64,000 nucleotides of DNA from Pelagimonas phthalicica (lineage in GTDB: Bacteria; Pseudomonadota; Alphaproteobacteria; Rhodobacterales; Rhodobacteraceae): positions 124,001 through 188,000 of the forward strand of contig NZ_SOAP01000002.1 of NCBI RefSeq assembly GCF_004364805.1, written 5' to 3'. This document shows, in pieces, positions 1-64,000 of the stretch. Within the stretch, counting starts at the first letter, position 1. Every line of letters begins with the position of its first letter. Position numbers and translations under genes: made by a program. A model generated the notes under the pieces. That model was not told the DNA's origin, did no database searches, and worked only from the letters and a program-made list of their open reading frames with translations.

Positions 1-2
1 AT

Positions 3-838
3 GACACGGCTGTCACCGAAGAAGGTACACCGGTTACCATCGACGATCCTGCTGCCAACGACAGCGATCCAGATGGCGATCCGCTGACTGTCACTGGTGT
101 GGGTACGCCAACCAATGGTACCGCCACTTTGAACCCGGATGGCACTGTGACCTATACTCCGGTTGACGGCTTTACCGGTGATGACACCATCCCATACACT
201 GTGGATGACGGGAATGGCGGCACCGATACCGGTGAGATCGTTGTGACCGTGACCCCAGAGGGTGACGAGAACGAAGCACCTGATGCGGTGGATGACACAG
301 CCACCACACCCGAGGGTACGCCTGTCACCATCGATGATCCGTCGGCCAACGATACCGATCCAGATGGCGATCCGCTGACCGTGACCGAAGTGGGCACGCC
401 AACCAACGGCACCGCCACTCTGAACCCGGATGGCACTGTGAGCTATACACCGGATGATGGCTTTACCGGTGATGACACCATCCCATACACTGTGGATGAC
501 GGGAACGGTGGCACCGATACCGGTGAGATCGTTGTGACTGTGACACCAGAAGACGAGAACGAGGCTCCAACGGCTGTTGATGACACCGCGACCACGCCCG
601 AGGGCACGCCGGTTGTTATTGACGATCCTGCAGCCAACGACGAAGACCCGGATGGCGATCCGCTGACCGTGACCAGTGTGGGTGATCCGACCAACGGCAC
701 CGCCACTCTGAACCCGGATGGCACTGTGACCTATACGCCGGATGATGGCTTTGTTGGTGAGGACACGATCCCTTACACCGTGGATGACGGCAATGGTGGC
801 ACCGATACCGGTGAGATCGTTGTGACCGTCGAGCCCGA
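3..838 (+). repeat. Tandem repeats of about 290 bp coding for cadherin-like domains
   Basis: Three consecutive coding repeats of about 288-291 bp. Landmarks recur at about 170, 461 and 743 (coding for DGFTGDDTIPYTVDDGNGG). Identity at DNA level is very high between the first two copies, which suggests recent duplication or gene conversion. The array continues left of the window. Confidence 0.85.
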
Positions 839-2558
839 AGAAGGCCGTATTGACACAGACGTCTTCCCAGTTGCTCCGGGCCTGCAGCCGCTTGATCCGT
901 TGAACGGCTTCGACGAAGACCCGGATCCAATGGATGATCTGGACTCCATCGACGGCACTTCGGGCGCTGACACCATCGCAACCGGAGATGATGCGGATAC
1001 CATCAATGCCGGTGGTGGCGATGACAGCATCTTGCCTGGTATTGACGATGACCTTGTCAACCTGGGCGGCGGTGACGACTATGTGTTCGATCTGCAAGGC
1101 GCGGATACCATCCTGGGCGGGTCGGGCGACGACACCATCCTGGCGGGCATCGACACCTTCTCGGATTATCCGAATGACGATCCGGCCTTTGGTCCTGGCA
1201 CGCCTCTGGCAGGTCTCGGCTTTGACCGCGATCCGAACCCGGATGATGGTCGTGACAGCATTCAGGGCAACCTGGGCAATGACTCGATTGTGACTGGTGA
1301 CGATGACGACACCATCGACGGTGGCGGCGACAATGACACCATTGACGCCGGTATCGATGATGACCTCGTCATGGGTGGTCAGGGTGATGACTCGATCCTA
1401 GGTGGTCACGGGTCCGATACGCTGGATGGCGGTCAGGGCAATGACTTCATCGACGGGTCTGCTCCGGCCTCGCTTGAGATTGACGATGAGACCGATCCGA
1501 ACAGTGAAAACGACCGTGACTCCATTGATGGCGCGCTGGGCGACGACACCCTGCTGGGTGGCGACGACGATGACACGCTGATCGGTGGCTCTGGTGAAGA
1601 TCTGCTGGACGGTGGCATTGACGAAGACTTGCTCATGGGTGGCGGCGATGACGACACCTTGCTGGGCGGCGATGGCAATGACACGCTGAACGGTGGTGAC
1701 GGTGACGATAGCATCCGTGGTGGTGCCGATCGTGACATGATCCAGGTCGATAGCGCACCTGCGGGTATCGGTGACACTGTAGACGGTGGTGCAGAAGGGG
1801 ACGACCATGACATTCTGGATCTGGGTGGCGTTGGCGAGCGCGATGTTGACTGGCGTATCGCTGATGGCGCGACACCGGACAGCAATGGTAACGGTCTCGA
1901 CGGCACGATCGAATTCCTCGACGGGGCAGGCAATGTCACCGGCACCATGGAATTCTTCGAGATCGAAGAGATCGTCTGCTTTACGCCGGGCACGCTGATT
2001 GCGACCCCATCGGGTGAGCGTCTGGTCGAAGACCTTCAGGAAGGTGACCGTGTCATTACCCGTGACAACGGCATTCAGGAAATCAAGTGGCTGGGCCGCA
2101 AGGACCTGACCGGGCATGATCTGGCGCGCAAGCCTCACTTCAAGCCGATCCTGATCCAGAAGGGCGCGCTGGGCAACAACCTGCCAGAGCATGACCTGCT
2201 GGTCTCGCCAAACCACCGCGTGCTGGTCGCCAATGACAAGACCGCTCTGTACTTTGAAGAGCGCGAAGTTCTGGTTGCCGCCAAGCACCTGACCGGTCTG
2301 GACGGTGTGGATGAGGTCGAAAGCCTCGGCGTGAGCTATATCCACATCATGTTCGAGAACCATGAGGTGATCCTGTCGAACGGGGCCTGGACCGAAAGCT
2401 TCCAGCCGGGTGACTACAGCCTCAAAGGTATCGGCAACGCCCAGCGTCAGGAGATCTTTGAACTGTTCCCCGAGTTGGAGCATGCGGAAGGTCTGAAAGC
2501 TTATGGCTCGGCGCGTCGTTCGCTGAAGAAGCATGAGGCGGCTCTGCTCACCAAGTAA
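3..2558 (+). CDS. RTX/cadherin-like secreted protein with C-terminal Hint domain (5' partial)
   Basis: The reading frame is open from the left edge (codon 1 at base 3) to TAA 2556-2558, so the N-terminus lies outside the window; the first internal ATG at 99 is not the true start. Order of parts: Ig/cadherin-like tandem repeats of about 97 residues (TVTYTPDDGFTGDDTIPYTV type) to about base 838; glycine/aspartate-rich RTX-like calcium repeats (GGxGxD variants such as GGDGDDS) from about 950 to 1750; a Hint-type domain from about 1978 to 2330, recognisable by CFTPGTLIATPSGERLVEDL, GDRVITRDNG and SPNHRVLV. Hint_2 domains at the C-terminus of RTX proteins are common in roseobacters. The protein is probably exported by a type I system and placed on the surface or released; whether the Hint domain cleaves itself cannot be told from sequence. 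Confidence 0.9.
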   Translation, partial: DTAVTEEGTPVTIDDPAANDSDPDGDPLTVTGVGTPTNGTATLNPDGTVTYTPVDGFTGDDTIPYTVDDGNGGTDTGEIVVTVTPEGDENEAPDAVDDTATTPEGTPVTIDDPSANDTDPDGDPLTVTEVGTPTNGTATLNPDGTVSYTPDDGFTGDDTIPYTVDDGNGGTDTGEIVVTVTPEDENEAPTAVDDTATTPEGTPVVIDDPAANDEDPDGDPLTVTSVGDPTNGTATLNPDGTVTYTPDDGFVGEDTIPYTVDDGNGGTDTGEIVVTVEPEEGRIDTDVFPVAPGLQPLDPLNGFDEDPDPMDDLDSIDGTSGADTIATGDDADTINAGGGDDSILPGIDDDLVNLGGGDDYVFDLQGADTILGGSGDDTILAGIDTFSDYPNDDPAFGPGTPLAGLGFDRDPNPDDGRDSIQGNLGNDSIVTGDDDDTIDGGGDNDTIDAGIDDDLVMGGQGDDSILGGHGSDTLDGGQGNDFIDGSAPASLEIDDETDPNSENDRDSIDGALGDDTLLGGDDDDTLIGGSGEDLLDGGIDEDLLMGGGDDDTLLGGDGNDTLNGGDGDDSIRGGADRDMIQVDSAPAGIGDTVDGGAEGDDHDILDLGGVGERDVDWRIADGATPDSNGNGLDGTIEFLDGAGNVTGTMEFFEIEEIVCFTPGTLIATPSGERLVEDLQEGDRVITRDNGIQEIKWLGRKDLTGHDLARKPHFKPILIQKGALGNNLPEHDLLVSPNHRVLVANDKTALYFEEREVLVAAKHLTGLDGVDEVESLGVSYIHIMFENHEVILSNGAWTESFQPGDYSLKGIGNAQRQEIFELFPELEHAEGLKAYGSARRSLKKHEAALLTK

Positions 2559-2693
2559 GTTGGCCAAGTAATCGCTGAATATGCAGCACGGCCCCTGCCA
2601 AGGTGGTGGGCCGGGACGGGGCGGCCCTTGGGGCTGCCCCTTCTGCGTTTTTGGTTCGGCGGGGTTTGCGCCTGCGGCGGGCGGGGGAGGGGC
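2559..2693. other. Intergenic, GC-rich, no gene seen
   Basis: The stretch between the RTX gene and the first dispersed repeat element is very GC-rich and has imperfect inverted repeats (GGGGCGGCCCTTGGGGCTGCCCC around 2618-2640) that could end transcription of the upstream gene, but it lacks a clear T-run. ORFs here are short and have no recognisable product. Confidence 0.5.
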
Positions 2694-2786
2694 GTCGTCA
2701 TTGTCGCTCGGACCAATGGCGCAACAATGACGACCCTCTTGGCCTGCGGCCAATTCACCCCGGGATACTTGGGGCCCAAAGAAGCC
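2694..2786 (-). repeat. Dispersed intergenic hairpin element, copy A
   Basis: Read on the minus strand: 29-nt core (2758-2786) starting GGCTTCTTTGGGCC and ending TATCCCGGGG, then a perfect hairpin TTGGCC-gca-GGCCAA (2739-2753). This copy is followed by a second, larger perfect inverted repeat of 11 bp, GTCGTCATTGT (2694-2704) with ACAATGACGAC (2724-2734). The other copies are at 9852, 19214 and 26285. It lies between the RTX gene and the downstream regulator gene. Confidence 0.8.
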
Positions 2787-2885
2787 TTGGGCGCGCGTGA
2801 TATTCCGTTGCGGTTTTGCGGGCAAGTCATTGCTTTGGCTTGGGGAATGTGGTTCGGTTTCTATTGGACAACCTCAAGCAAAAGG

Positions 2886-3851
2886 ATGCCTCGCGTGGAG
2901 CAACAGACAGCGCAACATTTCCATTTCATCCTGATGGAACGCTATCAATTGCTGTCGTTGGTCTCAGCCTTGGAGGTGTTGCAAAACGCCAATTACACGG
3001 CTGAGCGAAGCTTGTTCACCTGGTCGTTTCACGCGCCTGGGGACACGCCGGTGTCAACTTTGGGCAGCTGTGAATTCCCCTGTGCGCCATTGGAGGCGAT
3101 CAAAGCCCCAACTGAGGTGGTTGTTGTGGGCGGCACAACAATCGCGGCGCTGAGCAATGCCAAGCTCAACGCCTGGCTCGCGCGCCATGTTCGGCAAGGG
3201 GTGCGCCTGTCAGCATTAGCGACGGGGGCCTTTGTTTTGGCAAGCGCCGGGATGGCGGGTGGGGATGCGCCAACGCTGCATTGGCAGTTCCGTGACACCT
3301 TTCGCGAGCGGTTTCCCGAGATCGAGCTGAGCACCAAGCCATTTGTGGCTGAGGGCAATCGTTGTTCCAGCTCAGGCGGCGTGTCGGCCATCGATCTGTT
3401 TCTACGTTTTGTTGCGGATTACCATGGCGAGGCGTTTGCCACGCGTGTTTCTGAATCGATGAACTATGTCACCATGCAACAGGTGCAGCAGGTGGCGTCG
3501 GCCGAGGCCTCGGCGCGCAGCCGGGTCAAGAACCCTGCGGTCCTGACCGCCTTGGAGATGATGGAGGGCAATCTGGAACACCCCATCACCCCGCCGCAAA
3601 TCGCCCAGGAAATCGGCGTGTCGACGCGGCAATTGGAACGATTGTTCAACAAATATCTCGGGCAAAGTCCGAAACGCTATTACATGCATTTGCGCCTGCG
3701 CCGGGCCTATTTCCTTTTGACCCAGACCAATATGCCGGTCATTGAGGTCGCATTGGCCTGCGGGTTTCAATCGGCTGGCCATTTCGCCAAGTGTTTTCGC
3801 GCGGAATTTGGCCAGACGCCAACGGAGTTGTTGAAGGCTTGGGGCGTTTAG
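2886..3851 (+). CDS. GlxA-family AraC-type transcriptional regulator (GbdR-like)
   Basis: About 321 residues. The N-terminal half (to about residue 190) is a DJ-1/PfpI-like domain (EVVVVGGTTIAALSN; LSALATGAFVLASAG) and the C-terminal 100 residues carry two AraC helix-turn-helix units (ITPPQIAQEIGVSTRQLERLF; PVIEVALACGFQSAGHFAKCFRAEFG). This architecture is that of GlxA/GbdR/CdhR regulators, several of which control glycine betaine, carnitine or arginine catabolism. ATG 2886 was chosen; GTG 2895 is a real alternative, because AAAGG at 2881-2885 sits nine bases before it. The ORF extends to 2628, but that part overlaps the repeat element. Its neighbours 4 kb downstream include a dimethylglycine dehydrogenase-like gene. 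Confidence 0.85.
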   Translation: MPRVEQQTAQHFHFILMERYQLLSLVSALEVLQNANYTAERSLFTWSFHAPGDTPVSTLGSCEFPCAPLEAIKAPTEVVVVGGTTIAALSNAKLNAWLARHVRQGVRLSALATGAFVLASAGMAGGDAPTLHWQFRDTFRERFPEIELSTKPFVAEGNRCSSSGGVSAIDLFLRFVADYHGEAFATRVSESMNYVTMQQVQQVASAEASARSRVKNPAVLTALEMMEGNLEHPITPPQIAQEIGVSTRQLERLFNKYLGQSPKRYYMHLRLRRAYFLLTQTNMPVIEVALACGFQSAGHFAKCFRAEFGQTPTELLKAWGV

Positions 3852-3871
3852 CGTGACTATCGAGGTAGTTT

Positions 3872-4297
3872 ATGGAAAAGGTTTTTCAGGGGCAGTGTTT
3901 ATGTGGGGCAGTGCGCTATGAGGCGCGGGGCCGGCCTGTGGTTGTGGCGCAATGCCATTGCGAAGAATGTCGCAAGATCAGCGGGACAGGTCACAGTATC
4001 GGCGCGATGTTTGCAAAATCTGATGTGAATTTGTCGGGGCAGGTGCATGAATACAAATACATGTCGGCGCGCGGGTCTGAAGTAACCAAAGCCTCATGCC
4101 CGATTTGCGCCTGTCAGATCTATGGCTGCAACACCCTGTCCGAGGATCACATGACTTTGACCCTTGGCAGTATGGATGACGCGCAGGATCTAGCGGTCGA
4201 CGTGGTGATCTTTGAGCGTGACAGGCCCGAATGGGATCAATTGGGCGAAGGCGTGATGTGTTTTCACACACAACCTGATTGGAGCCCGGATAGCTGA
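3872..4297 (+). CDS. GFA/CENP-V family zinc-binding protein
   Basis: 141 residues with the cysteine pattern of the GFA fold: CLCGAVRYE near residue 10, CHCEECRK near 30 and CPICACQIYG near 75. The family is named for glutathione-dependent formaldehyde-activating enzyme (S-hydroxymethylglutathione synthase), although most members have no shown activity. It starts 20 bp after the regulator and is co-directional, so probably co-transcribed. A role in handling formaldehyde released by the nearby demethylating flavoenzyme is attractive but is inference. Confidence 0.85.
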   Translation: MEKVFQGQCLCGAVRYEARGRPVVVAQCHCEECRKISGTGHSIGAMFAKSDVNLSGQVHEYKYMSARGSEVTKASCPICACQIYGCNTLSEDHMTLTLGSMDDAQDLAVDVVIFERDRPEWDQLGEGVMCFHTQPDWSPDS

Positions 4298-4314
4298 CAG
4301 CCCGATACTCGGAT

Positions 4315-4923
4315 TTAGACCAAAGCCACCTGTTCGGCGCGCCAATCGGCCCAGGCTTCGGGCGTGTCGAGATCTGTGAGCGCGTTATCACCGGGCAGGG
4401 CGACACGGCGCAGGCGATAGCTGTTATCCTTGACCACCTGCCGCGCGCCCTGATCGCCCTCAAGCGCCATGAGCGCGGTAAAGCAATCTGCGGGAAACAG
4501 CACGGGATGGCCGGGTGTGCCGTCTTCGGTTGTGGCCTGTTGCAGGGTTGGGTGCGGCTCGTTCAGGAACCCCTGATAGACCGTCAACAGGTCCTCGGTG
4601 GTCAGGTCCGGCATATCCGCAGGCAGGATCATCACCGCCTTGAGATTGCGCGGCAACATGCCCACCCCGCGACGCAGTGAGGCAGACATGCCAAGCGCCG
4701 CGTCCGGCACCGCGACCATCTGCACGGGCAGGCCCTGCAAGGCCTCGGCGCGGGGGTGATCATAGTCGGGCAGGGTGACGCAAACATGCGCACCGGTGGC
4801 CAAGGCCATTTCAACCTGACGGCGCAGCAAAGCGACGCCGTCAATCTCTTGCAACAATTTGTCCTGGCCCCGCATCCGTCGGCTGGCTCCGGCGGCGGGA
4901 ATCACAATGGCGATATCAAGCAT
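4315..4923 (-). CDS. MobA/MocA-like nucleotidyltransferase
   Basis: 202 residues from ATG 4923; an upstream TTG at 4941 has no ribosome binding site. The N-terminal signature IPAAGASRRMRGQDKLL and the later LPADMPDLT match the NTP_transf_3 fold used by molybdenum cofactor cytidylyl- or guanylyltransferases. MocA would load CMP onto Mo-molybdopterin for xanthine-oxidase-type enzymes. No molybdoenzyme gene is beside it, so the exact nucleotide and partner are unknown. It converges on the GFA gene with only 17 bp between stops. Confidence 0.8.
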   Translation of the reverse strand: MLDIAIVIPAAGASRRMRGQDKLLQEIDGVALLRRQVEMALATGAHVCVTLPDYDHPRAEALQGLPVQMVAVPDAALGMSASLRRGVGMLPRNLKAVMILPADMPDLTTEDLLTVYQGFLNEPHPTLQQATTEDGTPGHPVLFPADCFTALMALEGDQGARQVVKDNSYRLRRVALPGDNALTDLDTPEAWADWRAEQVALV

Positions 4924-4992
4924 GGCGGGACCATACAGCAAGATGGCACAATCCCTCAGAGAAATCTTTTGACGCCTCTCCTTTGGGTTGTG

Positions 4993-7404
4993 TTAACCAC
5001 GCATCCTCGCCCCGTCTTGATCAAAGAGAGGTTCGGGCAAAAGCGTCGCTTTACACATGTTTCCAAGCACTTCCACCTCGGCCTTCATGTCTGATGAGAC
5101 CAGCGCTCGGGGTACCAAAGCCAGGGCAACGGACTTGCCCAGATGGTGCGAATACCCGCCGGAAGTGCAGAACCCCTGTACCTTTCCATCAATCCAGACC
5201 GGTTCATAGGCGTTTACATCCGCATCCTCGGCCTCGATTTCAAAGGCGACCGATACCCGTTCAGGCGGCGCGCTGCGTTCGGCTTCGGCGGCAGCGCGAC
5301 CGATGAAATCGGTTTCTTTCTTCCAAGAAATAAAACGATCCAATCCGGTTTCGGCCGGGGTGTAGTCGGGGCTGAATTCACGCCCCCAGGAGCCAAAGAA
5401 TTTGTCCAGACGCAGGCTCATCATGGCGCGCATGCCAAAGGGGCGGATGCCGAATTCTTGCCCGGCCTCCCACAGCACTTGCCAAAGTGCGCGTTGCTCC
5501 ATCGCGTCGACATAGATTTCATATCCAAGGTCACCGGTATAGCTGACGCGCTGAACGATGGCGGTGGAAAGGCCAATCGTCAGTTGGCGCACATCCATGA
5601 ACCGCATGTCCGAGACGTCTTCGCGCGTCACGGCCTGCAAGAGGTCGTGCGCCCGTGGTCCGGCGATCTGGAACCCGGTGCGCCGGTCCGAGACATTGTC
5701 GAGAGTGACCTCGCCGTCGGGTTCATGGCGCATGAACCAGCGCATGTGATAGGCCTGCGCGCCATACGATCCGGTGATCTGGAAATGGGTTTCGCTGAGG
5801 CAACTGACGGTGAAATCACCGATGATCCGACCTTGGGGCGACAGCATTGGCGTCAAAGACAACCGACCCGGGGCAGGGATGCGACCGGCCATCAGGCGAT
5901 CAAGCCAGGCGCGGGCACCGGGGCCTTGCACGTCATATTTGCCAAAATTCTGCACCTCGTTGATGCCGACAGCGTTGCGCACGGCTGCGACTTCGCGCGC
6001 GGTGGCGTCAAAGGCGTTTGAGCGGCGGAAAGACGGCGTTTCATAGCGTGGCTCATCGCCCTCAGCGAAATAGTTGACCACCTCAAGCCCGTATTGCTGC
6101 CCCCAGACCGCGCCAATGTTGTCAAAGACGTCATACATCGGCGTGGTGCGCAGTGGGCGCGCGGCGGGCAGTTCTTCGTTGGGGTAGGACACGCTGAAAC
6201 GGGTCTGATAATTCTCAATCACCTTGGGCAGCGTATAGCCCGGCGTGATCCAGCGCCCGTAGCGCGCCACATCCATCGCCGAAGTGTCGCGTTCGCATTC
6301 TCCGTCGACCATCCATTGCGCCAGCATCAGCCCAACACCGCCGCCCTGGCTGAACCCGGCCATGACGCCACAGGCGCTCCAATAACCGTGCAGGCCCGGG
6401 ATCGGGCCGACCAGCGGGTTGCCATCGGGGGCAAAGGTAAACGGCCCGTGGATGACCGATTTCACCCCGGCGGTTTCCAAAACAGGGAAGCGTTTGTAGG
6501 CAAAGGCAATGCTGTCTTCGATCTTGTCAAAATCGTCGGGCAGCAATTCGTGACCAAAATCCCAAGGCGTGCCGTCAACCGCCCAAGGCCGACAAGGTTG
6601 TTCATAGAATCCAATGCACAGCCCGCGCCCTTCTTGACGCAGATAGCTTTCGCCGGACGGGTCCATCACATGCGGATGTTCGGTGCCGCGCTCATAGATC
6701 TCGGCGATCTCGTCGGTGACGATATATTGATGCTCCATCGGGTGCAGCGGCAGATAGACCCCGGCCATGGCTCCGACCTCGCGCGCCCATAGCCCACCGG
6801 CATTGACCACATGTTCGGTATGGATCGTGCCCTTGTCGGTGACCACATCCCAGGTGCCATCGGGGCGTTGGTTGGTTTCTATCACCTTGGTATGCGTGAC
6901 AATTTCCGCTCCGCCCATGCGCGCGGCTTTGGCATAGGCATGGGTGGTGCCCGAGGGGTCAAGATGCCCATCCAAGGGGTCGTAAAGCGCGCCGATAATG
7001 CCATCGGTGTTGATGATCGGGGCAAATTCCTTGATCTGCTCGGGACCAAAGACCTCGGTTTCCAGCCCCATATAGCGGTGCTTGGCGCGTTCGGCCAACA
7101 GCATGTCAAAACGGTCCTGGTTATCCGCCAGGGTCAGCCCGCCAACATGGTGCAAGCCGCAAGACATGCCGGTGATCTCTTCGAGCTCTTTATAAAGGTT
7201 GATCGTATAGCCCTGCAGCGCCGCCATATTGGTGTCGCCATTCAGGGTGTGAAACCCACCCGCCGCGTGCCAGGTCGACCCGCTGGTCAACTCCGAGCGT
7301 TCAACCAGCATGACGTCAGACCAGCCCAATTTGGTCAGGTGATAGAGCACCGACGCCCCGACAACGCCGCCGCCAATGACAACTACTCTGCTCGTGGTTT
7401 TCAT
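4993..7404 (-). CDS. GcvT-family FAD-dependent oxidoreductase (dimethylglycine/sarcosine dehydrogenase-like)
   Basis: 803 residues from ATG 7404, seven bases after a GGGGGG Shine-Dalgarno. The N-terminal D-amino acid oxidase-type domain (about 5-365) opens with the FAD loop VVVIGGGVVGAS and contains TSGSTWHAAGG, the usual covalent-flavin region of this group. A linker domain follows, then a folate-binding GCV_T domain (about 430-700; YDVQGPGARAWLDRLMAGR) and the aminomethyltransferase C-domain. Such enzymes oxidatively demethylate dimethylglycine, sarcosine or related N-methyl amines and pass the one-carbon unit to tetrahydrofolate. The substrate cannot be fixed from sequence. It is a single gene; 218 bp separate its start from the end of the next gene. 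Confidence 0.9.
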   Translation of the reverse strand: MKTTSRVVVIGGGVVGASVLYHLTKLGWSDVMLVERSELTSGSTWHAAGGFHTLNGDTNMAALQGYTINLYKELEEITGMSCGLHHVGGLTLADNQDRFDMLLAERAKHRYMGLETEVFGPEQIKEFAPIINTDGIIGALYDPLDGHLDPSGTTHAYAKAARMGGAEIVTHTKVIETNQRPDGTWDVVTDKGTIHTEHVVNAGGLWAREVGAMAGVYLPLHPMEHQYIVTDEIAEIYERGTEHPHVMDPSGESYLRQEGRGLCIGFYEQPCRPWAVDGTPWDFGHELLPDDFDKIEDSIAFAYKRFPVLETAGVKSVIHGPFTFAPDGNPLVGPIPGLHGYWSACGVMAGFSQGGGVGLMLAQWMVDGECERDTSAMDVARYGRWITPGYTLPKVIENYQTRFSVSYPNEELPAARPLRTTPMYDVFDNIGAVWGQQYGLEVVNYFAEGDEPRYETPSFRRSNAFDATAREVAAVRNAVGINEVQNFGKYDVQGPGARAWLDRLMAGRIPAPGRLSLTPMLSPQGRIIGDFTVSCLSETHFQITGSYGAQAYHMRWFMRHEPDGEVTLDNVSDRRTGFQIAGPRAHDLLQAVTREDVSDMRFMDVRQLTIGLSTAIVQRVSYTGDLGYEIYVDAMEQRALWQVLWEAGQEFGIRPFGMRAMMSLRLDKFFGSWGREFSPDYTPAETGLDRFISWKKETDFIGRAAAEAERSAPPERVSVAFEIEAEDADVNAYEPVWIDGKVQGFCTSGGYSHHLGKSVALALVPRALVSSDMKAEVEVLGNMCKATLLPEPLFDQDGARMRG

Positions 7405-7622
7405 GAAATGCCCCCCGTATTGGCCTGAACACATGATCTTTATCGTGACCAGTTTAGGAGCGAATTGGCGCTTTAACGTGCCAGTCGCGACATGTTGTGT
7501 CGTGAACAGCGTGCGAATTGCCGGTTCGGAGCAGTTTTCCGAGCGGAAAGGACACCCAGCCCGAACCTGTAACCAGACGTATGGGCAGATTTGTTCAAGA
7601 CCTAATGCAGGAGGCGCGCGCG

Positions 7623-8954
7623 TCAGCTTTCGCTTGTGGGGCGGGAAATCAGTGGGCGCACCTTGAGCAGGGTGATGCGATTGTTTTCTCGCTCCAGCAC
7701 CTGGAAACGGAAATTGTGGAACGAGAAAACCTGACCCACGACCGGGATCATCTGCGCCTCGTGAATGACCAGACCGGCAACCGTATTGGCCTCATCATCG
7801 GGCAGTGTCCAATCCGTGGCGCGGTTAAAGTCGCGAATGGTCATCGCCCCTTCGATCAAGTAATCGCCATCCTCGGCGCGGCGGGTTGCCTGTGTCTCGT
7901 CCGGATCGAATTCATCGGTGATCTCGCCAACAATCTCCTCCAGAATGTCCTCGAGCGTGATCAGTCCCTCGAGCGAGCCATACTCATCCACCACCAGCGC
8001 AAAATGGGTGCGACGGCGCAGGAATTGCCGCATCTGATCGTCCAAAGATGTGGTGTCGGGCACAAAATAGGGGGTCATGGCCACATCGGTCACTTTGAAC
8101 CCATGCAGCGCCCCGGCGGTGGTCTCGGCCTCGTCGATCAGCGCATACATGGCGCGCAGCAGATCCTTGGCATGGATCACACCAATGATGTTTTCGGGAT
8201 CATCGCGAAAGACGGGCAGGCGGGTATGGCTGGATTGCAGACATTGTTCCAGAATGGCTTGGGGCGCGTCATCGGCATTGATCATCTCAATCCCCGAGCG
8301 GTGCAGCATGATTTCCTCAACCGTGCGTTCGGCCAGATCCAGCGCGCCCAGGATCCGGTCGCGGTCTTCCTTTTCGACCACGCCTTCGGAATGGCCCAGC
8401 TGCAGCGCCCCGGCGATCTCCTCGCGCACGGCAAGGATATGGCTGTCCGGGTCAATCTGAACGCCAAAGACGCGCAAAACGCCACGCACCAATAGGCGCA
8501 CCGCCGCCACTACCGGGGCAAAGAGTTTGACCACCAGCGAAATAGGGCCCGCGACGCGCGCAGCGGCAGTTTCGGGATTGGTGATGGCATAGGTCTTGGG
8601 CAGCACCTCGGCAAAGATCAGCACCAAGAGTGTCATCACCAAAGTCGCCAGCGCCACGCCGCTTTCGCCAAAGAGCCGCGTGAACAATGCCGTCGCCAGC
8701 GAGGTGGCCAGAATGTTGACCAGATTGTTGCCCAGCAAAACCGAGCCAATCAGACGCTCGCTATCCTCGGTGATGTCCAGCGCCACCGAAGCCCCGGTCG
8801 AGCCTTTGTCCTGCGCAGCCTTCAACTTGCCTCGCGACGCCGCGGTCAGAGCGGTTTCCGAGCCCGAGAAAAAGGCCGATAGGGTCAAAAGGGCCAGAAT
8901 TGACAAGGATGTGATCCAAAAGGCGGTGTCAATCAGACTGGTCTCGGCTTCCAT
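7623..8954 (-). CDS. CNNM/CorC (HlyC) family membrane protein with CBS domains
   Basis: 443 residues. Part one is a DUF21 membrane domain with hydrophobic segments near residues 12-30, 60-85, 95-115 and 130-155 and the marker SAFFSGSETALTAASR. A CBS pair follows at about 205-335 (IIGVIHAKDLLRA; FALVVDEYGSLEGLITLEDILEEIVGEI), then a CorC_HlyC transporter-associated domain at about 350-430. Family members export magnesium or help magnesium/cobalt homeostasis; the hemolysin label is historical. It is divergent from the phosphoesterase gene with 70 bp between the starts. Confidence 0.9.
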   Translation of the reverse strand: MEAETSLIDTAFWITSLSILALLTLSAFFSGSETALTAASRGKLKAAQDKGSTGASVALDITEDSERLIGSVLLGNNLVNILATSLATALFTRLFGESGVALATLVMTLLVLIFAEVLPKTYAITNPETAAARVAGPISLVVKLFAPVVAAVRLLVRGVLRVFGVQIDPDSHILAVREEIAGALQLGHSEGVVEKEDRDRILGALDLAERTVEEIMLHRSGIEMINADDAPQAILEQCLQSSHTRLPVFRDDPENIIGVIHAKDLLRAMYALIDEAETTAGALHGFKVTDVAMTPYFVPDTTSLDDQMRQFLRRRTHFALVVDEYGSLEGLITLEDILEEIVGEITDEFDPDETQATRRAEDGDYLIEGAMTIRDFNRATDWTLPDDEANTVAGLVIHEAQMIPVVGQVFSFHNFRFQVLERENNRITLLKVRPLISRPTSES

Positions 8955-9024
8955 GCGTTTTGCTTTCCATTAAGGTTAGGGTGGTTATGGGGTGACAGAC
9001 CCGTTCAATCAAGGGGAGCCGTGA

Positions 9025-9867
9025 ATGGAAGCCTTTCACATGCAACATCTTTTTGATGATGATGCGCCGGTGCTGATTTTTGGCGGGCCCTATTCCAACC
9101 TGCAGGCGACCCAGGCGATGCGGGCCGAGGCATCGCGACATGGCATTCCCGCCGATCACTGCATCTGCACCGGCGATGTGGTGGCCTATTGCGGTGATCC
9201 GGTTGAGACCATCAACGAGATCCGCGATTGGGGCTGTGCCGTGATTGCGGGCAATTGCGAGAGGCAGTTGGCGGTCGGGGCGGATGATTGCGGTTGTGGC
9301 TTTGACGAAGGGTCAACCTGCGATTTGCTCTCGGTCGGCTGGTATCGACACGCCAATGCGCTGATCAATGAGGACGCGCGCGACTGGATGCGGGCCTTGC
9401 CCGATGCGGCGGTGTTCACCCATCAGAGGCAAAGCGCGGTGATCACCCATGGCGGTTTCACCAATATCAGCCGCTTCTTGTGGTCCGTGTCTCCGGAACA
9501 GGCGTTCCTCGAAGAATTGCAAACCCTTGCCGCCAAATCACCAGCCCATACCGCTCCGAATTGGATCTTTGCCGGTCACAGCGGCATTCCGTTTCAGCGC
9601 CAGATCGGTGCTTCTACCTGGGTCAATGCCGGCGTGATCGGCATGCCACCCCATGACGGCCAAACAGAGACGCGCTATGCCCTGTTGCAAGACGGGCAGG
9701 TATCTTTCCACTCTTTGACCTACGATGTCGACGCGGCCTACAATTCCATGATGACCGCTGGTCTGACCCAGGGCTACCACCAGGGCCTGACATCCGGCTA
9801 CTGGCCCTCCGAAGATGTCCTCCCACCCACATTGCGACGACCGCCGCCCCTGGCTTCTTTGGGCTAA
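9025..9867 (+). CDS. Metallophosphoesterase-fold protein with altered metal-site residues
   Basis: 280 residues, with RBS AAGGGGAG upstream. The fold markers TGD (49-51), VITHGG (His142) and FAGHSG (Gly184-His185) fit calcineurin-like phosphoesterases of the YfcE/diadenosine tetraphosphatase type. However motif I, normally D-x-H, reads FGGPYSNLQA (residues 19-28), and GNHE reads GNCE (76-79). A cysteine-rich segment DDCGCGFDEGSTCD (87-100) is present. Either the metal site is rebuilt or the protein is not a conventional phosphatase. The last codons and stop lie inside dispersed repeat copy B. Confidence 0.75.
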   Translation: MEAFHMQHLFDDDAPVLIFGGPYSNLQATQAMRAEASRHGIPADHCICTGDVVAYCGDPVETINEIRDWGCAVIAGNCERQLAVGADDCGCGFDEGSTCDLLSVGWYRHANALINEDARDWMRALPDAAVFTHQRQSAVITHGGFTNISRFLWSVSPEQAFLEELQTLAAKSPAHTAPNWIFAGHSGIPFQRQIGASTWVNAGVIGMPPHDGQTETRYALLQDGQVSFHSLTYDVDAAYNSMMTAGLTQGYHQGLTSGYWPSEDVLPPTLRRPPPLASLG

Positions 9868-9914
9868 CAATATCCCGGGGAGTCACAAGCTTGCTTGTGA
9901 CGGGGCAGCGCCCC
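9852..9914 (+). repeat. Dispersed intergenic hairpin element, copy B
   Basis: 29-nt core at 9852-9880 (GGCTTCTTTGGGC... ...AATATCCCGGGG), then a perfect 9-bp hairpin GTCACAAGC-tt-GCTTGTGAC (9882-9901) and a GC clamp GGGGC-agc-GCCCC (9902-9914). The core begins inside the phosphoesterase gene and provides its last codons and TAA stop. It lies between the convergent phosphoesterase and xerD genes. Confidence 0.85.
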
Positions 9915-9915
9915 T

Positions 9916-9934
9916 AAGACTTTTCCAAAGTCTT
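9916..9934 (-). terminator. Hairpin after xerD
   Basis: Perfect stem AAGACTTT-tcc-AAAGTCTT directly at the xerD stop codon. No long T-run follows on the minus strand, so terminator activity is possible but not certain. Confidence 0.5.
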
Positions 9935-10873
9935 CTATCCGTCCGAGGCATCCTGCGCCAAAGGGTGATGTTCCAGCACCAGCTCCTTCAACCGTTCCTC
10001 AAGCACATGGGTGTAGATCTCGGTTGTTGCGACATCCGCATGTCCCAGCAAGGTCTGGATCGCGCGCAGATCGGCCCCATTGGCCAAGAGATGCGTGGCA
10101 AAGGCGTGGCGCAGCGTGTGCGGCGTCACCTTTTCAGGTGACACGCCAGCTTCAACCGCAAATTCCTTGATCAACATGTAAAAGGCATGCCGCGTCAGAT
10201 GGCCGGACTTGCCGCGTGACGGGAACAAAAACGCCGAGGCGGGTTTTCCTTTTTCCTCAGCTAGGGCCTGTTGCTCATCGCGCACCGACAGCCATTCAGC
10301 CAAAGCCATACGTGCGGGGGGCGAGAGCGGCACCATTCGTTCCTTGCCGCCCTTGCCACGCACCAGCAACATGCGCGGATCGCCTCGTGCGGCGGAGACC
10401 GGCAGAGACACCAGCTCGCTCACCCGCATCCCGGTGGCATAAAGAACCTGCATCAGGCAGGTGTTGCGCTGGCGTTCCTGTTTGCCGCGCCCATGGGCGC
10501 TGGCCGCCTCCAGCAAGCGGTCAACTACTTCGGTGCTCAGCGTCTTGGGCAGGCGTTTGTCGCGGCCCGGGCCGCTGACCTGGACGGCTGGATTATCCTC
10601 GCGAAACCCTTCTTCAAAGGCAAAACGATAAAGCTGTTTCAGGGCGGATAAACGCCGGGCGCGGGTGGCGCGTGACAGGCCCTGAACATCACAATCCACT
10701 AGGTAAGATTCCACATCCTGTTGCGAGGCGCTGGCAAAATCCTGTCCCTGATCGGCCAGCCAGCCTTCTACATGCACCAGATCGCGTTCATAGGCGGCCA
10801 AGGTGTTGGCCGCGGCCCCGCGCTCGGCGGCCATAGCGTCGAGAAAGCCGCTGATCCAGCGATCCGCGCTCAT
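9935..10873 (-). CDS. xerD: Tyrosine recombinase XerD
   Basis: 312 residues. The N-terminal SAM-like DNA-binding domain occupies about 1-100. The catalytic domain has Arg in TGMRVSEL, Lys in GKGGKERMVPL, HTLRHAFATHLL (H-x-x-R), LGHADVATTEIYTHV (final His and nucleophilic Tyr). XerD works with XerC at dif to resolve chromosome dimers. Length and motifs are typical, and no phage-like neighbours are seen, so a housekeeping role is likely. Its start overlaps the stop of the upstream exported protein gene (ATGA), indicating translational coupling. Confidence 0.93.
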   Translation of the reverse strand: MSADRWISGFLDAMAAERGAAANTLAAYERDLVHVEGWLADQGQDFASASQQDVESYLVDCDVQGLSRATRARRLSALKQLYRFAFEEGFREDNPAVQVSGPGRDKRLPKTLSTEVVDRLLEAASAHGRGKQERQRNTCLMQVLYATGMRVSELVSLPVSAARGDPRMLLVRGKGGKERMVPLSPPARMALAEWLSVRDEQQALAEEKGKPASAFLFPSRGKSGHLTRHAFYMLIKEFAVEAGVSPEKVTPHTLRHAFATHLLANGADLRAIQTLLGHADVATTEIYTHVLEERLKELVLEHHPLAQDASDG

Positions 10874-12357
10874 CGTCTTGCCCTTTCGGCATCCAGAATG
10901 ACCAGTTGCAACGCGGCCTGACGGGCGCTGGATTCCAACCCAAGCGCGCGCAGGCTGGCCAAAGCATCGCTCAGATCCTGGCTATTGCCCTGCGCACCGC
11001 TGGAAAACAGTGCAATGGCGCGCAGGATGACTTCGCCCAGACGTCCGGCCTTGCTTTGCTCCTGCAAAGCAGGCGGCATTTGCGCATCCTCGGCAAACCC
11101 GGCGGCCACGGCCCGGACATGGGGCAGGTCAGGTAGATCGTTGCTGTCCGGGGCAAGGCCACGGGCGATGGCGGTGAAAAAGCGCACATCCGGCCTGTCC
11201 TGGGGCAATTGCTGCGCCAGTTCTTCGAATTTCGGTGACAGAAACGCTGCGCGCTGCGCCAATACCTGAGCGCGCCCTGACAGGTCTTGCGCGCTCAGCG
11301 CCTCGCCAAATAGATCGGCAAAGGTGTCCAGCAGGCGCGCGCTGCGCATCTGCGGCCAGACCCGGAGCAGCGTTTCCGACACCGTGTCAGAGCGTCCACG
11401 CAGCAGCGCATTTTCGAAATCCTGCAACGCGCTGACCCGATCCCAGACACCGCCGGAGGCAGCGGGTTGGCGAAGAGAATAGAGCCCGAGCAAGCGGTTA
11501 GGCGGCAGGCTGCCGACCCGTGCGAGACGTTCCGCTGCTTCGATCTGGGCGCGCCAACCATTGTCGCCGGGTAGGTCCAACACCGAGAACTGCAAGGGCA
11601 GCGGTGCGGTGGGCAAAGGTTCCCCCAATGCCTCGAACAGGCGGAATTCCAACGGGGTGGGGCGGACAGGGGGCAGAAGCGCCGGGCCACCTTCGGCAAA
11701 TTCCGGGTCAAGGAAGCGGCTGAGCAGTTCAGCGCGGCGACCATCCAATTCACCCAACGTTTCAGCACTGCGCAGGATCAAGGCAGCGCGGTTCCAATCG
11801 CCGCTGCGCGCGGTGCAAAAGATGCGCAGCGAGAAATCCGCCGACAGGCGCGGGCGCGACAATAGCCGGCGGCAAACCGGGGCAGGATCGCCCACCAACA
11901 GGTTGAGATTGGCCCAGCGGGTGAACAGATCCGGCTCATCCGCGCCGACGATGTCGAGCATGGCCAAGGCTTCGTCAACCGCGCCGTTTTCCAGCAGCCA
12001 ATCCAGACGCAGGACCAGATGATCGACACTTGCCTGACCATCGGCGGGTGGATCCGCCTCGGCCAGCATGAGGTTGCGCATCAGATCGCGCAGCGCCGGG
12101 ACGGGGGGATCAATGGCCTTGACCAGATTGGACAGGGTTTCGGGGGACGAGCCGCGCCACAAGCTGGCAGGCAGGCCCGAGCGCGTGCTGGGCAGCAATC
12201 CGACCGCTCCGGGGCCAGGCGCATCCAGCGGCGCTGATTCGATTTTCGGCGGCAAAGCACTCTGCGCCACCGGGGCGTTTTGCGCCGCCGGGTTGGTTTG
12301 TGCGCTGGCCAGAACCGGCAAGAGCGCCAAGGTCAAAAAGAGGGCTCTATTTGGCAT
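10870..12357 (-). CDS. Exported protein of unknown function, coupled to xerD
   Basis: 495 residues from ATG 12357. MPNRALFLTLALLPVLASAQT is a clear signal peptide with AxA-type cleavage. The mature part is rich in Ala, Leu and Arg, looks mostly helical and has no enzyme motif that I recognise; it could be a TPR- or HEAT-like scaffold. It overlaps the small upstream ORF by 11 bp and xerD by 4 bp, so three genes form one transcript. Why an exported protein should be coupled to a cytoplasmic recombinase is not clear. Confidence 0.8.
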   Translation of the reverse strand: MPNRALFLTLALLPVLASAQTNPAAQNAPVAQSALPPKIESAPLDAPGPGAVGLLPSTRSGLPASLWRGSSPETLSNLVKAIDPPVPALRDLMRNLMLAEADPPADGQASVDHLVLRLDWLLENGAVDEALAMLDIVGADEPDLFTRWANLNLLVGDPAPVCRRLLSRPRLSADFSLRIFCTARSGDWNRAALILRSAETLGELDGRRAELLSRFLDPEFAEGGPALLPPVRPTPLEFRLFEALGEPLPTAPLPLQFSVLDLPGDNGWRAQIEAAERLARVGSLPPNRLLGLYSLRQPAASGGVWDRVSALQDFENALLRGRSDTVSETLLRVWPQMRSARLLDTFADLFGEALSAQDLSGRAQVLAQRAAFLSPKFEELAQQLPQDRPDVRFFTAIARGLAPDSNDLPDLPHVRAVAAGFAEDAQMPPALQEQSKAGRLGEVILRAIALFSSGAQGNSQDLSDALASLRALGLESSARQAALQLVILDAERARR

Positions 12358-12496
12358 CCAGCTCAACAGGTAAATGAATTTCTTGTTGCGGCGGGCTGAA
12401 ATCTGCCCCGAAAAACGGGCCGATATAGGCATATCCCACCAGCGCGATTGCGCCCAGCAGGGCCAGGATGAACAGCCATTTAATGATGCGCCCCAT
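12347..12496 (-). CDS. Small single-pass membrane protein (49 aa)
   Basis: Reads MGRIIKWLFILALLGAIALV and onward, a single hydrophobic helix at residues 5-27, with a short polar tail ending ELDAK. Its stop lies 11 bp inside the start of the next gene, so it is the first gene of the xerD transcript. It is short and easily missed, but the start position, hydrophobic helix and tight overlap support it. Function unknown. Confidence 0.65.
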   Translation of the reverse strand: MGRIIKWLFILALLGAIALVGYAYIGPFFGADFSPPQQEIHLPVELDAK

Positions 12497-12594
12497 GCGT
12501 CTTGTTACCCCGCCTCGTGGTTTTTTAACGTTTATACCTAGCCTTTTTGTCCCGTTCACGTCATTCACGCAACGAAATAAGGAATGAGCGAGAG

Positions 12595-13176
12595 ATGGCC
12601 GAGGAGCAACCCCAGATTTCCAACAATCCGGTGACATTGCACAAGACCATTGTTCTTGTGGGCATGATGGGGGCGGGAAAAACCGCTGTGGGCCGGACTT
12701 TGGCGGCGCAGATCGGTGTCGACTTCCTCGATTCCGACCACGAGATCGAAGAGGCGGCCAATATGAGCATCGCCGAGATCTTTGAGCGCGATGGCGAGCC
12801 ATTCTTTCGCCAAAAAGAAACCCAGGTGATCGAGCGTCTGCTTGAGGGCACGCCCTGTATCCTGTCCACCGGCGGCGGGGCGTTTCTGGCGGAGCGTAAT
12901 CGCGAAATGATCACTGAAAAAGGCGTCTCGATCTGGCTCAATGCCGATCTTGAGGTGCTGTGGGAGCGGGTGCGCCACAAGGATACGCGCCCTTTGCTGC
13001 GCACCGCCGATCCCAAGGCGACTCTGGCCGGGATTTATGAAAAACGGGTGCCGATCTATTCCCTTGCGGATCTGTCGGTGGTGTCGGGGGGCGGGGCCTC
13101 ATTGGATGAAATGGGGCGCAAGGTGCAACGCGCGCTGCTGGATCAGCGCCCTGATGTTTTGGAACAAAAATCATGA
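12595..13176 (+). CDS. aroK: Shikimate kinase
   Basis: 193 residues from ATG 12595 (AAGGA at 12579-12583); the longer ORF from 12547 is not needed. P-loop GMMGAGKTAVG at residues 23-33, the shikimate-binding FLDSDHEIE and the lid-region Arg-rich segment RHKDTRPLL identify the enzyme that phosphorylates shikimate in aromatic amino acid synthesis. It overlaps aroB by 4 bp (ATGA), the usual aroKB arrangement. Confidence 0.95.
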   Translation: MAEEQPQISNNPVTLHKTIVLVGMMGAGKTAVGRTLAAQIGVDFLDSDHEIEEAANMSIAEIFERDGEPFFRQKETQVIERLLEGTPCILSTGGGAFLAERNREMITEKGVSIWLNADLEVLWERVRHKDTRPLLRTADPKATLAGIYEKRVPIYSLADLSVVSGGGASLDEMGRKVQRALLDQRPDVLEQKS

Positions 13177-14279
13177 TCGAGATTGTTGAAGTCCCGCTGG
13201 AAGGGCGCGAATATCAGGTGCGGATCGGGCAGGGGCTACTGCAACGGGCCGGCGCCGAGATCGCGCCATTGCTGAAACGACCGCGCGTGGCGATCGTCAG
13301 CGATGAGAACGTCGCGGCGCTGCATCTGGAAACGCTGACCAAAGCGCTGGAGGCGGAAGGGATCGACCATGTCTCGATGTCTTTGCCAGCGGGAGAGGCG
13401 ACCAAAAGCTGGCCGCATTTTACCCGTACGGTGGAATGGCTACTGGAACAAAAGGTCGAGCGGCGCGATATTGTCATTGCGCTTGGCGGTGGGGTGATTG
13501 GTGATCTCGTCGGCTTTGCAGCAGCGGTGCTGCGCCGTGGTGTGCGCTTTGTGCAGATCCCCACCAGCCTGTTGGCGCAGGTCGACAGTTCTGTCGGCGG
13601 TAAGACCGGGATCAATTCCGTTGCCGGTAAAAACCTGATCGGTGCCTTTCACCAGCCTGCGCTGGTTTTGGCAGATATTGATGTGCTGGGGACACTGACC
13701 AAGCGCGATTATCTCGCTGGCTATGGCGAAGTGGCAAAATACGGGTTGTTGGGCGATGCATCGTTCTTCGATTGGCTGGAGACGAATGGCGAAAAGGCGG
13801 CGGCGGGCGATGCTGAGGCGCGGATCCATGCGGTGAAACGCTCGGTCGAGATGAAGGCCGAGATCGTGCTGCGTGACGAGACCGAGCAGGGGGATCGCGC
13901 GCTGTTGAACCTTGGCCATACCTTCTGTCACGCCTTGGAGGCCGCGACCGGCTATTCAGATCGCTTGTTGCATGGCGAAGGCGTGGCGATTGGTTGTGCC
14001 TTGGCCTTTGAGCTGTCATCGCGCCTGGGGCTGTGTTCCCAGGAGGACCCAAGCCGGGTGCGTGCGCATCTGAAAGCGATGGGGATGAAATGTGACCTGG
14101 CCGACATTCCCGGTGAATTGCCGGGGGCCGAGGCGCTGGTGGATCTGATGGGGCAGGACAAGAAAGTTATCGATGGCCAGCTGCGCTTTATTCTGGCGCG
14201 GGGGATCGGCGAGAGCTTTGTCACCTCGGATGTGTCGCGCGAGGCGGTTTTGCAGGTGTTGAAAGATCAGCTGAGCTGA
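13173..14279 (+). CDS. aroB: 3-dehydroquinate synthase
   Basis: 368 residues. NAD-binding and active-site segments ALGGGVIGDLVGFAAA, PTSLLAQVDSSVGGKTGIN and NLGHTFCHALE (metal-binding His) are all present. It converts DAHP to 3-dehydroquinate, the second step of the shikimate route. Coupled to aroK. Confidence 0.96.
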   Translation: MIEIVEVPLEGREYQVRIGQGLLQRAGAEIAPLLKRPRVAIVSDENVAALHLETLTKALEAEGIDHVSMSLPAGEATKSWPHFTRTVEWLLEQKVERRDIVIALGGGVIGDLVGFAAAVLRRGVRFVQIPTSLLAQVDSSVGGKTGINSVAGKNLIGAFHQPALVLADIDVLGTLTKRDYLAGYGEVAKYGLLGDASFFDWLETNGEKAAAGDAEARIHAVKRSVEMKAEIVLRDETEQGDRALLNLGHTFCHALEAATGYSDRLLHGEGVAIGCALAFELSSRLGLCSQEDPSRVRAHLKAMGMKCDLADIPGELPGAEALVDLMGQDKKVIDGQLRFILARGIGESFVTSDVSREAVLQVLKDQLS

Positions 14280-14539
14280 TTTTCCAAAGGCGAGCCGCTG
14301 TTACATTATGCGCTTCCGCGCGCTTTTGTTGAACCGTGGGGAGAGGTGACGGTCGGTTCCTTCTCTAATGCGGATGAGAGCGGGTTTTACTTGCTGAGAA
14401 GCGATTCAGGGGCAGGTTTGCCCTGAATGCGCCTTGTCCAGTGTGGGTTTTGCCAGAGTCGCGTCCAGGCCAAGCCGCGCAATGCGCGGTCAGCTGAAGC
14501 TGAGCCTTGACCCGAATCTGGCGGGATTGGCGCAAAAAG
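14280..14539. other. Non-coding gap between aroB and ssb
   Basis: About 260 bp with no convincing ORF. It contains small palindromes: TCAGGG...CCCTGA near 14407-14427 and CCGCGC-aat-GCGCGG near 14476-14490. These may be terminators for aroB; none is followed by a good T-run. Confidence 0.5.
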
Positions 14540-14566
14540 AAAGGCCAGCGCGGGTGGCTGGCCTTT
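14540..14566 (-). terminator. Intrinsic terminator of ssb
   Basis: Stem AAAGGCCAGC / GCTGGCCTTT with a 7-nt loop, followed on the minus strand by TTTCTTTTT. It begins 5 bp after the ssb stop codon. Confidence 0.8.
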
Positions 14567-14571
14567 GGTGT

Positions 14572-15102
14572 TTAGAACGGGATTTCGTCGTCGATATCGC
14601 GAGCAGGTGGGCGCGATTGACCGCCGCCTCCGCCACCGGAGCCGCCGCCATAGCTTTGGTCATCATAGCCTCCGCCATAATCGCCGCCGCCGCCGCCACC
14701 AAAGCCGCCGCCCTGGCCACCACCGCCATAGCCGCCGCCATCACCGCCACCGCGCGGATCAAGCATCACCAGCGTTCCGCCAAAGCCTTGCAGCACGACT
14801 TCGGTCGAATAGCGGTCTGCGCCGGATTGGTCCTGCCATTTGCGCGTTTGCAGCTGGCCCTCGATATAGACCTTGGAGCCTTTGCGCAGATATTGTTCGG
14901 CCACGCGCACCAGACCCTCTTGGAAGATCGCCACAGAATGCCATTCGGTCTTTTCGCGGCGCTCGCCTGTGTTGCGGTCTTTCCAGGTTTCAGAGGTGGC
15001 GATGCGCAGATTGCAGACCTTGCCGCCGTTCTGGAAACTGCGCACCTCGGGGTCGCGTCCCAGATTACCCACCAGGATCACCTTGTTTACGGAACCGGCC
15101 AT
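14572..15102 (-). CDS. ssb: Single-stranded DNA-binding protein
   Basis: 176 residues from ATG 15102 with a GGAGAG Shine-Dalgarno. OB fold in residues 1-112 ([40 protein letters not shown]). A Gly-rich disordered linker follows ([17 protein letters not shown] type), and the conserved acidic tip DIDDEIPF docks SSB partner proteins. Divergent from the lytic transglycosylase gene. Confidence 0.96.
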
Positions 15103-15255
15103 GATCTCTCCTTGTCGTTGTGCCACTCTTGGGCGAATCTTTGCCGAACCTATACCAGCGCTGGGGCCGACATAAAGAGGCTGCAACCTTACCCTAGCGA
15201 TTTAGCGAGAATTGGCTATATTGCACCCAATGCATTGCTGGGCGGGTGATTGAAC

Positions 15256-15873
15256 ATGCAAGGTTTGCGATTGAGCATTTTGTCTTTGCTGGCTTTCGGG
15301 CTGGGCGGGCAAACGGTTATGGCGGATGTTTTGTCGACCAAAAGTCGGGCATTGTTGTTCCGCAATCAGACCAGCGTGTTGGATAATCGCGCCTCGGAAC
15401 AATATAACAGTTCGGTGCGTCTCAAGCCGCCGACCGTGGTGACCCCGACCAAATATGGGGCCATTGATGTGACGCCCGAAGGGGCGGTTCCAAAATATCG
15501 CGGGCGCTATAATGGGCCTTATGCGGATATGGCGCGCGCGGCGGCGCGAAAACATGGCATTCCCGAGGATCTGTTTTTGCGTTTGGTCAAACAGGAATCC
15601 AATTTCAACCCCAAGGCAAAATCTCATGCCGGAGCGATTGGTTTGGCGCAGTTGATGCCGGCCACGGCGCGGTCATTGGGGGTTAACCCCAAGGATCCAA
15701 AGCAAAATCTTGAAGGTGGTGCGCGCTATCTCAAGATGCAGTACAAAAAGTTCAAATCCTGGCGCTTGGCTTTGGCTGCCTATAATGCCGGTCCCGGTGC
15801 GGTGATCAAATATGGCGGCGTGCCGCCCTATCGCGAAACCAAAAACTACGTCAAAAAGATCTGGGGGAGCTGA
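15256..15873 (+). CDS. Lytic transglycosylase (SLT domain)
   Basis: 205 residues from ATG 15256 (TTG 15250 also possible). Signal peptide [20 protein letters not shown], then the SLT domain at about 95-200: [15 protein letters not shown] with the catalytic Glu, [13 protein letters not shown], and [13 protein letters not shown]. It cleaves peptidoglycan to anhydro-muropeptides in the periplasm, and a lone catalytic domain of this size is typical of alphaproteobacterial cell-wall hydrolases. Confidence 0.9.
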
Positions 15874-15931
15874 AGACCTCGTTTAGGGGTTTTTAGGGCT
15901 TCGATGTCAATCTGTTACGGCACTGTAACAG

Positions 15932-16945
15932 ATGATATTGGCCATGGGCATTCGTTTGACAGATTTCAATTGGGTGATGCGCTCCATTCTTGGGGCGGTA
16001 TTGAGTGTGGTGTGTTTTGTGAATACCGCTCAGGCGCAAAGCTGCGAAATGCCGCCGCGCCTGTCGCGGCTTTCGGCATTCCTGATCAGCCTTCCCAATG
16101 TCAACGGGCCCATTCCGGTACGCACAGCTTCGGAACTGGCCGCGCAATTGGATGAATTGGACGATCAGACTCTTGTAGAGCTGCTGCGCAAACACGGCGT
16201 GCAAAGTCTGGCCATAACTCTGGCCGATATTATTGCCGAGGCGGACCGCATCGCGGCTTCGGCGACAATGACGGATCATCGCCGATTGAAACGGCTGCTT
16301 TATGATCTGAACCAGCAATCCATGATCGCTTGTAACGATTCCAACGGGCTGATTTATCAGAAGATTCAGGATGAACGGGCTGGAGGTACGCTGTTTTCTG
16401 ACGGGGTCAATTGGGAGGAAATCGACAATGTTCTTGCCAATAACCCGCCTATGGCATTGGCTTTGCTGGCGTCCCTCATCGGTGCCGTCGTTGGATTGCT
16501 CTATTTGATCGACAGCAGCTATCGTCTGGCCATGGCACTGATGTATAACCGCAAAGCCTGTCGCATCTCTGCGATTTTGCGTCTGGGGACGGATGCAGTG
16601 CCTGTAACGATCACAACACTCGGGCGGGGTGGTTGCCGTATCCTACCGAATGAGCCGGTGATGTATGATCAATATCTCGGCAAAATTCGCCAATCCGGCG
16701 GTGTGTTCGAGATCGGAGATATCCTGATCCAGGCTCATGTCAGCGCAATATACAAGGATGTGTCTGACTTTCGCTTTTCGTATCGGATCACTCTGAAAAC
16801 GCAAAAGGAACTGCTGGCACAATCGACGATTTCGCCCTTTTATATCAAGAATAACAGCAAAAAACCGCAGGATGGCGGCGGCGAGGGGGAGGCTCAAGAC
16901 GCGGCTGCGACCGAACGAATGTCCAAGCCGAAATACGAAGCCTGA
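15932..16945 (+). CDS. Membrane protein with signal peptide and possible PilZ-like cytoplasmic domain
   Basis: Up to 337 residues; start uncertain (ATG 15932, 15944 or 15977). From 15977 it reads MRSILGAVLSVVCFVNTAQA, a clean signal peptide. A periplasmic helical segment follows, then a membrane helix LALLASLIGAVVGLLYLI at about residues 171-188. The C-terminal part (CRISAILRLGTDAVPVTITT then GRGGCRILPNE) resembles the beta-barrel of PilZ domains that bind cyclic di-GMP, but the RxxxR and D/NxSxxG motifs are not clean. No known name. Confidence 0.7.
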   Translation: MILAMGIRLTDFNWVMRSILGAVLSVVCFVNTAQAQSCEMPPRLSRLSAFLISLPNVNGPIPVRTASELAAQLDELDDQTLVELLRKHGVQSLAITLADIIAEADRIAASATMTDHRRLKRLLYDLNQQSMIACNDSNGLIYQKIQDERAGGTLFSDGVNWEEIDNVLANNPPMALALLASLIGAVVGLLYLIDSSYRLAMALMYNRKACRISAILRLGTDAVPVTITTLGRGGCRILPNEPVMYDQYLGKIRQSGGVFEIGDILIQAHVSAIYKDVSDFRFSYRITLKTQKELLAQSTISPFYIKNNSKKPQDGGGEGEAQDAAATERMSKPKYEA

Positions 16946-16978
16946 CGTTGGATTGAGGCAAGCGACACCCTGACAGCT

Positions 16979-17013
16979 AAAAAGACAGGAGGCCTTTCCT
17001 TTGACCTCCTGTC
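16979..17013 (-). terminator. Terminator of the peptide ABC operon
   Basis: Stem GACAGGAGG / CCTCCTGTC (16984-17013), followed on the minus strand by TTTTT (16979-16983). Further small hairpins lie between it and the stop at 17091 (GAAGGGT at 17014 with ACCCTTC near 17043; CTTACC with GGTAAG). Confidence 0.75.
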
Positions 17014-17090
17014 GAAGGGTATACGCGGTCGGGGCGGGCTAAACCCTTCGCTTACCGGGCCGAAGCGGTAAGGGCTCCAACCGGCTCTAT

Positions 17091-19175
17091 CTACTCCGCC
17101 GCGATCTTGATCACTGGCTCCATTTCCTCCAACTGCGCATCACTCAGATGGCATTTGATCTGGTGACCATGTGACAGGGTTTTGACCGGCGGCACTTCTG
17201 CCTCGCACAATCCGCCGGGCACCTTGGATTTCCAACGGCAACGCGTTTGGAACGGGCAACCCGAGGGCGGGTTCATCGCCGACGGAATGTCACCCTCCAA
17301 CACGATATGCTGCTTCTCGACGCTTGTATCAGCAATCGGAACCGCCGATAGCAGCGCCTCGGTATAGGGGTGATAGGGCGGGGCAAAAACCTGATCTGTT
17401 GTACCAAGCTCAACCACATGGCCCAGATACATCACCATGACCCGGTCGCTGAGATAGCGCACAATCGACAGGTCATGGCTGATGAACAAGAGCGTGGTCT
17501 TATGCTCGCGCTGGATCTCCATCAAAAGATCGGTCACCGCCGCCTGCACGGAGACATCCAGCGCCGAGACCGGCTCATCCGCCACCACAATCCGCGCGTC
17601 CCCCGCAAAGGCACGGGCAATCCCGACCCGCTGCTTTTGCCCGCCAGACAGTTGGCGCGGCATACGATCCGCAAAGGCGCGCGGCAGTTTCACCAGATCC
17701 AACAGCTTGAGCATACGCTCGCGGCGATCCTCATCACTGTCACCGATGTCAAACACCTCAAGCGCACGAATGATCTGACGCCCCACGGTCATCGAGGGGT
17801 TCAGCGTGTCAAACGGGTTCTGGAACACCATCTGCACATCGGAAATCGTGTCCGTATCCCGCGCCTCAATCGGCACATCCTGGATCTCGCGATTATCCAG
17901 CAGAATCTGGCCATCTGTCGCGGTTTCCAACCCCATCAAGACCTTGGCAAAGGTCGACTTGCCGCAGCCTGACTCGCCCACAATCGCCAAAGTCTCGCTT
18001 TCTCGTGCCTCAAAACTCAAGGTTTCGTTGGCTTTCACAACCTTCTTTTCACCGGAACTGCCAAAAAGAGCATTGGCCGCGACCTCGTAATATTTGCGCA
18101 GGTTGTCCATCTTGAGAACAACGCGCCCGGGCTCGGGCTTCTCCGCCTGACCCGCATGTTGCATCGGCGCGTCCCAATCGATCTCTTCATAGCGCAAACA
18201 GCGGGTCTCGTGACGATCCTTATCCGGCACCTCCGCCATCGGAATGGCATCCGCATTACAGCGTCCTTCGACGAAATAGTCACAGCGCGGGCCAAAATTG
18301 CAGCCCGGCGGGCGCTCATGGGGCAGGGGGAAGTTGCCGGGAATGGCGACCAAAGGGCGGGCATTCTTGTCAGCTCCGGGCAATGGGATCGACCGGAACA
18401 GCGCCTGCGTATAAGGGTGCTGCATATGGTCAAACACCGCCTCAATCGATCCGGTCTCAACCGCCTCACCGCTATACATCACACATAGCCGGTCACAGGT
18501 TTCCAGCACCAGCCCCAGATTGTGTGAAATGAACAGCATCGAGGTGCCGTATTTCTTGCCCAACTCCTTCACCAGTTCCACAACCGCCGCCTCAACGGTC
18601 ACATCTAGCGCGGTGGTTGGCTCATCCAGGATCAACAAGGACGGCTCGGCCATCAAGGCCATGGCGATCACGATCCGCTGCTGCTGACCGCCTGACAGCT
18701 GATGCGGATAGCTGTCCAACATACGCTTGGGGTCGGGTAGTTTCACATCCGTGACAACCTGCAAGGCGCGCTCATAGGCTTCCTCTTTCGACACGCCCTT
18801 ATGCACAATCGGCACTTCCATCAGCTGCTTGCCGATCTTCATCGCCGGGTTCAGGCTGGCCATGGGTTCCTGATAGATCATCGCAATCTCAGAGCCGCGA
18901 ATATCGCGCAACTCTTCGCGCGTCATCGCCCCCAGATCACGCCCCTTGAACTTGATCGAACCACCAACGATCCGGCCATTTTTGCCCAGATCCTGCATCA
19001 CGCCCAAGGCCACAGTGGACTTGCCACAGCCGGATTCGCCCACCAGCCCCACCGCCTCTCCCGGCATCACAGTGACGGAAAAATCCATCACCGCCGGGAT
19101 CTCTCTCAGCCGGGTGAAAAAGGAAATCGAAAGGTTGTCGATCTCCAGAATGGGCCCGTCATAATCATCTTTCAT
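17091..19175 (-). CDS. Fused peptide ABC transporter ATPase (DppD-DppF type)
   Basis: 694 residues from ATG 19175 (RBS AGGAGAG). Two complete nucleotide-binding domains lie in one chain: Walker A VGESGCGKST occurs twice, the signatures are LSGGQQQRIVIA and LSGGQKQRVGIA, and each half ends in the oligopeptide C-terminal cysteine motif (CNFGPRCDYFVEGRC; CPFQTRCRWK), which may carry an iron-sulfur cluster or metal. It powers the uptake system formed by the three genes upstream. 97 bp, containing repeat copy C, separate it from the permease gene. Confidence 0.94.
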   Translation of the reverse strand: MKDDYDGPILEIDNLSISFFTRLREIPAVMDFSVTVMPGEAVGLVGESGCGKSTVALGVMQDLGKNGRIVGGSIKFKGRDLGAMTREELRDIRGSEIAMIYQEPMASLNPAMKIGKQLMEVPIVHKGVSKEEAYERALQVVTDVKLPDPKRMLDSYPHQLSGGQQQRIVIAMALMAEPSLLILDEPTTALDVTVEAAVVELVKELGKKYGTSMLFISHNLGLVLETCDRLCVMYSGEAVETGSIEAVFDHMQHPYTQALFRSIPLPGADKNARPLVAIPGNFPLPHERPPGCNFGPRCDYFVEGRCNADAIPMAEVPDKDRHETRCLRYEEIDWDAPMQHAGQAEKPEPGRVVLKMDNLRKYYEVAANALFGSSGEKKVVKANETLSFEARESETLAIVGESGCGKSTFAKVLMGLETATDGQILLDNREIQDVPIEARDTDTISDVQMVFQNPFDTLNPSMTVGRQIIRALEVFDIGDSDEDRRERMLKLLDLVKLPRAFADRMPRQLSGGQKQRVGIARAFAGDARIVVADEPVSALDVSVQAAVTDLLMEIQREHKTTLLFISHDLSIVRYLSDRVMVMYLGHVVELGTTDQVFAPPYHPYTEALLSAVPIADTSVEKQHIVLEGDIPSAMNPPSGCPFQTRCRWKSKVPGGLCEAEVPPVKTLSHGHQIKCHLSDAQLEEMEPVIKIAAE

Positions 19176-19213
19176 GTCGCTCTCCTGTTCGGAGGGCCCA
19201 AATCCAACGCCAG

Positions 19214-19260
19214 GGTTTCTTTGGGCCAAAAATATCCCGGGGTCCGGGGCAGCGCCCCGG
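19214..19260 (+). repeat. Dispersed intergenic hairpin element, copy C
   Basis: 29-nt core 19214-19242 (GGTTTCTTTGGGCC... ...AATATCCCGGGG) followed at once by the GC clamp CCGGGGC-agc-GCCCCGG (19244-19260). The variable hairpin of the other copies is missing. Unlike the others it sits inside an operon, antisense to it, between permease and ATPase genes. Confidence 0.8.
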
Positions 19261-19272
19261 CCTCCCCTCTCA

Positions 19273-20463
19273 TCAATCGCGCAGGCTTTCTTCGCGCAGA
19301 CCATCCGCCAGCAGGTTCAGACCCAGCACCAGGCTCAGCAATGCCAGAGCAGGGGGCAGGGCCGGGTGCAGATAGACCGACAACAGCTTTCGCCCCTCAT
19401 TGATCGTCGTGCCCCAATCCGGGCTTTCCGGCGGTAGGCCAAGGCCAAAGAAGCCCAAAGTCCCAAGAAGGATGGTCGTGTAACCAATCCGCAGGCAGAA
19501 ATCGACGATCAGCGGGCCACGGGCATTGGGCAGGATCTCCCACAGCATGATATACCAGGGGCGTTCGCCCCGGGTCTGCGCGGCGGCCACATAGTCGCGG
19601 GTTTTGATGTCCATGGTCAGCCCGCGCACGATGCGGAACACCGTGGGCGAGTTCACAAAGACCACCGAGACAAACACCACCAAAATCCCACCGGGCACAT
19701 CAAAGAAGTCCAGGGGCCAGAAGCTGATTTTGGAGCCGCTTTCGTTGATCAGTGACATGTAAAGCAGTACCAGCGGCACCAGCACGACGGCCAGCCAGAT
19801 CATGTTGCGCGATGGTTGGGTGCGGAACCGCGAATGGATCAGCACGCCGAAAAACACCAGCGGGAACAGGAACAACACCACAGCCATAAATTGCGGCAAC
19901 CCGGTTTGCACGATCTCTGGCGTCACCAACAGGTAGAACAGCAGGATCACCGGAAAGGCGAGGATCAGGTTGGCGAGAAAGCTCAACGTGGTATCCAGAC
20001 GCCCGCCGTAATAGCCCGCGGGCAGGCCTAGCGTGATCCCGACCATAAAGGCAAAGACAGTGGCCAGCGGCGCAATGGCGATCACAACCGTGCTGCCCAG
20101 CACCATGCGAGTGAACACGTCGCGGGCCAGCTTGTCGCCGCCCAGCAGGTAATGGGTAAACTCGCCTTCTTCGGCACCGCGCACAGGCGTGCCGGGCACT
20201 TTGTTCTTCATGCCCGAGACCTGCGCCAGTGGATCATGGGTGCCGATCAGGTCAAACACACCGGCAAAGATTGCGGTAAAGACCCAGAACATCACCAAGG
20301 CAAAGCCGATCATGCCGATGACACTGTCAAACAGCTTGCCATAAAGGCCCAGGCGACGCTTGTAGCGGATCGACACGGCAAACAGCACAATCAAGGCGAT
20401 CCAGACCGGTGTGAACTGTATCAGGATTTGCGTGAAAATGGCGCCCCAGCTTATCGGTTCCAT
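19273..20463 (-). CDS. Peptide-type ABC transporter permease (DppC/OppC type)
   Basis: 396 residues, longer than the usual 280-310. The permease loop YVAAAQTRGERPWYIMLWEILPNA (in two parts: YVAAAQTRG and LPNARGPL) is present, with GLPAGYYGGRLDT upstream. Extra length comes from an N-terminal membrane segment and from an insertion of two or three hydrophobic helices around residues 185-255. Co-directional with the other transporter genes; 9 bp after the DppB-type gene. Confidence 0.9.
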   Translation of the reverse strand: MEPISWGAIFTQILIQFTPVWIALIVLFAVSIRYKRRLGLYGKLFDSVIGMIGFALVMFWVFTAIFAGVFDLIGTHDPLAQVSGMKNKVPGTPVRGAEEGEFTHYLLGGDKLARDVFTRMVLGSTVVIAIAPLATVFAFMVGITLGLPAGYYGGRLDTTLSFLANLILAFPVILLFYLLVTPEIVQTGLPQFMAVVLFLFPLVFFGVLIHSRFRTQPSRNMIWLAVVLVPLVLLYMSLINESGSKISFWPLDFFDVPGGILVVFVSVVFVNSPTVFRIVRGLTMDIKTRDYVAAAQTRGERPWYIMLWEILPNARGPLIVDFCLRIGYTTILLGTLGFFGLGLPPESPDWGTTINEGRKLLSVYLHPALPPALALLSLVLGLNLLADGLREESLRD

Positions 20464-20472
20464 GAGCGCCTC

Positions 20473-21558
20473 CTATGTCACGCTGATACGCGGGTTGAGA
20501 TAGACATAGCCGATATCGGAAATCAGCTGCGTCACCAGAACCACGATGACCGAGACCACGGACACGCCGAGCAGCAATTCGATATCGTTGTTCGAGGCTG
20601 CCTGAACCAGGGTCCAGCCAAAGCCTTTGTAGTTGAACAGGGTTTCAACAATCACCACGCCATTCAGCAACCATGGGAATTGCAGCATGATCACGGTAAA
20701 GGGCGCGATCAGCGCGTTGCGCAGGGCGTGTTTCACAACGATGTTGTAAAAACTCACGCCCTTAAGCCGCGCGGTGCGGATATATTGCGCCACCATGACT
20801 TCGGCCATCGAGGCGCGGGTCATGCGGGCGATATAGCCCATGCCGTAAAGCGCAATGGTGATTACCGGCAGGGTAAAGTTCTCAAAGGTCGGGTTCTCCA
20901 TCGCCGAGGTGGCGGAGCCTTTGAACACCGTCTTGCCCTCGATCCAGCCATTTTCCCGCAGCCAATTGGTGAGCGGCGATTTCGAGCTGGCCAGAAGGGC
21001 GATAAAGATCACACCCGAGACATATTCAGGCGTCGCGGTCGAAGTGATCGAAACGGTCGACAGGCTGCGATCCAGCACCGAGCCTTCGCGCATCCCGGCC
21101 AGAACGCCGACGATCAATGCCGAGGGGACCATCACCACCATGACCCAGAACATCAATATCCCAGTCAGAGACAGGCGTTGCCCGATGATATCGCCTACCT
21201 TGTCCTTGAATACGGTCGACCAACCCCAATGCCCCTGCAAGATGCCACAATATTGCGGGGCCTCAGCCGGATCTTGCCCGGGCAGGATGCAACGGCCCGT
21301 GATTTTGCCATCCTCATCCACATGCCGGAACGACGGGGCAACCCCGATCCATTCGGCATATTTCTTTGGCATGGATTGCATATAGCCGCGATCGGTCAGC
21401 CAGCTGGCAACGGCTTCGTCCGTCATGCGGAAATTGCCTTGGGTTTTGGCCAGCTTTTCGAGGTTCGGGTAGAGATTGGTCAGAAAGAAGACGATGTAGG
21501 TCAGACAGAGCGCGGTCAGTATCATGACACCGACACGTCTGAGGATGAAAAGTCCCAT
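20473..21558 (-). CDS. Peptide-type ABC transporter permease (DppB/OppB type)
   Basis: 361 residues from ATG 21558. N-terminal motif LFILRRVGVMILTALCLTY is typical of DppB, and the coupling loop reads YIRTARLKGVSFYNIVVKHALRNA (here shortened: TARLKGVSF, HALRNAL). A periplasmic insertion with CILPGQDPAEAPQYCG lies near residues 90-105 and carries a Cys pair. Forms the membrane channel with the DppC-type subunit. Confidence 0.9.
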   Translation of the reverse strand: MGLFILRRVGVMILTALCLTYIVFFLTNLYPNLEKLAKTQGNFRMTDEAVASWLTDRGYMQSMPKKYAEWIGVAPSFRHVDEDGKITGRCILPGQDPAEAPQYCGILQGHWGWSTVFKDKVGDIIGQRLSLTGILMFWVMVVMVPSALIVGVLAGMREGSVLDRSLSTVSITSTATPEYVSGVIFIALLASSKSPLTNWLRENGWIEGKTVFKGSATSAMENPTFENFTLPVITIALYGMGYIARMTRASMAEVMVAQYIRTARLKGVSFYNIVVKHALRNALIAPFTVIMLQFPWLLNGVVIVETLFNYKGFGWTLVQAASNNDIELLLGVSVVSVIVVLVTQLISDIGYVYLNPRISVT

Positions 21559-21632
21559 GGGTGCCCCTGTAGGTAGCGATACCGGAAGATGCGACAGGGT
21601 CGCGGCGAGTCCGGTACTGGCTAGAAGATAGA

Positions 21633-21661
21633 AAAAGGGCACGCGTGCTGCGTGCCCTTTT
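21633..21661 (-). terminator. Internal terminator/attenuator after the binding-protein gene
   Basis: Perfect 12-bp stem AAAAGGGCACGC / GCGTGCCCTTTT, 5-nt loop, then T residues on the minus strand. It lies between the substrate-binding protein and the first permease gene and would let the binding protein be made in excess, a common feature of ABC operons. Confidence 0.8.
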
Positions 21662-21671
21662 CAGTTCCAAA

Positions 21672-23342
21672 TCAGGCTTTTACGGCCCATTTGTAGATTT
21701 GGGGCAGGTCGGCGATATGTTTGCCATTGCCGACAAAGCCTTCGCGCGAATGACGCATGGCCGTGCGCCAGTAAGGCTGAATGGTCACGCCTTCATCAAT
21801 CATGATCGCCTGGATCTTGCCCATGACTTCGCGGCGGGCGTCCGCATCGGCGATGGCATTTGCTTCGGCCAGCAGCGTGTCAAACTCGGCATTGGCAAAG
21901 CCGGATTCGTTCCAGGCCTCGCCCGAACGATAGGCCAGTGCCAGAACCTGAGTGCCCAGTGGGCGGTGGTTCCAGTTGGTCGAGCTGAAGGCGTATTTCG
22001 TCCAGTCATTCCAGAAGGTCGAGCCGGGCAGAACCGTGCGCTTGACCGCGATACCTGCGTCGCGCAGCTGAGCGGCCACCGCATCGGTGGTGTTCTTGCG
22101 CCAGTCATCGTCGATCGAATGCAGCTCATGCTCGTAATCGCCCATGCCCGCTTCGTCCATCAGGGCCTTGGCCTTGGCAGGATCATGGGGCAGGCGGGTG
22201 ACGGATGGGTCATATTCCGGGTGCATCGGGCCGACATGGCTGTTATCGGCGGTGATCCCGTAACCGGACATGCCCAGTTCCAGACAGACCGCATTGTCGA
22301 CCGCCATGGCCAAGGCCTGACGCACGCGTTTATCGGCATAGATCTTGTTGCCATCGGCGTCTTCGGCCAGTTGGTTTGGTCGGATGACGATGGTAAAGCC
22401 CGACGGCACTTCGGAGCGTTCCAGGCCAAGCCCGTCAAACACGTCGACAAATTCGCCAACCGATTCCCAGTTCATGTCGATTTCTTCGGCATCAAAGGCG
22501 GCGACAAAGGCAGCCGGGTCGGTGCCGTAATCGATGAACTCGATACGGTCCAGATAGCCACCTTTACCAGCCTCGTACCCCCACCAATCATGGCCTTCGT
22601 TACGTACCAGCACGCCTTTGACGCCAACCTCATGGCTTTCAGGCAGCATGTAGCCCGTGCCGATTGGGTTATCGAGCATGGTGTCCGGGTTGTGGCTGGA
22701 ATGGGTGATGGCAGCCGGATAGTCGGCCATGCCAGGAACGATGGTGATGTCCGGCGCATTGGTTTTCAAAACCACGGTGTGGCTGTCGACGACGGTGATT
22801 GCACCCTCGGCGGCTTTGTTGGTTTCCGGATCGATCAGGCTGGCCATACGACCGGCCATCGAGTTGCCTTCGACCTCTTTGTCACACCACATTTCGATAT
22901 TGCGGGCCACATCCTCGGCGGTGAAGTCATCGCCATTGTTCCATTTGACGCCCTTGCGCACGTTCAATGTGTATTCTGTGGCGTCATCATTGGCGGACCA
23001 GCTTTCCAGCAACATCGGCTTGAACGAGCCGTCATTGTTGTACTCAACCAGGTATTCCAGCCAACCGGCGGTAAAGGTCGCGATCTGGGTCCAGTCATAG
23101 GTGCGCGGGTCTTTCAGGGCGCGGACTTCCATTTGCATACGAATGGTGCCGCCTTGCTGTGCGTGCCCATCCGCTGCGGCGGGGCTGGACAGACCACCCA
23201 AGGTGTAAGCCGCCGAAGCTGTAACACCCAAAGCGGTTGTCCGAGCGAGGAACTCGCGGCGATCAAGCTGACCTTCCTTGAGCTCGCGCGCGTACAAATC
23301 CGCGGCTGGATGCGTTCGGTTGGCTTGCGTGTGAGATGTCAT
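21672..23342 (-). CDS. Peptide-type ABC transporter substrate-binding protein (SBP_bac_5), Tat-exported
   Basis: 556 residues from ATG 23342 (RBS AGGGAGA). The N-terminus [21 protein letters not shown] is a twin-arginine signal, so folded export is likely. The mature protein has family-5 solute-binding features: [36 protein letters not shown] and [13 protein letters not shown]. The family takes peptides, but also opines, sugars and metals; the ligand is not predictable here. First gene of the A-B-C-DF operon. Confidence 0.92.
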
Positions 23343-23561
23343 GGTCTTCTCCCTGAGACACTGTTGATCTGTTAGGGTGCTGTTTTTGTAACGGGCCGCT
23401 TTGCGGCACCTTTTCCACCCCTTGCCCCCCATAGCGCCCGAGATCAGGCCACAGGTCAATGGTTGATTTCGACATTTGGAGTCGCAAAAGCGACACGTTT
23501 TTCGATAAAAAGCGACGCGGCCATAGGGTGAATGCGACACTGGCGAGTCAGACAGGCGGTT

Positions 23562-24458
23562 TCAGTCTCGGAAATGCGCCTTGTCGGCGCGTCGCAGCGC
23601 GGATGGCGAATGGCCGGTTTGTGTCTGGATAAAGCGTGTAAAATAGGCCGCTGAGGCAAAGCCTAAAGCGGCGGCAATTTCCTTGATCGGCTGTTTGGAG
23701 GTGCCAAGCGCCAGCCGGGCGGCGTGCAATTTGCGCTCAGCCAGAAAATCGGCCGCTGTCTTGCCGCAGGATTTGCGGCAGACGCGGGTCAAATGGGTTG
23801 GCGTAACGTCAAGCGCCTGGGCATAGCCGCTGACCCCATCCGACGAGCTGTAATCGCGCACCAGTTTTTGCGAAAACCGACTGACCAGGCGACTGCCTGC
23901 GGTGTCTTGCGGTTCCTCAACAGCGCCAACGGCAATTTGGCGATGCAACCAGACCGCAGCCAAATGGGTATGCGCGGTCAGCGCCTCCTCCATCAGCGGG
24001 CGCTCCTGCATCAACTCGCGGCCCATTGTGTCGATGATCGAGATGATCTCGGCCTGAGCAAGACTGTCGCGCACCCGCAGATGCAAGGTTTCGCGCGGCA
24101 TGCGTTTGGTCAGCCCGGCGGGGCATTGCAACATCAAGCCTTGGGTACCTTTGGGCATGTCCAAGGCAAACAGAGTCCCGGCGGGTAAGTACATGGCCTG
24201 ATTGGTGGAAATACCGCGCCGTACCCCGTTCACGATGATCATGCCCTGACCTCGTGTCAGCCAGATCAGCACATTGTCAGGGCGGTCATGCAGCAGTTCG
24301 TATTTCCACGGTGCCGCCTGGGTCACCAGAGTCAACGACCCCGCGCGCACCGGGTCTGTGGGCAAGGCCAGGGTGGGTTTGTCCGCAGGTGGTTTTGCGG
24401 GCGCTTTCTGGCCAGGGCCGGGGGGCATGGGTTTGGTCAGAAAGGCGGGGCGTTTCAT
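23562..24458 (-). CDS. AraC-family transcriptional regulator with cupin sensor
   Basis: 298 residues from ATG 24458. N-terminal cupin-like sensor ([31 protein letters not shown]) and C-terminal double helix-turn-helix ([41 protein letters not shown]). It overlaps the miaA stop by 4 bp (ATGA), so it is translated from the miaA message, and lies 219 bp upstream of the ABC operon, which it may control. That is inference from position. Confidence 0.88.
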
Positions 24459-25357
24459 GCAATTGCATCCTGTGGCGAAACTTTGGTCCAGCTTTTCATG
24501 CGGGCGTTGAACCAGGTCCGTTGCCGTTTCGCAAATTGCCGTGTCAGAATTGTGGCGCGGGTGCAGGCCTCTTCCAAGCTGATCTCTCCGCGCAGATGCG
24601 CGATCAACTCGGTCGCCCCGATGGCCTTGGCTGAGGGCAGTTTGGGATGCCATGTATCGAGATTGGCACGGGCTTCGTTTAGGGCTCCTTGGGCAATCAT
24701 CAAATCAAAGCGGCGTTCGATCCGCGGGGTGAGCCAGTCTTTGGGGGCGTCAAACAGGATCGGAAAGGTCTGATCCAAGGGCAAAAGTGGCGGAGGGGTG
24801 TTGTCCTGCCAATCGGCAATGCCGCGCCCGGTAGATCGCAGCACCTCCCAAGCGCGCGACACTCGGGCCGGGTTTTGCAGATCAATCCGGTCGCGGCTGG
24901 CCGGGTCCAGATCCGCAATCAGGCTGGCCAGCCCCTGTGAACTTAGTTGAGCCTCACATTCCGCACGCACCTGTGCAGGCGTCGGTGGGATGTCGGCCAG
25001 CCCCTGGGTCAGCGCCGTGAAATAAAGGCCGGTACCACCCACAATAATCAGACGCTCGGGGCTGTTGAGCAAGGGGGTGATCTCGCGCAGCCAATGACCA
25101 ACGGAATAGTCCTGATGGCCGGGAATATGTCCATATAACAGATGTTTGGCGCGGGCTTCGTCCTCGGCCGGGGGGCGGGCGGTCAGGATGCGCCAATCGT
25201 CAAAGACCTGAATGGCATCCGCATTGACGATCACGCCGCCCTGCGTCTCGGCGATCTCAAGCGCGAGGGCCGATTTGCCGCTGGCGGTGGGGCCCGCGAT
25301 CAGCACCGGGCGGGCAGGGTCAATCTGCCGGATCAGCTCTGCGCTGATTGAACTCAT
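24455..25357 (-). CDS. miaA: tRNA dimethylallyltransferase
   Basis: 300 residues from ATG 25357. P-loop [17 protein letters not shown], then [18 protein letters not shown] with the conserved Asp, HWLREI and [13 protein letters not shown] define MiaA, which adds dimethylallyl to A37 of tRNAs that read UNN codons. Divergent from pyrH (starts 123 bp apart). Confidence 0.95.
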
Positions 25358-25480
25358 GTCGTGCTGTCCCCAAATGCCCCGGTCGATCCGGCGGAAAATC
25401 CCGGTGTGGCCATTGCAGCCGCGCGTGATTTGCGCCAAATATGCGCGCGATCATATCCCCCAGTCATGACGGAGCGCAAC

Positions 25481-26227
25481 ATGGCCGAGAGCGACACCCC
25501 CGCCGACACGCAAGAGACGACCTTTAAACGGGTCATGTTGAAGATTTCGGGGGAGGCCCTGATGGGGGATCAGGGCTTTGGCCTGCATCCGCCAACCGTC
25601 GAACGCGTCGCCAAAGAGGTGAAATCGGTGCATGATCTCGGGGTCGAGATCTGCATGGTGATCGGTGGCGGCAATATTTTTCGCGGGCTGTCGGGCAGCG
25701 CGCAGGGGATGGAGCGCACCACAGCCGATTATATGGGCATGATGGCCACGGTGATGAACGCCCTTGCGATGCAATCTGCGCTGGAAGGGATGGGCGTGTT
25801 CTGCCGGGTGATCACCGCGATCCGCATGGATGAGGTGGCCGAACCCTATATTCGCCGCCGCGCCGTACGCCATTTGGAGAAAAAGCGGGTCTGCATCTTT
25901 GCCGCCGGGACAGGCAACCCTTATTTCACCACGGATACAGCCGCCGCCCTGCGCGCCAATGAGATGGCTTGTGAGACCATCTTGATGGGCAAGAATGGCA
26001 CGGATGGGGTCTATGACAAAGATCCGCGCGCGCATGATGATGCCAAGCGCTATGATGAAGTTAGCTATGACGAAGTTCTGAGCAAGAACCTCAAAGTCAT
26101 GGATGCCTCGGCCATTGCACTGGCGCGGGATAATAACCTGCCTTTGATCGTGTTCAATCTGGATGAACCAGGCGGCTTCCGCGGAATTTTGGCGGGCAAG
26201 GGGACTTATACGCGGGTGACAGGCTGA
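25481..26227 (+). CDS. pyrH: UMP kinase
   Basis: 248 residues from ATG 25481, with GGAG seven bases upstream; ATG 25466 is a weaker choice. [46 protein letters not shown] (here: [16 protein letters not shown]) and GVYDKDPR are the hallmarks of the bacterial hexameric UMP kinase. In most alphaproteobacteria it follows rpsB-tsf and precedes frr directly. Here miaA is upstream, and a repeat element plus a regulator gene split it from frr. Confidence 0.95.
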
Positions 26228-26284
26228 GCTTGCTCGCCATGTGTTTGCCGCATTTTTGACGTTGCGCGTTGAGGAGAGCGGGCA

Positions 26285-26344
26285 GGGGGCGCTGCCCCCG
26301 TCTGCAAGCAGACTCCCCCGGGATATTTTGGGCCCAAAGAAGCC
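26285..26344 (-). repeat. Dispersed intergenic hairpin element, copy D
   Basis: On the minus strand: core 26316-26344 (GGCTTCTTTGGGCCC... ...AATATCCCGGGG), then the hairpin GTCTGC-tt-GCAGAC (26300-26313) and GC clamp GGGGGC-agc-GCCCCC (26285-26299). It lies between convergent pyrH and the GlxA-type gene. The hairpin stem has a different sequence from copy B at the same place but still pairs perfectly. Confidence 0.85.
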
Positions 26345-26364
26345 TGGGTGTGGTTCGATGAAAT

Positions 26365-27285
26365 TTAGATCTTGCGCATGGCGCGGGGGGCTGCACCAAA
26401 GCGGGATTTGAAGCTGCGGGTGAAGGCCGACGGGGATAAAAAACCGGTTGCCTTGGCCACTTCCTCGACCGAAAGCGCGGTGTCGCGCACAAGCTGTTCG
26501 GCCCGATCCAGCCTAAGACGCAGATAGACCTGGGTCGGGGTTTGCCCAAGTGCCTTGCGACAGCGGCGGCGCAACTGTTTCGGGCTCAGCTCGAGGCTTT
26601 GCGCGATCGCATCCATCGGTTGCGGGTCCGCCAAATGGGCAGCCATGATCGATTGCATCCGCGCCAGCACCGGGTCTTCGGCCTTGGGGTGGTTGCGGGC
26701 CTCGCCATCGGAGCGGAAATGGCCCAGAGCAAGCTGGTCAGAGACCTGTTTGGCGATATCGCTGTCATGCACTCGCGCAACCCAAGCCAAAAGAGCGTCA
26801 CCGGCCGCCAGCCCTGTCGCCGCCGTCAACCGCCCGCGATCATAGCAGAAAATCTGATCAGATCGGGCTGTATTGGCGAGGATCTCAACCTCATCCTCGC
26901 TTAATGTGTGGGGATGCACCGCCTGATGCCCGTCCAGCAGGTTTTGCGCGGCAAGGATGGTCACACCGCCCTCAAACCCGGCAAGGGTCGCGCCCGCCTG
27001 TTGAGCGCGCATCAGAAACCCACGTAGCCCCATGGGCAGGCGGGCCAGCGGGTTGGCCCCGGCGCATAGGATCACCAGATCCCACCCTGGCGGATCCTCC
27101 CAATCGGTGCGATCCGGGGCGATTTCGATCCCGTCAACAGAGGCCACGGGCTGCCCGGTCACGCTGCGCAGTTCGAGCGAAAACAGCGCCTGACCCGCCA
27201 GGGCATTGGCGCGAGTCACAACCTCGCGCAGCATCACATAGGTGAGAATCGGAAAACCCGGAGCTAGGATCAGGCAGATATGCAT
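26365..27285 (-). CDS. GlxA-family AraC-type transcriptional regulator
   Basis: 306 residues. N-terminal DJ-1/PfpI-like domain (CLILAPGFPILTYVML; LVILCAGANPLARL) and C-terminal AraC helix-turn-helix pair (MDAIAQSLELSPKQLRRRC; SVEEVAKATGFLSPSAFTRSF). It is transcribed away from frr, so the 200 bp between them holds two promoters. No target is obvious; nothing next to it is catabolic. It looks inserted between pyrH and frr. Confidence 0.87.
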   Translation of the reverse strand: MHICLILAPGFPILTYVMLREVVTRANALAGQALFSLELRSVTGQPVASVDGIEIAPDRTDWEDPPGWDLVILCAGANPLARLPMGLRGFLMRAQQAGATLAGFEGGVTILAAQNLLDGHQAVHPHTLSEDEVEILANTARSDQIFCYDRGRLTAATGLAAGDALLAWVARVHDSDIAKQVSDQLALGHFRSDGEARNHPKAEDPVLARMQSIMAAHLADPQPMDAIAQSLELSPKQLRRRCRKALGQTPTQVYLRLRLDRAEQLVRDTALSVEEVAKATGFLSPSAFTRSFKSRFGAAPRAMRKI

Positions 27286-27485
27286 GTGGTGGTCTGTTTC
27301 CTTGGCAGTTGCCTTTTGTTGTCGGGGATTAAAGTAAACGAAGCCTTTCGATATCCCTGAATATTGCCGCTTTTTGCCTGCGGATTTTTGTCAGGTGTCA
27401 AATGACATGCCATCTTGCCTATACATTCACCTGCTGAGCGCATAGAACCAAACCAAGCGGAAACAAGAAGAAGACCGAGGGCCAC

Positions 27486-28049
27486 ATGTCCGACGATTTT
27501 GAACTCGACACTGATGATCTTTCGCGCCGCATGGACGGTGCCATGGCGAACCTGCGCACGGAATTTGCCTCTTTGCGCACCGGGCGGGCCTCAGCCTCCA
27601 TGCTGGAGCCGGTGATGGTGGATGCCTATGGCTCGATGACGCCGATCAACCAGGTTGGCACCGTGAACGTGCCCGAGCCGCGCATGGTCACCATCAATGT
27701 CTGGGACAAAGGGCTGGTCGGCAAGGTCGAAAAGGCCATTCGCGAATCTGGCCTCGGGATCAACCCGCAGCTCAATGGCACCATCATCATGCTGCCCATC
27801 CCTGAGCTGAACGAAGAGCGTCGTCGCGAGCTGGGCAAAGTCGCTGGGGGCTACGCGGAAAACGCCCGGGTCTCGGTGCGCAATGTGCGCCGTGACGGCA
27901 TGGACCAGATCAAGAAAGCCAAGAATGACGGCATGTCCGAGGATGACCAGAAGCTCTGGGAAGCCGAGGTTCAGGAAATGACCGACGCCTACATCAAAAA
28001 AGTTGATGAAGCGCTTGAAACCAAACAAGAAGAGATCATGCAGATCTGA
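27486..28049 (+). CDS. frr: Ribosome recycling factor
   Basis: 187 residues, usual size 185. [55 protein letters not shown] and [14 protein letters not shown] are diagnostic. It splits post-termination ribosomes with EF-G. A double hairpin terminator follows. Confidence 0.97.
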
Positions 28050-28057
28050 TTGTTGGG

Positions 28058-28108
28058 GCGGCCCGAACGGGCCGCATGAGTAAGGGAGGCAGCGCAGGCT
28101 GCCTCTTT
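28058..28108 (+). terminator. Tandem hairpins after frr
   Basis: GCGGCCC-gaac-GGGCCGC (28058-28075), then GAGGCAGC-gcag-GCTGCCTC (28086-28105) followed by TTTCG. The second is a plausible intrinsic terminator separating frr from uppS. Confidence 0.7.
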
Positions 28109-28214
28109 CGTGTATTTTGGGCCTTGCTTGATTTTGGGAACGTCACACCGTGTGCCCCGTGTCTTGGGCAAGGCTATCGATCGATCGGGTGGTTTTTTGG
28201 CAAAGGATGACAGC

Positions 28215-28940
28215 ATGGCAGCGCAGCCGCGTGATGAGACAGGGCCACGCCATGTGGCAATCATCATGGATGGCAATGGCCGTTGGGCAACCAATCGTGG
28301 TCGTCCCCGTCTGTTTGGTCACCATGCCGGCGCGCGCCGTGTGCGCGAAGTGGTCGAAGCCTGCCCCGAAGTCGGGGTCGATTACCTGACCATCTTTGCC
28401 TTTTCGACCGAGAATTGGAAACGGACCCAGGTCGAAGTGGCGGGGCTGATGAGCCTGTTTCGCCGCTATATCGCCAAGGAAACCCGTGCTTTGCGGGATC
28501 GCAATGTGCGGGTGCGCTTTATTGGGGATCGGGTGCGCCTGGATGCGAAGCTGATCCAGTTGATGGACGATCTTGAGCGCGAAACCGAGACCTGTACAGG
28601 CACCAATTTGACCATCGCGTTGAACTATGGCGGCCGTGATGAGGTGGCGCGCGCGACCAAGCGCCTTGCGCGGGATGTGCGGGACGGCAAGCTTGACCCC
28701 GAAGAGGTGACGGTTGAAACCCTGCCGCGCTATCTGGACACACATGTGTTGCCCGATCCCGATCTGGTCATTCGGACCAGCGGCGAGGCGCGGATTTCCA
28801 ATTTTCTGCTCTGGCAGTCGGCCTATGCGGAATATGAATTTGTCGACACGCTCTGGCCGGATTTCACGGCTGAGGAATTTGCCAGCCTTGTTGGCAGCTA
28901 TGGCAAGCGGGACCGTCGTTTTGGCGGGGTAAAGACATGA
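28215..28940 (+). CDS. uppS: Isoprenyl transferase (undecaprenyl diphosphate synthase)
   Basis: 241 residues from ATG 28215 (AAAGGATGACAGC upstream). AIIMDGNGRWA with the catalytic Asp, GHHAGARRVREVVEAC, FAFSTENWKR and IRTSGEARISNFLLWQSAYAE (here: SGEARISNF) are cis-prenyltransferase motifs. Makes the C55 lipid carrier for cell-wall precursors. Overlaps cdsA by 4 bp. Confidence 0.96.
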   Translation: MAAQPRDETGPRHVAIIMDGNGRWATNRGRPRLFGHHAGARRVREVVEACPEVGVDYLTIFAFSTENWKRTQVEVAGLMSLFRRYIAKETRALRDRNVRVRFIGDRVRLDAKLIQLMDDLERETETCTGTNLTIALNYGGRDEVARATKRLARDVRDGKLDPEEVTVETLPRYLDTHVLPDPDLVIRTSGEARISNFLLWQSAYAEYEFVDTLWPDFTAEEFASLVGSYGKRDRRFGGVKT

Positions 28941-29707
28941 CTGAGAAATGGCGTGACCTTGGACCTCGGGTGATTTCAGCGGTTGTGATGTTGGCCTTGG
29001 CCATCGGCGCAGCGCTGGCCGGGCCGTTCTGGTTCGCCGTTCTTGTATCGGTTGCGACCGGTTTGATGGTCTGGGAATTGGTGCGCATGCATGAGCCGCG
29101 TTTCGTCATGCTGCCCGAGATCACGGCTTCGGTCACGGTGGCGGTGGTGTTCACCACATACCCGCTGCTTTTGGGGATTCTTGCGCTTTATGCCATTGGG
29201 GCCACTGCGGTTTTTGCGCTGCTGCTGACCTTGGCTGTAAAGCGTGACCAGCTTTATTTCGCGCCTTATGTCTTGGCCATTTTGCTGACCGGGAACCTCT
29301 TGGCGGGCATGTCTTTGGCAGCGCCCAAAACGGTGTTTCTGCTTTTGGCCATTGTGATTGTCACCGATGTGGCAGGCTATTTTGCTGGCAAAAGCTTTGG
29401 CGGGCCAAAGTTCTGGCCGCGTATCAGCCCCAAGAAGACCTGGTCCGGCATTGTGGCTGGCTGGGTTGCGTCCGGCGTGGTTGGCGCATTGGCGGTGATG
29501 ACCGGGCATGTCGGCCCTTTGTTCATTGCAACGGCCATATTCATGAGCTTTGGCAGCCAGATGGGTGACATTGTGGAAAGCGCGCTCAAACGGCGGGCAG
29601 GGGTCAAGGACAGCTCGGGTCTGATCCCGGGTCACGGTGGCGTTTTGGATCGGTTTGATGGGGTGATTGGGGCCTCTTTGGTGTTGTTCATCTATATGGT
29701 GACCTGA
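28937..29707 (+). CDS. cdsA: Phosphatidate cytidylyltransferase
   Basis: 256 residues with about seven hydrophobic helices. The C-terminal signature ESALKRRAGVKDSSGLIPGHGGVLDRFD (seen as KRRAGVKDSSGLIPGHGG) carries the metal-binding residues. Forms CDP-diacylglycerol for phospholipid synthesis in the inner membrane. Coupled to uppS; dxr starts 5 bp downstream. Confidence 0.95.
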   Translation: MTEKWRDLGPRVISAVVMLALAIGAALAGPFWFAVLVSVATGLMVWELVRMHEPRFVMLPEITASVTVAVVFTTYPLLLGILALYAIGATAVFALLLTLAVKRDQLYFAPYVLAILLTGNLLAGMSLAAPKTVFLLLAIVIVTDVAGYFAGKSFGGPKFWPRISPKKTWSGIVAGWVASGVVGALAVMTGHVGPLFIATAIFMSFGSQMGDIVESALKRRAGVKDSSGLIPGHGGVLDRFDGVIGASLVLFIYMVT

Positions 29708-29711
29708 TTCC

Positions 29712-30878
29712 ATGGCACGACGCATTTCGATTTTTGGCGCGACAGGCTCCATTGGGCAAAGCACGATAGACCTGATCGCGCGCGATCCAGACGCCTATGA
29801 GGTTGTCGCCCTGAGCGGGGGGCGCAACATTGCGCAACTGGCCAAGGATGCCATGAAATTGCGGGCGCAAGTGGCTGTGACCGCAGATGAAAACCGCCTG
29901 ACAGAGCTGCGCGAGGCTTTGGTAGGAAGCGATGTGCAAGCTGCCGCCGGGCGTCAGGCCTTGATCGAAGCCGCCTCGCGATCGGCTGATTGGGTTATGT
30001 CGGCGATTGTCGGCGCGGCTGGGCTGGAACCGGGGCTGCGGGCCTTGCAAACCGGGGCGACGCTGGCCTTGGCGAATAAGGAAAGCCTTGTCTGCGCCGG
30101 GCCCCTGATCATGCGCACCGCGCAAGCCCATGGCACCCATATTCTGCCGGTCGATAGCGAACATAGCGCGGTGTTTCAGGCCTTGATCGGCGAAGACCTT
30201 GCCGCCGTTGAGCGCATTATCATCACCGCCAGCGGCGGGGCCTTTCGCGATTGGCCGCTCGAGGATCTGGCCAAGGCGACTCCGGCCCAGGCTGCGACTC
30301 ATCCTAATTGGGATATGGGGCAGCGCATCACCATTGATTCCGCCTCCATGTTCAACAAGGCGCTGGAGCTGATTGAAACCAAAGAGTATTTCGGCGTTTC
30401 ACCGGACAAGATCGAAACCGTGGTCCACCCGGAATCGATGGTTCACGCCCTGGTCGGGTTCAATGACGGGGCGCTGATGGCCCATGTGGGCGCACCCGAT
30501 ATGCGTCACGCCATCGGCTTTGCCCTGCATTACCCGCATCGCAAACCCCTGCCGGTAGAACGGCTGGATCTAGTCAAGCTTGGCCAGATGAGTTTTCGCA
30601 ACCCGTGTGAGACCCGCTGGCCCGCCCTGCGACTGGCGCGCGAGGTCATGCAGGCCGGTGGGCTGATGGGCGCGGTGTTCAACGCCGCCAAGGAGCGCGC
30701 GCTGGATGCTTTCATCGCCGAGCAAATCTCATTCCCGGCCATGGCCGAGGTGGTCGAGCAAGTGTTAAGTGACCTTTCTTACTTTGAAGGTCATAATCCT
30801 GCCGAGATTACCCTTGATAAGGTCGCCGAGGCAGACCATCTCGCCCGTATGCGGGCAGACGAGATCATGGCGCGATAA
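29712..30878 (+). CDS. dxr: 1-deoxy-D-xylulose 5-phosphate reductoisomerase
   Basis: 388 residues. IFGATGSIGQSTIDLI (NADPH binding), ALANKESLVCAG, PVDSEHSAVFQAL and ASGGAFRDW identify the second enzyme of the MEP isoprenoid route, which supplies the substrate for UppS encoded just upstream. Confidence 0.97.
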   Translation: MARRISIFGATGSIGQSTIDLIARDPDAYEVVALSGGRNIAQLAKDAMKLRAQVAVTADENRLTELREALVGSDVQAAAGRQALIEAASRSADWVMSAIVGAAGLEPGLRALQTGATLALANKESLVCAGPLIMRTAQAHGTHILPVDSEHSAVFQALIGEDLAAVERIIITASGGAFRDWPLEDLAKATPAQAATHPNWDMGQRITIDSASMFNKALELIETKEYFGVSPDKIETVVHPESMVHALVGFNDGALMAHVGAPDMRHAIGFALHYPHRKPLPVERLDLVKLGQMSFRNPCETRWPALRLAREVMQAGGLMGAVFNAAKERALDAFIAEQISFPAMAEVVEQVLSDLSYFEGHNPAEITLDKVAEADHLARMRADEIMAR

Positions 30879-30905
30879 ACGACAGAAACCAGAAAGGCAG
30901 ACGTT

Positions 30906-32246
30906 TTGGACCTGACATCCCTGATTCCGCAATTTGGCGGGCTGATTTGGACATTGGTTTTCTTTGTCGTGGCATTGTCGATCATCGTGGCGATCCACGA
31001 ATACGGCCATTACATCGTCGGCAAGAAATCCGGTATCTATCCAGAAGTGTTCAGCCTGGGCTTTGGTCCGGTCCTATGGTCGCGATATGACGATTTTGGC
31101 ACCAAATGGCAGATCGCAGCGATTCCTTTTGGCGGATTTGTGAAATTCCGGGGCGATGCGAATGCTTCGGGTGGGATTGATGGCGATGCGATCCACGGCA
31201 TGGATGACGCCACAATGCGCTCGACCATGCATGGTGCACCGCTTTGGGCGCGCACCGCCACCGTGGCCGCTGGCCCGGTCTTTAACTTTATCCTGTCGAT
31301 TGTTCTCTTTACCGGGATCATTCTGGCGCGTGGCATCGTGTCCGAGCCGTTGACCGTTGGTGAATTGCGCATATTGCCGGTGACGCAAGAGCTGCAATCT
31401 GGCGATGTGATCCTCGAGATCGAGGGCGGCGCACCGCCATCTTTCGAGGATGGGGCCGCCTATGAGGCCTTCATGCAGAACCTGCCGCAAAAGAAATTGC
31501 TGGACTACACCGTTTTGCGTGATGGCAGCGAAACAACTGTCTCTGGCCCCTATGTCTATCCGCCCATCGTGACGCAGGTCGCGCCGCGTTCGGCCGCGCG
31601 TGATGCCGGGTTGCAGCAGGGCGACGTGATCACTGCCATTAATGGCGAGGCGATCTTTGCCTTTGATCAGCTCAAGGAAAAGGTCGAGGGCTCCGAAGGT
31701 GCGACGCTGGCGCTGACCCTTTGGCGCGATGGCGAAACCGTGTCTGCCGATCTGACGCCCAAGCGCGTGGATGAACCCCAGCCTGACAATACGTTCAAGA
31801 CCTTCTACCGGATCGGCGTGATTGGCGGCATCCTGTTTGAACCCGCCACCGAAACCCCCGGTTTTGGTGAGGCGTTCTTTGCCGGGGTCAATCAGGTCTG
31901 GCGCATCATGACTGGCTCGCTGTCCGGCATGTGGCACATGATTACCGGTGCCATCAGCACCTGTAATCTGTCCGGCCCCATCGGTATTGCTGAAACCTCG
32001 GGTGATATGGCCAGCCAGGGCACCACGAATTTCATCTGGTTTGTCGCAGTTCTGTCCACCGCCGTGGGTTTGATCAACCTGTTCCCGATCCCGGTTCTCG
32101 ACGGGGGCCACCTGTGTTTCTACGCCTATGAAGCGGTGACTGGAAAACAGCCGAGCGAGCGCGCCTTGGATCTGTTGATGAAAATCGGGTTGATTGTCGT
32201 TCTCTCGGTAATGATTCTCGGCGTGAGCAGCGATTTATTCTGCTGA
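30906..32246 (+). CDS. rseP: RIP-type zinc metalloprotease RseP
   Basis: 446 residues from a TTG start at 30906, 9 bp after AAAGG; no ATG is available nearby. Membrane helix with HEYGH zinc motif at residues 36-40, a PDZ domain at about 215-300 (PRSAARDAGLQQGDVITAING), and the C-terminal NLFPIPVLDGGHL. Cleaves membrane-bound anti-sigma factors and leftover signal peptides. Usual position before bamA. Confidence 0.93.
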   Translation: MDLTSLIPQFGGLIWTLVFFVVALSIIVAIHEYGHYIVGKKSGIYPEVFSLGFGPVLWSRYDDFGTKWQIAAIPFGGFVKFRGDANASGGIDGDAIHGMDDATMRSTMHGAPLWARTATVAAGPVFNFILSIVLFTGIILARGIVSEPLTVGELRILPVTQELQSGDVILEIEGGAPPSFEDGAAYEAFMQNLPQKKLLDYTVLRDGSETTVSGPYVYPPIVTQVAPRSAARDAGLQQGDVITAINGEAIFAFDQLKEKVEGSEGATLALTLWRDGETVSADLTPKRVDEPQPDNTFKTFYRIGVIGGILFEPATETPGFGEAFFAGVNQVWRIMTGSLSGMWHMITGAISTCNLSGPIGIAETSGDMASQGTTNFIWFVAVLSTAVGLINLFPIPVLDGGHLCFYAYEAVTGKQPSERALDLLMKIGLIVVLSVMILGVSSDLFC

Positions 32247-32260
32247 CGGAAACAATTTTT

Positions 32261-32295
32261 CGGGCAGGGTAGGGCCATCGCCCTAATCCTGCCCG
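32261..32295 (+). other. Stable stem-loop between rseP and the small ORF
   Basis: CGGGCAGG-g-TAGGG-ccatcg-CCCTA-at-CCTGCCCG, a near-perfect 13-bp stem with one bulge. There is no T-run on the plus strand, so it may be a processing site or weak terminator within the operon. Read on the minus strand it is followed by AAAAATTG. Confidence 0.6.
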
Positions 32296-32338
32296 ATTCA
32301 CCATGTATTCAGGTCCTGCAACGGAAAGGACCGAATCC

Positions 32339-32470
32339 ATGACGACTCTTGTAGCTGGCTATCGCAGTGTAAGCTTGCTGGTCTCGATCAACTGGGACCG
32401 GTTGCTCTATGTCTTCACGATCATTTTTGCCCTGTTCTTGGGGGCATATCTGGGAACCATGTTCCTCTGA
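32339..32470 (+). CDS. Small membrane protein (43 aa) between rseP and bamA
   Basis: ATG 32339 follows AAAGGA (32325-32330) at 8 bp; an in-frame ATG at 32303 would give 55 residues. The product starts MTTLVAGYRSVSLLVS and has one hydrophobic helix, YVFTIIFALFLGAYLGTMFL, reaching the C-terminus. Good ribosome binding site and typical transmembrane content make it credible. Same strand as rseP and bamA. Function unknown; the place suggests envelope biogenesis or stress. Confidence 0.6.
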   Translation: MTTLVAGYRSVSLLVSINWDRLLYVFTIIFALFLGAYLGTMFL

Positions 32471-32588
32471 CCCTCTATCCTTAGAGATCGTATAGCAAAA
32501 AACACAGGCAAATGACTGCCAAGCCCTTTTGACAAGGGCGGCCATTCCCGATACTCACTTTCTGAGGGATGTCGGAGTGGATTTCAAA

Positions 32589-34979
32589 ATGGCAAAGGTC
32601 ATTTCCGCGCGTAATGCGCAGGTTGGTTTCAAACGGGAAAATCGCGTGTCACGCGCTGCCAAGATTGTGGCGGTTTCCATGGCCTTGGCGGCCGGTGTCG
32701 GGGCTGCCACCCTGCCACAAACCGCTTATGCGCAAAGCTATGCTTTCACCAGCGTATCTATCGAAGGCAATGAACGCATCGAAGGGGCGACCATCCTGTC
32801 TTATGCCGGGATCGCACGCGGTCAGCGCGTGTCGGCGGGCGAGTTGAATGACGCCTATCAGCGCATCCTTGGTTCCGGGCTGTTCGAATCCGTTGATCTG
32901 ATCCCACAGGGCTCTACCCTGGTCATCAAGGTTGTGGAATTCCCGACAGTGAACCTTGTCACTTTTGAAGGCAACAAACGCCTCAAGGATGAGGACCTGT
33001 CCAATATCGTTCAAACTCAGACACGGCGCGTGTTCAGCCCGCGGGTGGCCGAAGAAGATGCGCAACGCATTTCCGAAGCCTATACCCAGCAGGGGCGTAT
33101 CGCAGCGCGTGTGTCCCCGAAGGTTATCAAACGCCGCGACAACCGTGTTGATCTGGTCTTTGAAGTTTTCGAAGGCGGCGTTATCGAGATTGAGCGCATC
33201 GGCTTTGCTGGCAACACAGAATTTGGCGACCGCCGCCTGCGTCGCGTTCTTGCGACCAAACAGGCCGGCCCATTGCGTGCCATCATCAAAAGCGACACCT
33301 TCATCGAAGACCGCGTAGCCTTCGACCAGCAGTTGCTGCGCGATTTCTATGCCTCGCGCGGTTATGTCGATTTTCGTGTCACTGGGGTGAACTCTGAACT
33401 GACCCAGGAACGTGACGGCTATTTCGTCACGTTCAATGTCGAAGAAGGGCAGCAATTCCATGTTGGCAATGTCGAGGTGACCTCGGACTTGCCAGAGGTG
33501 GATGTTGACCTGTTCCAAAGCAAAATCCGTCTGCGCTCGGGCAAGGTCTATTCACCGACCCGCGTTGAAAACGAAATTGCCCGTATGGAAAAACTGGCGG
33601 TGCGTGAAGGTCTGAACTTTGTTCGTGTTGAGCCACGCATCACCCGCAATGATCGCGACTTGACCCTGGATGTTGAATTGCAACTGACACGCGGGGATCG
33701 GATCTTTGTCGAGCGTATCGATATTGAGGGCAACACGACGACTCTCGATCGCGTGGTGCGCAAGCAATTCCCGGTTGCCGAAGGGGATCCGTTCAACCCA
33801 CGCGCCATTCGTGAAAGCGCGGAGCGCATTCGCGCTTTGGGCTTCTTTACCAAAGCTGACGTGAATGCCCGCGAGGGTTCGACACCTCAGCAGGTGATCA
33901 TTGACGTCGATGTGGAAGAACAGCCAACCGGCTCTATCGGGTTTGGCGGGTCTTATTCGTCCGATGGCGGGATCGGTCTGAACCTGTCCTTTAGCGAACG
34001 TAACTTCTTGGGACGTGGTCAAAAGTTCAGCTTTGGCGTGAATACCACGTCATCGAGCAACAAATATGATCTGTCTTTCAGTGAACCAGCCTTCCTGGGG
34101 CGTGATTTGGAGTTCGGTTTCAGCGCAAACTATTCTGAAACGAACAATGAAAACTCCAACTTTGATACGACACGCGGCACGTTCCTACCGTTCCTTGCCT
34201 TCCCGGTATCTGACAATGGCCGTTTGCAACTGCGCTACACACTTGCCTATACGGACCTTCCGGAAATTGAGGCGACGGATACGGATGTTGGTGGCATTAT
34301 CAAATTTGAATCCGGGTTGGGCGAGCGGTTTGATAGTTCAGTAGGGTATACCTATACCTACGACACCTTGCGTGCTGGTCTGAGCGACAATACGCGTGTT
34401 CGTTTGGAATTCGGCCAGGACTTTGGCGGGTTGGGCGGCGACACCGCTTTTGTCAAAACCACAGCGCGTGCCGTGGCGCAGACAAAGATTTTCAACGATG
34501 AAGTGACCTTGCGAGCGTCGATTAGAGGCGGAGCGCTGAGCTATTCCAAAGAGGACAGCCGCACGACAGACCGCTTCCGGGTCAGTCCTACTGTCATGCG
34601 CGGGTTTGAGACCAATGGTATCGGACCGCGCGAAATCAACGATGGCCTGGATATTGACGACCCTCTGGGCGGCAACTTCTTTGCTGTGGCACGTTTTGAA
34701 GCCGATTTTTCTTTGGGCCTGCCCGAAGAATACGGCCTGAAAGGCGGCGTGTTCTATGACGTGGGTTCTGTTTGGGGCGTCAATGACGGCTATGACAGTC
34801 TCGTGTCTGCGGGCGGCGAAATCGTATCCAGTGATTTCGAATTGCGTCATGTGGTTGGCGTATCGCTGTTCTGGGACAGTGTGCTTGGCCCGCTGCGGCT
34901 CGACTTCACCGAGGCGGTGAAGAAAAACAAGCATGACAAACCGCTGAACTTCAACATTTCGGTTTCCAGAAACTTCTGA
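32589..34979 (+). CDS. bamA: Outer membrane protein assembly factor BamA
   Basis: 796 residues from ATG 32589 (GGAGTGG eight bases before). The signal peptide ends ...TLPQTAYAQS near residue 50. Five POTRA domains follow (about 50-420; repeated IEGNxR and ALGFFTKADV type segments), then a 16-strand barrel ending in NISVSRNF with the terminal Phe expected of outer membrane proteins. Inserts beta-barrel proteins in the outer membrane. A TTG start at 32529 is possible but less likely. Confidence 0.94.
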   Translation: MAKVISARNAQVGFKRENRVSRAAKIVAVSMALAAGVGAATLPQTAYAQSYAFTSVSIEGNERIEGATILSYAGIARGQRVSAGELNDAYQRILGSGLFESVDLIPQGSTLVIKVVEFPTVNLVTFEGNKRLKDEDLSNIVQTQTRRVFSPRVAEEDAQRISEAYTQQGRIAARVSPKVIKRRDNRVDLVFEVFEGGVIEIERIGFAGNTEFGDRRLRRVLATKQAGPLRAIIKSDTFIEDRVAFDQQLLRDFYASRGYVDFRVTGVNSELTQERDGYFVTFNVEEGQQFHVGNVEVTSDLPEVDVDLFQSKIRLRSGKVYSPTRVENEIARMEKLAVREGLNFVRVEPRITRNDRDLTLDVELQLTRGDRIFVERIDIEGNTTTLDRVVRKQFPVAEGDPFNPRAIRESAERIRALGFFTKADVNAREGSTPQQVIIDVDVEEQPTGSIGFGGSYSSDGGIGLNLSFSERNFLGRGQKFSFGVNTTSSSNKYDLSFSEPAFLGRDLEFGFSANYSETNNENSNFDTTRGTFLPFLAFPVSDNGRLQLRYTLAYTDLPEIEATDTDVGGIIKFESGLGERFDSSVGYTYTYDTLRAGLSDNTRVRLEFGQDFGGLGGDTAFVKTTARAVAQTKIFNDEVTLRASIRGGALSYSKEDSRTTDRFRVSPTVMRGFETNGIGPREINDGLDIDDPLGGNFFAVARFEADFSLGLPEEYGLKGGVFYDVGSVWGVNDGYDSLVSAGGEIVSSDFELRHVVGVSLFWDSVLGPLRLDFTEAVKKNKHDKPLNFNISVSRNF

Positions 34980-34983
34980 TCCG

Positions 34984-35598
34984 ATGAACGGTTTCCGGGC
35001 GCAGTTACTTGCTTTTGCCTTGGTGCTGGGGGGCTTTGGCCCCTCGGCGCACGCTCAACAGGTGCCCGGAGAATTTGATATCGGAACCGTGCAAAGCCCG
35101 GTTCTGGTGATTGAGTTCGAACGCGCCTTTGGCGAAAGCGCCTTTGGCAAACGCTTTGCGCTAGAACTGGAACAGGCTGGGGCGGAAATCGCTGCTGAAA
35201 ACCGTCAGATCGAAGCGGAACTGACGGAAGAAGAACAGAAGCTCACGGAACAGCGCCAAACTCTTGACCCACAAGCGTTTCGCGAATTGGCGGATGCCTT
35301 TGACCAAAAGGTGCAAAAGCTGCGCCGCGAGCAAGACACCAAGGCCCGCGCTTTGGTCGAACGTCAGGAAACGGCCCGACGTGATTTCCTGATTTCTGCC
35401 CGTCCGGTTTTGAACAGGATCATGCAGGATGCCGGGGCTGTTGTTGTCATGGACAAACGCAATGTCTTTGCCACGGTGTCGGCCATTGATGTGACGGATC
35501 AGGTCATTCTGGGGATCAACCAGCTCTTGGCCGAAGCTGACAAAGCCAATGCGCCAAAAGATGCCCCAGCCGAAGAGCCATCAAAACAAGATCCATGA
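34984..35598 (+). CDS. OmpH/Skp family periplasmic chaperone
   Basis: 204 residues with signal peptide (LLAFALVLGGFGPSAHAQQ), a long alpha-helical coiled-coil middle (about 60-140, many E, Q, K, R) and the OmpH-type end AVVVMDKRNVFATVSAIDVTD. Starts 4 bp after bamA. It escorts unfolded outer membrane proteins to BamA. The C-terminal tail is acidic and proline-rich. Confidence 0.88.
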   Translation: MNGFRAQLLAFALVLGGFGPSAHAQQVPGEFDIGTVQSPVLVIEFERAFGESAFGKRFALELEQAGAEIAAENRQIEAELTEEEQKLTEQRQTLDPQAFRELADAFDQKVQKLRREQDTKARALVERQETARRDFLISARPVLNRIMQDAGAVVVMDKRNVFATVSAIDVTDQVILGINQLLAEADKANAPKDAPAEEPSKQDP

Positions 35599-35688
35599 CC
35601 GCTTCTTGCCCTGACTTCTCTGGGTTGATAGGGACATAGGCAGAAAAGACCGTCGAAAAGACAGTCGCATAAGACAAGGGCAAGCTTC

Positions 35689-36150
35689 ATGACCGACACG
35701 CTTCTGAGCGCCGATATCCAACTGATCCAGCGCATCCTGCCGCATCGCTACCCATTCCTTCTTGTGGATCGGGTCGAAGAGATCAACGGCACGCAATCCG
35801 GCGTTGGCATCAAGAACGTCACCATGAACGAGCCGCATTTTCAGGGCCATTTCCCGGGCCTGCCCATCATGCCAGGCGTGACCATCGTCGAGGCGATGGC
35901 GCAGACCGCCGCGGTCATCGTCGGCACGGCGCTGGATATGGCCGACAAAGAAATGAAGGTCTATTTCATGGCCATCGACAAATGCAAATTCCGTCGCAAA
36001 GTGGTGCCCGGCGACCAGCTGCGCATGAACCTGACCACGGTACGTGGCAAACCCGGCGGCAAGGTCTGGAAATTCTCCGGCGTGGCCGAAGTCGATGGCG
36101 AAATGGCCGCCGAATGCGAATTTACCGCGATGATGGACCTGCCTGCATGA
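35689..36150 (+). CDS. fabZ: 3-hydroxyacyl-ACP dehydratase FabZ
   Basis: 153 residues. [17 protein letters not shown], then [23 protein letters not shown] with catalytic His and Glu (seen as [12 protein letters not shown]). Dehydrates hydroxyacyl-ACP in fatty acid elongation. Overlaps lpxA by 4 bp. lpxD, which usually sits between ompH and fabZ, is absent here. Confidence 0.96.
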
Positions 36151-36932
36151 GCGCGCAGATCCACCCCTCAGCCTTAATCGAAGAGGGCGCGCAGATTGGC
36201 GAGGGTTGCGTCATTGGCCCGTTTTGCACGATTGGCCCCAATGTTGTGCTTGGCCCGCGTGTTGAGTTGAAATCGCATGTCGTGGTGACCGGCCATACCG
36301 AGATCGGTGAGGAAACGGTTATCTTTCCCTTCGCCGTGATCGGTGAAATCCCTCAGGACCTGAAGTTTGACGGTGAAGAGACGCGATTGATCGTAGGCAA
36401 ACGCAATCGCATCCGGGAACATGTCACCATGAATACCGGCACGGCCGGCGGTGGCGGAGTAACGCGCGTGGGCGATGACGGGCTCTTCATGGCCTCCAGC
36501 CATGTGGCCCATGATGTGACTGTCGGGAACAATGTCATACTGGCCAATAACGTCGCCCTTGCTGGTCATTGCACGCTTGAGGACCAGGTGATTGTCGGCG
36601 GCTTGTCCGGCGTTCACCAATTTGTCCGCATCGGGCGCGGCGCGATTATTGGTGCTGTCACCATGGTCACCAATGATGTGATCCCGCATGGTTTGGTGCA
36701 GGGCCCGCGTGGCCAGTTGGACGGTCTCAACCTTGTGGGTCTGAAACGGCGCGGCGTTGCGCGTGAGGACATCACAGCCCTGCGCGCGGCCTTTCAGATG
36801 TTGGCGCAAGGCGAAGGAACCTTCCAAGATCGCGCCCGTCGCCTTGGCGAAGAGACATCGAGTGACTATGTCTCAGAGATCGTTGCCTTTATTCTGGGCG
36901 ACAGTGATCGGTCATTCCTAACTCCGGGCTAA
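36147..36932 (+). CDS. lpxA: UDP-N-acetylglucosamine O-acyltransferase LpxA
   Basis: 261 residues from ATG 36147, overlapping fabZ. Left-handed beta-helix with hexapeptide repeats ([20 protein letters not shown]), catalytic His region [13 protein letters not shown], and the C-terminal helical cap. First step of lipid A synthesis. Confidence 0.96.
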
Positions 36933-36942
36933 GGCACGCAAC

Positions 36943-37731
36943 ATGTTGGCATTGATTGCAGGACGAGGTGAATTGCCCACCGTGGTGGCGCAGGCTTTGC
37001 CAGATCGTCCTGTGATCTGCGCCTTGGAGCATGTCGCGCCAACGTCGTTGAAGCCGGATCATGTGTTTCGGCTCGAACGGCTCGGCGGGTTGCTGAAATG
37101 GCTGAAATCGCAAGGCGTGAGCGAGATTTGCATGTGTGGTGCCGTGCGCCGTCCGGTCTTTGACTGGAAATATCTCGACTTTGCTACGATCCTTTTGCTG
37201 CCCCGGATTCTGCGCGCTTTGCGCAGGGGGGATGATGGCGCTTTGCGGATTGCCATCGATATTTTTGAAAGCGCCGGGTTCAAGGTTTTGGCAGCGCATG
37301 AAGCAGTGCCGGATCTCTTGCCGGATTACGGCGTGCCAACCCTGTCACAACCCTCGCCCGAGGCGGACCGTCTGGCGCGGCTGGGCGATGAGGTCAGCGC
37401 CGATCAGGGGCGGCAGGATCTGGGGCAGGCCTGCGTCGTGGCCCGCAGCGGCATTGCCGCGCGCGAAACCGATGCTGGCACCGATGCCATGCTCAGCTCG
37501 CTGGGGCAGGGGGCGCGTGGCGGTGTGCTCTACAAGGCCCCCAAGCCCGGACAGGACCGCCGTGCTGATTTGCCGACCATCGGGCCGGATACCGCCCGCA
37601 ACGCGGCTGAGGCTGGCCTTGCCGGCATCGTGATCGAGGCCGAGGGTGTCATGGTGCTGAACTTTGAGGAAACCCTGAAACGTCTGGACGCTGAGGGGCT
37701 GTTCCTTTGGATCCGCGAGAGGCCGGAATAA
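36943..37731 (+). CDS. lpxI: UDP-2,3-diacylglucosamine diphosphatase LpxI
   Basis: 262 residues. LALIAGRGELPTVVAQAL at the N-terminus and GTDAMLSSLGQG, KAPKPGQDRRADLPTIGPDT at the C-terminal half are LpxI (DUF1009) features; this enzyme replaces LpxH in alphaproteobacteria. Its TAA overlaps the lpxB start (TAATG). Confidence 0.94.
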   Translation: MLALIAGRGELPTVVAQALPDRPVICALEHVAPTSLKPDHVFRLERLGGLLKWLKSQGVSEICMCGAVRRPVFDWKYLDFATILLLPRILRALRRGDDGALRIAIDIFESAGFKVLAAHEAVPDLLPDYGVPTLSQPSPEADRLARLGDEVSADQGRQDLGQACVVARSGIAARETDAGTDAMLSSLGQGARGGVLYKAPKPGQDRRADLPTIGPDTARNAAEAGLAGIVIEAEGVMVLNFEETLKRLDAEGLFLWIRERPE

Positions 37732-38888
37732 TGCGGGTCTTTATCACAGCGGGCGAAGCCTCGGGCGATAAGCTGGGCGTGGCTCTGATGCGTGGCCTGC
37801 GCCAGCTGGTGCCGGATGTGCAATTCCGTGGCATTGGCGGGCCGCTGATGGAGGCTGAGGGGCTCGACAGTCTCTTTCCCATGGACGAAATCAGCGTCAT
37901 GGGCGTGACCGAGATCCTCAAGGAATATCGTCACCTCAAGGCCCGCATTCGCGAGACAGCCGATGCGGTGATTGCCGAGAAACCCGATGTGTTGATCACC
38001 ATCGACCTGCCGGAATTTTCCCTGCGGGTGAACCGTTTGGTTAAGGCGGTGAGCGATGTGCGCGTGGTGCATTACGTGGCCCCCACCGTTTGGGCCTGGC
38101 GGCCCGGTCGGGCGCAAAAAATGGCGGCGCATGTGGACCAGGTTCTGGCGCTCTTGCCGTTTGAGCCGCCCTATATGCGCGAGGCGGGGATGGAGTGCGA
38201 CTTTGTCGGCCATCCTGTGGTGACCGATCCGCAGGCCAGTGCCGAAGAGGCGCAGGCTTTTCGGGACAAATATGGGATCGAAGGTGAATTGGCTTTGGTT
38301 TTGCCGGGGTCGCGTAGGTCAGAAATCGGGCGTTTGCTGCCGGTTTTTACGAAAGTCGCGGTCCTTCTGCACGAAAAACGGCCCGCGTTGAAACTGGTCA
38401 TCCCGGCGGCTGGCAATGTGGTTGAGGCGGTCCAACACGCGGTTAGCGATTGGCCCGGCGCGCCTTTGGTGCTGGACCCGCGCGGCGATGATGGGGCTGA
38501 AAAGCGCGCGGCGTTTCGGGCGGCTGATGTGGCACTGGCGGCGTCAGGCACAGTGTCGCTGGAACTGGCCGCAGCGGGGACGCCCATGGTCATCGCCTAT
38601 GATATGAGCTGGCTCAGCCGCCAGATAATTGGACGCATGCTGCTGGTGGATACGGTGACACTGGTCAATTTGGTTTCCGAAACCCGCGCCGTGCCGGAAT
38701 TCATTGGCAAAGACTGCCAACCCGATCCAATCGCGGCTGAGGTTTTGAACGTCCTGGACGCGCCAGATGCGCAGAATGCGGCGATGGCTTTGACCATGGA
38801 ACGCCTTGGTTTGGGCGGAGAGCATCCGGGACTGCGCGCCGCCAAGGCGGTTTTGAACGGGTTGAAAGGCAAGGCGACTGTCAACTGA
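37731..38888 (+). CDS. lpxB: Lipid-A-disaccharide synthase
   Basis: 385 residues from ATG 37731. FITAGEASGDKLG at the N-terminus, HYVAPTVWAWRPGRA, VGHPV and LPGSRRSEI are LpxB (GT19) motifs. Joins lipid X to UDP-diacylglucosamine. Last gene of the envelope operon. Confidence 0.96.
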   Translation: MRVFITAGEASGDKLGVALMRGLRQLVPDVQFRGIGGPLMEAEGLDSLFPMDEISVMGVTEILKEYRHLKARIRETADAVIAEKPDVLITIDLPEFSLRVNRLVKAVSDVRVVHYVAPTVWAWRPGRAQKMAAHVDQVLALLPFEPPYMREAGMECDFVGHPVVTDPQASAEEAQAFRDKYGIEGELALVLPGSRRSEIGRLLPVFTKVAVLLHEKRPALKLVIPAAGNVVEAVQHAVSDWPGAPLVLDPRGDDGAEKRAAFRAADVALAASGTVSLELAAAGTPMVIAYDMSWLSRQIIGRMLLVDTVTLVNLVSETRAVPEFIGKDCQPDPIAAEVLNVLDAPDAQNAAMALTMERLGLGGEHPGLRAAKAVLNGLKGKATVN

Positions 38889-38894
38889 ACTCCC

Positions 38895-39032
38895 GCCCGG
38901 CTTTGCCGGGCCGCGCCTGCCTGCCCCCTTGGCAGGCGCATTTGCAACCTCGCGGCATTTCAAGGCGATGCGTCGTTTGCGACCTTTGTTCTTGATTGGT
39001 CTGTTTCGAACGCGCCTGCCCAGGCAGGCGCG
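38895..39032. repeat. Cluster of three strong GC-rich hairpins
   Basis: GCCCGGC-ttt-GCCGGGC (38895-38911); GCGCCTGCC-9 nt-GGCAGGCGC (38913-38939); and CGCGCCTGCC-ca-GGCAGGCGCG (39011-39032). Hairpins two and three have the same arm sequence, so the arms could also pair across 90 bp. They lie between the convergent lpxB and tkt genes. No T-run after them; they may stabilise mRNA 3' ends or act as bidirectional terminators. Confidence 0.75.
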
Positions 39033-39058
39033 ACCCAGCAAAACCACTCATTCAACAA

Positions 39059-39086
39059 AAAAGGCCGCGTAAACACGCGGCCTTTT
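39059..39086 (-). terminator. Intrinsic terminator of tkt
   Basis: AAAAGGCCGCGT-aaac-ACGCGGCCTTTT, followed on the minus strand by TTGTTGAATG. It starts 21 bp after the tkt stop codon. Confidence 0.85.
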
Positions 39087-39106
39087 CATCAGCTCTTCTA
39101 ATCCGC

Positions 39107-41125
39107 TTACAGCAGCGATTTGACCTTTTCGGCCACAGCCTCGGCGGTGATGCCGAACTTTTCGTACAACGTGCCAGCCGGGGCCGAGGCACCAAAGCCT
39201 TCCATGCCGACAAAGCCGGATTTCTTGGCCGAGCCACGCTCGCCACACAGCCACTTGTCCCAGCCCATCTGCACCGAGGCCTCAACAGCCACGCGCACCG
39301 GACCAGCCGGTGGCAGCACGCGGCGACGATAGCTTTCATCCTGCTGCTCAAACAGCTCCCAGCACGGCATGGACACCACGCGGGTGCCGATGCCTTCGGC
39401 CTGCAGCAGATCACGCGCCGCCAGCGCGATTTCGACCTCAGAGCCGGTGGCCATAATGATCGCCTGACGCTTGCCCTCGGCCTCGGCCAGCACATAAGCG
39501 CCTTTCTCAACCAGGTTGGCGTTCTTATGCTCTTTGCGCACGGTGGGCAGGCCCTGACGGGTCAGGGACAGAACCGATGGCGTGCCGGTCTGGCGCAGGG
39601 CGATTTCCCAGGCCTCGGCAGTTTCCACGGTATCCGCCGGACGGAAGACCAACGTGTTCGGCGTGGCGCGCGAAATGGCCAGATGCTCCACCGGCTGGTG
39701 GGTCGGGCCATCTTCGCCCAGACCAATGCTGTCATGGGTCATGACAAACACAGTTGGCACTTTCATCAGCGCCGCCAGACGCATGGCCGGGCGGGCATAG
39801 TCGGTAAAGGCCATGAAGGTGCCCGCATAGGGGCGCACGCCGCCATGCAGCGCCATGCCGTTCATCGCCGAGGACATGCCGTGCTCGCGAATGCCCCAAT
39901 AGACGTAACGACCTTTGCGATTGTCGGTGTCAAACACCCCCATATCGCCGGTCAACGTGTTGTTAGAGCCAGTCAAGTCAGCCGAACCACCCATGGTTTC
40001 GGGCATGATCGGATTGATCACCGCCAGCGCCATTTCGCTGGATTTACGGGTCGCAACCTTGGGCTGCTCTTCGCTGATCTGCTTTTTCAGGCCTTTGACC
40101 ACGGCAGAGAGCTTCTTGGGCGCTTCGCCATTCATCACGCGGGCGAATTCTTTCTGACGACCGGCAGAGGCTTCGGCCAAGCGGCCTTCCCAGGCTTCGC
40201 GTTCGGCTGCGCCACGGGTGCCAACCTCTTCCCACCAGGTCTTGATCTCGGCAGGGATCTCAAAGGTACCAGCGGTCCAACCCCAGTTCTCCTTGGCGGC
40301 AACGTTCTGTTCTGCGTTGGTCAAAGCGCCGTGACCTTTGGAAGTGTCCTGCGCCGCGTGACCCAAAGCGATATGGGTTTTGCAGGCGATCATCGACGGT
40401 TTGCCGGCTTTCTTGGCGGCAACAATCGCGGCGTCGATGGCTTCGGGATCGTGACCGTCGATTTCCTGAACATGCCAGCCCGAGGCCTTGAAACGCTGAA
40501 CCTGGTCGGTGCGATCAGACAGGGACACCTTACCGTCAATGGTGATGTCATTGTTGTCCCAGAAGACAATCAGGTTAGAGAGCTCATAGCGCCCCGCCAG
40601 ACCGATGGCTTCTTGGCTGACACCTTCCATCAGGCAGCCGTCACCTGCGATCACATAGGTGTGGTGATCGACCAGTTTCTTACCGAAACGGCCACGCAGG
40701 TTTTCTTCGGCCATGGCAAAACCAACCGAATTGGCGATGCCCTGACCCAGCGGGCCGGTGGTGGTTTCAACCGCCTTGAGCAAGAAGTTCTCGGGGTGAC
40801 CGGCAGTTTTCGCGCCCCATTGACGGAAGTTCTTGACCTCTTCCAGGGTCACTTCGGGATCGCCACAGAGATAGAGCAGCGCATAGATCAGCATAGAGCC
40901 GTGGCCCGCCGACAGGATAAACCGGTCGCGGTCATGCCAGTCAGGGTTCTTTGCGTCGAATTTCAGGTGCTTGGAAAACAGCACGGTCGCCACGTCAGCC
41001 ATGCCGATGGGCATGCCGGTATGGCCGGAATTTGCTTCGGCCACGGCGTCCAGCGCCAGGGCACGAATAGCGGTCGAACGCATCCAATGGTCAGGATTAC
41101 GGGTACGGAGCTCTTGGATATCCAC
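39107..41125 (-). CDS. tkt: Transketolase
   Basis: 672 residues. [36 protein letters not shown], the thiamine diphosphate motif [13 protein letters not shown]...DNNDITIDG, and the pyrimidine-region [20 protein letters not shown]. Carries two-carbon units in the pentose phosphate pathway. Divergent from the zapA operon; the long plus-strand ORF opposite it is only a shadow. Confidence 0.96.
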
Positions 41126-41351
41126 TTGGTCTTGATCCTTCAGCCTGGGTGGGATTAGGCGCTCAATAGCAGTGTTGAGCCAAAGTGCAAGCGTGCCAAG
41201 GTGGACAAAACCCTTAAAACCGGCCTAAGACGTTGGAATATAAAGGGGCGCAATTTCCGTGTGCGCTTGATAAACTTTTGTGAACCGGACCAAAGCGCGA
41301 TTCGTGTGCGTTAGCGCCAACAGCGGGTCCGAGACAAAGCAGGGGGGCAGG

Positions 41352-42122
41352 ATGACCCAAATCGATGAATTGCACGGTCGCATCAGCCGTGCGCTGGACC
41401 AGATTGCACAACGTGTCGAAGGGTATGCACCGCCGGAAAGCGCGGGCGAAGATCCCGAGGCCGCCGCCCGTCTGGCCGAGCTTGAGGCAGCGATGAGTGC
41501 TGCACAAGAAGATGCCAAGGCAGCGCAGATCGAAGCCAATGTCGCGCGCGAGGCTGCGGCGGCTGAAGCCGAGAAAACCCGCCAGCTTGAGGATGAGATT
41601 GCCCAGCTGACCGATCAACTGGCCGCTGCCAAAGAGGCCGCGGAAATGGCGGCCTCGGCTGCTCCGGAACCAGAGCCGGAAGCGGAGCCCGTGGCAGAGG
41701 TCGAAGAGCCCGCCGCACCTGCGGTTGATAGCGGCGAATTGGACGCGCTGCGCGAAGAGCTCGAAGACGAAAAGATGGCCAATGCGCAGTTGCAGGAACG
41801 TCTGCGTGTGCTGACCGCCCGGCAGGAGGAGGCTCCGGTCGTCGCTGATACCGGCGGGGATAGTGACCAGCGCGCCGCGATGGAGCAGTTGGACACCGAT
41901 CTGCAACGCCTGCGCGCCGCGAACACCCAGCTTGAGGAAACCATTGTGGCCCTGCGCGAAGCCAACGCCCAGGGCGTCGGCGATCCGCATCTGATCAACA
42001 AGGCCATGCTGGCCGAGCTGGAAAACCTGCGCCGGGCGCGCGCGACCGATATGGCGGAAACCAATGCCGTGCTCGCCGCGATGGAGCCGCTCTTGGCTGA
42101 TGCCGCAGAGGAGAGTGCCTGA
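41352..42122 (+). CDS. Coiled-coil protein of unknown function, coupled to zapA
   Basis: 256 residues from ATG 41352 (GGGGGCAGG upstream). It is almost entirely predicted helix, with heptad-rich, Ala/Glu-rich sequence (about 40-115 and 160-230) and a Pro/Glu-rich hinge EPEPEAEPVAEVEEPAAP near 120-135. No enzyme motif. Overlap with zapA (TGATG) suggests a partner in Z-ring control; this is inferred from position. Confidence 0.8.
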   Translation: MTQIDELHGRISRALDQIAQRVEGYAPPESAGEDPEAAARLAELEAAMSAAQEDAKAAQIEANVAREAAAAEAEKTRQLEDEIAQLTDQLAAAKEAAEMAASAAPEPEPEAEPVAEVEEPAAPAVDSGELDALREELEDEKMANAQLQERLRVLTARQEEAPVVADTGGDSDQRAAMEQLDTDLQRLRAANTQLEETIVALREANAQGVGDPHLINKAMLAELENLRRARATDMAETNAVLAAMEPLLADAAEESA

Positions 42123-42520
42123 TGTCACAGATCGAAGTCGAAATCGTCATTGGTGGCCGTACCTTTGAGGTGGCTTGCCAGGATGGCGAACAGCAATTCC
42201 TGCAATCCGCCGCGCGTCTGCTTGATGCCGAGGCCAGCGTGCTGGTGGGCCAGATCGGCCGCATCCCCGAGCCACGCATGTTGCTGATGTCTGGCCTGAT
42301 GCTGGCAGACAAAACCGCCGGGCTTGAGGAAAAGCTGCGCGAGGCGGATGACAAGATGGCGGCTTTGCAGGCCGAGTTGGACGAGCTCAAGAGCGCACCA
42401 CCGCCCATGCCCGAAAAGGTCGAGGTCCCGGTGATCCCCGGCAATGTGACCGATGGTCTGGCCGAATTGGCCGCGCAGGCCGAAGCACTGGCAGCCTCAG
42501 TGGATGAGAAGCTGGCTTAA
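42122..42520 (+). CDS. zapA: Cell division protein ZapA
   Basis: 132 residues. N-terminal EIVIGGRTFEVACQDGEQQFLQSAARLLDAE is the ZapA domain that bundles FtsZ filaments (read here as VIGGRTFEVAC...). A coiled coil follows at about 65-90, with a short acidic, Pro-containing C-terminal region. Usually much shorter C-termini; the extension resembles that of other alphaproteobacteria. Confidence 0.88.
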   Translation: MSQIEVEIVIGGRTFEVACQDGEQQFLQSAARLLDAEASVLVGQIGRIPEPRMLLMSGLMLADKTAGLEEKLREADDKMAALQAELDELKSAPPPMPEKVEVPVIPGNVTDGLAELAAQAEALAASVDEKLA

Positions 42521-42540
42521 GCTTCGCTCTTCACCAAAAC

Positions 42541-42569
42541 AAAAAGCGCCCCGATTGAGGGCGCTTTTT
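42541..42569 (+). terminator. Bidirectional terminator between zapA and grxD
   Basis: AAAAAGCGCCC-cgattga-GGGCGCTTTTT, T-rich on both strands. It lies between convergent genes and can serve both. Confidence 0.85.
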
Positions 42570-42594
42570 CTTTGGCTCTTCCTGAATAAAGAGA

Positions 42595-42957
42595 TCAGGC
42601 GTTGGCCTCACGGATCTTGTCCGCTGCCTCTTTGTTGTACGCCAGACCATTTTCATCAAACAATGTGTCCAGCTCGCCCGAAAGGGTCATCTCGGTGACG
42701 ATATCGCAGCCGCCGACAAATTCGCCTTTGACATAGAGCTGCGGGATGGTTGGCCAGTCGGAATAATCCTTGATGCCCTGACGGATCGCATCGTCGGCCA
42801 GAACGTTCACATCCGTGTATTCCAGGCCCATATAGTTCAGCACACCGGCCACACGGCTTGAAAAGCCACATTGCGGCATGTCCTTGGTGCCCTTCATGAA
42901 CAGCACCACATCATTGGCTTTGACGGTTTCGTCGATTTGGGTCTTTGCGTCAGTCAT
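42595..42957 (-). CDS. grxD: Monothiol glutaredoxin (Grx4 type)
   Basis: 120 residues with the CGFS active site ([14 protein letters not shown]), [19 protein letters not shown] (in parts: [14 protein letters not shown]). Monothiol glutaredoxins bind a bridging 2Fe-2S cluster with BolA and deliver it; the bolA-like gene lies 380 bp upstream in the same transcript. Confidence 0.95.
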
Positions 42958-43093
42958 CTTGTTGCTCCTCTAAGCGGCGTTTGCGCTCTTTGCGGATGTA
43001 AGGGGTCAGCGCGCCATAGGTCAGCACGCCCAACACGGCGAGACAGGCCAGGATGGGCCAAACATTGTTGAGATAGTTGGCCAGCCCGGTCAT
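42950..43093 (-). CDS. Small membrane protein (47 aa) between bolA and grxD
   Basis: Starts [20 protein letters not shown], continues with a single hydrophobic helix to about residue 30, then a basic tail ([15 protein letters not shown]). It overlaps the grxD start by 8 bp and begins 5 bp after bolA stops, so it is inside the operon. Its stop TGA is at 42950-42952. Positive-inside charge suggests the C-terminus is cytosolic. Function unknown. Confidence 0.7.
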
Positions 43094-43097
43094 GGGA

Positions 43098-43334
43098 TCA
43101 ATCCGGGGCCTTGGTGGTCAGAGCCAGCGCGTGCAATTCGCCGCTGGGGCCGTCCATCTTGCCTTTGAGGGCGGCATAGACGGCGCGCTGCTGCTGTACG
43201 CGATTTTTTCCGCGAAAGCTTTCGTCGATGATCATGGCAGACATATGGACACCATCATCGCCTGCCACCTGGATTTCGGCATCCGGAAAGGTCTCGCGCA
43301 GCAGGTCTTCGATTTCTTGGGCATGCATCGGCAT
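43098..43334 (-). CDS. BolA family protein
   Basis: 78 residues from ATG 43334 (PMHAQEIEDLLRETFPDAEI...). The BolA core DGVHMSAMIIDESFRGKNRVQQQRAVYAAL contains the conserved His and FxGKxRVxRQR-like motif (here FRGKNRVQQQRAVY). Partner of the glutaredoxin in iron-sulfur regulation. Longer ORF start at 43427 is unlikely. Confidence 0.9.
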   Translation of the reverse strand: MPMHAQEIEDLLRETFPDAEIQVAGDDGVHMSAMIIDESFRGKNRVQQQRAVYAALKGKMDGPSGELHALALTTKAPD

Positions 43335-43454
43335 GTGGCCTTGGCCTCCGGTTTGTTGTCTTTCCTGACAGAAATAGGGCGATGCCCGGCCCGGCGCAAG
43401 CGCTTGCCGCCACTTGCGCCCCACCATTTGGTCGCGCCCTTGGGCAATCAGGCG

Positions 43455-44237
43455 TTAGATGTCCAACTCAATCCAGACCGGCACGTGATCTGATGGCTTT
43501 TCGCGCCCGCGCACATGGGCGTCGATTTTGCAGTCGACCATTTTATCAGCCGCCTGCGGTGTCAGCAGGAAATGGTCGATGCGAATGCCATTGTTCTTTT
43601 GCCAGGCCCCGGCCTGATAGTCCCAGAAACTGTAATGCTCTGGCCCTTGAGTGCGGGCGCGAAAGGCCTCGGTAAAGCCGAGATTCAGGATCCGGCGAAA
43701 GGCTGCGCGGCTTTCGGGGCGATAAAGCGCGTCCTCGGTCCAATCCTGCGGGCGGGCGGCATCTTCGGCCTGGGGGATGATATTATAGTCACCGGCCATC
43801 AGCGCGGGCATCTCACCCTCCAGCAATTGCTGGGCGCGTGTCTGCAGCCGTTCCATCCAGGCCAATTTGTAATCATATTTTGGTCCGGGGGCCGGGTTGC
43901 CATTGGGCAGATACAGCCCACAGATGCGGATCGCATCCCGTTCGCCCATCACGGTGGCCTCGATCCAACGCGCCTGTTCATCTGATTCGTCGCCGGGCAA
44001 GCCGCGGGTCACGTCTTCTAGGGGCAGTTTGGACAGAATAGCGACACCGTTGAAGCTCTTCTGCCCATGGGTTTCCACATTATAGCCGCGCTCTTCGAAA
44101 TCCTGACGCGGAAAAGCGTCATCAACTGACTTGATCTCCTGCAGCAGTGCCACATCTGGTTGTGCTTCGTCCAACCATGCAAGCAGTGCGGGCAGCCGCG
44201 CCTTGATACCATTGATGTTGAATGTGGCGATTTTCAT
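43455..44237 (-). CDS. xthA: Exodeoxyribonuclease III
   Basis: 260 residues. NINGIKARLPALLAWL, LLQEIKSVDDAFP (metal Glu), HGQKSFNGVAILSK, GLYLPNGN, AGDYNIIP and KPSDHVPVWIEL are exonuclease III/AP endonuclease motifs. Repairs abasic sites and trims 3' ends. Confidence 0.96.
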   Translation of the reverse strand: MKIATFNINGIKARLPALLAWLDEAQPDVALLQEIKSVDDAFPRQDFEERGYNVETHGQKSFNGVAILSKLPLEDVTRGLPGDESDEQARWIEATVMGERDAIRICGLYLPNGNPAPGPKYDYKLAWMERLQTRAQQLLEGEMPALMAGDYNIIPQAEDAARPQDWTEDALYRPESRAAFRRILNLGFTEAFRARTQGPEHYSFWDYQAGAWQKNNGIRIDHFLLTPQAADKMVDCKIDAHVRGREKPSDHVPVWIELDI

Positions 44238-44299
44238 GAACGCACTCCCTTTGCCTTTCTATCGCTGAAAGCGGGGGCAGAGCGCAAGGAAACTATGTG

Positions 44300-44480
44300 A
44301 CTCGGGTGCGATTCGGAATCACTAAAATTTGCAATAAAGTGTTGCATTGCAAAGTTTCAACTTATCCACAGGAAAGTTGAATCTGTGGATAAAATTGATT
44401 CAAAATCAACTTGAAGACATTGCGATAACTAATTGATGTGGATAACTTTTTGCGACCACAACCTTAACGGGAATTAACTA
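44300..44480. other. AT-rich region with three perfect DnaA boxes and paired TTAAC sites (origin-like)
   Basis: TTATCCACA at 44362-44370 (plus strand) and the same box on the minus strand (TGTGGATAA) at 44384-44392 and 44437-44445, all exact matches to the DnaA consensus, in 84 bp. The surrounding DNA is clearly A+T-rich for this genome. Direct TTAAC repeats (44464 and 44474) resemble, with N6 in place of N7, the CtrA site TTAA-N7-TTAA. The 311-bp gap between the divergent xthA and the repeat-protein gene holds no ORF. No hemE, parA, rho or dnaA gene is near, so an origin is possible but not shown. Confidence 0.5.
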
Positions 44481-44548
44481 TTATGCAAACGCGGTAGGGT
44501 GGCAGCTTTGGGGGGCAACAACACGCAACTCTCAAACGGAGAATTCCA

Positions 44549-45088
44549 ATGTCTGCTCAACACAAGCACATGATTTCTGAACAAACCGTTTCCAAAGTGG
44601 AAACAAGCGCGCTGACCGGTGAAGCTGTGGAAATGTTCACCTCGTGGTCTGGTCCGGCGGGTGGCAATACCGAAGCCGGTGACGCGGTCGAGATGTTCAC
44701 ATCCTGGTCTGGCCCATCTGCCGGGAACACCGATGCAGGGGACGCCGTTGAAATGTTCACCTCTTGGAGCGGCCCTGCAAGCGGAAATACCGACGCCGGA
44801 GACAACGTAGAGATGTTTACCTCGTGGAGCGGCCCGGCGGGCGGCAACACCGATGCCGGTGACAATGTAGAAATGTTCACCTCGTGGAGCGGCCCGGCGG
44901 GCGGCAATACCGAAGCAGGTGACAATGTCGAAATGTTCACATCTTGGTCCGGTCCAGCAGGCGGCAACACCGATGCCGGCGACAGCGTCGAAGCCTTCAC
45001 ATCCTGGTCTGGCCCGGCGGGCGATCAGATCGATGCGGGTGACAATGTCGAGGCCTTTACCTCCTGGTCCGGTCCAGTCACCGCCTAA
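44549..45088 (+). CDS. Protein of eight 20-residue repeats, unknown function
   Basis: 179 residues. Residues 1-26 form a non-repeated leader (MSAQHKHMISEQTVSKVETS); from residue 27 the unit VEMFTSWSGPAGGNTDAGDN recurs at 27, 47, 67, 87, 107, 127, 147 and 167, the last cut to 13 residues. Every unit keeps F-T-S-W-S-G-P. No cysteine; eight Trp. Start has GGAG seven bases before. Serine in W-S is coded by both TCN and AGC, so the protein pattern is kept by selection rather than by fresh copying. No signal peptide or membrane segment. It could be a multi-core peptide precursor, a repeat scaffold, or a binding protein. Unrecognised by me. Confidence 0.8.
   Translation: MSAQHKHMISEQTVSKVETSALTGEAVEMFTSWSGPAGGNTEAGDAVEMFTSWSGPSAGNTDAGDAVEMFTSWSGPASGNTDAGDNVEMFTSWSGPAGGNTDAGDNVEMFTSWSGPAGGNTEAGDNVEMFTSWSGPAGGNTDAGDSVEAFTSWSGPAGDQIDAGDNVEAFTSWSGPVTA
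44627..45085 (+). repeat. Eight in-frame 60-bp tandem repeats
   Basis: Units begin at 44627 and recur exactly every 60 bp, with the last truncated. DNA identity between units is lower than protein identity, most changes being synonymous. Confidence 0.9.
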
Positions 45089-45159
45089 CCCCTTATCAGG
45101 CTTCAGAATCCGGGCGGGCGTCGCTGCTCTGCCTCACCGACCAAGAGGAGTACCTTATT

Positions 45160-46242
45160 GTGACAAATGTCATCGCGCTCAACGTTCCGACCCGGATTCT
45201 GCCTCAGGAGGCGCGGATCTCCGCGCTTCTGGGTTGCTTTTCCCAAGACCGCCGCATCTCGGATGATGTGTTCTGGCTCAAGGAAAATGCGGAACTTTTG
45301 AACATTCTGGAATGCACCGGCCAATCGGTGCATCCCGAAACCCTGCAGCTTTTCGAAGGATTTTACCAAAACGCCGAAAAGCGGCTGCAATTCTTTCCTC
45401 AATATTACCGCTTTCTGCTGTCTCTTGCTTTGGACCTAGAGGATCTGGGCCTGCCAGGGGATGTCGCGCAACGCATGGTGGATTTCGCAAAACAACAGGA
45501 CCTGCCTTTGGCCGAACTCTCGGATCTGCAACGTGCAGAGGCGCGCAGGCTGATGATTCGCCGTGGGGTAGAAAGCGTCAGAGATGAAGGGCTAGATGAC
45601 CGTTTGCGCGCATTTGCCGCCCGAACGCACACTTTTTCCCTGCCAAACAAGAAAGCTGCGTATGAATTAACACATATTTCATTCTACCTGAGCGAGTACG
45701 GTCGACGTGACCCGAAACTTAGCGTAGAAGGGAAGTTGAGTTTGCATTTCGCCGGATTGACCGCCTTTCTTGATCAGAACGCTGATTTGTTGGCCGAAAT
45801 CTGCATTGCGCTCCGTTACGCGGGGGTGGTGCCACCGAAAATCTGGACTGATTGGTTAAAAACGGAAACAGTAGGGTTCATAATAGAAGATGGAGACCAT
45901 GTGCCGCTGAATGATGATTATCACGCGTTTCTGGTGTGCAATTGGCACCAAGCGGTCGCCGGTGGCCCGCTCTTTCGTATGCCCATTCCGGGCGGGCGGA
46001 TGCGTTTTGAGCATCATCATCGCGCCACTGCTTTGCGTGAGATTTCGCAAGTCATGCTTTCTTTGGATGATGCGCGCAGCGGTGATTGGCATGTGATGCG
46101 CAACCGCATGGCCCCACAACTCTCCCCCGAGGCGCGGGACGTGTTGAACATCGCCGCCGAAAGCAGCACCGAATTCGACGCCTTTTTCGAAGGCTTCGCC
46201 CGCGCCAACCAGCGCATCAGCCAGGGAGGGCGGTTGTCATGA
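45160..46242 (+). CDS. Conserved-looking protein of unknown function (360 aa), next to the repeat protein
   Basis: GTG start with GAGGAG nine bases before. No signal peptide. Mostly alpha-helical by composition. Distinct segments: HPETLQLFEGFYQNAEKRLQ, KKAAYELTHISFYLSEYGRRD (a likely His/Tyr/Asp site, around residues 166-185) and FLVCNWHQAVAGGPLFRMPI near 255-275. Probably one of the uncharacterised DUF families of Rhodobacteraceae, which I cannot name with certainty. It lies 71 bp after the repeat protein and overlaps the EamA gene by 4 bp (ATGA), so the last two are coupled. Confidence 0.8.
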   Translation: MTNVIALNVPTRILPQEARISALLGCFSQDRRISDDVFWLKENAELLNILECTGQSVHPETLQLFEGFYQNAEKRLQFFPQYYRFLLSLALDLEDLGLPGDVAQRMVDFAKQQDLPLAELSDLQRAEARRLMIRRGVESVRDEGLDDRLRAFAARTHTFSLPNKKAAYELTHISFYLSEYGRRDPKLSVEGKLSLHFAGLTAFLDQNADLLAEICIALRYAGVVPPKIWTDWLKTETVGFIIEDGDHVPLNDDYHAFLVCNWHQAVAGGPLFRMPIPGGRMRFEHHHRATALREISQVMLSLDDARSGDWHVMRNRMAPQLSPEARDVLNIAAESSTEFDAFFEGFARANQRISQGGRLS

Positions 46243-47141
46243 AGGCCACAACTCTCGGAGCGCTGCTCGTCATTATATATACCGGTATGATGGCCGGGGC
46301 GGATGGCATCACCAAATTCATCGCCGGAGGCTATGAAGCACCGCAGCTCTTTGCGCTTTCCGCCGCCTTGGTTGTGCTGATGGCCGCGGGGGCCACCCGT
46401 GTCAGCAAGGGCGAAACCCTGCGCATCCATTCGGTCAAACCGATGATCGCCCGCTCGGTCCTGACCGTGATTGCCGCCGTGGCCTTTTTCAAGGCCTTTA
46501 TGTTGCTGCCTTTCGCTGACGTCTTTTTGTTCATTGGCCTGATGCCTTTGATCGCGGCGGCCATGTCGGGCCCTATGCTGGGGGAAACCCCGCGCCCCTT
46601 GGCCTGGGTGGCTCTTGGGATCGGGGCCTGCGGGGTGTTTTTCCTGATGCCCGGCGGGATTAGCGGCATGCAAGCTGGTCATTTCTGGGCCTTCGCCGCT
46701 GCCATCACCGGCACGGCCTCCATGCTTTTGGCCCGTGTCATTGCCCAAGTCGAACGTGCGCCTCTGGCGCAAGTCTTCTGGCCCAACCTGGCGCTTTTGA
46801 TCGCCATGGGCGCGGCCTTGCCCTTTGTCTGGCGGCCCATGAGCTTTGCCGATGCCGGCTGGATCGTCGGTTACGCGGTCTTCCTCTTTGGCGCACGCTA
46901 TGTGGTGGCCGAGGCGCTGCGGCTCTTGCCCGCCTATGTGGCCACCCCGCTGATGAACCTGCAATTTGTCTGGATGGTTGCCATCGGCATGGTCGCCTTT
47001 GGTGAAATCCCCGGCACCGGCACTGTTCTGGGCGTGATGCTGGTCATCGCCTCGGGCCTGTGGCTGGTGATCGAGGAAAGCCTGCAGCGCAAGAAGATCG
47101 ATGCGCAACAGGCCAACTCCGCCGCCATCGCTGCTGAATAA
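46239..47141 (+). CDS. EamA/DMT-family transporter
   Basis: 300 residues from ATG 46239, overlapping the upstream gene. Ten hydrophobic segments and the two EamA repeats: GALLVIIYTGMMAGADGITKF and SGMQAGHFWAFAAAITGTASM. Family members export amino acids, cysteine pathway metabolites or nucleosides. Could export a product of the two preceding genes, but that is inference from linkage. Confidence 0.85.
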   Translation: MKATTLGALLVIIYTGMMAGADGITKFIAGGYEAPQLFALSAALVVLMAAGATRVSKGETLRIHSVKPMIARSVLTVIAAVAFFKAFMLLPFADVFLFIGLMPLIAAAMSGPMLGETPRPLAWVALGIGACGVFFLMPGGISGMQAGHFWAFAAAITGTASMLLARVIAQVERAPLAQVFWPNLALLIAMGAALPFVWRPMSFADAGWIVGYAVFLFGARYVVAEALRLLPAYVATPLMNLQFVWMVAIGMVAFGEIPGTGTVLGVMLVIASGLWLVIEESLQRKKIDAQQANSAAIAAE

Positions 47142-47159
47142 AAGACTCACCAATCAAAT

Positions 47160-47194
47160 AAGGCCTCCGCAACCAGCACTGCGGAGGCCTTTTC
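47160..47194 (+). terminator. Terminator after the EamA gene
   Basis: AAGGCCTCCGCA-8 nt-TGCGGAGGCCTT followed by TTC on the plus strand. Perfect 12-bp stem. Confidence 0.85.
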
Positions 47195-47214
47195 TATTTC
47201 AAGCCCGTGCCAGC

Positions 47215-47538
47215 CTACATCGAGAAAGATGTGCCACAACCGCAGGAACTGCTGGCGTTTGGATTGTCGATGGTGAACCGCGCGCCGATCAATTCATCGC
47301 TGAAATCAATGGTCGCGCCCGCCAGAAAGGGCAGGGAGACCGGGTCAACCACAACCTTTTCGCCGCTTTCCTCCAGCACCAGATCATCGCCTGCTGGCTC
47401 GTCCAACTTGATCTCATATTGAAAACCACTGCACCCGCCGCCTTCGACCGCGACACGCAGGGCTTTGCCATCCTCGGCGGCACCGATTTCAGACAGCCGT
47501 TCATAGGCGCGGGGGGTGACAATTGGGGGCAGTTGCAT
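47215..47538 (-). CDS. Iron-sulfur cluster insertion protein (ErpA/IscA type)
   Basis: 107 residues. A-type carrier Cys residues: GGGCSGFQYEIK and the C-terminal SCGCGTSF. Transfers iron-sulfur clusters to apoproteins. Divergent from dgt. Confidence 0.92.
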   Translation of the reverse strand: MQLPPIVTPRAYERLSEIGAAEDGKALRVAVEGGGCSGFQYEIKLDEPAGDDLVLEESGEKVVVDPVSLPFLAGATIDFSDELIGARFTIDNPNASSSCGCGTSFSM

Positions 47539-47614
47539 GGGATCTCTCGCGGTTTATCTCTGCGCAGAATTGCAATATAGGGCGGCTTGGGACAAGCGAC
47601 AAGGAGCGCAGATC

Positions 47615-48796
47615 ATGCGCGCATATTTTGCCTGTGATCCGCAAGCGGTGCGGGGCCGGCTTTATGACGAAGAAGAAAGCGCGCATCGCTCGTGCTTTCA
47701 ACGGGATCGGGATCGGATCATTCATTGTTCGGCCTTTCGGCGGCTGAAACACAAAACTCAGGTCTTTGTGGAACATGAGGGCGATTTCTATCGCACCCGG
47801 CTGACCCATTCGATCGAGGTCGCGCAGGTGGCGCGTACCATTGCCAATGCGTTGGGATTGAACACCGATCTGACCGAGGCAGTGGCGCTGGCCCATGATC
47901 TTGGCCATACGCCCTTTGGCCATACTGGCGAAGACGCCCTGGATCTACTGATGCAGCCCTATGGCGGGTTTGATCACAATGCCCAGACCCTGCGGATTGT
48001 GACCTCGCTCGAACGGCACTACGCCGAATTCAACGGCTTGAACCTGACCTGGGACACGCTCGAAGGGATCGCCAAACATAACGGTCCGGTCACCGGCGAC
48101 ATTCCTTATGCCTTGGCCGAATATAACGCGCTGCATGATCTTGAATTGCACACCCATGCCAGCGCCGAGGCCCAGGTGGCGGCCCTGTCGGATGATGTGG
48201 CCTATAACAATCACGACCTGCATGACGGCCTGCGCGCCGGATTGCTGCAGGAAAGTGACGTCATGGATCTGCCCATTGTCGGCGCGGCCTATGCCGAGGT
48301 CGACAAGGCCTATCCCGATATTGACGCTTATCGGCGCCGACACGAGGCCTTGCGTCGGGTCTTTGGGGTCATGGTCGTCGATGTGCTGACAGAGTCTAAG
48401 GCGCGACTGGCCTCTTCGGGGTGCAAGACCGCGCAGGACATCCGTGAACTGGGCGCGCCGGTCATTGCCTTTTCTGACGCGCTTTGGGCCGAGCTCAAGG
48501 TGATCCGCAGCTTCCTCTTTTCCAACATGTATCGCGCCCCAACCGTGATGGAGCAGCGCCGCCGGGTGACCATCGCCCTGAACGAGCTTTTTCCGATCTA
48601 TATGCAAGACCCGACCCTGTTGCCCCAACGCTGGCAGGTCGACCCAAGCGCACTGGAAGATGAGGTCACCCGCGCCCGTCTGGTCGCGGATTACGTGGCA
48701 GGCATGACGGATCGCTTTGCCTTGCAGCAGCATATCCAGCTGACCGGGCGCGATGTGCTGGAGGGGTTGGCGCAATCCGGGCTTCCCCCCAGTTAG
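47615..48796 (+). CDS. dgt: Deoxyguanosinetriphosphate triphosphohydrolase-like protein
   Basis: 393 residues from ATG 47615 (AAGGAG nine bases before). HD-domain metal site: RLTHSIEV, ALAHDLGHTPFGHTGE, and NAQTLRIVT after it. Splits dNTPs to nucleosides and triphosphate. N-terminal conserved RDRIIHCSAFRRLKHKTQVF is the usual pre-HD segment. Confidence 0.93.
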   Translation: MRAYFACDPQAVRGRLYDEEESAHRSCFQRDRDRIIHCSAFRRLKHKTQVFVEHEGDFYRTRLTHSIEVAQVARTIANALGLNTDLTEAVALAHDLGHTPFGHTGEDALDLLMQPYGGFDHNAQTLRIVTSLERHYAEFNGLNLTWDTLEGIAKHNGPVTGDIPYALAEYNALHDLELHTHASAEAQVAALSDDVAYNNHDLHDGLRAGLLQESDVMDLPIVGAAYAEVDKAYPDIDAYRRRHEALRRVFGVMVVDVLTESKARLASSGCKTAQDIRELGAPVIAFSDALWAELKVIRSFLFSNMYRAPTVMEQRRRVTIALNELFPIYMQDPTLLPQRWQVDPSALEDEVTRARLVADYVAGMTDRFALQQHIQLTGRDVLEGLAQSGLPPS

Positions 48797-48894
48797 GCTT
48801 TGTGTCAAATACGCGTATCGGTTGGTTGTATGCAATTGAGGGTTGATACCCCCTTCGAACAGCCAGTCGCGTTGGACTGTCCGGGGGGGCGTGC

Positions 48895-49524
48895 GTGCTG
48901 GGCGTATCGCGGTTTCGAAACAAGGTAGCGGTGATTGCCGGGGCCGAGCACCCGATCGGAGCGGCGATGGCCGCGCGATTGGCCGGTTTTGGCGCGACCG
49001 TCATTGCCTTGGGCCGTGATGATACCAAGTTGCGCGCCTTGGCCACTCCAAACCCCAAACAGATCGAACCCTTGGCGCTGCATGCGGGTTGGCGCGATAT
49101 CCTGCCGCTTTTGCAAGAGGCCTGGGCCGATCAACATATTGATATCTATGTTGATCTCATGCCGCTGATGCAGGTGGATACCAGTTTGGAAGCCTCAGAC
49201 GGATTCGCCTTCAGCGCCGGGCTTGCCGCCTCATTACGACGTGGGCTGCGCGCCGGAAAGGCCCTGTCAGTTCTGGTTGTTCCAGGGTCTAACCCGCTCG
49301 ACACCGCGCGCCCCGCGCCGGATAGTTACCGCGCCTTGCTTCAGCGATTTACCAAGAACAACACCATGGTGCGCATGGTCGGCGTGCGCATGCCGCGCGG
49401 CAAGGAAAGCTGGACCAGATCCGAGGCTTTGTCAGCGGGCGACACGATTCTCATGCTGTGCCATCCGGTGTCACGTGGGGTCAAAGGTGGGACGGTTATC
49501 GACTGGGACGCCTGCGTAGGGTAG
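48895..49524 (+). CDS. Short-chain dehydrogenase-fold protein, probably catalytically degenerate
   Basis: 209 residues from GTG 48895 after a G-rich stretch. Rossmann start KVAVIAGAEHPIGAAMAARL resembles TGxxxGIG but reads AGAEHPIG. At the active-site position it has DSYRALLQRF: the Tyr is present but the Lys of YxxxK is not. It is shorter than typical 240-260-residue SDRs. Possibly a non-enzymatic relative. Followed by an antiporter gene 33 bp downstream. Confidence 0.65.
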   Translation: MLGVSRFRNKVAVIAGAEHPIGAAMAARLAGFGATVIALGRDDTKLRALATPNPKQIEPLALHAGWRDILPLLQEAWADQHIDIYVDLMPLMQVDTSLEASDGFAFSAGLAASLRRGLRAGKALSVLVVPGSNPLDTARPAPDSYRALLQRFTKNNTMVRMVGVRMPRGKESWTRSEALSAGDTILMLCHPVSRGVKGGTVIDWDACVG

Positions 49525-49557
49525 TCCTTCGATAAGCGAACAGGCAAAGGTGTGGGT

Positions 49558-51378
49558 ATGGCGGTTTCTTCGGGCACCGGATTGGATCCGGTTGTGGCAA
49601 TGGCGTTGGTCGGGGCCCTGGGTGTGGGCAGCCAATGGTTGGCCTGGCGCATGCGCCTGCCTGCAATTGTCCTGATGCTGGCGGCGGGCCTTTTGGCCGG
49701 GCCGGGCCTGGGCGTTTTGAACCCATCCGCACAGTTCGGAGATTTGCTCAAACCCATGGTGGCCATCGCCGTGGCAATCATCCTGTTCGAGGGCGGCATG
49801 GTGTTGAACCTGCACAGCCTTTCGGACGCGGCCAAAGGGGTGCGCCGCTTGGTGATCGTCGGCGCGCCTCTGGGCTGGCTGGCCTCGGCCTCGGTTTTAC
49901 ACTTTGTTGCTGGCTTGGGCTGGGCGTCTTCCGCGGTGTTTGGCGGCATCATGATTGTAACCGGCCCCACGGTCATCGCGCCTTTGCTGCGACAGGCCCG
50001 CTTGCAAAAACGCCCCGCCGCGCTTTTGCAATGGGAGGCCATCGTCAACGACCCTGTTGGCGCTTTGGCTGCTGTGCTGGCCTTTGAGGTCATCGTCGTC
50101 CTGAACGCTGCCACCAGCGCCGGTCATGCGGTGCAGCAACTGGCGATTGGCATCGGGTTGGCGACGATCCTTGGTGTTGCCGGGGGCTGGGGCATTGCCA
50201 AAAGCTTTCGCCAAGGATGGGTGCCGGAATACATGAAGATCCCGGTCTTGTTCGTTGCATTGATTGGCGTTTTTGCATTGTCAGATTTCATGCTGCATGA
50301 AAGCGGGCTGCTGGCGGTCACCATAATGGGTCTCTGGATCGCCAATTCCGACCTGCCCAGCTATGTCGAGCTGCGCCGGTTCAAGGAACATGCCACGGTG
50401 CTGCTGGTTTCGGGCGTTTTCATCCTGCTCTCCGCCAATATGAGCCGCGAGACTTTGGCAGCGTTGGATTGGCGCGCCTTGCTCTTTGTTCTGGCGGTGA
50501 TCTTTATCGCGCGGCCCTTGCCGGTGCTGGCGGCGCTCGCCTTTACCAACGTGCCCTGGCGCGAACGCCTGCTGGTGGCGATGACCGGCCCGCGCGGCGT
50601 GGTTCTGGTCGCGGTTGCGGGCCTGTTTGGCGAACGTCTGGCCGAGCTCGGCATCGAGGATGGCGCGCGCATCGCACCGCTGGCTTTTGCGCTGGTTCTG
50701 GCCACGGTGGTCTTGCACGGCTTTACCCTGACGCCCGTGGCTCGCGCGCTTGGCCTGACCGCCGGCACAACGCCGGGCGTTTTGATCCTGGGCGGATCAA
50801 AATTCTCGGTCGCGCTGGCGCAGGGGCTTGAAAAACTAGGCCTTCAGGTGCTGTTGGCCGATCCCAACCACGCCCATCTGCGCAACGCACGCGAGGCGGG
50901 CGTGCCGGTCTATTACGGCGATATCCTCTCTGAGGCCGCCGAGGACCGGCTGGACATTGTGGCCTATGATACCCTGATCTGCGCCACCGATAATGACGCC
51001 TATAACACGCTGGTCGCCACCGATCTCGCGCCGGAATTTGGCCGGGCCAATGTGTTTCAACTGCGCCGCGTGCGCGAAACCAGCTCGCGCCACGCCTTGC
51101 CGGTGACGTTGGGTGGCAAACCCATCGGCGCGGATGAGACGTTTTTTGAGCTTAACGCCCGCATGTCCGAGGGCTGGGATTTCCGCGCCACCACGCTGAG
51201 CGACGCATTCAACGCCGAGGCCTGGCGCGCCGAACATCCCGAGGCGGTGCCTGTGGCCGTGCTGGGCAAAGGCGGCGGGTTGCGCCTGCTTGGGCCCGAG
51301 GACAGCTTGCGCGATGCCGCCGGGGCGCAGGTCTTGTCCTTTGCGCCGCGACGACAAAGCGCCGAAGCCCCAAGTTAA
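49558..51378 (+). CDS. Cation:proton antiporter with TrkA-N domain (CPA1-like)
   Basis: 606 residues from ATG 49558 (AAAGG eight bases before). About 12 membrane helices to about residue 400, with the transport-core VAIAVAIILFEGGMVL and GGIMIVTGPTVIAPLLRQA and QWEAIVNDPVGALAA. The C-terminal part is a nucleotide-binding RCK/TrkA-N domain (GVLILGGSKFSVALAQGLEK; VPVYYGDILSEAA). Exchanges Na+ or K+ for protons across the inner membrane. Confidence 0.88.
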   Translation: MAVSSGTGLDPVVAMALVGALGVGSQWLAWRMRLPAIVLMLAAGLLAGPGLGVLNPSAQFGDLLKPMVAIAVAIILFEGGMVLNLHSLSDAAKGVRRLVIVGAPLGWLASASVLHFVAGLGWASSAVFGGIMIVTGPTVIAPLLRQARLQKRPAALLQWEAIVNDPVGALAAVLAFEVIVVLNAATSAGHAVQQLAIGIGLATILGVAGGWGIAKSFRQGWVPEYMKIPVLFVALIGVFALSDFMLHESGLLAVTIMGLWIANSDLPSYVELRRFKEHATVLLVSGVFILLSANMSRETLAALDWRALLFVLAVIFIARPLPVLAALAFTNVPWRERLLVAMTGPRGVVLVAVAGLFGERLAELGIEDGARIAPLAFALVLATVVLHGFTLTPVARALGLTAGTTPGVLILGGSKFSVALAQGLEKLGLQVLLADPNHAHLRNAREAGVPVYYGDILSEAAEDRLDIVAYDTLICATDNDAYNTLVATDLAPEFGRANVFQLRRVRETSSRHALPVTLGGKPIGADETFFELNARMSEGWDFRATTLSDAFNAEAWRAEHPEAVPVAVLGKGGGLRLLGPEDSLRDAAGAQVLSFAPRRQSAEAPS

Positions 51379-51455
51379 ACCCAAGACAAAACCCGCAGAC
51401 CATTTGACGCTGCCGCCCAGCATGGTAGAGCAGCCTCAAGTTTCGGAGCCGATAC

Positions 51456-53195
51456 ATGAACCTGTTTTCTGACATTCGCGAGCTGGTGCTCGCCTCGATC
51501 AACTCGCTGCAAGCCGAAGGTGCTTTGCCAGCGGACCTGAACCTTGCCCCGGTGACGGTTGAGCCGCCGCGCGACGCCGCCCATGGTGACATGGCGACCA
51601 ATGCCGCCATGGTGCTGGCCAAACCCGCCAAGCAAAAGCCGCGTGACATTGCCGAGGCCTTGGCCGCAAAGCTCGCCGCTGACGATCGCATCACCAGCGC
51701 CGAAGTCGCCGGCCCCGGTTTCCTCAACCTGCGTCTTGCGCCGGTCGTTTGGCAACAATTGCCCGCCGCGATCCTCAAGGCAGGCACCGATTATGGCCGC
51801 TCGACCATGGGGCAGGGGCAGCGCGTCAATGTTGAATATGTCTCGGCCAACCCGACCGGCCCGATGCATGTGGGCCATGCTCGCGGTGCGATTGTCGGTG
51901 ACGCCATGGCCTCCTTGCTGGACTTTGCCGGTTACGAGGTCACACGCGAGTATTACATCAATGATGGTGGCGCGCAGGTCGATGTCCTCGCGCGCTCGGT
52001 CTATCTGCGTTACCTCGAGGCCCATGGCCAAGAGGTTGAATTCGCTGATGGAACTTATCCTGGTGACTATCTTGTCCCGGTGGGCCAAGCGCTCAAGGAT
52101 AAGGTCGGTGATGCCTATCTCGACAAGGGTGAAGATGTCTGGCTGCAAGAGATCCGCGAATTTGCCACCGATGCCATGATGGATCTGATCCGCTCGGACC
52201 TCGCCGCGCTTGGCGTCGAGATGGATCACTTCTTTTCCGAGAAATCGCTTTATGGCACCGGCAAAATCGAGGCGGCCATTGATAGCTTGCGCGCCAAAGG
52301 TCTGATCTATCGCGGCGTGCTGGAACCGCCCAAGGGCAAAAAGCCCGAGGATTGGGAACCGCGCGAACAGACCCTGTTCAAATCCACCGAACATGGCGAC
52401 GATGTCGACCGTCCGATCCAGAAATCGGACGGAGCCTGGACTTATTTTGCCCCCGATATCGCCTATCACTATGATAAGGTCGAGCGTGGTTATGACCAGC
52501 TGATCGACATCTTTGGCGCGGATCATGGCGGTTATGTCAAACGGATGAAGGCTGCTGTCTCGGCCCTGTCTGATGGCAAAACCCCGTTGGATATCAAGCT
52601 GATCCAACTGGTCAAACTGTTCAAGAATGGCGAGCCGTTCAAAATGTCCAAGCGGGCAGGGACCTTTATCACCCTGCGCGATCTTGTGGATATGGTCGGC
52701 GCGGATGTGGCACGCTTCCACATGCTGACGCGTAAATCTGATGCGGCTTTGGATTTTGACTTTGACAAGGTGGTTGAGCAATCCAGCGAAAACCCGGTTT
52801 TCTATGTGCAATACGCCCATGCCCGCATCTGTTCGGTTTTGGCCAAAGCGGCGGAACAGGGAGTTTCCACGGATGACGCGACGCTCGCGAATGCCGATCT
52901 CTCTGCCATGTTGCCCGCCGAACAGGCGCTGGTGGCAAAGCTGGCGGAATGGCCGCGTTTCCTGGAAACCGCTGCCAAAGCACACGAGCCGCACCGCATC
53001 GCAACCTACTTACAAGAGCTCGCGTCGGACCTGCATGGCCATTACTACAAGGGCAACAAAGAGGTTGAACTGCGTTTCCTTCAGGATGACCCAGTTGCAA
53101 CACAGTCCAAAATTGCGCTCGCGCGGGCCGTTGCAGTTGTTATTTCTGCCGGTCTTGGTATCCTTGGCGTAACTCCGGCCACTGAAATGCGCTAA
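51456..53195 (+). CDS. argS: Arginyl-tRNA synthetase
   Basis: 579 residues. Class I motifs: [22 protein letters not shown] with [14 protein letters not shown], and an N-terminal tRNA-binding domain ([15 protein letters not shown]). First gene of the argS-SPOR-nagZ-scpAB string. Confidence 0.97.
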
Positions 53196-53323
53196 AGACG
53201 CATCCTTTATGGCAGCGGGCCGGGGCGCAAACAGGCAGCGCTTTGGCCCGAAAAGGCCACGCAAAACAAAGATATAGCAGACCACCGCGGCGGCACGTAT
53301 CGCCATGGGGAAACGAGGCACGA

Positions 53324-54337
53324 ATGGCGGATTACACCTATGATGGGGCGCAATATGCAGCCCCTGCTTCTGGTAAAGTTGCGAATTTGGCGACATGGAT
53401 GGGCGCGGCGGCCTCGCTTGCGCTGATCGTGGGCGTCGGGGTTTGGGGCTACAAAGTCATGGCGCGCGACGTCAGTGGCGTGCCGATTGTGCAAGCCATG
53501 TCAGGCCCGATGCGCGTTGCTCCGGAAAATCCCGGCGGCACTTTGGCCGATCATCAGGGCCTTGCGGTGAACAAAGTCGCTGGCGAAGGCGCGGCAGAAG
53601 CACCTGCCGATCGTCTGGTCCTCGCCCCCGTGCCTGCTGGTTTGGCGTCAGAAGATGTTGCCGCCGGTGCCTTGGCCGCGCAGCCTGCGCCCATGCCGAT
53701 GGAAGCGTCTTTGACGCGCGAGGCTGAGATCATGGAGATCGAACCCAATGCCGAGCTGACCCAAGCCGCGGCAGAACTTGACCCGATCCAGGCGCTGGCC
53801 AATCAGCTCTCTGCAGGGGCCGCGCCTCTCACCGATTTGCCTGCCGGTCAAAACAACCCGGTTGTGACCACAACGGCGGAACCGCTCGTGTCGACGATCG
53901 AACAAGAGCTTGCCGCCGCACGCAAACCCCTGCCTCCTGGGCTGGAACGGTCCCTGCGCCCTGTGCTGCGCCCGGCTGGCTTGCGAACGGCTGCGCTGGG
54001 GAATGCGCCGGTCACTACAGATGCCGCGCCTGCGGCCACCAGCGCCACCAATGCCACCCGCGAGCTGTCCTCCTCTGCATTGCCGGCTGGGACCCGTCTG
54101 GTCCAGGTCGGAATCTTCAACAACCCGGAGTCAGCCCGCAAGGAATGGGGGCGTCTGGACACGCGTTTTGGTGATTTCCTCGCCGGTAAAGACCGCGTGA
54201 TCGAAAAGGCCAATCGTGGCGGGCGCGAATTTTACCGTCTGCGTGTGCATGGCTTTGCTGACCTCTCGGATGCCCGCCGTTTCTGCGCCGCCTTCATGGC
54301 CCAAAACGTCGATTGCATCCCGGTCGTGACAAAATGA
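53324..54337 (+). CDS. SPOR-domain membrane protein
   Basis: 337 residues from ATG 53324. A single helix at about 22-41 (MGAAASLALIVGVGVWGYKV), a long low-complexity periplasmic linker, and a C-terminal SPOR domain (LVQVGIFNNPESARKEWGRL; YRLRVHGFADLSDARRFC). SPOR domains bind denuded septal glycan, so a cell division or wall role is likely. Overlaps nagZ (ATGA). Confidence 0.85.
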   Translation: MADYTYDGAQYAAPASGKVANLATWMGAAASLALIVGVGVWGYKVMARDVSGVPIVQAMSGPMRVAPENPGGTLADHQGLAVNKVAGEGAAEAPADRLVLAPVPAGLASEDVAAGALAAQPAPMPMEASLTREAEIMEIEPNAELTQAAAELDPIQALANQLSAGAAPLTDLPAGQNNPVVTTTAEPLVSTIEQELAAARKPLPPGLERSLRPVLRPAGLRTAALGNAPVTTDAAPAATSATNATRELSSSALPAGTRLVQVGIFNNPESARKEWGRLDTRFGDFLAGKDRVIEKANRGGREFYRLRVHGFADLSDARRFCAAFMAQNVDCIPVVTK

Positions 54338-55332
54338 ACCGCTTCGCTGCGGCGATTTTCGGCTGTGACGGCCTGCGCCTGACAAATGAGGAAAAGCGTT
54401 TCTTTGCAAAGGTTTCTCCCTTTGGATTCATCCTGTTTGCACGCAATATCAACAGCGCCGACCAGATCCGCGCCCTGACGGCAGAATTGCGCGACAGTGT
54501 TGGCTGGGCCGCCCCGATCTTTATCGATCAAGAGGGCGGTCGCGTGCAACGCCTGCGCGCGCCTCTGGCAACCGAATGGCTGCCGCCTCTGGATGATGTG
54601 GCCCGCTTTGGCGAAAACGCCGCCGAGGCCATGCGCCTGCGCTATCAGATTACCGGTCTCGAATTGCAGGCTCTTGGCATTGACGGCAATTGCGCGCCCA
54701 TGCTGGATGTGGCCCGGCCAAACACGCATCAAATCCTAAGAAATCGCTGCTATAGCAGTGACTTGCAGCGTGTTATTGACGTTGGACATGCAGTGGTGAA
54801 GGGCCATCAAGACGCCGGTGTCCTGCCAGTTATGAAGCACATTCCCGGCCATGGATTGGCACAACTCGACTCCCATCTCGATCTGCCGCGCATCTCTTTG
54901 GATCGCGCGGAACTTGATGCCGTTGATTTTGCCGCCTTCAAACCCTTTTCCGATCTGCCTTTGGGCATGACCGCGCATCTGGTTTTTGACAAGATCGACC
55001 CGCAACCTGCGACAATATCTAAGAAAATGATCAACCTGATCCGGCAGGATATTGGGTTCAACGGTTTTCTGATGACCGATGACATCTCGATGGAGGCTTT
55101 GTCGGGCACGGTCGCCGAACGGGGCAGCGCAGCGATCAAGGCGGGGTGTGACGCCGTTCTGCATTGCAATGGCAAACTGGCAGAGATGCAGTCGATCTTT
55201 GACGCGGTTGGCGGCATGACCGAAGCCGCTCAAACCCGCGCGGAACGGGCGCTTGCCACACGGCAAACACCGCAAGATGTTGACATCGACCAGCTTCGCG
55301 CGGATTTTGAGGCATTCCTGCCGCAAAGCTGA
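54334..55332 (+). CDS. nagZ: Beta-N-acetylhexosaminidase
   Basis: 332 residues. GH3 motifs IDQEGGRVQRL, KHIPGHGLAQLDSH (KHIPGHG with His/Asp pair) and FLMTDDISMEAL. Removes GlcNAc from muropeptides during cell-wall recycling. Coupled to the SPOR gene. Confidence 0.95.
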   Translation: MNRFAAAIFGCDGLRLTNEEKRFFAKVSPFGFILFARNINSADQIRALTAELRDSVGWAAPIFIDQEGGRVQRLRAPLATEWLPPLDDVARFGENAAEAMRLRYQITGLELQALGIDGNCAPMLDVARPNTHQILRNRCYSSDLQRVIDVGHAVVKGHQDAGVLPVMKHIPGHGLAQLDSHLDLPRISLDRAELDAVDFAAFKPFSDLPLGMTAHLVFDKIDPQPATISKKMINLIRQDIGFNGFLMTDDISMEALSGTVAERGSAAIKAGCDAVLHCNGKLAEMQSIFDAVGGMTEAAQTRAERALATRQTPQDVDIDQLRADFEAFLPQS

Positions 55333-55338
55333 GCGCCC

Positions 55339-56133
55339 ATGAGCGAAACTGAAAACCCTGAACTGCCGTTGAACGTCAATGAACGCCTCGCCGCCGAGGC
55401 GTTTGTTATTGATGTGGACGGGTTTGAGGGGCCCTTGGATTTGCTGCTCTCTATGGCGCGCACGCAAAAGGTCGACCTTCGCAAGATCTCGATCCTTGAT
55501 CTCTCACGCCAATACCTGGCCTTTGTCGAAAAGGCCAAGGCGCTGCGCCTGGAACTAGCGGCGGATTACCTGGTCATGGCGGCCTGGCTGGCCTTCCTCA
55601 AGTCCCGCCTGTTGCTGCCGCCAGACCCAACCGAAGAGGGGCCTTCGGGCGAAGATCTTGCCGCGCATCTGGCCTTTCAACTCGAACGCTTGCAAGCTAT
55701 GCGCGATTGCGCTGCCAAGCTTATGGCGCGTGACCAAAAGGGCCGCGATTTCTTTGTCCGTGGTCTGCCCGAAGAATATGAGCGCGTGCGCAAGGTCAAA
55801 TATACCGCCACGCTGATCGACCTGATGCAGGGCTATGCGCGCATCCGAACCAAGGATGAATTTCGGCCCTTTGTCATGGATCGTGAAAAGGTCTTTACCA
55901 TGGAAATGGCGCTGGACCGGATGCGTGGCATGATCGGTTTCTCGGGCCAATGGACCGATATTATGTCATATCTTCCAGATGGTTGGGATGATGACCCGGT
56001 GAAATGGCGCTCGGCCACGGCGGCGACTTTTGCCGCCTCGCTGGAACTGGTCAAGGAGGGCAAGGCCGAGATCCAGCAGAGCGACACCTTTGCCCCCATT
56101 CAATTGCGCCGAAGGGAGACCCCGCGTGAGTGA
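55339..56133 (+). CDS. scpA: Segregation and condensation protein A
   Basis: 264 residues. GFEGPLDLLLSMARTQKVDLRKI and YLVMAAWLAFLKSRLLLP are ScpA hallmarks (kleisin subunit of the SMC complex). Overlaps scpB by 8 bp. Confidence 0.95.
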   Translation: MSETENPELPLNVNERLAAEAFVIDVDGFEGPLDLLLSMARTQKVDLRKISILDLSRQYLAFVEKAKALRLELAADYLVMAAWLAFLKSRLLLPPDPTEEGPSGEDLAAHLAFQLERLQAMRDCAAKLMARDQKGRDFFVRGLPEEYERVRKVKYTATLIDLMQGYARIRTKDEFRPFVMDREKVFTMEMALDRMRGMIGFSGQWTDIMSYLPDGWDDDPVKWRSATAATFAASLELVKEGKAEIQQSDTFAPIQLRRRETPRE

Positions 56134-56791
56134 CACCCCCTTGGACGAAAACACAGACAGCCTGTTCGAAGCCCCACCAATGGGCGAACAGGAACGCATG
56201 GTCGAGGCCATTCTGTTCGCCAGCGCCGACCCGGTCACGGTCAAAGAGCTGAACGACCGCATGCCTCATGGTTGTGACGCGGGCGAGGCGCTGGTCTATC
56301 TGCGCAAACGCTATGAGGGCAGGGGCGTGCATGTGGTCAAGGTGGGGGATGCCTGGGCGATCCGCACGGCCGCTGATCTGGGCTTTCTCATGCAGCGCGA
56401 GACTGTCGAGACGCGCAAGCTGTCCCGCGCCGCGATCGAAACCCTGGCGATTATCTCATATCACCAACCGGTAACCCGCGCCGAAATCGAAGAAATCCGC
56501 GGTGTGGGCGTCTCGCGCGGGACCATTGACCAATTGCTGGAAATGGATTGGATCCGCTTTGGTCGTCGCCGCATGACACCGGGCCGTCCGGTGACCTTTG
56601 TGGTGACGCAGGAATTCCTCGATCATTTCGGCCTTGAAAGCGCGCGCGATCTGCCCGGTCTGGCCGAGCTGCGCGCCGCTGGCCTGCTCGAAAGCCGCCC
56701 GCTGCCCTCGGGCCTTCCACAACCTGGTGAGGGGGATCTGGACGCGGCAGAAGAGACCGATGAAGGGCAAAGCGAGCTGTTCGAGGATTGA
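56126..56791 (+). CDS. scpB: Segregation and condensation protein B
   Basis: 221 residues from GTG 56126 (GAAGGGAG 8 bases before). Winged-helix motifs MVEAILFASADPVTVKEL, RAAIETLAIISYHQPVTRAEIEEIRG. C-terminal acidic tail (DLDAAEETDEGQSELFED). Second accessory protein of SMC. tatABC, often next, is not here. Confidence 0.94.
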   Translation: MSDTPLDENTDSLFEAPPMGEQERMVEAILFASADPVTVKELNDRMPHGCDAGEALVYLRKRYEGRGVHVVKVGDAWAIRTAADLGFLMQRETVETRKLSRAAIETLAIISYHQPVTRAEIEEIRGVGVSRGTIDQLLEMDWIRFGRRRMTPGRPVTFVVTQEFLDHFGLESARDLPGLAELRAAGLLESRPLPSGLPQPGEGDLDAAEETDEGQSELFED

Positions 56792-56907
56792 TCCGCCCGG
56801 TTTTGCGCAGAAAACCCTACAAACTCGCGCTAAATATGGTATAAAGGTCCCGTTGCATAACAAAAACAAAGCAACGCATTCTGACACAGAATGGAGGCGG
56901 GCCGAGT

Positions 56908-57192
56908 ATGAATGCCAACCAGATATTGAACATGATCCTGCGTATGTTTGTACGCAAAGCGGTCAAAACCGGCGTGGATGCCAGTTTTAAACAGGTCGAA
57001 AAAATGCGCCAGCCCAAGCAGGATGCGCACGTCCAGGAACCTGTTGTCACGCAAAGTGCGGTGTCCGAAGATTCAGGCGGTCCAACCCGCGAAGAGGTAC
57101 GCCAAGCCCGTCGCGAACGTCAGGCCATCCGCGAAAAGCGCCGTGCACGCCGCGCCCGCAAAGAGCAGCAACAAGCCAATGGTGGTGCGTGA
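56908..57192 (+). CDS. Small basic protein of unknown function (94 aa)
   Basis: ATG 56908 with GGAGGCGGG upstream. Hydrophobic/basic start (NQILNMILRMFVRKAVKTGVD) and a very basic C-terminus (REERVRQARRERQAIREKRRARRARKE, roughly residues 60-85). The tail could bind nucleic acid or anionic lipids. Conserved-looking, not recognised. Confidence 0.65.
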   Translation: MNANQILNMILRMFVRKAVKTGVDASFKQVEKMRQPKQDAHVQEPVVTQSAVSEDSGGPTREEVRQARRERQAIREKRRARRARKEQQQANGGA

Positions 57193-57203
57193 AGAGCGCC
57201 TGT

Positions 57204-58280
57204 TTAGCTCTTGAAATGTTTGGATAGTTTCAACCCTTGCCCCTGATAGTTCGAGGCAATGCCCGCCCCATACAGGGTCTGCGGGATTTCTGACATGCGC
57301 TCATAGACCAGGCGGCCCACGGTCTGGCCATGTTCCAGCACAAAGGGCGCTTCGTGACAGCGCACTTCGAGCACGCCGCGCGCCCCGGCACCACCCGCCG
57401 GCGCATGGCCAAAGCCCGGGTCAAAGAACCCGGCATAATGCACGCGGAACTCACCAACCATCGCCAGATAAGGGGCCATTTCGGCGGCATAGCCGGGAGG
57501 GATATGCACCGCCTCGCGGCTCACCAGAATGTAGAATGCGCCGGGATCCAGCACCAATTGGCGGCTGTCGGTGCGCAGCTCATCCCAGAAATCCGCCGGG
57601 TCATATTGCCCGATCCGGTCCAGATCGATGACTCCGGTATGCGGTTTGGCGCGGTAGCCGACAAGATCGCCTTGCCCGGGTTCCAGATCGACGGAAAAGC
57701 CCAAGCCTTCGCTGATCACGGCGGGGCCACCTGCCACCAGCATGTCGCTGGCATGCAGCTCTGTCAGCTCAGCATCGCTCAGCACCGATTGGCCCCGGCG
57801 AAAACGGATCTGGTTCAGACGCATCCCGGGGCGCACCAGAACCGAAAAGGAACGGGGGCAGATTTCGGCAAAGAGCGGGCCGGAATAGCCGGATGGGATG
57901 CGGTCAAACTCGACACCGCCATCGGTGATGACACGGGTCAAAAGATCCAACCGCCCGGTCGAGCTCTTGGCATTGGCGATGGCCTGTACGTCGCTAGAGA
58001 GGTCCAGAACCTCCATCAGCGGCACCACATAAACGCAGCCCTTTTCCAGAACCGCGCCATCGGTCAGATCGATCTGATGCATCTCGAATTCAGCCAGCCG
58101 ATCCGCGACCTTGCGCTCATGCCCGGCCAGAAACGAAGCCCGCACGCGATAGGCGGTCTGACCTAGACGCAGGTCCAGACTGGCCGGTTGGATTTGCCCG
58201 TCAACAAAGGGATGGGACGCAGATAGCGCGCCCTCGGCAATCAGGTTTTCAATCTGTTGGCTGGCCAGAACACCGGTCAT
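57204..58280 (-). CDS. dcd: 2'-deoxycytidine 5'-triphosphate deaminase, two-domain form
   Basis: 358 residues from ATG 58280, roughly twice the usual dCTP deaminase. First domain QIQPASLDLRLGQTAYRVRAS and second with KSSTGRLDLLTRVITDGG and ...; later, EICPRSFSVLVRPGMRLNQIRF. This long form is typical of Rhodobacteraceae. Produces dUTP for thymidylate synthesis. A fused duplicate with one catalytically weak half is likely. Confidence 0.85.
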   Translation of the reverse strand: MTGVLASQQIENLIAEGALSASHPFVDGQIQPASLDLRLGQTAYRVRASFLAGHERKVADRLAEFEMHQIDLTDGAVLEKGCVYVVPLMEVLDLSSDVQAIANAKSSTGRLDLLTRVITDGGVEFDRIPSGYSGPLFAEICPRSFSVLVRPGMRLNQIRFRRGQSVLSDAELTELHASDMLVAGGPAVISEGLGFSVDLEPGQGDLVGYRAKPHTGVIDLDRIGQYDPADFWDELRTDSRQLVLDPGAFYILVSREAVHIPPGYAAEMAPYLAMVGEFRVHYAGFFDPGFGHAPAGGAGARGVLEVRCHEAPFVLEHGQTVGRLVYERMSEIPQTLYGAGIASNYQGQGLKLSKHFKS

Positions 58281-58360
58281 CACGCCTCTCCCTTTGGTCT
58301 TGCCGATCTGCATAGCAAGGGGCGGGGGAAAGGAACAGATGCCAAAGCGCTCGCGGCGCG

Positions 58361-58711
58361 TTAAATCACGGTGGCCTTGCTGCCGTATTGCGCGATTTCC
58401 AGCAAATTGCTGTTGGCTTGGCTTTCGCCGACGCTGAGACGCAGGTTTGCTGCCCCTTCATGGTCGCGATAGCGCAATTGTATGTGGTGATTGCCCGGGG
58501 CGAGATTCAGCTGTTTGGTCTGCACCTCTTGATCCGCGCCGATACTGTCCATCAACACCATGCCGTTAACCAGAACGCGGGCCTGCTCATCCGCCTCAAG
58601 CGTAAAGGAATAGGTGCCGCCACGCGGGCTTTGCAGCAGGCGGTCATATTGCGCTGACATATGGGTGGCCATCAAAGGGCTGTTGCCTTCGGGGGGAGTA
58701 GATGATGCCAT
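58361..58711 (-). CDS. PA14-like small protein
   Basis: 116 residues from ATG 58711. Sequence AQYDRLLQSPRGGTYSFTLEAD, ARVLVNGMVLMDS and LNLAPGNHHIQLRYRDHEGAANLRLS matches the beta-sandwich of PA14 carbohydrate-binding domains (a strand pattern Y-F-x-L-x-D-x-x-A-R-V). No signal peptide is seen. Single gene, function unclear. An ATG upstream in the ORF gives 139 residues but is less likely. Confidence 0.6.
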   Translation of the reverse strand: MASSTPPEGNSPLMATHMSAQYDRLLQSPRGGTYSFTLEADEQARVLVNGMVLMDSIGADQEVQTKQLNLAPGNHHIQLRYRDHEGAANLRLSVGESQANSNLLEIAQYGSKATVI

Positions 58712-58994
58712 GGTCAGCCTCGCAGATTTGAGCCGGGGCATACACAACCGATCAGCGACGCGCTCGCCCCCGGTAATCATCTAGTTCAGCCCCAAAAAAC
58801 ACGGATTATCCGTTATTTTCTAATGCCAAATCATAGGAAACAAGGCGTTAACGTCAATGAAAAGCGCGCGCACACACTGTTTCCAAAACGTACAACTCTT
58901 GGGCGTTTTTCTGCCGTTCCGCTAACTTACGTGTTTTGAATCGCCATGTGACTTTCAGTTCCGCGCCTAAAAGACGCGACAGCGGCCTTCAGAC
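58712..58994. other. Non-coding gap before the MITE
   Basis: 283 bp without a convincing gene. It carries a CGGATTATCCG palindrome near 58803 and a GTTAAC half-site near 58847. The part next to the element was, by reconstruction, the original downstream flank of the response regulator gene. Confidence 0.45.
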
Positions 58995-59266
58995 CTTAGG
59001 GTCAGGACCCATTAATTCACAACGCTCAGTTCGCCAGATTTTGTTCCAGACCAGGCATATGCCCGTAGGAATAGTGGCTCTATTTCAAGGGCATATAACA
59101 CAGGCTGGGGCAAAATCCGGCGAACCCGAAGGGCATGGAGAAATACATGCTCTCAGCGGCTCGATTTTCTTGCCAAGGCAACCAGCCTTGCCTGCGAAAA
59201 TCAAACCTCTGATAACACGTATTTTTCCATGCTGAGCATTGTGAATTAATGGGTCCTGACCCTAAG
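58995..59266. mobile_element. MITE-like element, 272 bp, 35-bp terminal inverted repeats
   Basis: Left end CTTAGGGTCAGGACCCATTAATTCACAA at 58995 on, written here in part; right end is its reverse complement ending at 59266. The 35-bp arms differ at one base (CAACGCTCAG versus CAATGCTCAG). Both outer boundaries read TA next to GGGTCAGG, as for elements that duplicate a TA target. The internal 200 bp has no ORF that could code for a transposase. It would need a full-length element elsewhere to move. Confidence 0.75.
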
Positions 59267-59666
59267 AAGAGGCATCGGCGAGTTTTGACAACTCTTCAGC
59301 TTCTTCAACCAGAAGTTTGACAAAATTGTCCTTGGACACCGGCTTGAACACGCTGCGCCCAACAGAAAGGGATCGGGCCGAGGCGATCATTTTCGCGGCC
59401 AGCAAGGTGCTGTCGCTGCCGCCGGTGATAAAGCGGACACGCAAAGGGCGGTTGAGCTCGGTGATTTCGTCGATGACTTCGATGCCATTCATTTCGGGCA
59501 TGTTGATATCAACCAGAGCGAACGCAGGATCAGTTCCGGATTTCAAACTGGCCACCAATTCCGCCCCATTGGCACACAAGCTGACAGTCCAACCTTCGCG
59601 GGTGGCGACGGTTTCCAAATATTCAGAAAAGTCCAAATTGTCGTCAGCTATATAGAGATGGGGCAT
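59262..59666 (-). CDS. Single-domain response regulator, 3' end altered by MITE
   Basis: 134 residues. Receiver domain with acidic pair DD (8-9), phospho-acceptor D53 in ALVDINMP, T81 (FITGG) and K108 (FKPVSK). No output domain, as in CheY or phosphorelay proteins. The stop TAG is the first bases of the inserted element. Reconstructing the TA target joins the flanks so that the gene would read SSKV then stop, so only the last two codons appear lost. Confidence 0.85.
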   Translation of the reverse strand: MPHLYIADDNLDFSEYLETVATREGWTVSLCANGAELVASLKSGTDPAFALVDINMPEMNGIEVIDEITELNRPLRVRFITGGSDSTLLAAKMIASARSLSVGRSVFKPVSKDNFVKLLVEEAEELSKLADASS

Positions 59667-59947
59667 TCATTATGTCAGCACCGCGTGCTGCCTTCACTTT
59701 GTTTGGTCCATCACTGTGTCTGTCAACGTTACAAGATTTTGCTGATCAATCAAGGCGGTACCTATGTCCTAGATATACCTTGATGATTAACTTATTGTGT
59801 TTTGACAGAATATTTCGCGAGACCCTATTCGAATTGGCGGTCTTTTTGATCCAATTAAGCTCAGACGACTCAACCTACCCGCAATTGCGAAAAGCGATCC
59901 GCCCAATTTATTAAGGGCTTCGCTTCGTCGGACAAGTCGTGATTTTT
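59667..59947. other. Non-coding gap upstream of the response regulator and tRNA
   Basis: 281 bp, AT-rich relative to the genome, with an inverted pair ATCAAGG (59749) / CCTTGAT (59778). Contains the promoter of the response regulator on the minus strand. Nothing else could be assigned. Confidence 0.5.
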
Positions 59948-60024
59948 TGGTCGGGCTAGCAGGACTCGAACCTGCGACCTTCCGTCCCCCAGACGGACGC
60001 GCTACCAGGCTGCGCCATAGCCCG
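59948..60024 (-). tRNA. tRNA-Pro (GGG)
   Basis: Cloverleaf on the minus strand: acceptor CGGGCTA / TAGCCCG, D arm GCGCAGCCTGGTAGCGC, anticodon arm TCCGT-CTGGGGG-ACGGA with GGG at 34-36, T arm CGCAGGTTCGAGTCCTGC. Discriminator A and CCA are encoded; total 77 nt. Confidence 0.95.
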
Positions 60025-60095
60025 ACTTGTCGGAGTGTCATACTGGATTTACCGGCAGGAGCAACCCCTGATAAGAAAATATTCGCCGTCTTTGA

Positions 60096-61262
60096 TCAGG
60101 ATTTTTGCGCCCGGGCGGCGATGTCGCGCAGGGTCTCACAATGGGCGGATAAGGCGGCGGCCTGATCCGGCGTCAAGCGGTCGATGCGGGCAATCAGACC
60201 CAGCAGGGCAGGGCGCGGAGGCACGATCAAGGCTGGCTTATCCGAAGGCTCTTCGGGCTCGGCCTCTTCGGCAAGGACAACGCTTCCCTCGGACGCAGTC
60301 TCCGTTGCCTCATCCTCGACTTCGATCTCTGGCTCGTTGTCCGGTTCGGCCACGACCTCGTCTACCGGTTCCTCTGCAACCGGCTCAGCGGTTACCTCTT
60401 CGGCCAGCTCTGCTTCCTCTGGGGCATCCTCTGATTGCAGGGCCTCATCTGGTTCGGGGGCTTCCTCTACAGGGGTCGCAGGTTCAAAACCATCACCCGC
60501 ATCATCGGCTAGGCTCTCTTCTGGCTCGGGTGCCGGTTCTTCCTCGGTCAAAACCTCATCGTCAACAGAATCGCTGTCTTCTGCGACCGGCTCTGCCTCT
60601 TCGACAGGTTCCACCTCCTCAGTGGTCTCATCTGCCACATCAATCTCGGGCTCTGGTGCTGCTTCCTCGACGATATCCAGCGCCTCGGTGGCTGTCTCTA
60701 GCTCTGGCTCGCTCGCGTCAAGCTGGACATCTTCAGATTCTGAGACCACAACATCTGACGCCTCATCCTCTGAAACCTCCTCAGCGGCACCGATCTCTTC
60801 GGCCTCATCAATGATTTCAATGACCGCCTCGTCAGAGCCGTCCTCGGCGTCCGGTTCGGCGAACATGTCCGGCGTATCTGCGGGCGGCTCAGCCTCGGTT
60901 TTGCCGGGAAAGGACACAACCGAATCCGGCACTTCGGCCTCGATGAATGGGGCGTCTTCGATGGTATCGCCTGTTGCGTCCTCATCGACATTATGGGTGT
61001 TCAGCGCGGCCACATGGCGCACACCACTTTCGCGCAGTACCTTTTGCACGCCTTTGATGGTCATGCCATCTTCGTGCAGCAACTTCTTGATTCCACCCAA
61101 TAATTCCATGTCAGCCGGGCGGTAGTAGCGCCGACCGCCAGCCCGTTTGACAGGTTTGATCTGGGTGAATTTGCTTTCCCAGAAACGCAGCACATGCGCT
61201 GGCGTTTCCAACCATTCCGCAACCTCGGAAATGGTGCGGAACGCGTCCCGGGATTTTGCCAT
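60096..61262 (-). CDS. MerR-family regulator with long acidic tail
   Basis: 388 residues. MerR winged helix at about 8-75 ([40 protein letters not shown]). Residues about 90-340 are very acidic (E/D about 40 percent) with Ala and Val, low complexity. A short conserved C-terminus [24 protein letters not shown] follows. Typical MerR proteins are 120-270 residues. Part of the rpmF-plsX-fabH-ihfA-merR string; target unknown. Confidence 0.85.
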
Positions 61263-61272
61263 GATTTAGGCC

Positions 61273-61575
61273 TCAGCTCTTATTGCCAGCTGCCACGCGG
61301 TCTTTCATCAAATGCGAGGGGCGGAAGGTCAGAACCCGACGTGGCTGGATCGGAACTTCTTCGCCGGTCTTGGGGTTGCGACCAACGCGGGCAGCTTTGT
61401 CGCGAACCGAAAATGTCCCAAAGGAAGAGATCTTGACCTGTTCACCTTCGACCAGGGAATCGGACATGTGTTGCAGCACGGCTTCGACCAGTTCCGCGCT
61501 TTCATTGCGCGACAATCCGACCTCACGAAAAACCGCTTCGCTCAGATCCATCCGTGTCAAAGTCTTTTCACCCAT
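61273..61575 (-). CDS. ihfA: Integration host factor subunit alpha
   Basis: 100 residues from ATG 61575, with GGAGGG 6 bases before (an upstream ATG at 61581 touches it). [45 protein letters not shown] and [16 protein letters not shown] are the DNA-bending beta-arm and dimer elements. Forms the IHF heterodimer. Confidence 0.96.
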
Positions 61576-61684
61576 TGTCATCCCTCCCGGTTTTGAAAGG
61601 AGACTAGGCCAGAGACAAAAGCCAAGTCAATATCAATAGGTTGAAAGCGGTGCTTTATCAAAGATGTAAAGCCGATTGCGCCCG

Positions 61685-62656
61685 TTACCAGCGCAAAATC
61701 ACCGAGCCCCAGGCCAATCCGCCGCCAATTGCCTCGGTCACAACCATGTCACCGGGTTTGATTTGGCCGCGCTCTTTGCCAACCGACAGGGCGAGGGGAA
61801 TCGAGGCCGCAGAGGTGTTGCCATGGTCCTGAACCGTGACCACCACCTTGTCCAAGGGCAGGCCAAGCTTTTTCGCGGTGCCGTTGATGATGCGGATATT
61901 GGCCTGATGCGGCACGATCCAGTCGATCTCATCCGCGGTCATGCCGATCTTGGCCATAGAGGCATTGGCGGTCGAAGCCAGCTTTTCCACCGCATGGCGG
62001 AACACCTCTTTGCCTTGCATACGAAGATGGCCGGTGGAATGGGTGCTGACGCCGCCATCCACGTAAAGAATGTCTTTGTAGCGGCCATCCGAATTCAGGT
62101 CGGTGGCCAGAATACCGCGATCCTCATTGGTGCCGGTGCCGGTCTGGGCCTCAAGCACCAGCGCGCCAGCGCCATCGCCGAACAGCACACAGGTGGCGCG
62201 GTCGGTCCAATCCATCAGACGCGAGAATGTCTCGGCCCCAATGACCAACACGCGGTTTGCCTGACCGGAAACGATCAGCGCATTGGCATTTGCCAACGCA
62301 TAGGCAAAGCCGGCACAAACCGCCTGCACGTCAAAAGCAAAACCGCGCGTCATGCCCAAATTGGTCTGGATCATGGTGGCCGCAGACGGGAAGGTCAGGT
62401 CAGCAGTCGAGGTCGCCAGCACAATCGCGTCAATATCATCCGCCGCGATCCCGGCATCTGCCAGCGCAGCCTGGGCGGCGCGGGTGCCCAAATCGGATGT
62501 GGTTTGACCTTCGGCGGCAAAATGACGGCGCTCAATGCCCGAGCGTGATCTGATCCATTCGTCCGACGTGTCCAGGGTTTTCTCAAATTCCGCATTTTCT
62601 ACAATGCGGTCCGGCAGGTAATGCCCAACCCCGATCACGGTGGCTCGAATTGTCAT
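61685..62656 (-). CDS. fabH: 3-oxoacyl-ACP synthase III
   Basis: 323 residues. VQAVCAGFAYALANAN with catalytic Cys, DWIVPHQANIRIINGTAKKL (His, Asn) and GNTSAASIPLAL. Starts fatty acid synthesis. Overlaps plsX by 4 bp (ATGA). Confidence 0.96.
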   Translation of the reverse strand: MTIRATVIGVGHYLPDRIVENAEFEKTLDTSDEWIRSRSGIERRHFAAEGQTTSDLGTRAAQAALADAGIAADDIDAIVLATSTADLTFPSAATMIQTNLGMTRGFAFDVQAVCAGFAYALANANALIVSGQANRVLVIGAETFSRLMDWTDRATCVLFGDGAGALVLEAQTGTGTNEDRGILATDLNSDGRYKDILYVDGGVSTHSTGHLRMQGKEVFRHAVEKLASTANASMAKIGMTADEIDWIVPHQANIRIINGTAKKLGLPLDKVVVTVQDHGNTSAASIPLALSVGKERGQIKPGDMVVTEAIGGGLAWGSVILRW

Positions 62657-63783
62657 GTCTTGCTCTTGTCCTGTGCGTCGCGACCGTCCGCCGCTGCGTC
62701 ATTTTGGGCGAGCTCGGCAGCAGACGCAACCCGTGCCGCCAGCCTTTCGCCAAATCCGGCCTGGGCCAGCTCAAAGGCCAGCTTGACCGCGGCCGAGACG
62801 CCGGTTGCGTCTGCGGAGCCGTGTGATTTCACCACTGTTCCGTTCAACCCCAGAAACACGCCGCCATTGACGCGGCGCGGGTCGATCCGTTTCTGAAAAC
62901 GCCGCATGGGCGAGACAACGAACATCGCTGCCAAACGGGACAGAAAGGAATGGGTAAAGGTCTTGCGCAGCTGATCGCCGATCAGCTTGGCGGTGCCTTC
63001 GCCGGTCTTGAGAGCGATATTGCCGGTGAACCCGTCGGTCACGATCACATCGCAGCGCTTGCCCGGAATATCGCCGCCTTCGACATAGCCGACAAATTCG
63101 AACTGGGCGCGATCCGCATTGGCCGCGATGAGGTTATAGGCCTCTTTCAGCTCGGGAAAGCCTTTGTTCTCTTCGGTGCCGACATTCAGCAACCCGACGC
63201 GCGGCACTTCGAGGTCCAGCCCGTTGCGCGCATAAGAGGTGCCCATCAGCGCGTATTGCAGCAGATCCTGCGCATCGGCACGGATATCCGCGCCCACATC
63301 CAACATGACGTTGAACCCTTGTGGGTTGCTGGATGGCCAAAGGATCGCGATGGCAGGGCGGTTGATGCCGGGCAGTTTGCGCAACCGGATCATCGACAGC
63401 GCCATCAGCGCGCCGGTATTGCCGCAGCTTACGGCGACGGTGGCTTCTTTTTGTTTGACGGATTCGAGGGCGGACCACATAGAGGTCCCCTTGCCATTGC
63501 GCATGACCTGACTGGGTTTGTCGGTCATTTTAACGACGCCTTCGGCATCGCGAATCTGGCAGCGCCCATCCAGGGATCGGCGTTTCTTGACCAGCTTCTT
63601 CAGCTCGTCCTCAGGCCCGTGCAGGATGAAATCCAGCGTCGGATTCTTTTTCGCAGAATGCGCAATACCGGCGACAACTGCCGCCGGTCCACGGTCGCCG
63701 CCCATGGCGTCAACCGAAATCACTATCCGTTCCGAGCCGGTCTCGTCTTGCGTCGTCGCGCTATGATCCTTCAGAGAGGTCAT
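62653..63783 (-). CDS. plsX: Phosphate acyltransferase PlsX
   Basis: 376 residues. VISVDAMGGDRGP at the N-terminus, VSCGNTGALMALSMIRL, AILWPSSNPQGFNVMLDVGA, DVIVTDGFTGNIALK and NGGVFLGLNGTVVKSHGSAD are PlsX motifs. Makes acyl phosphate for phospholipid synthesis. Between fabH and rpmF as usual. Confidence 0.96.
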   Translation of the reverse strand: MTSLKDHSATTQDETGSERIVISVDAMGGDRGPAAVVAGIAHSAKKNPTLDFILHGPEDELKKLVKKRRSLDGRCQIRDAEGVVKMTDKPSQVMRNGKGTSMWSALESVKQKEATVAVSCGNTGALMALSMIRLRKLPGINRPAIAILWPSSNPQGFNVMLDVGADIRADAQDLLQYALMGTSYARNGLDLEVPRVGLLNVGTEENKGFPELKEAYNLIAANADRAQFEFVGYVEGGDIPGKRCDVIVTDGFTGNIALKTGEGTAKLIGDQLRKTFTHSFLSRLAAMFVVSPMRRFQKRIDPRRVNGGVFLGLNGTVVKSHGSADATGVSAAVKLAFELAQAGFGERLAARVASAAELAQNDAAADGRDAQDKSKT

Positions 63784-63808
63784 ACGAAGCCGGCCCGATC
63801 AGGTCAGT

Positions 63809-64000
63809 TTATGCTGCGTCTTCGTCCAGATCGATTTCGTCAGCCATTGCGACGACTTCGCGGTCTGCATAGTGGCCACAGGAAGGGCACACGTGGTGAG
63901 GGCGCTTCAGCTCACCGCAGTTTGGGCATTCGTTGGGGTTCGCTGCAACCAATGCGTCATGCGCACGGCGGTTGTTGCGGCGCGATTTGGATACTTTGTT
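63809..64000 (-). CDS. rpmF: 50S ribosomal protein L32 (5' end outside window)
   Basis: 63 residues seen, from the right edge to TAA 63809-63811. Reads [20 protein letters not shown], then the zinc-ribbon [20 protein letters not shown] and an acidic C-terminus. Only about five N-terminal residues are missing. Confidence 0.95.

Follow-up and report, generated by a model that had tools for sequence, protein, structure and literature searches.

A repeat-peptide gene linked to DUF6902 in marine Rhodobacteraceae points to a possible new RiPP family

Introduction

Precursors with several copies of a short core are known among the ribosomally made, modified peptides (RiPPs) from cyanobactins, orbitides, and the fungal dikaritins, and the yeast alpha-factor precursor follows an analogous logic. 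In pearlin systems, a small molecule is assembled on a peptide scaffold by a PEARL enzyme and then cut off. Within the Pfam family DUF6895, one protein is a lasso-peptide epimerase, going by the title of Shi et al. (2026, ACS Catal., doi 10.1021/acscatal.5c08590) as cited in PMC13352647. In the Alphaproteobacteria there are cell-cycle promoters controlled by DnaA and CcrM, according to passages in PMC3708114 and PMC4287350.

The locus described here lies in a 64,000-nt stretch of the Pelagimonas phthalicica genome, called the window below. Its repeat protein resembles multi-core RiPP precursors in having a leader, identical short cores, recognition and spacer segments, and a varying copy number, but in the operon Pfam and NCBIfam identify none of the maturation enzymes of cyanobactin, orbitide, or dikaritin systems. 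In the PMC literature searched, no mention was found of FTSWSGP, of DUF6902, or of Rhodobacteraceae and RiPPs together.

The repeat gene and its neighbors

The operon has the following features:

44549..45088, + strand: repeat gene, encoding a multi-core precursor-like protein of 179 aa (ORF reading, repeat pattern, co-occurrence with DUF6902)
44549..44614, + strand: leader-like N-terminus MSAQHKHMISEQTVSKVETSAL, ahead of unit 1 (protein anatomy)
44636..45075 (G000:C2:168636-169075), + strand: extent of the eight FTSWSGP-type DNA matches (DNA pattern search)
45160..46242, + strand: DUF6902 protein, putative peptide-modifying enzyme, 360 aa, GTG start (Pfam match, alignment, predicted fold)
46239..47141, + strand: EamA-family transporter, possible exporter (family match; 77 of 100 loci)
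47160..47191, + strand (other strand also scored): terminator-like inverted repeat past EamA (8 such sites in the region vs. 4.2 expected)

The unit of the repeat protein, G(D/E)xVE(M/A)FTSWSGP plus a spacer, is 20 residues long and occurs eight times. The strict spacing claimed in the original prediction is borne out, with FTSWSGP starting at residues 30, 50, and so on to 170, exactly 20 apart. In the 4.89 Mb genome the corresponding DNA pattern has eight matches, all at the repeat gene, and the reversed pattern has none. Compared codon by codon over the seven full units, pS between units is 0.66, yet the FTSWSGP amino acids are unchanged in all eight, in agreement with the earlier reading of synonymous divergence as selection on the peptide. 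On this codon comparison, each repeat unit is under strong purifying selection.

The coordinates likewise reproduce the predicted 71-nt gap between the repeat gene and the DUF6902 gene, and the overlap of the latter's end with the start of the EamA gene, which is 4 nt. A profile scan from 42122 to 48793 names ZapA, Grx4, BolA, Xth, DUF6902, EamA, an ErpA-like protein, and Dgt; xth is the divergent neighbor of the repeat-gene operon. Within the operon, neither Pfam nor NCBIfam recognizes a known RiPP enzyme, an RRE, or a protease. A lasso peptide cluster was rejected on finding no lasso cyclase or leader peptidase among the genes scanned, and anti-phage defence on finding no PADLOC family for the repeat protein or DUF6902. 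A search for DUF6902 on plasmids gave no PLSDB match.

Distribution in the Rhodobacteraceae

DUF6902 is present in 108 of 394 same-family genomes, from about 107 genera, and among the samples searched it is above cut-off only in this family. A profile of the precursor matched 99 of the 394, all of them among the 108 with DUF6902. It matched none of the 286 without, where at most 14 first-look candidates were scored per genome, so that weak precursors might escape. Among 61 relatives, the repeat-protein and DUF6902 queries match the identical 10 genomes. Of 324 named relatives, the 80 best were inspected, and a precursor was seen in 79; the remaining one is masked.

One hundred loci (L062-L161) were compared, representing 99 of the 108 DUF6902 genomes plus G002; the others are the genome of the window itself and G165, G207, G224, G297, G346, G354, G395, and G416. 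By script or by eye, a precursor lies upstream of DUF6902 in 97. One is masked, and none was found upstream in L145 and the very divergent L161. With the EamA protein of the window as tblastn query, 77 of these loci have a match, directly adjoining DUF6902 in 73 and 120–284 nt off in a further four, and 23 have none. The original prediction had raised the question of constant co-occurrence; DUF6902 accompanies the repeat gene in all 99 repeat-positive genomes, with no instance of the repeat gene on its own, but EamA is not a constant partner. In 16 of 20 DUF6902-negative genomes, the 1500-nt flank of xth contains erpA but no EamA match, a comparison that lacks a positive control because flanks of 1500 nt are too short to reach EamA in five DUF6902-positive genomes.

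DUF6902 and its relation to DUF6895

The 360-residue protein was first taken as unrecognized, but databases do name it. It matches Pfam DUF6902 (PF21843; E 2.7e-160, 533.5 bits against a gathering cut-off of 27) and, more weakly, DUF6895 (PF21836; E 1.6e-19, 70.9 bits against 23.8, residues 29–222). Compared directly by hhalign, the two families match with E 1.1e-6 and a probability of 91%. Nine residues are invariant in an alignment of two DUF6902 and six DUF6895 proteins, and seven of these (Y168, H172, G181, D209, E213, Y254, and H255) are kept in all 38 rows of alignment A2. On these sequence comparisons the protein is best filed under DUF6902, as a homologous sister of DUF6895. The resemblance extends to the surroundings, as a small ORF lies directly upstream in all six DUF6895 loci looked at (G493 and G504, below cut-off, were left out; L303, in G267, was known only from the ORF list), and these small neighbor genes have a leader-plus-core look. 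DUF6902 differs from DUF6895 in having a partner with 2–20 short cores and a different leader, and, unlike the lasso-epimerase case, the DUF6902 gene of the window has no adjoining lasso genes.

Homology to DUF6895 makes peptide epimerization the first chemistry to consider. If the product is a RiPP, this is a tentative assignment, with odds somewhat short of even. It is unlikely that DUF6902 instead modifies the repeats in some other way, with its predicted toroid acting like a protein prenyltransferase or a LanC-like cyclase, or through some different, novel reaction at Ser, Thr, Cys, or Trp. The predicted fold is mostly helical and toroid-like, in which it may recall the alpha/alpha toroids of protein prenyltransferase beta subunits, class II terpene cyclases, and LanC. 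The aligned rows have 4–13% identity, and Foldseek gave no match at E<=0.001; a PDB sequence search for solved relatives gave nothing below E 0.6.

Core variation among relatives

Precursors in this family share a layout, with a short N-terminal leader followed by cores that are flanked by variable spacers and by recognition-like segments of the form G-D/E-x-V-E-x. They carry 2–20 copies of the core, as counted from the commonest 4-mer in ORFs chosen automatically, possibly wrongly for some. Of the precursor ORFs from 91 relatives, 69 have the loosely defined start motif M-x(1,2)-[AS]-x(1,3)-K (a raw count, with no chance control).

The core is five residues long, mostly F-x-[S/T]-x-x, and is FTSWS in the window. 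One type predominates per genome and differs between genera, as would be expected for a multi-core precursor, with 42 types at 97 loci (twelve labels set by hand, L097 entered as "?", and two loci having none). On a FastTree phylogeny of DUF6902 with many weak forks, for which Marivita cores were entered by hand and L097 was taken as FTSWS, the core changes 57 times, and the lowest of 100 shuffles gives 67; for Trp-containing cores the corresponding values are 8 and 20. Because both fall below the shuffles, the cores appear to turn over and yet to track DUF6902. The precursor C-terminus falls exactly at a core in 54 of 93 cases (excluding L097, L105, L108, L143, L160, and the two loci without a precursor), and by eye also in L119, L138, and L157.

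The main rival reading takes the repeat protein as a stable structural scaffold (such as a beta-solenoid, or a surface or amyloid-like protein), with DUF6902 as its chaperone or assembly partner and no chemical modification. The strict 20-residue period in the window and the purifying selection on every unit would both suit it. So would the top AlphaFold2 model, with stacked strands, one per unit, a mean pLDDT of 68.4, and block means of 70–83 mid-protein. Tandem repeats can mislead AlphaFold2, however, and the other four models have mean pLDDT values of only 59.0, 50.7, 44.3, and 37.8. Precursors with just two units exist (L146, L149, L155, and L160), the best period differs among loci (mostly 19–21), and core residues change freely among genera (for example MMCCS, LSPSC, and LMPTS), all of which speaks against a scaffold, as does a partner sharing its Y/H/D/E/YH residue set with DUF6895. 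A scaffold is rather improbable, but the alternative stands because the strands are modeled at moderate confidence and the RiPP product is itself a proposal.

DnaA boxes upstream of the repeat gene

The region upstream of the precursor gene has the following features:

44310..44314, + strand: GATTC (GANTC) site, 127 nt ahead of box 3 (sequence reading)
44362..44370, + strand: DnaA-box-like TTATCCACA, box 1 (exact match)
44384..44392, - strand: DnaA-box-like TTATCCACA, box 2, 22 nt past box 1 (exact match)
44437..44445, - strand: DnaA-box-like TTATCCACA, box 3, 75 nt past box 1 and 53 past box 2 (exact match)
44462..44478, + strand: CCTTAACGGGAATTAAC stretch 3' of box 3, recurring in close relatives as CCTTAACAAGAATTAAC (comparison)

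These three exact boxes, within 84 bp just upstream of the precursor gene, are the only ones in the window, for which a mean of 0.22 is expected; none of 100 shuffles reaches three. The whole genome has 29, with no other two less than 1 kb apart. Allowing one mismatch, boxes are found at only 66 of 91 DUF6902 loci (L097, L145, L161, L108, L107, L087, L111, L141, and L160, which are masked, near a contig end, or without a standard precursor, are excluded). A separate first-pass box count used precursor ORFs picked automatically, some of them wrong. Spacings of about 22, 53, and 75–76 bp are preferred across genera. At the 47 loci where two boxes stand at such a spacing, 49 of the 63 GATTC occurrences lie 121–150 nt ahead of box 3. 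A scan for a sigma-70-type promoter upstream of the precursor gave nothing. This DnaA-box promoter region is conserved, and was absent from the original prediction. It resembles the DnaA/CcrM cell-cycle promoters, as far as passages in PMC3708114 and PMC4287350 describe them, in bringing DnaA boxes together with a GANTC site within a single promoter region, and differs in that the boxes precede a putative secondary-metabolite operon and have preferred spacings. This layout suggests that precursor output probably follows DnaA activity and the replication or methylation state.

Searched at the xth flank, the 1500 nt beyond xth have no DnaA box in 20 of 20 DUF6902-negative genomes and one to three in five of five DUF6902-positive ones, two of the five having only the variant TGTGCATAA. 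Regulation of the divergent xth by the boxes was rejected on this ground. So was an oriC, also because in the one complete genome sampled (G167) the locus is at 2.57 Mb, off the GC-skew switch. Among 20 skew samples of 20 kb, those from 0.2 to 1.73 Mb are mostly positive (two slightly negative) and those from 1.94 Mb on all negative, and the locus sits between samples of -0.035 and -0.055.

The boxes could also be a titration or DARS/datA-like replication-control site that the peptide operon merely adjoins. Their clustering, unique in this genome, and their preferred spacings across genera would fit, but their presence with DUF6902 and absence without it in the xth flanks searched, their position just upstream of the precursor gene, and the placement of the G167 locus away from the origin as judged by GC skew make this improbable. 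Very unlikely is a pearlin-like logic, in which the repeats would be a scaffold for building and cutting off a small molecule: such a role would suit EamA as an exporter of small molecules, and the adjoining EamA genes, the DUF6902-negative xth flanks without EamA, and the precursors ending at a core speak for it, but neither Pfam nor NCBIfam names a ligase-like (PEARL) enzyme in the operon.

Proposed function

The preferred reading, with a probability of about 0.62, is a RiPP-like operon consisting of a multi-core precursor, DUF6902 as putative maturase (possibly an epimerase), an optional exporter, and replication-linked control. A small leader-plus-core precursor is genetically linked to a maturase candidate, as in RiPP systems. 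The resemblance to ribosomally made peptide systems seen in the original prediction gains from the co-occurrence with DUF6902, from cores that are nearly uniform inside each genome yet differ from genus to genus, and from the homology to DUF6895; its exporter turns out not to be obligatory, and its scaffold alternative persists. On this RiPP-like model, the repeat gene would give a precursor with a short leader and 2–20 short cores between recognition-like segments, DUF6902 would bind it and modify every core, host proteases would free short peptides, and EamA, where present, would export them. GANTC and the spaced DnaA boxes would tie output to DnaA activity and to replication or methylation state.

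A bolder version, speculative and on balance improbable, would be a new class of multi-core RiPPs with species-specific pentapeptide cores, possibly containing D-residues, behind a DnaA/GANTC promoter. Each producer would then emit a peptide of its own, coordinated with chromosome replication, and this peptide might serve as a growth-state signal specific to kin.

If the preferred reading is true, two Pfam families that lack an assigned function would gain one: DUF6902 and the greater part of DUF6895 would be enzymes that modify peptides, sharing a residue signature and having visible substrates, and DUF6902 by itself would cover about 107 genera in the searched sample. An enzyme tolerating so many natural cores would be a useful peptide-editing tool, and a peptide pathway behind DnaA boxes and GANTC would be a rare direct link from replication control to peptide output. 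Overall, the small repeat-peptide gene and DUF6902, found together in many marine Rhodobacteraceae and often behind DnaA-like sites, point to a possible new RiPP family that may be timed to the cell cycle.

The repeat gene and its neighbors

The features of the operon in the window are as follows.
44549–45088, + strand: repeat ORF, encoding the 179-residue precursor-like protein
45160–46242, + strand: DUF6902 gene, encoding the 360-residue partner protein
46239–47141, + strand: EamA transporter gene
47160–47191: terminator-like inverted repeat downstream of EamA

The eight FTSWSGP copies originally predicted at a strict 20-residue spacing are borne out both by reading the ORF, where the spacing is exact, and by a genome-wide search for the corresponding DNA pattern (eight matches, all at the repeat gene; none in a reversed control). 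Codon-by-codon comparison of the seven full units gives pS = 0.66 with FTSWSGP constant, so the copies are old and selection acts on every one, in keeping with the selection on the peptide proposed from their synonymous divergence.

The second gene, at first described as unrecognized, is assigned by Pfam to DUF6902 (E 2.7e-160) and also matches DUF6895, less strongly but still significantly (E 1.6e-19); an NCBIfam search up to E 1 gave no match. As predicted, it begins 71 nt past the repeat gene (GTG, 45160) and its end is overlapped by EamA, by 4 nt. Housekeeping genes flank the locus: those for ZapA, Grx4, BolA, and Xth on one side, and for an ErpA-like protein and Dgt on the other. In 100 DUF6902 loci from relatives, xth was detected in 94, and erpA and dgt in 90 each. 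EamA was present in 77, and in 73 it was on the same strand and no more than 120 nt from DUF6902. Of 20 genomes lacking DUF6902, 16 have erpA no more than 1500 nt from xth, with no EamA match in that flank, a comparison without a positive control because flanks of this length were too short to include EamA in five DUF6902-positive genomes. From these counts and the flank comparison, EamA accompanies the operon in most genera, yet is dispensable.

Co-inheritance of the repeat gene and DUF6902

Separate searches of 61 relatives with the two proteins matched the identical 10 genomes. DUF6902 is present in 108 of 394 same-family genomes sampled, and a 13-row repeat profile matches 99, with no match in the 286 genomes without DUF6902. 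The original prediction had turned on whether the two always co-occur: all 99 genomes matched by the profile also have DUF6902, and no repeat gene without it was found among the 394. Nine DUF6902 genomes gave no profile match: five have a divergent repeat gene recognizable by eye (G067, G125, G289, G308, G386), one retains just a fragment close to the end of a contig (G165), and one was left out of this check (G416). No repeat gene was seen in the other two, G065 and G313; the latter retains DUF6902 with a promoter-like tail upstream, where neither a precursor nor an exact DnaA box was seen (locus L145).

Among the best 80 of 324 named relatives, the closest of which are Pelagimonas, the repeat gene was seen in 79, the remaining one being masked. 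Among 289 genomes sampled across the class, DUF6902 scored above cut-off in three, all from the same family as the window; one genome outside the family (G039) had a sub-cut-off match over 60 residues. None was found in PLSDB plasmids.

Cores and arrays

Each unit consists of G-(D/E)-x-(V/T)-x-x-F and a five-residue core (FTSWS in the window), followed in most cases by A-P or G-P and then by a spacer that varies. There is one predominant core per genome, with 42 types across 97 loci (twelve labels assigned by hand). F occupies position 1 in 91 of the 97, and S or T occupies position 3 in 89; the residues at position 4 are G, W, S, A, C, and T, and those at position 5 are S, L, A, C, and M. Thirteen Marivita loci, with DUF6902 proteins 73–88% identical, have six core types (FTSGS, FTCGL, IMSAS, FTSGL, FTTSC, FTSAS). 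Mapped onto a FastTree phylogeny of 100 DUF6902 proteins, core type changes 57 times (lowest of 100 shuffles, 67) and presence of a Trp-containing core eight times (lowest shuffle, 20), so core turnover is fast, yet tracks the enzyme tree. Repeat number, for which a comparison among relatives had been proposed, does vary, with a median of 7 units and a range of 2–20, and by script count the array ends exactly at the core in 54 of 93 precursors. In three loci (L119, L134, L138) the last-unit core (FSSGS or FTSGS) differs from the array majority (FSTSC, FTSSS, FTTSC), perhaps as a relic of core replacement.

A solenoid is possible for the repeat protein, since the best AlphaFold2 model has one strand per unit (mean pLDDT 68.4; the other four models, 38–59), but the existence of two-unit precursors and the freedom with which cores change both argue against it. 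The pattern seen, a near-uniform product per genome that varies from one relative to another, is what a multi-core precursor should show, and is less expected of a scaffold.

Relationship of DUF6902 to DUF6895

When DUF6902 was compared by profile with three DUF6895 proteins, the probability was 91% (E 1.1e-6). In an alignment of two DUF6902 and six DUF6895 proteins, the latter from Pseudomonadota, Actinomycetota, and Bacillota, nine residues are invariant (Y168, H172, F175, G181, D209, E213, Y254, H255, V259); apart from F175 and V259, none of these varies in a 38-row DUF6902 alignment either. At all six DUF6895 loci examined, which score above the Pfam cut-off (L300, L301, L302, L310, L311, L312), a small ORF lies within ~80 nt upstream. 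These ORFs share a leader-like stretch, approximately L..SG(I/L)(I/V)(D/N), followed by an aromatic hydrophobic stretch (for example GPWFVL, DWTFVSPNYVYK, or WDKYVLVV; two of the six have two), in an alignment that is weak overall (mean column identity 29%).

At L300:2266–5553, an MFS transporter, an O-methyltransferase, and a C70/C39-like papain-fold protease are encoded near the DUF6895 gene, possibly a larger RiPP cluster. On Streptomyces and Kitasatospora plasmids (L310, L311), the DUF6895 gene is near one for an IPT/TIG-domain protein, and the stretch includes a type I polyketide synthase gene.

One DUF6895 protein is reportedly a lasso-peptide epimerase, going by the title of a 2026 paper. 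As this is the only chemical precedent, epimerization is offered as a first hypothesis for DUF6902 chemistry, not as a result; given a RiPP, it is conceivable, if somewhat doubtful, that DUF6902 is an epimerase.

The upstream region

A region absent from the original prediction, 44310–44445, has an array of DnaA-box-like sites and positioned GANTC upstream of the repeat gene, and recurs across genera.
44362–44370, + strand: box 1
44384–44392, − strand: box 2
44437–44445, − strand: box 3

The DnaA box, TTATCCACA, occurs exactly three times in the window (0.22 expected), each time just upstream of the repeat gene. Genome-wide there are 29 sites vs. 31 for a reversed control, and no other pair is within 1 kb, so it is their clustering rather than their number that is unusual. 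In a first pass over the 100 loci (878,536 nt), 75 of 100 matches to TTAT(C/G)CACA fell inside the 660-nt windows preceding precursors. A refined count in 91 loci, allowing one mismatch within 400 nt upstream, found boxes in 66 vs. six in reversed sequence (144 boxes vs. 6), and none recognizable in 25. Pair spacings peak at 75–76, 53, and 22 nt, with a pair 74–77 nt apart in 47 of the 100 loci. Among named relatives, 76 loci have sufficient sequence upstream, and in 55 of these an exact box lies 200–1700 nt upstream of DUF6902. Beyond xth, a 1500-nt stretch contains one to three boxes in five of five DUF6902 genomes (in two, only the variant TGTGCATAA), and none in 20 of 20 genomes that lack DUF6902.

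GANTC, the established CcrM site (also given as such in PMC3708114), has a density of 6.8 per kb upstream of the precursor vs. 1.1 per kb over whole loci, and 49 of 63 GATTC occurrences are 121–150 nt before box 3. On balance, the promoter region would seem to be replication-linked, via its putative DnaA sites. The locus as a replication origin is ruled out in the complete genome G167, where it lies at 2.57 Mb, on the far side of the switch in sampled GC skew (mostly positive to 1.73 Mb, negative from 1.94 Mb onward).

Proposed function

The arrangement of the genes, their co-inheritance, the pattern of cores, the homology of the enzyme, and the promoter layout are all observed. In the proposed mechanism, DUF6902 would recognize the leader and/or the G-D-x-V-E segments and modify the F-x-S/T-x-x cores, host proteases would cleave between units, and EamA, where present, would export the product, with operon expression tracking DnaA and methylation state. 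The RiPP-like reading first put forward gains from co-inheritance, the core pattern, and the DUF6895 homology and loses something to the AlphaFold2 strand model, to the 25 of 91 loci with no recognizable box, and to a Pfam/NCBIfam scan of the operon proteins that named no protease or RiPP recognition element; for the precursor and DUF6902 operon its probability is put at roughly 0.75–0.8. Overall, the observation holds and is of greater interest than its first description suggested: the precursor-enzyme pair is widespread and inherited together, its cores are specific to lineages, and a promoter region with DnaA boxes recurs.
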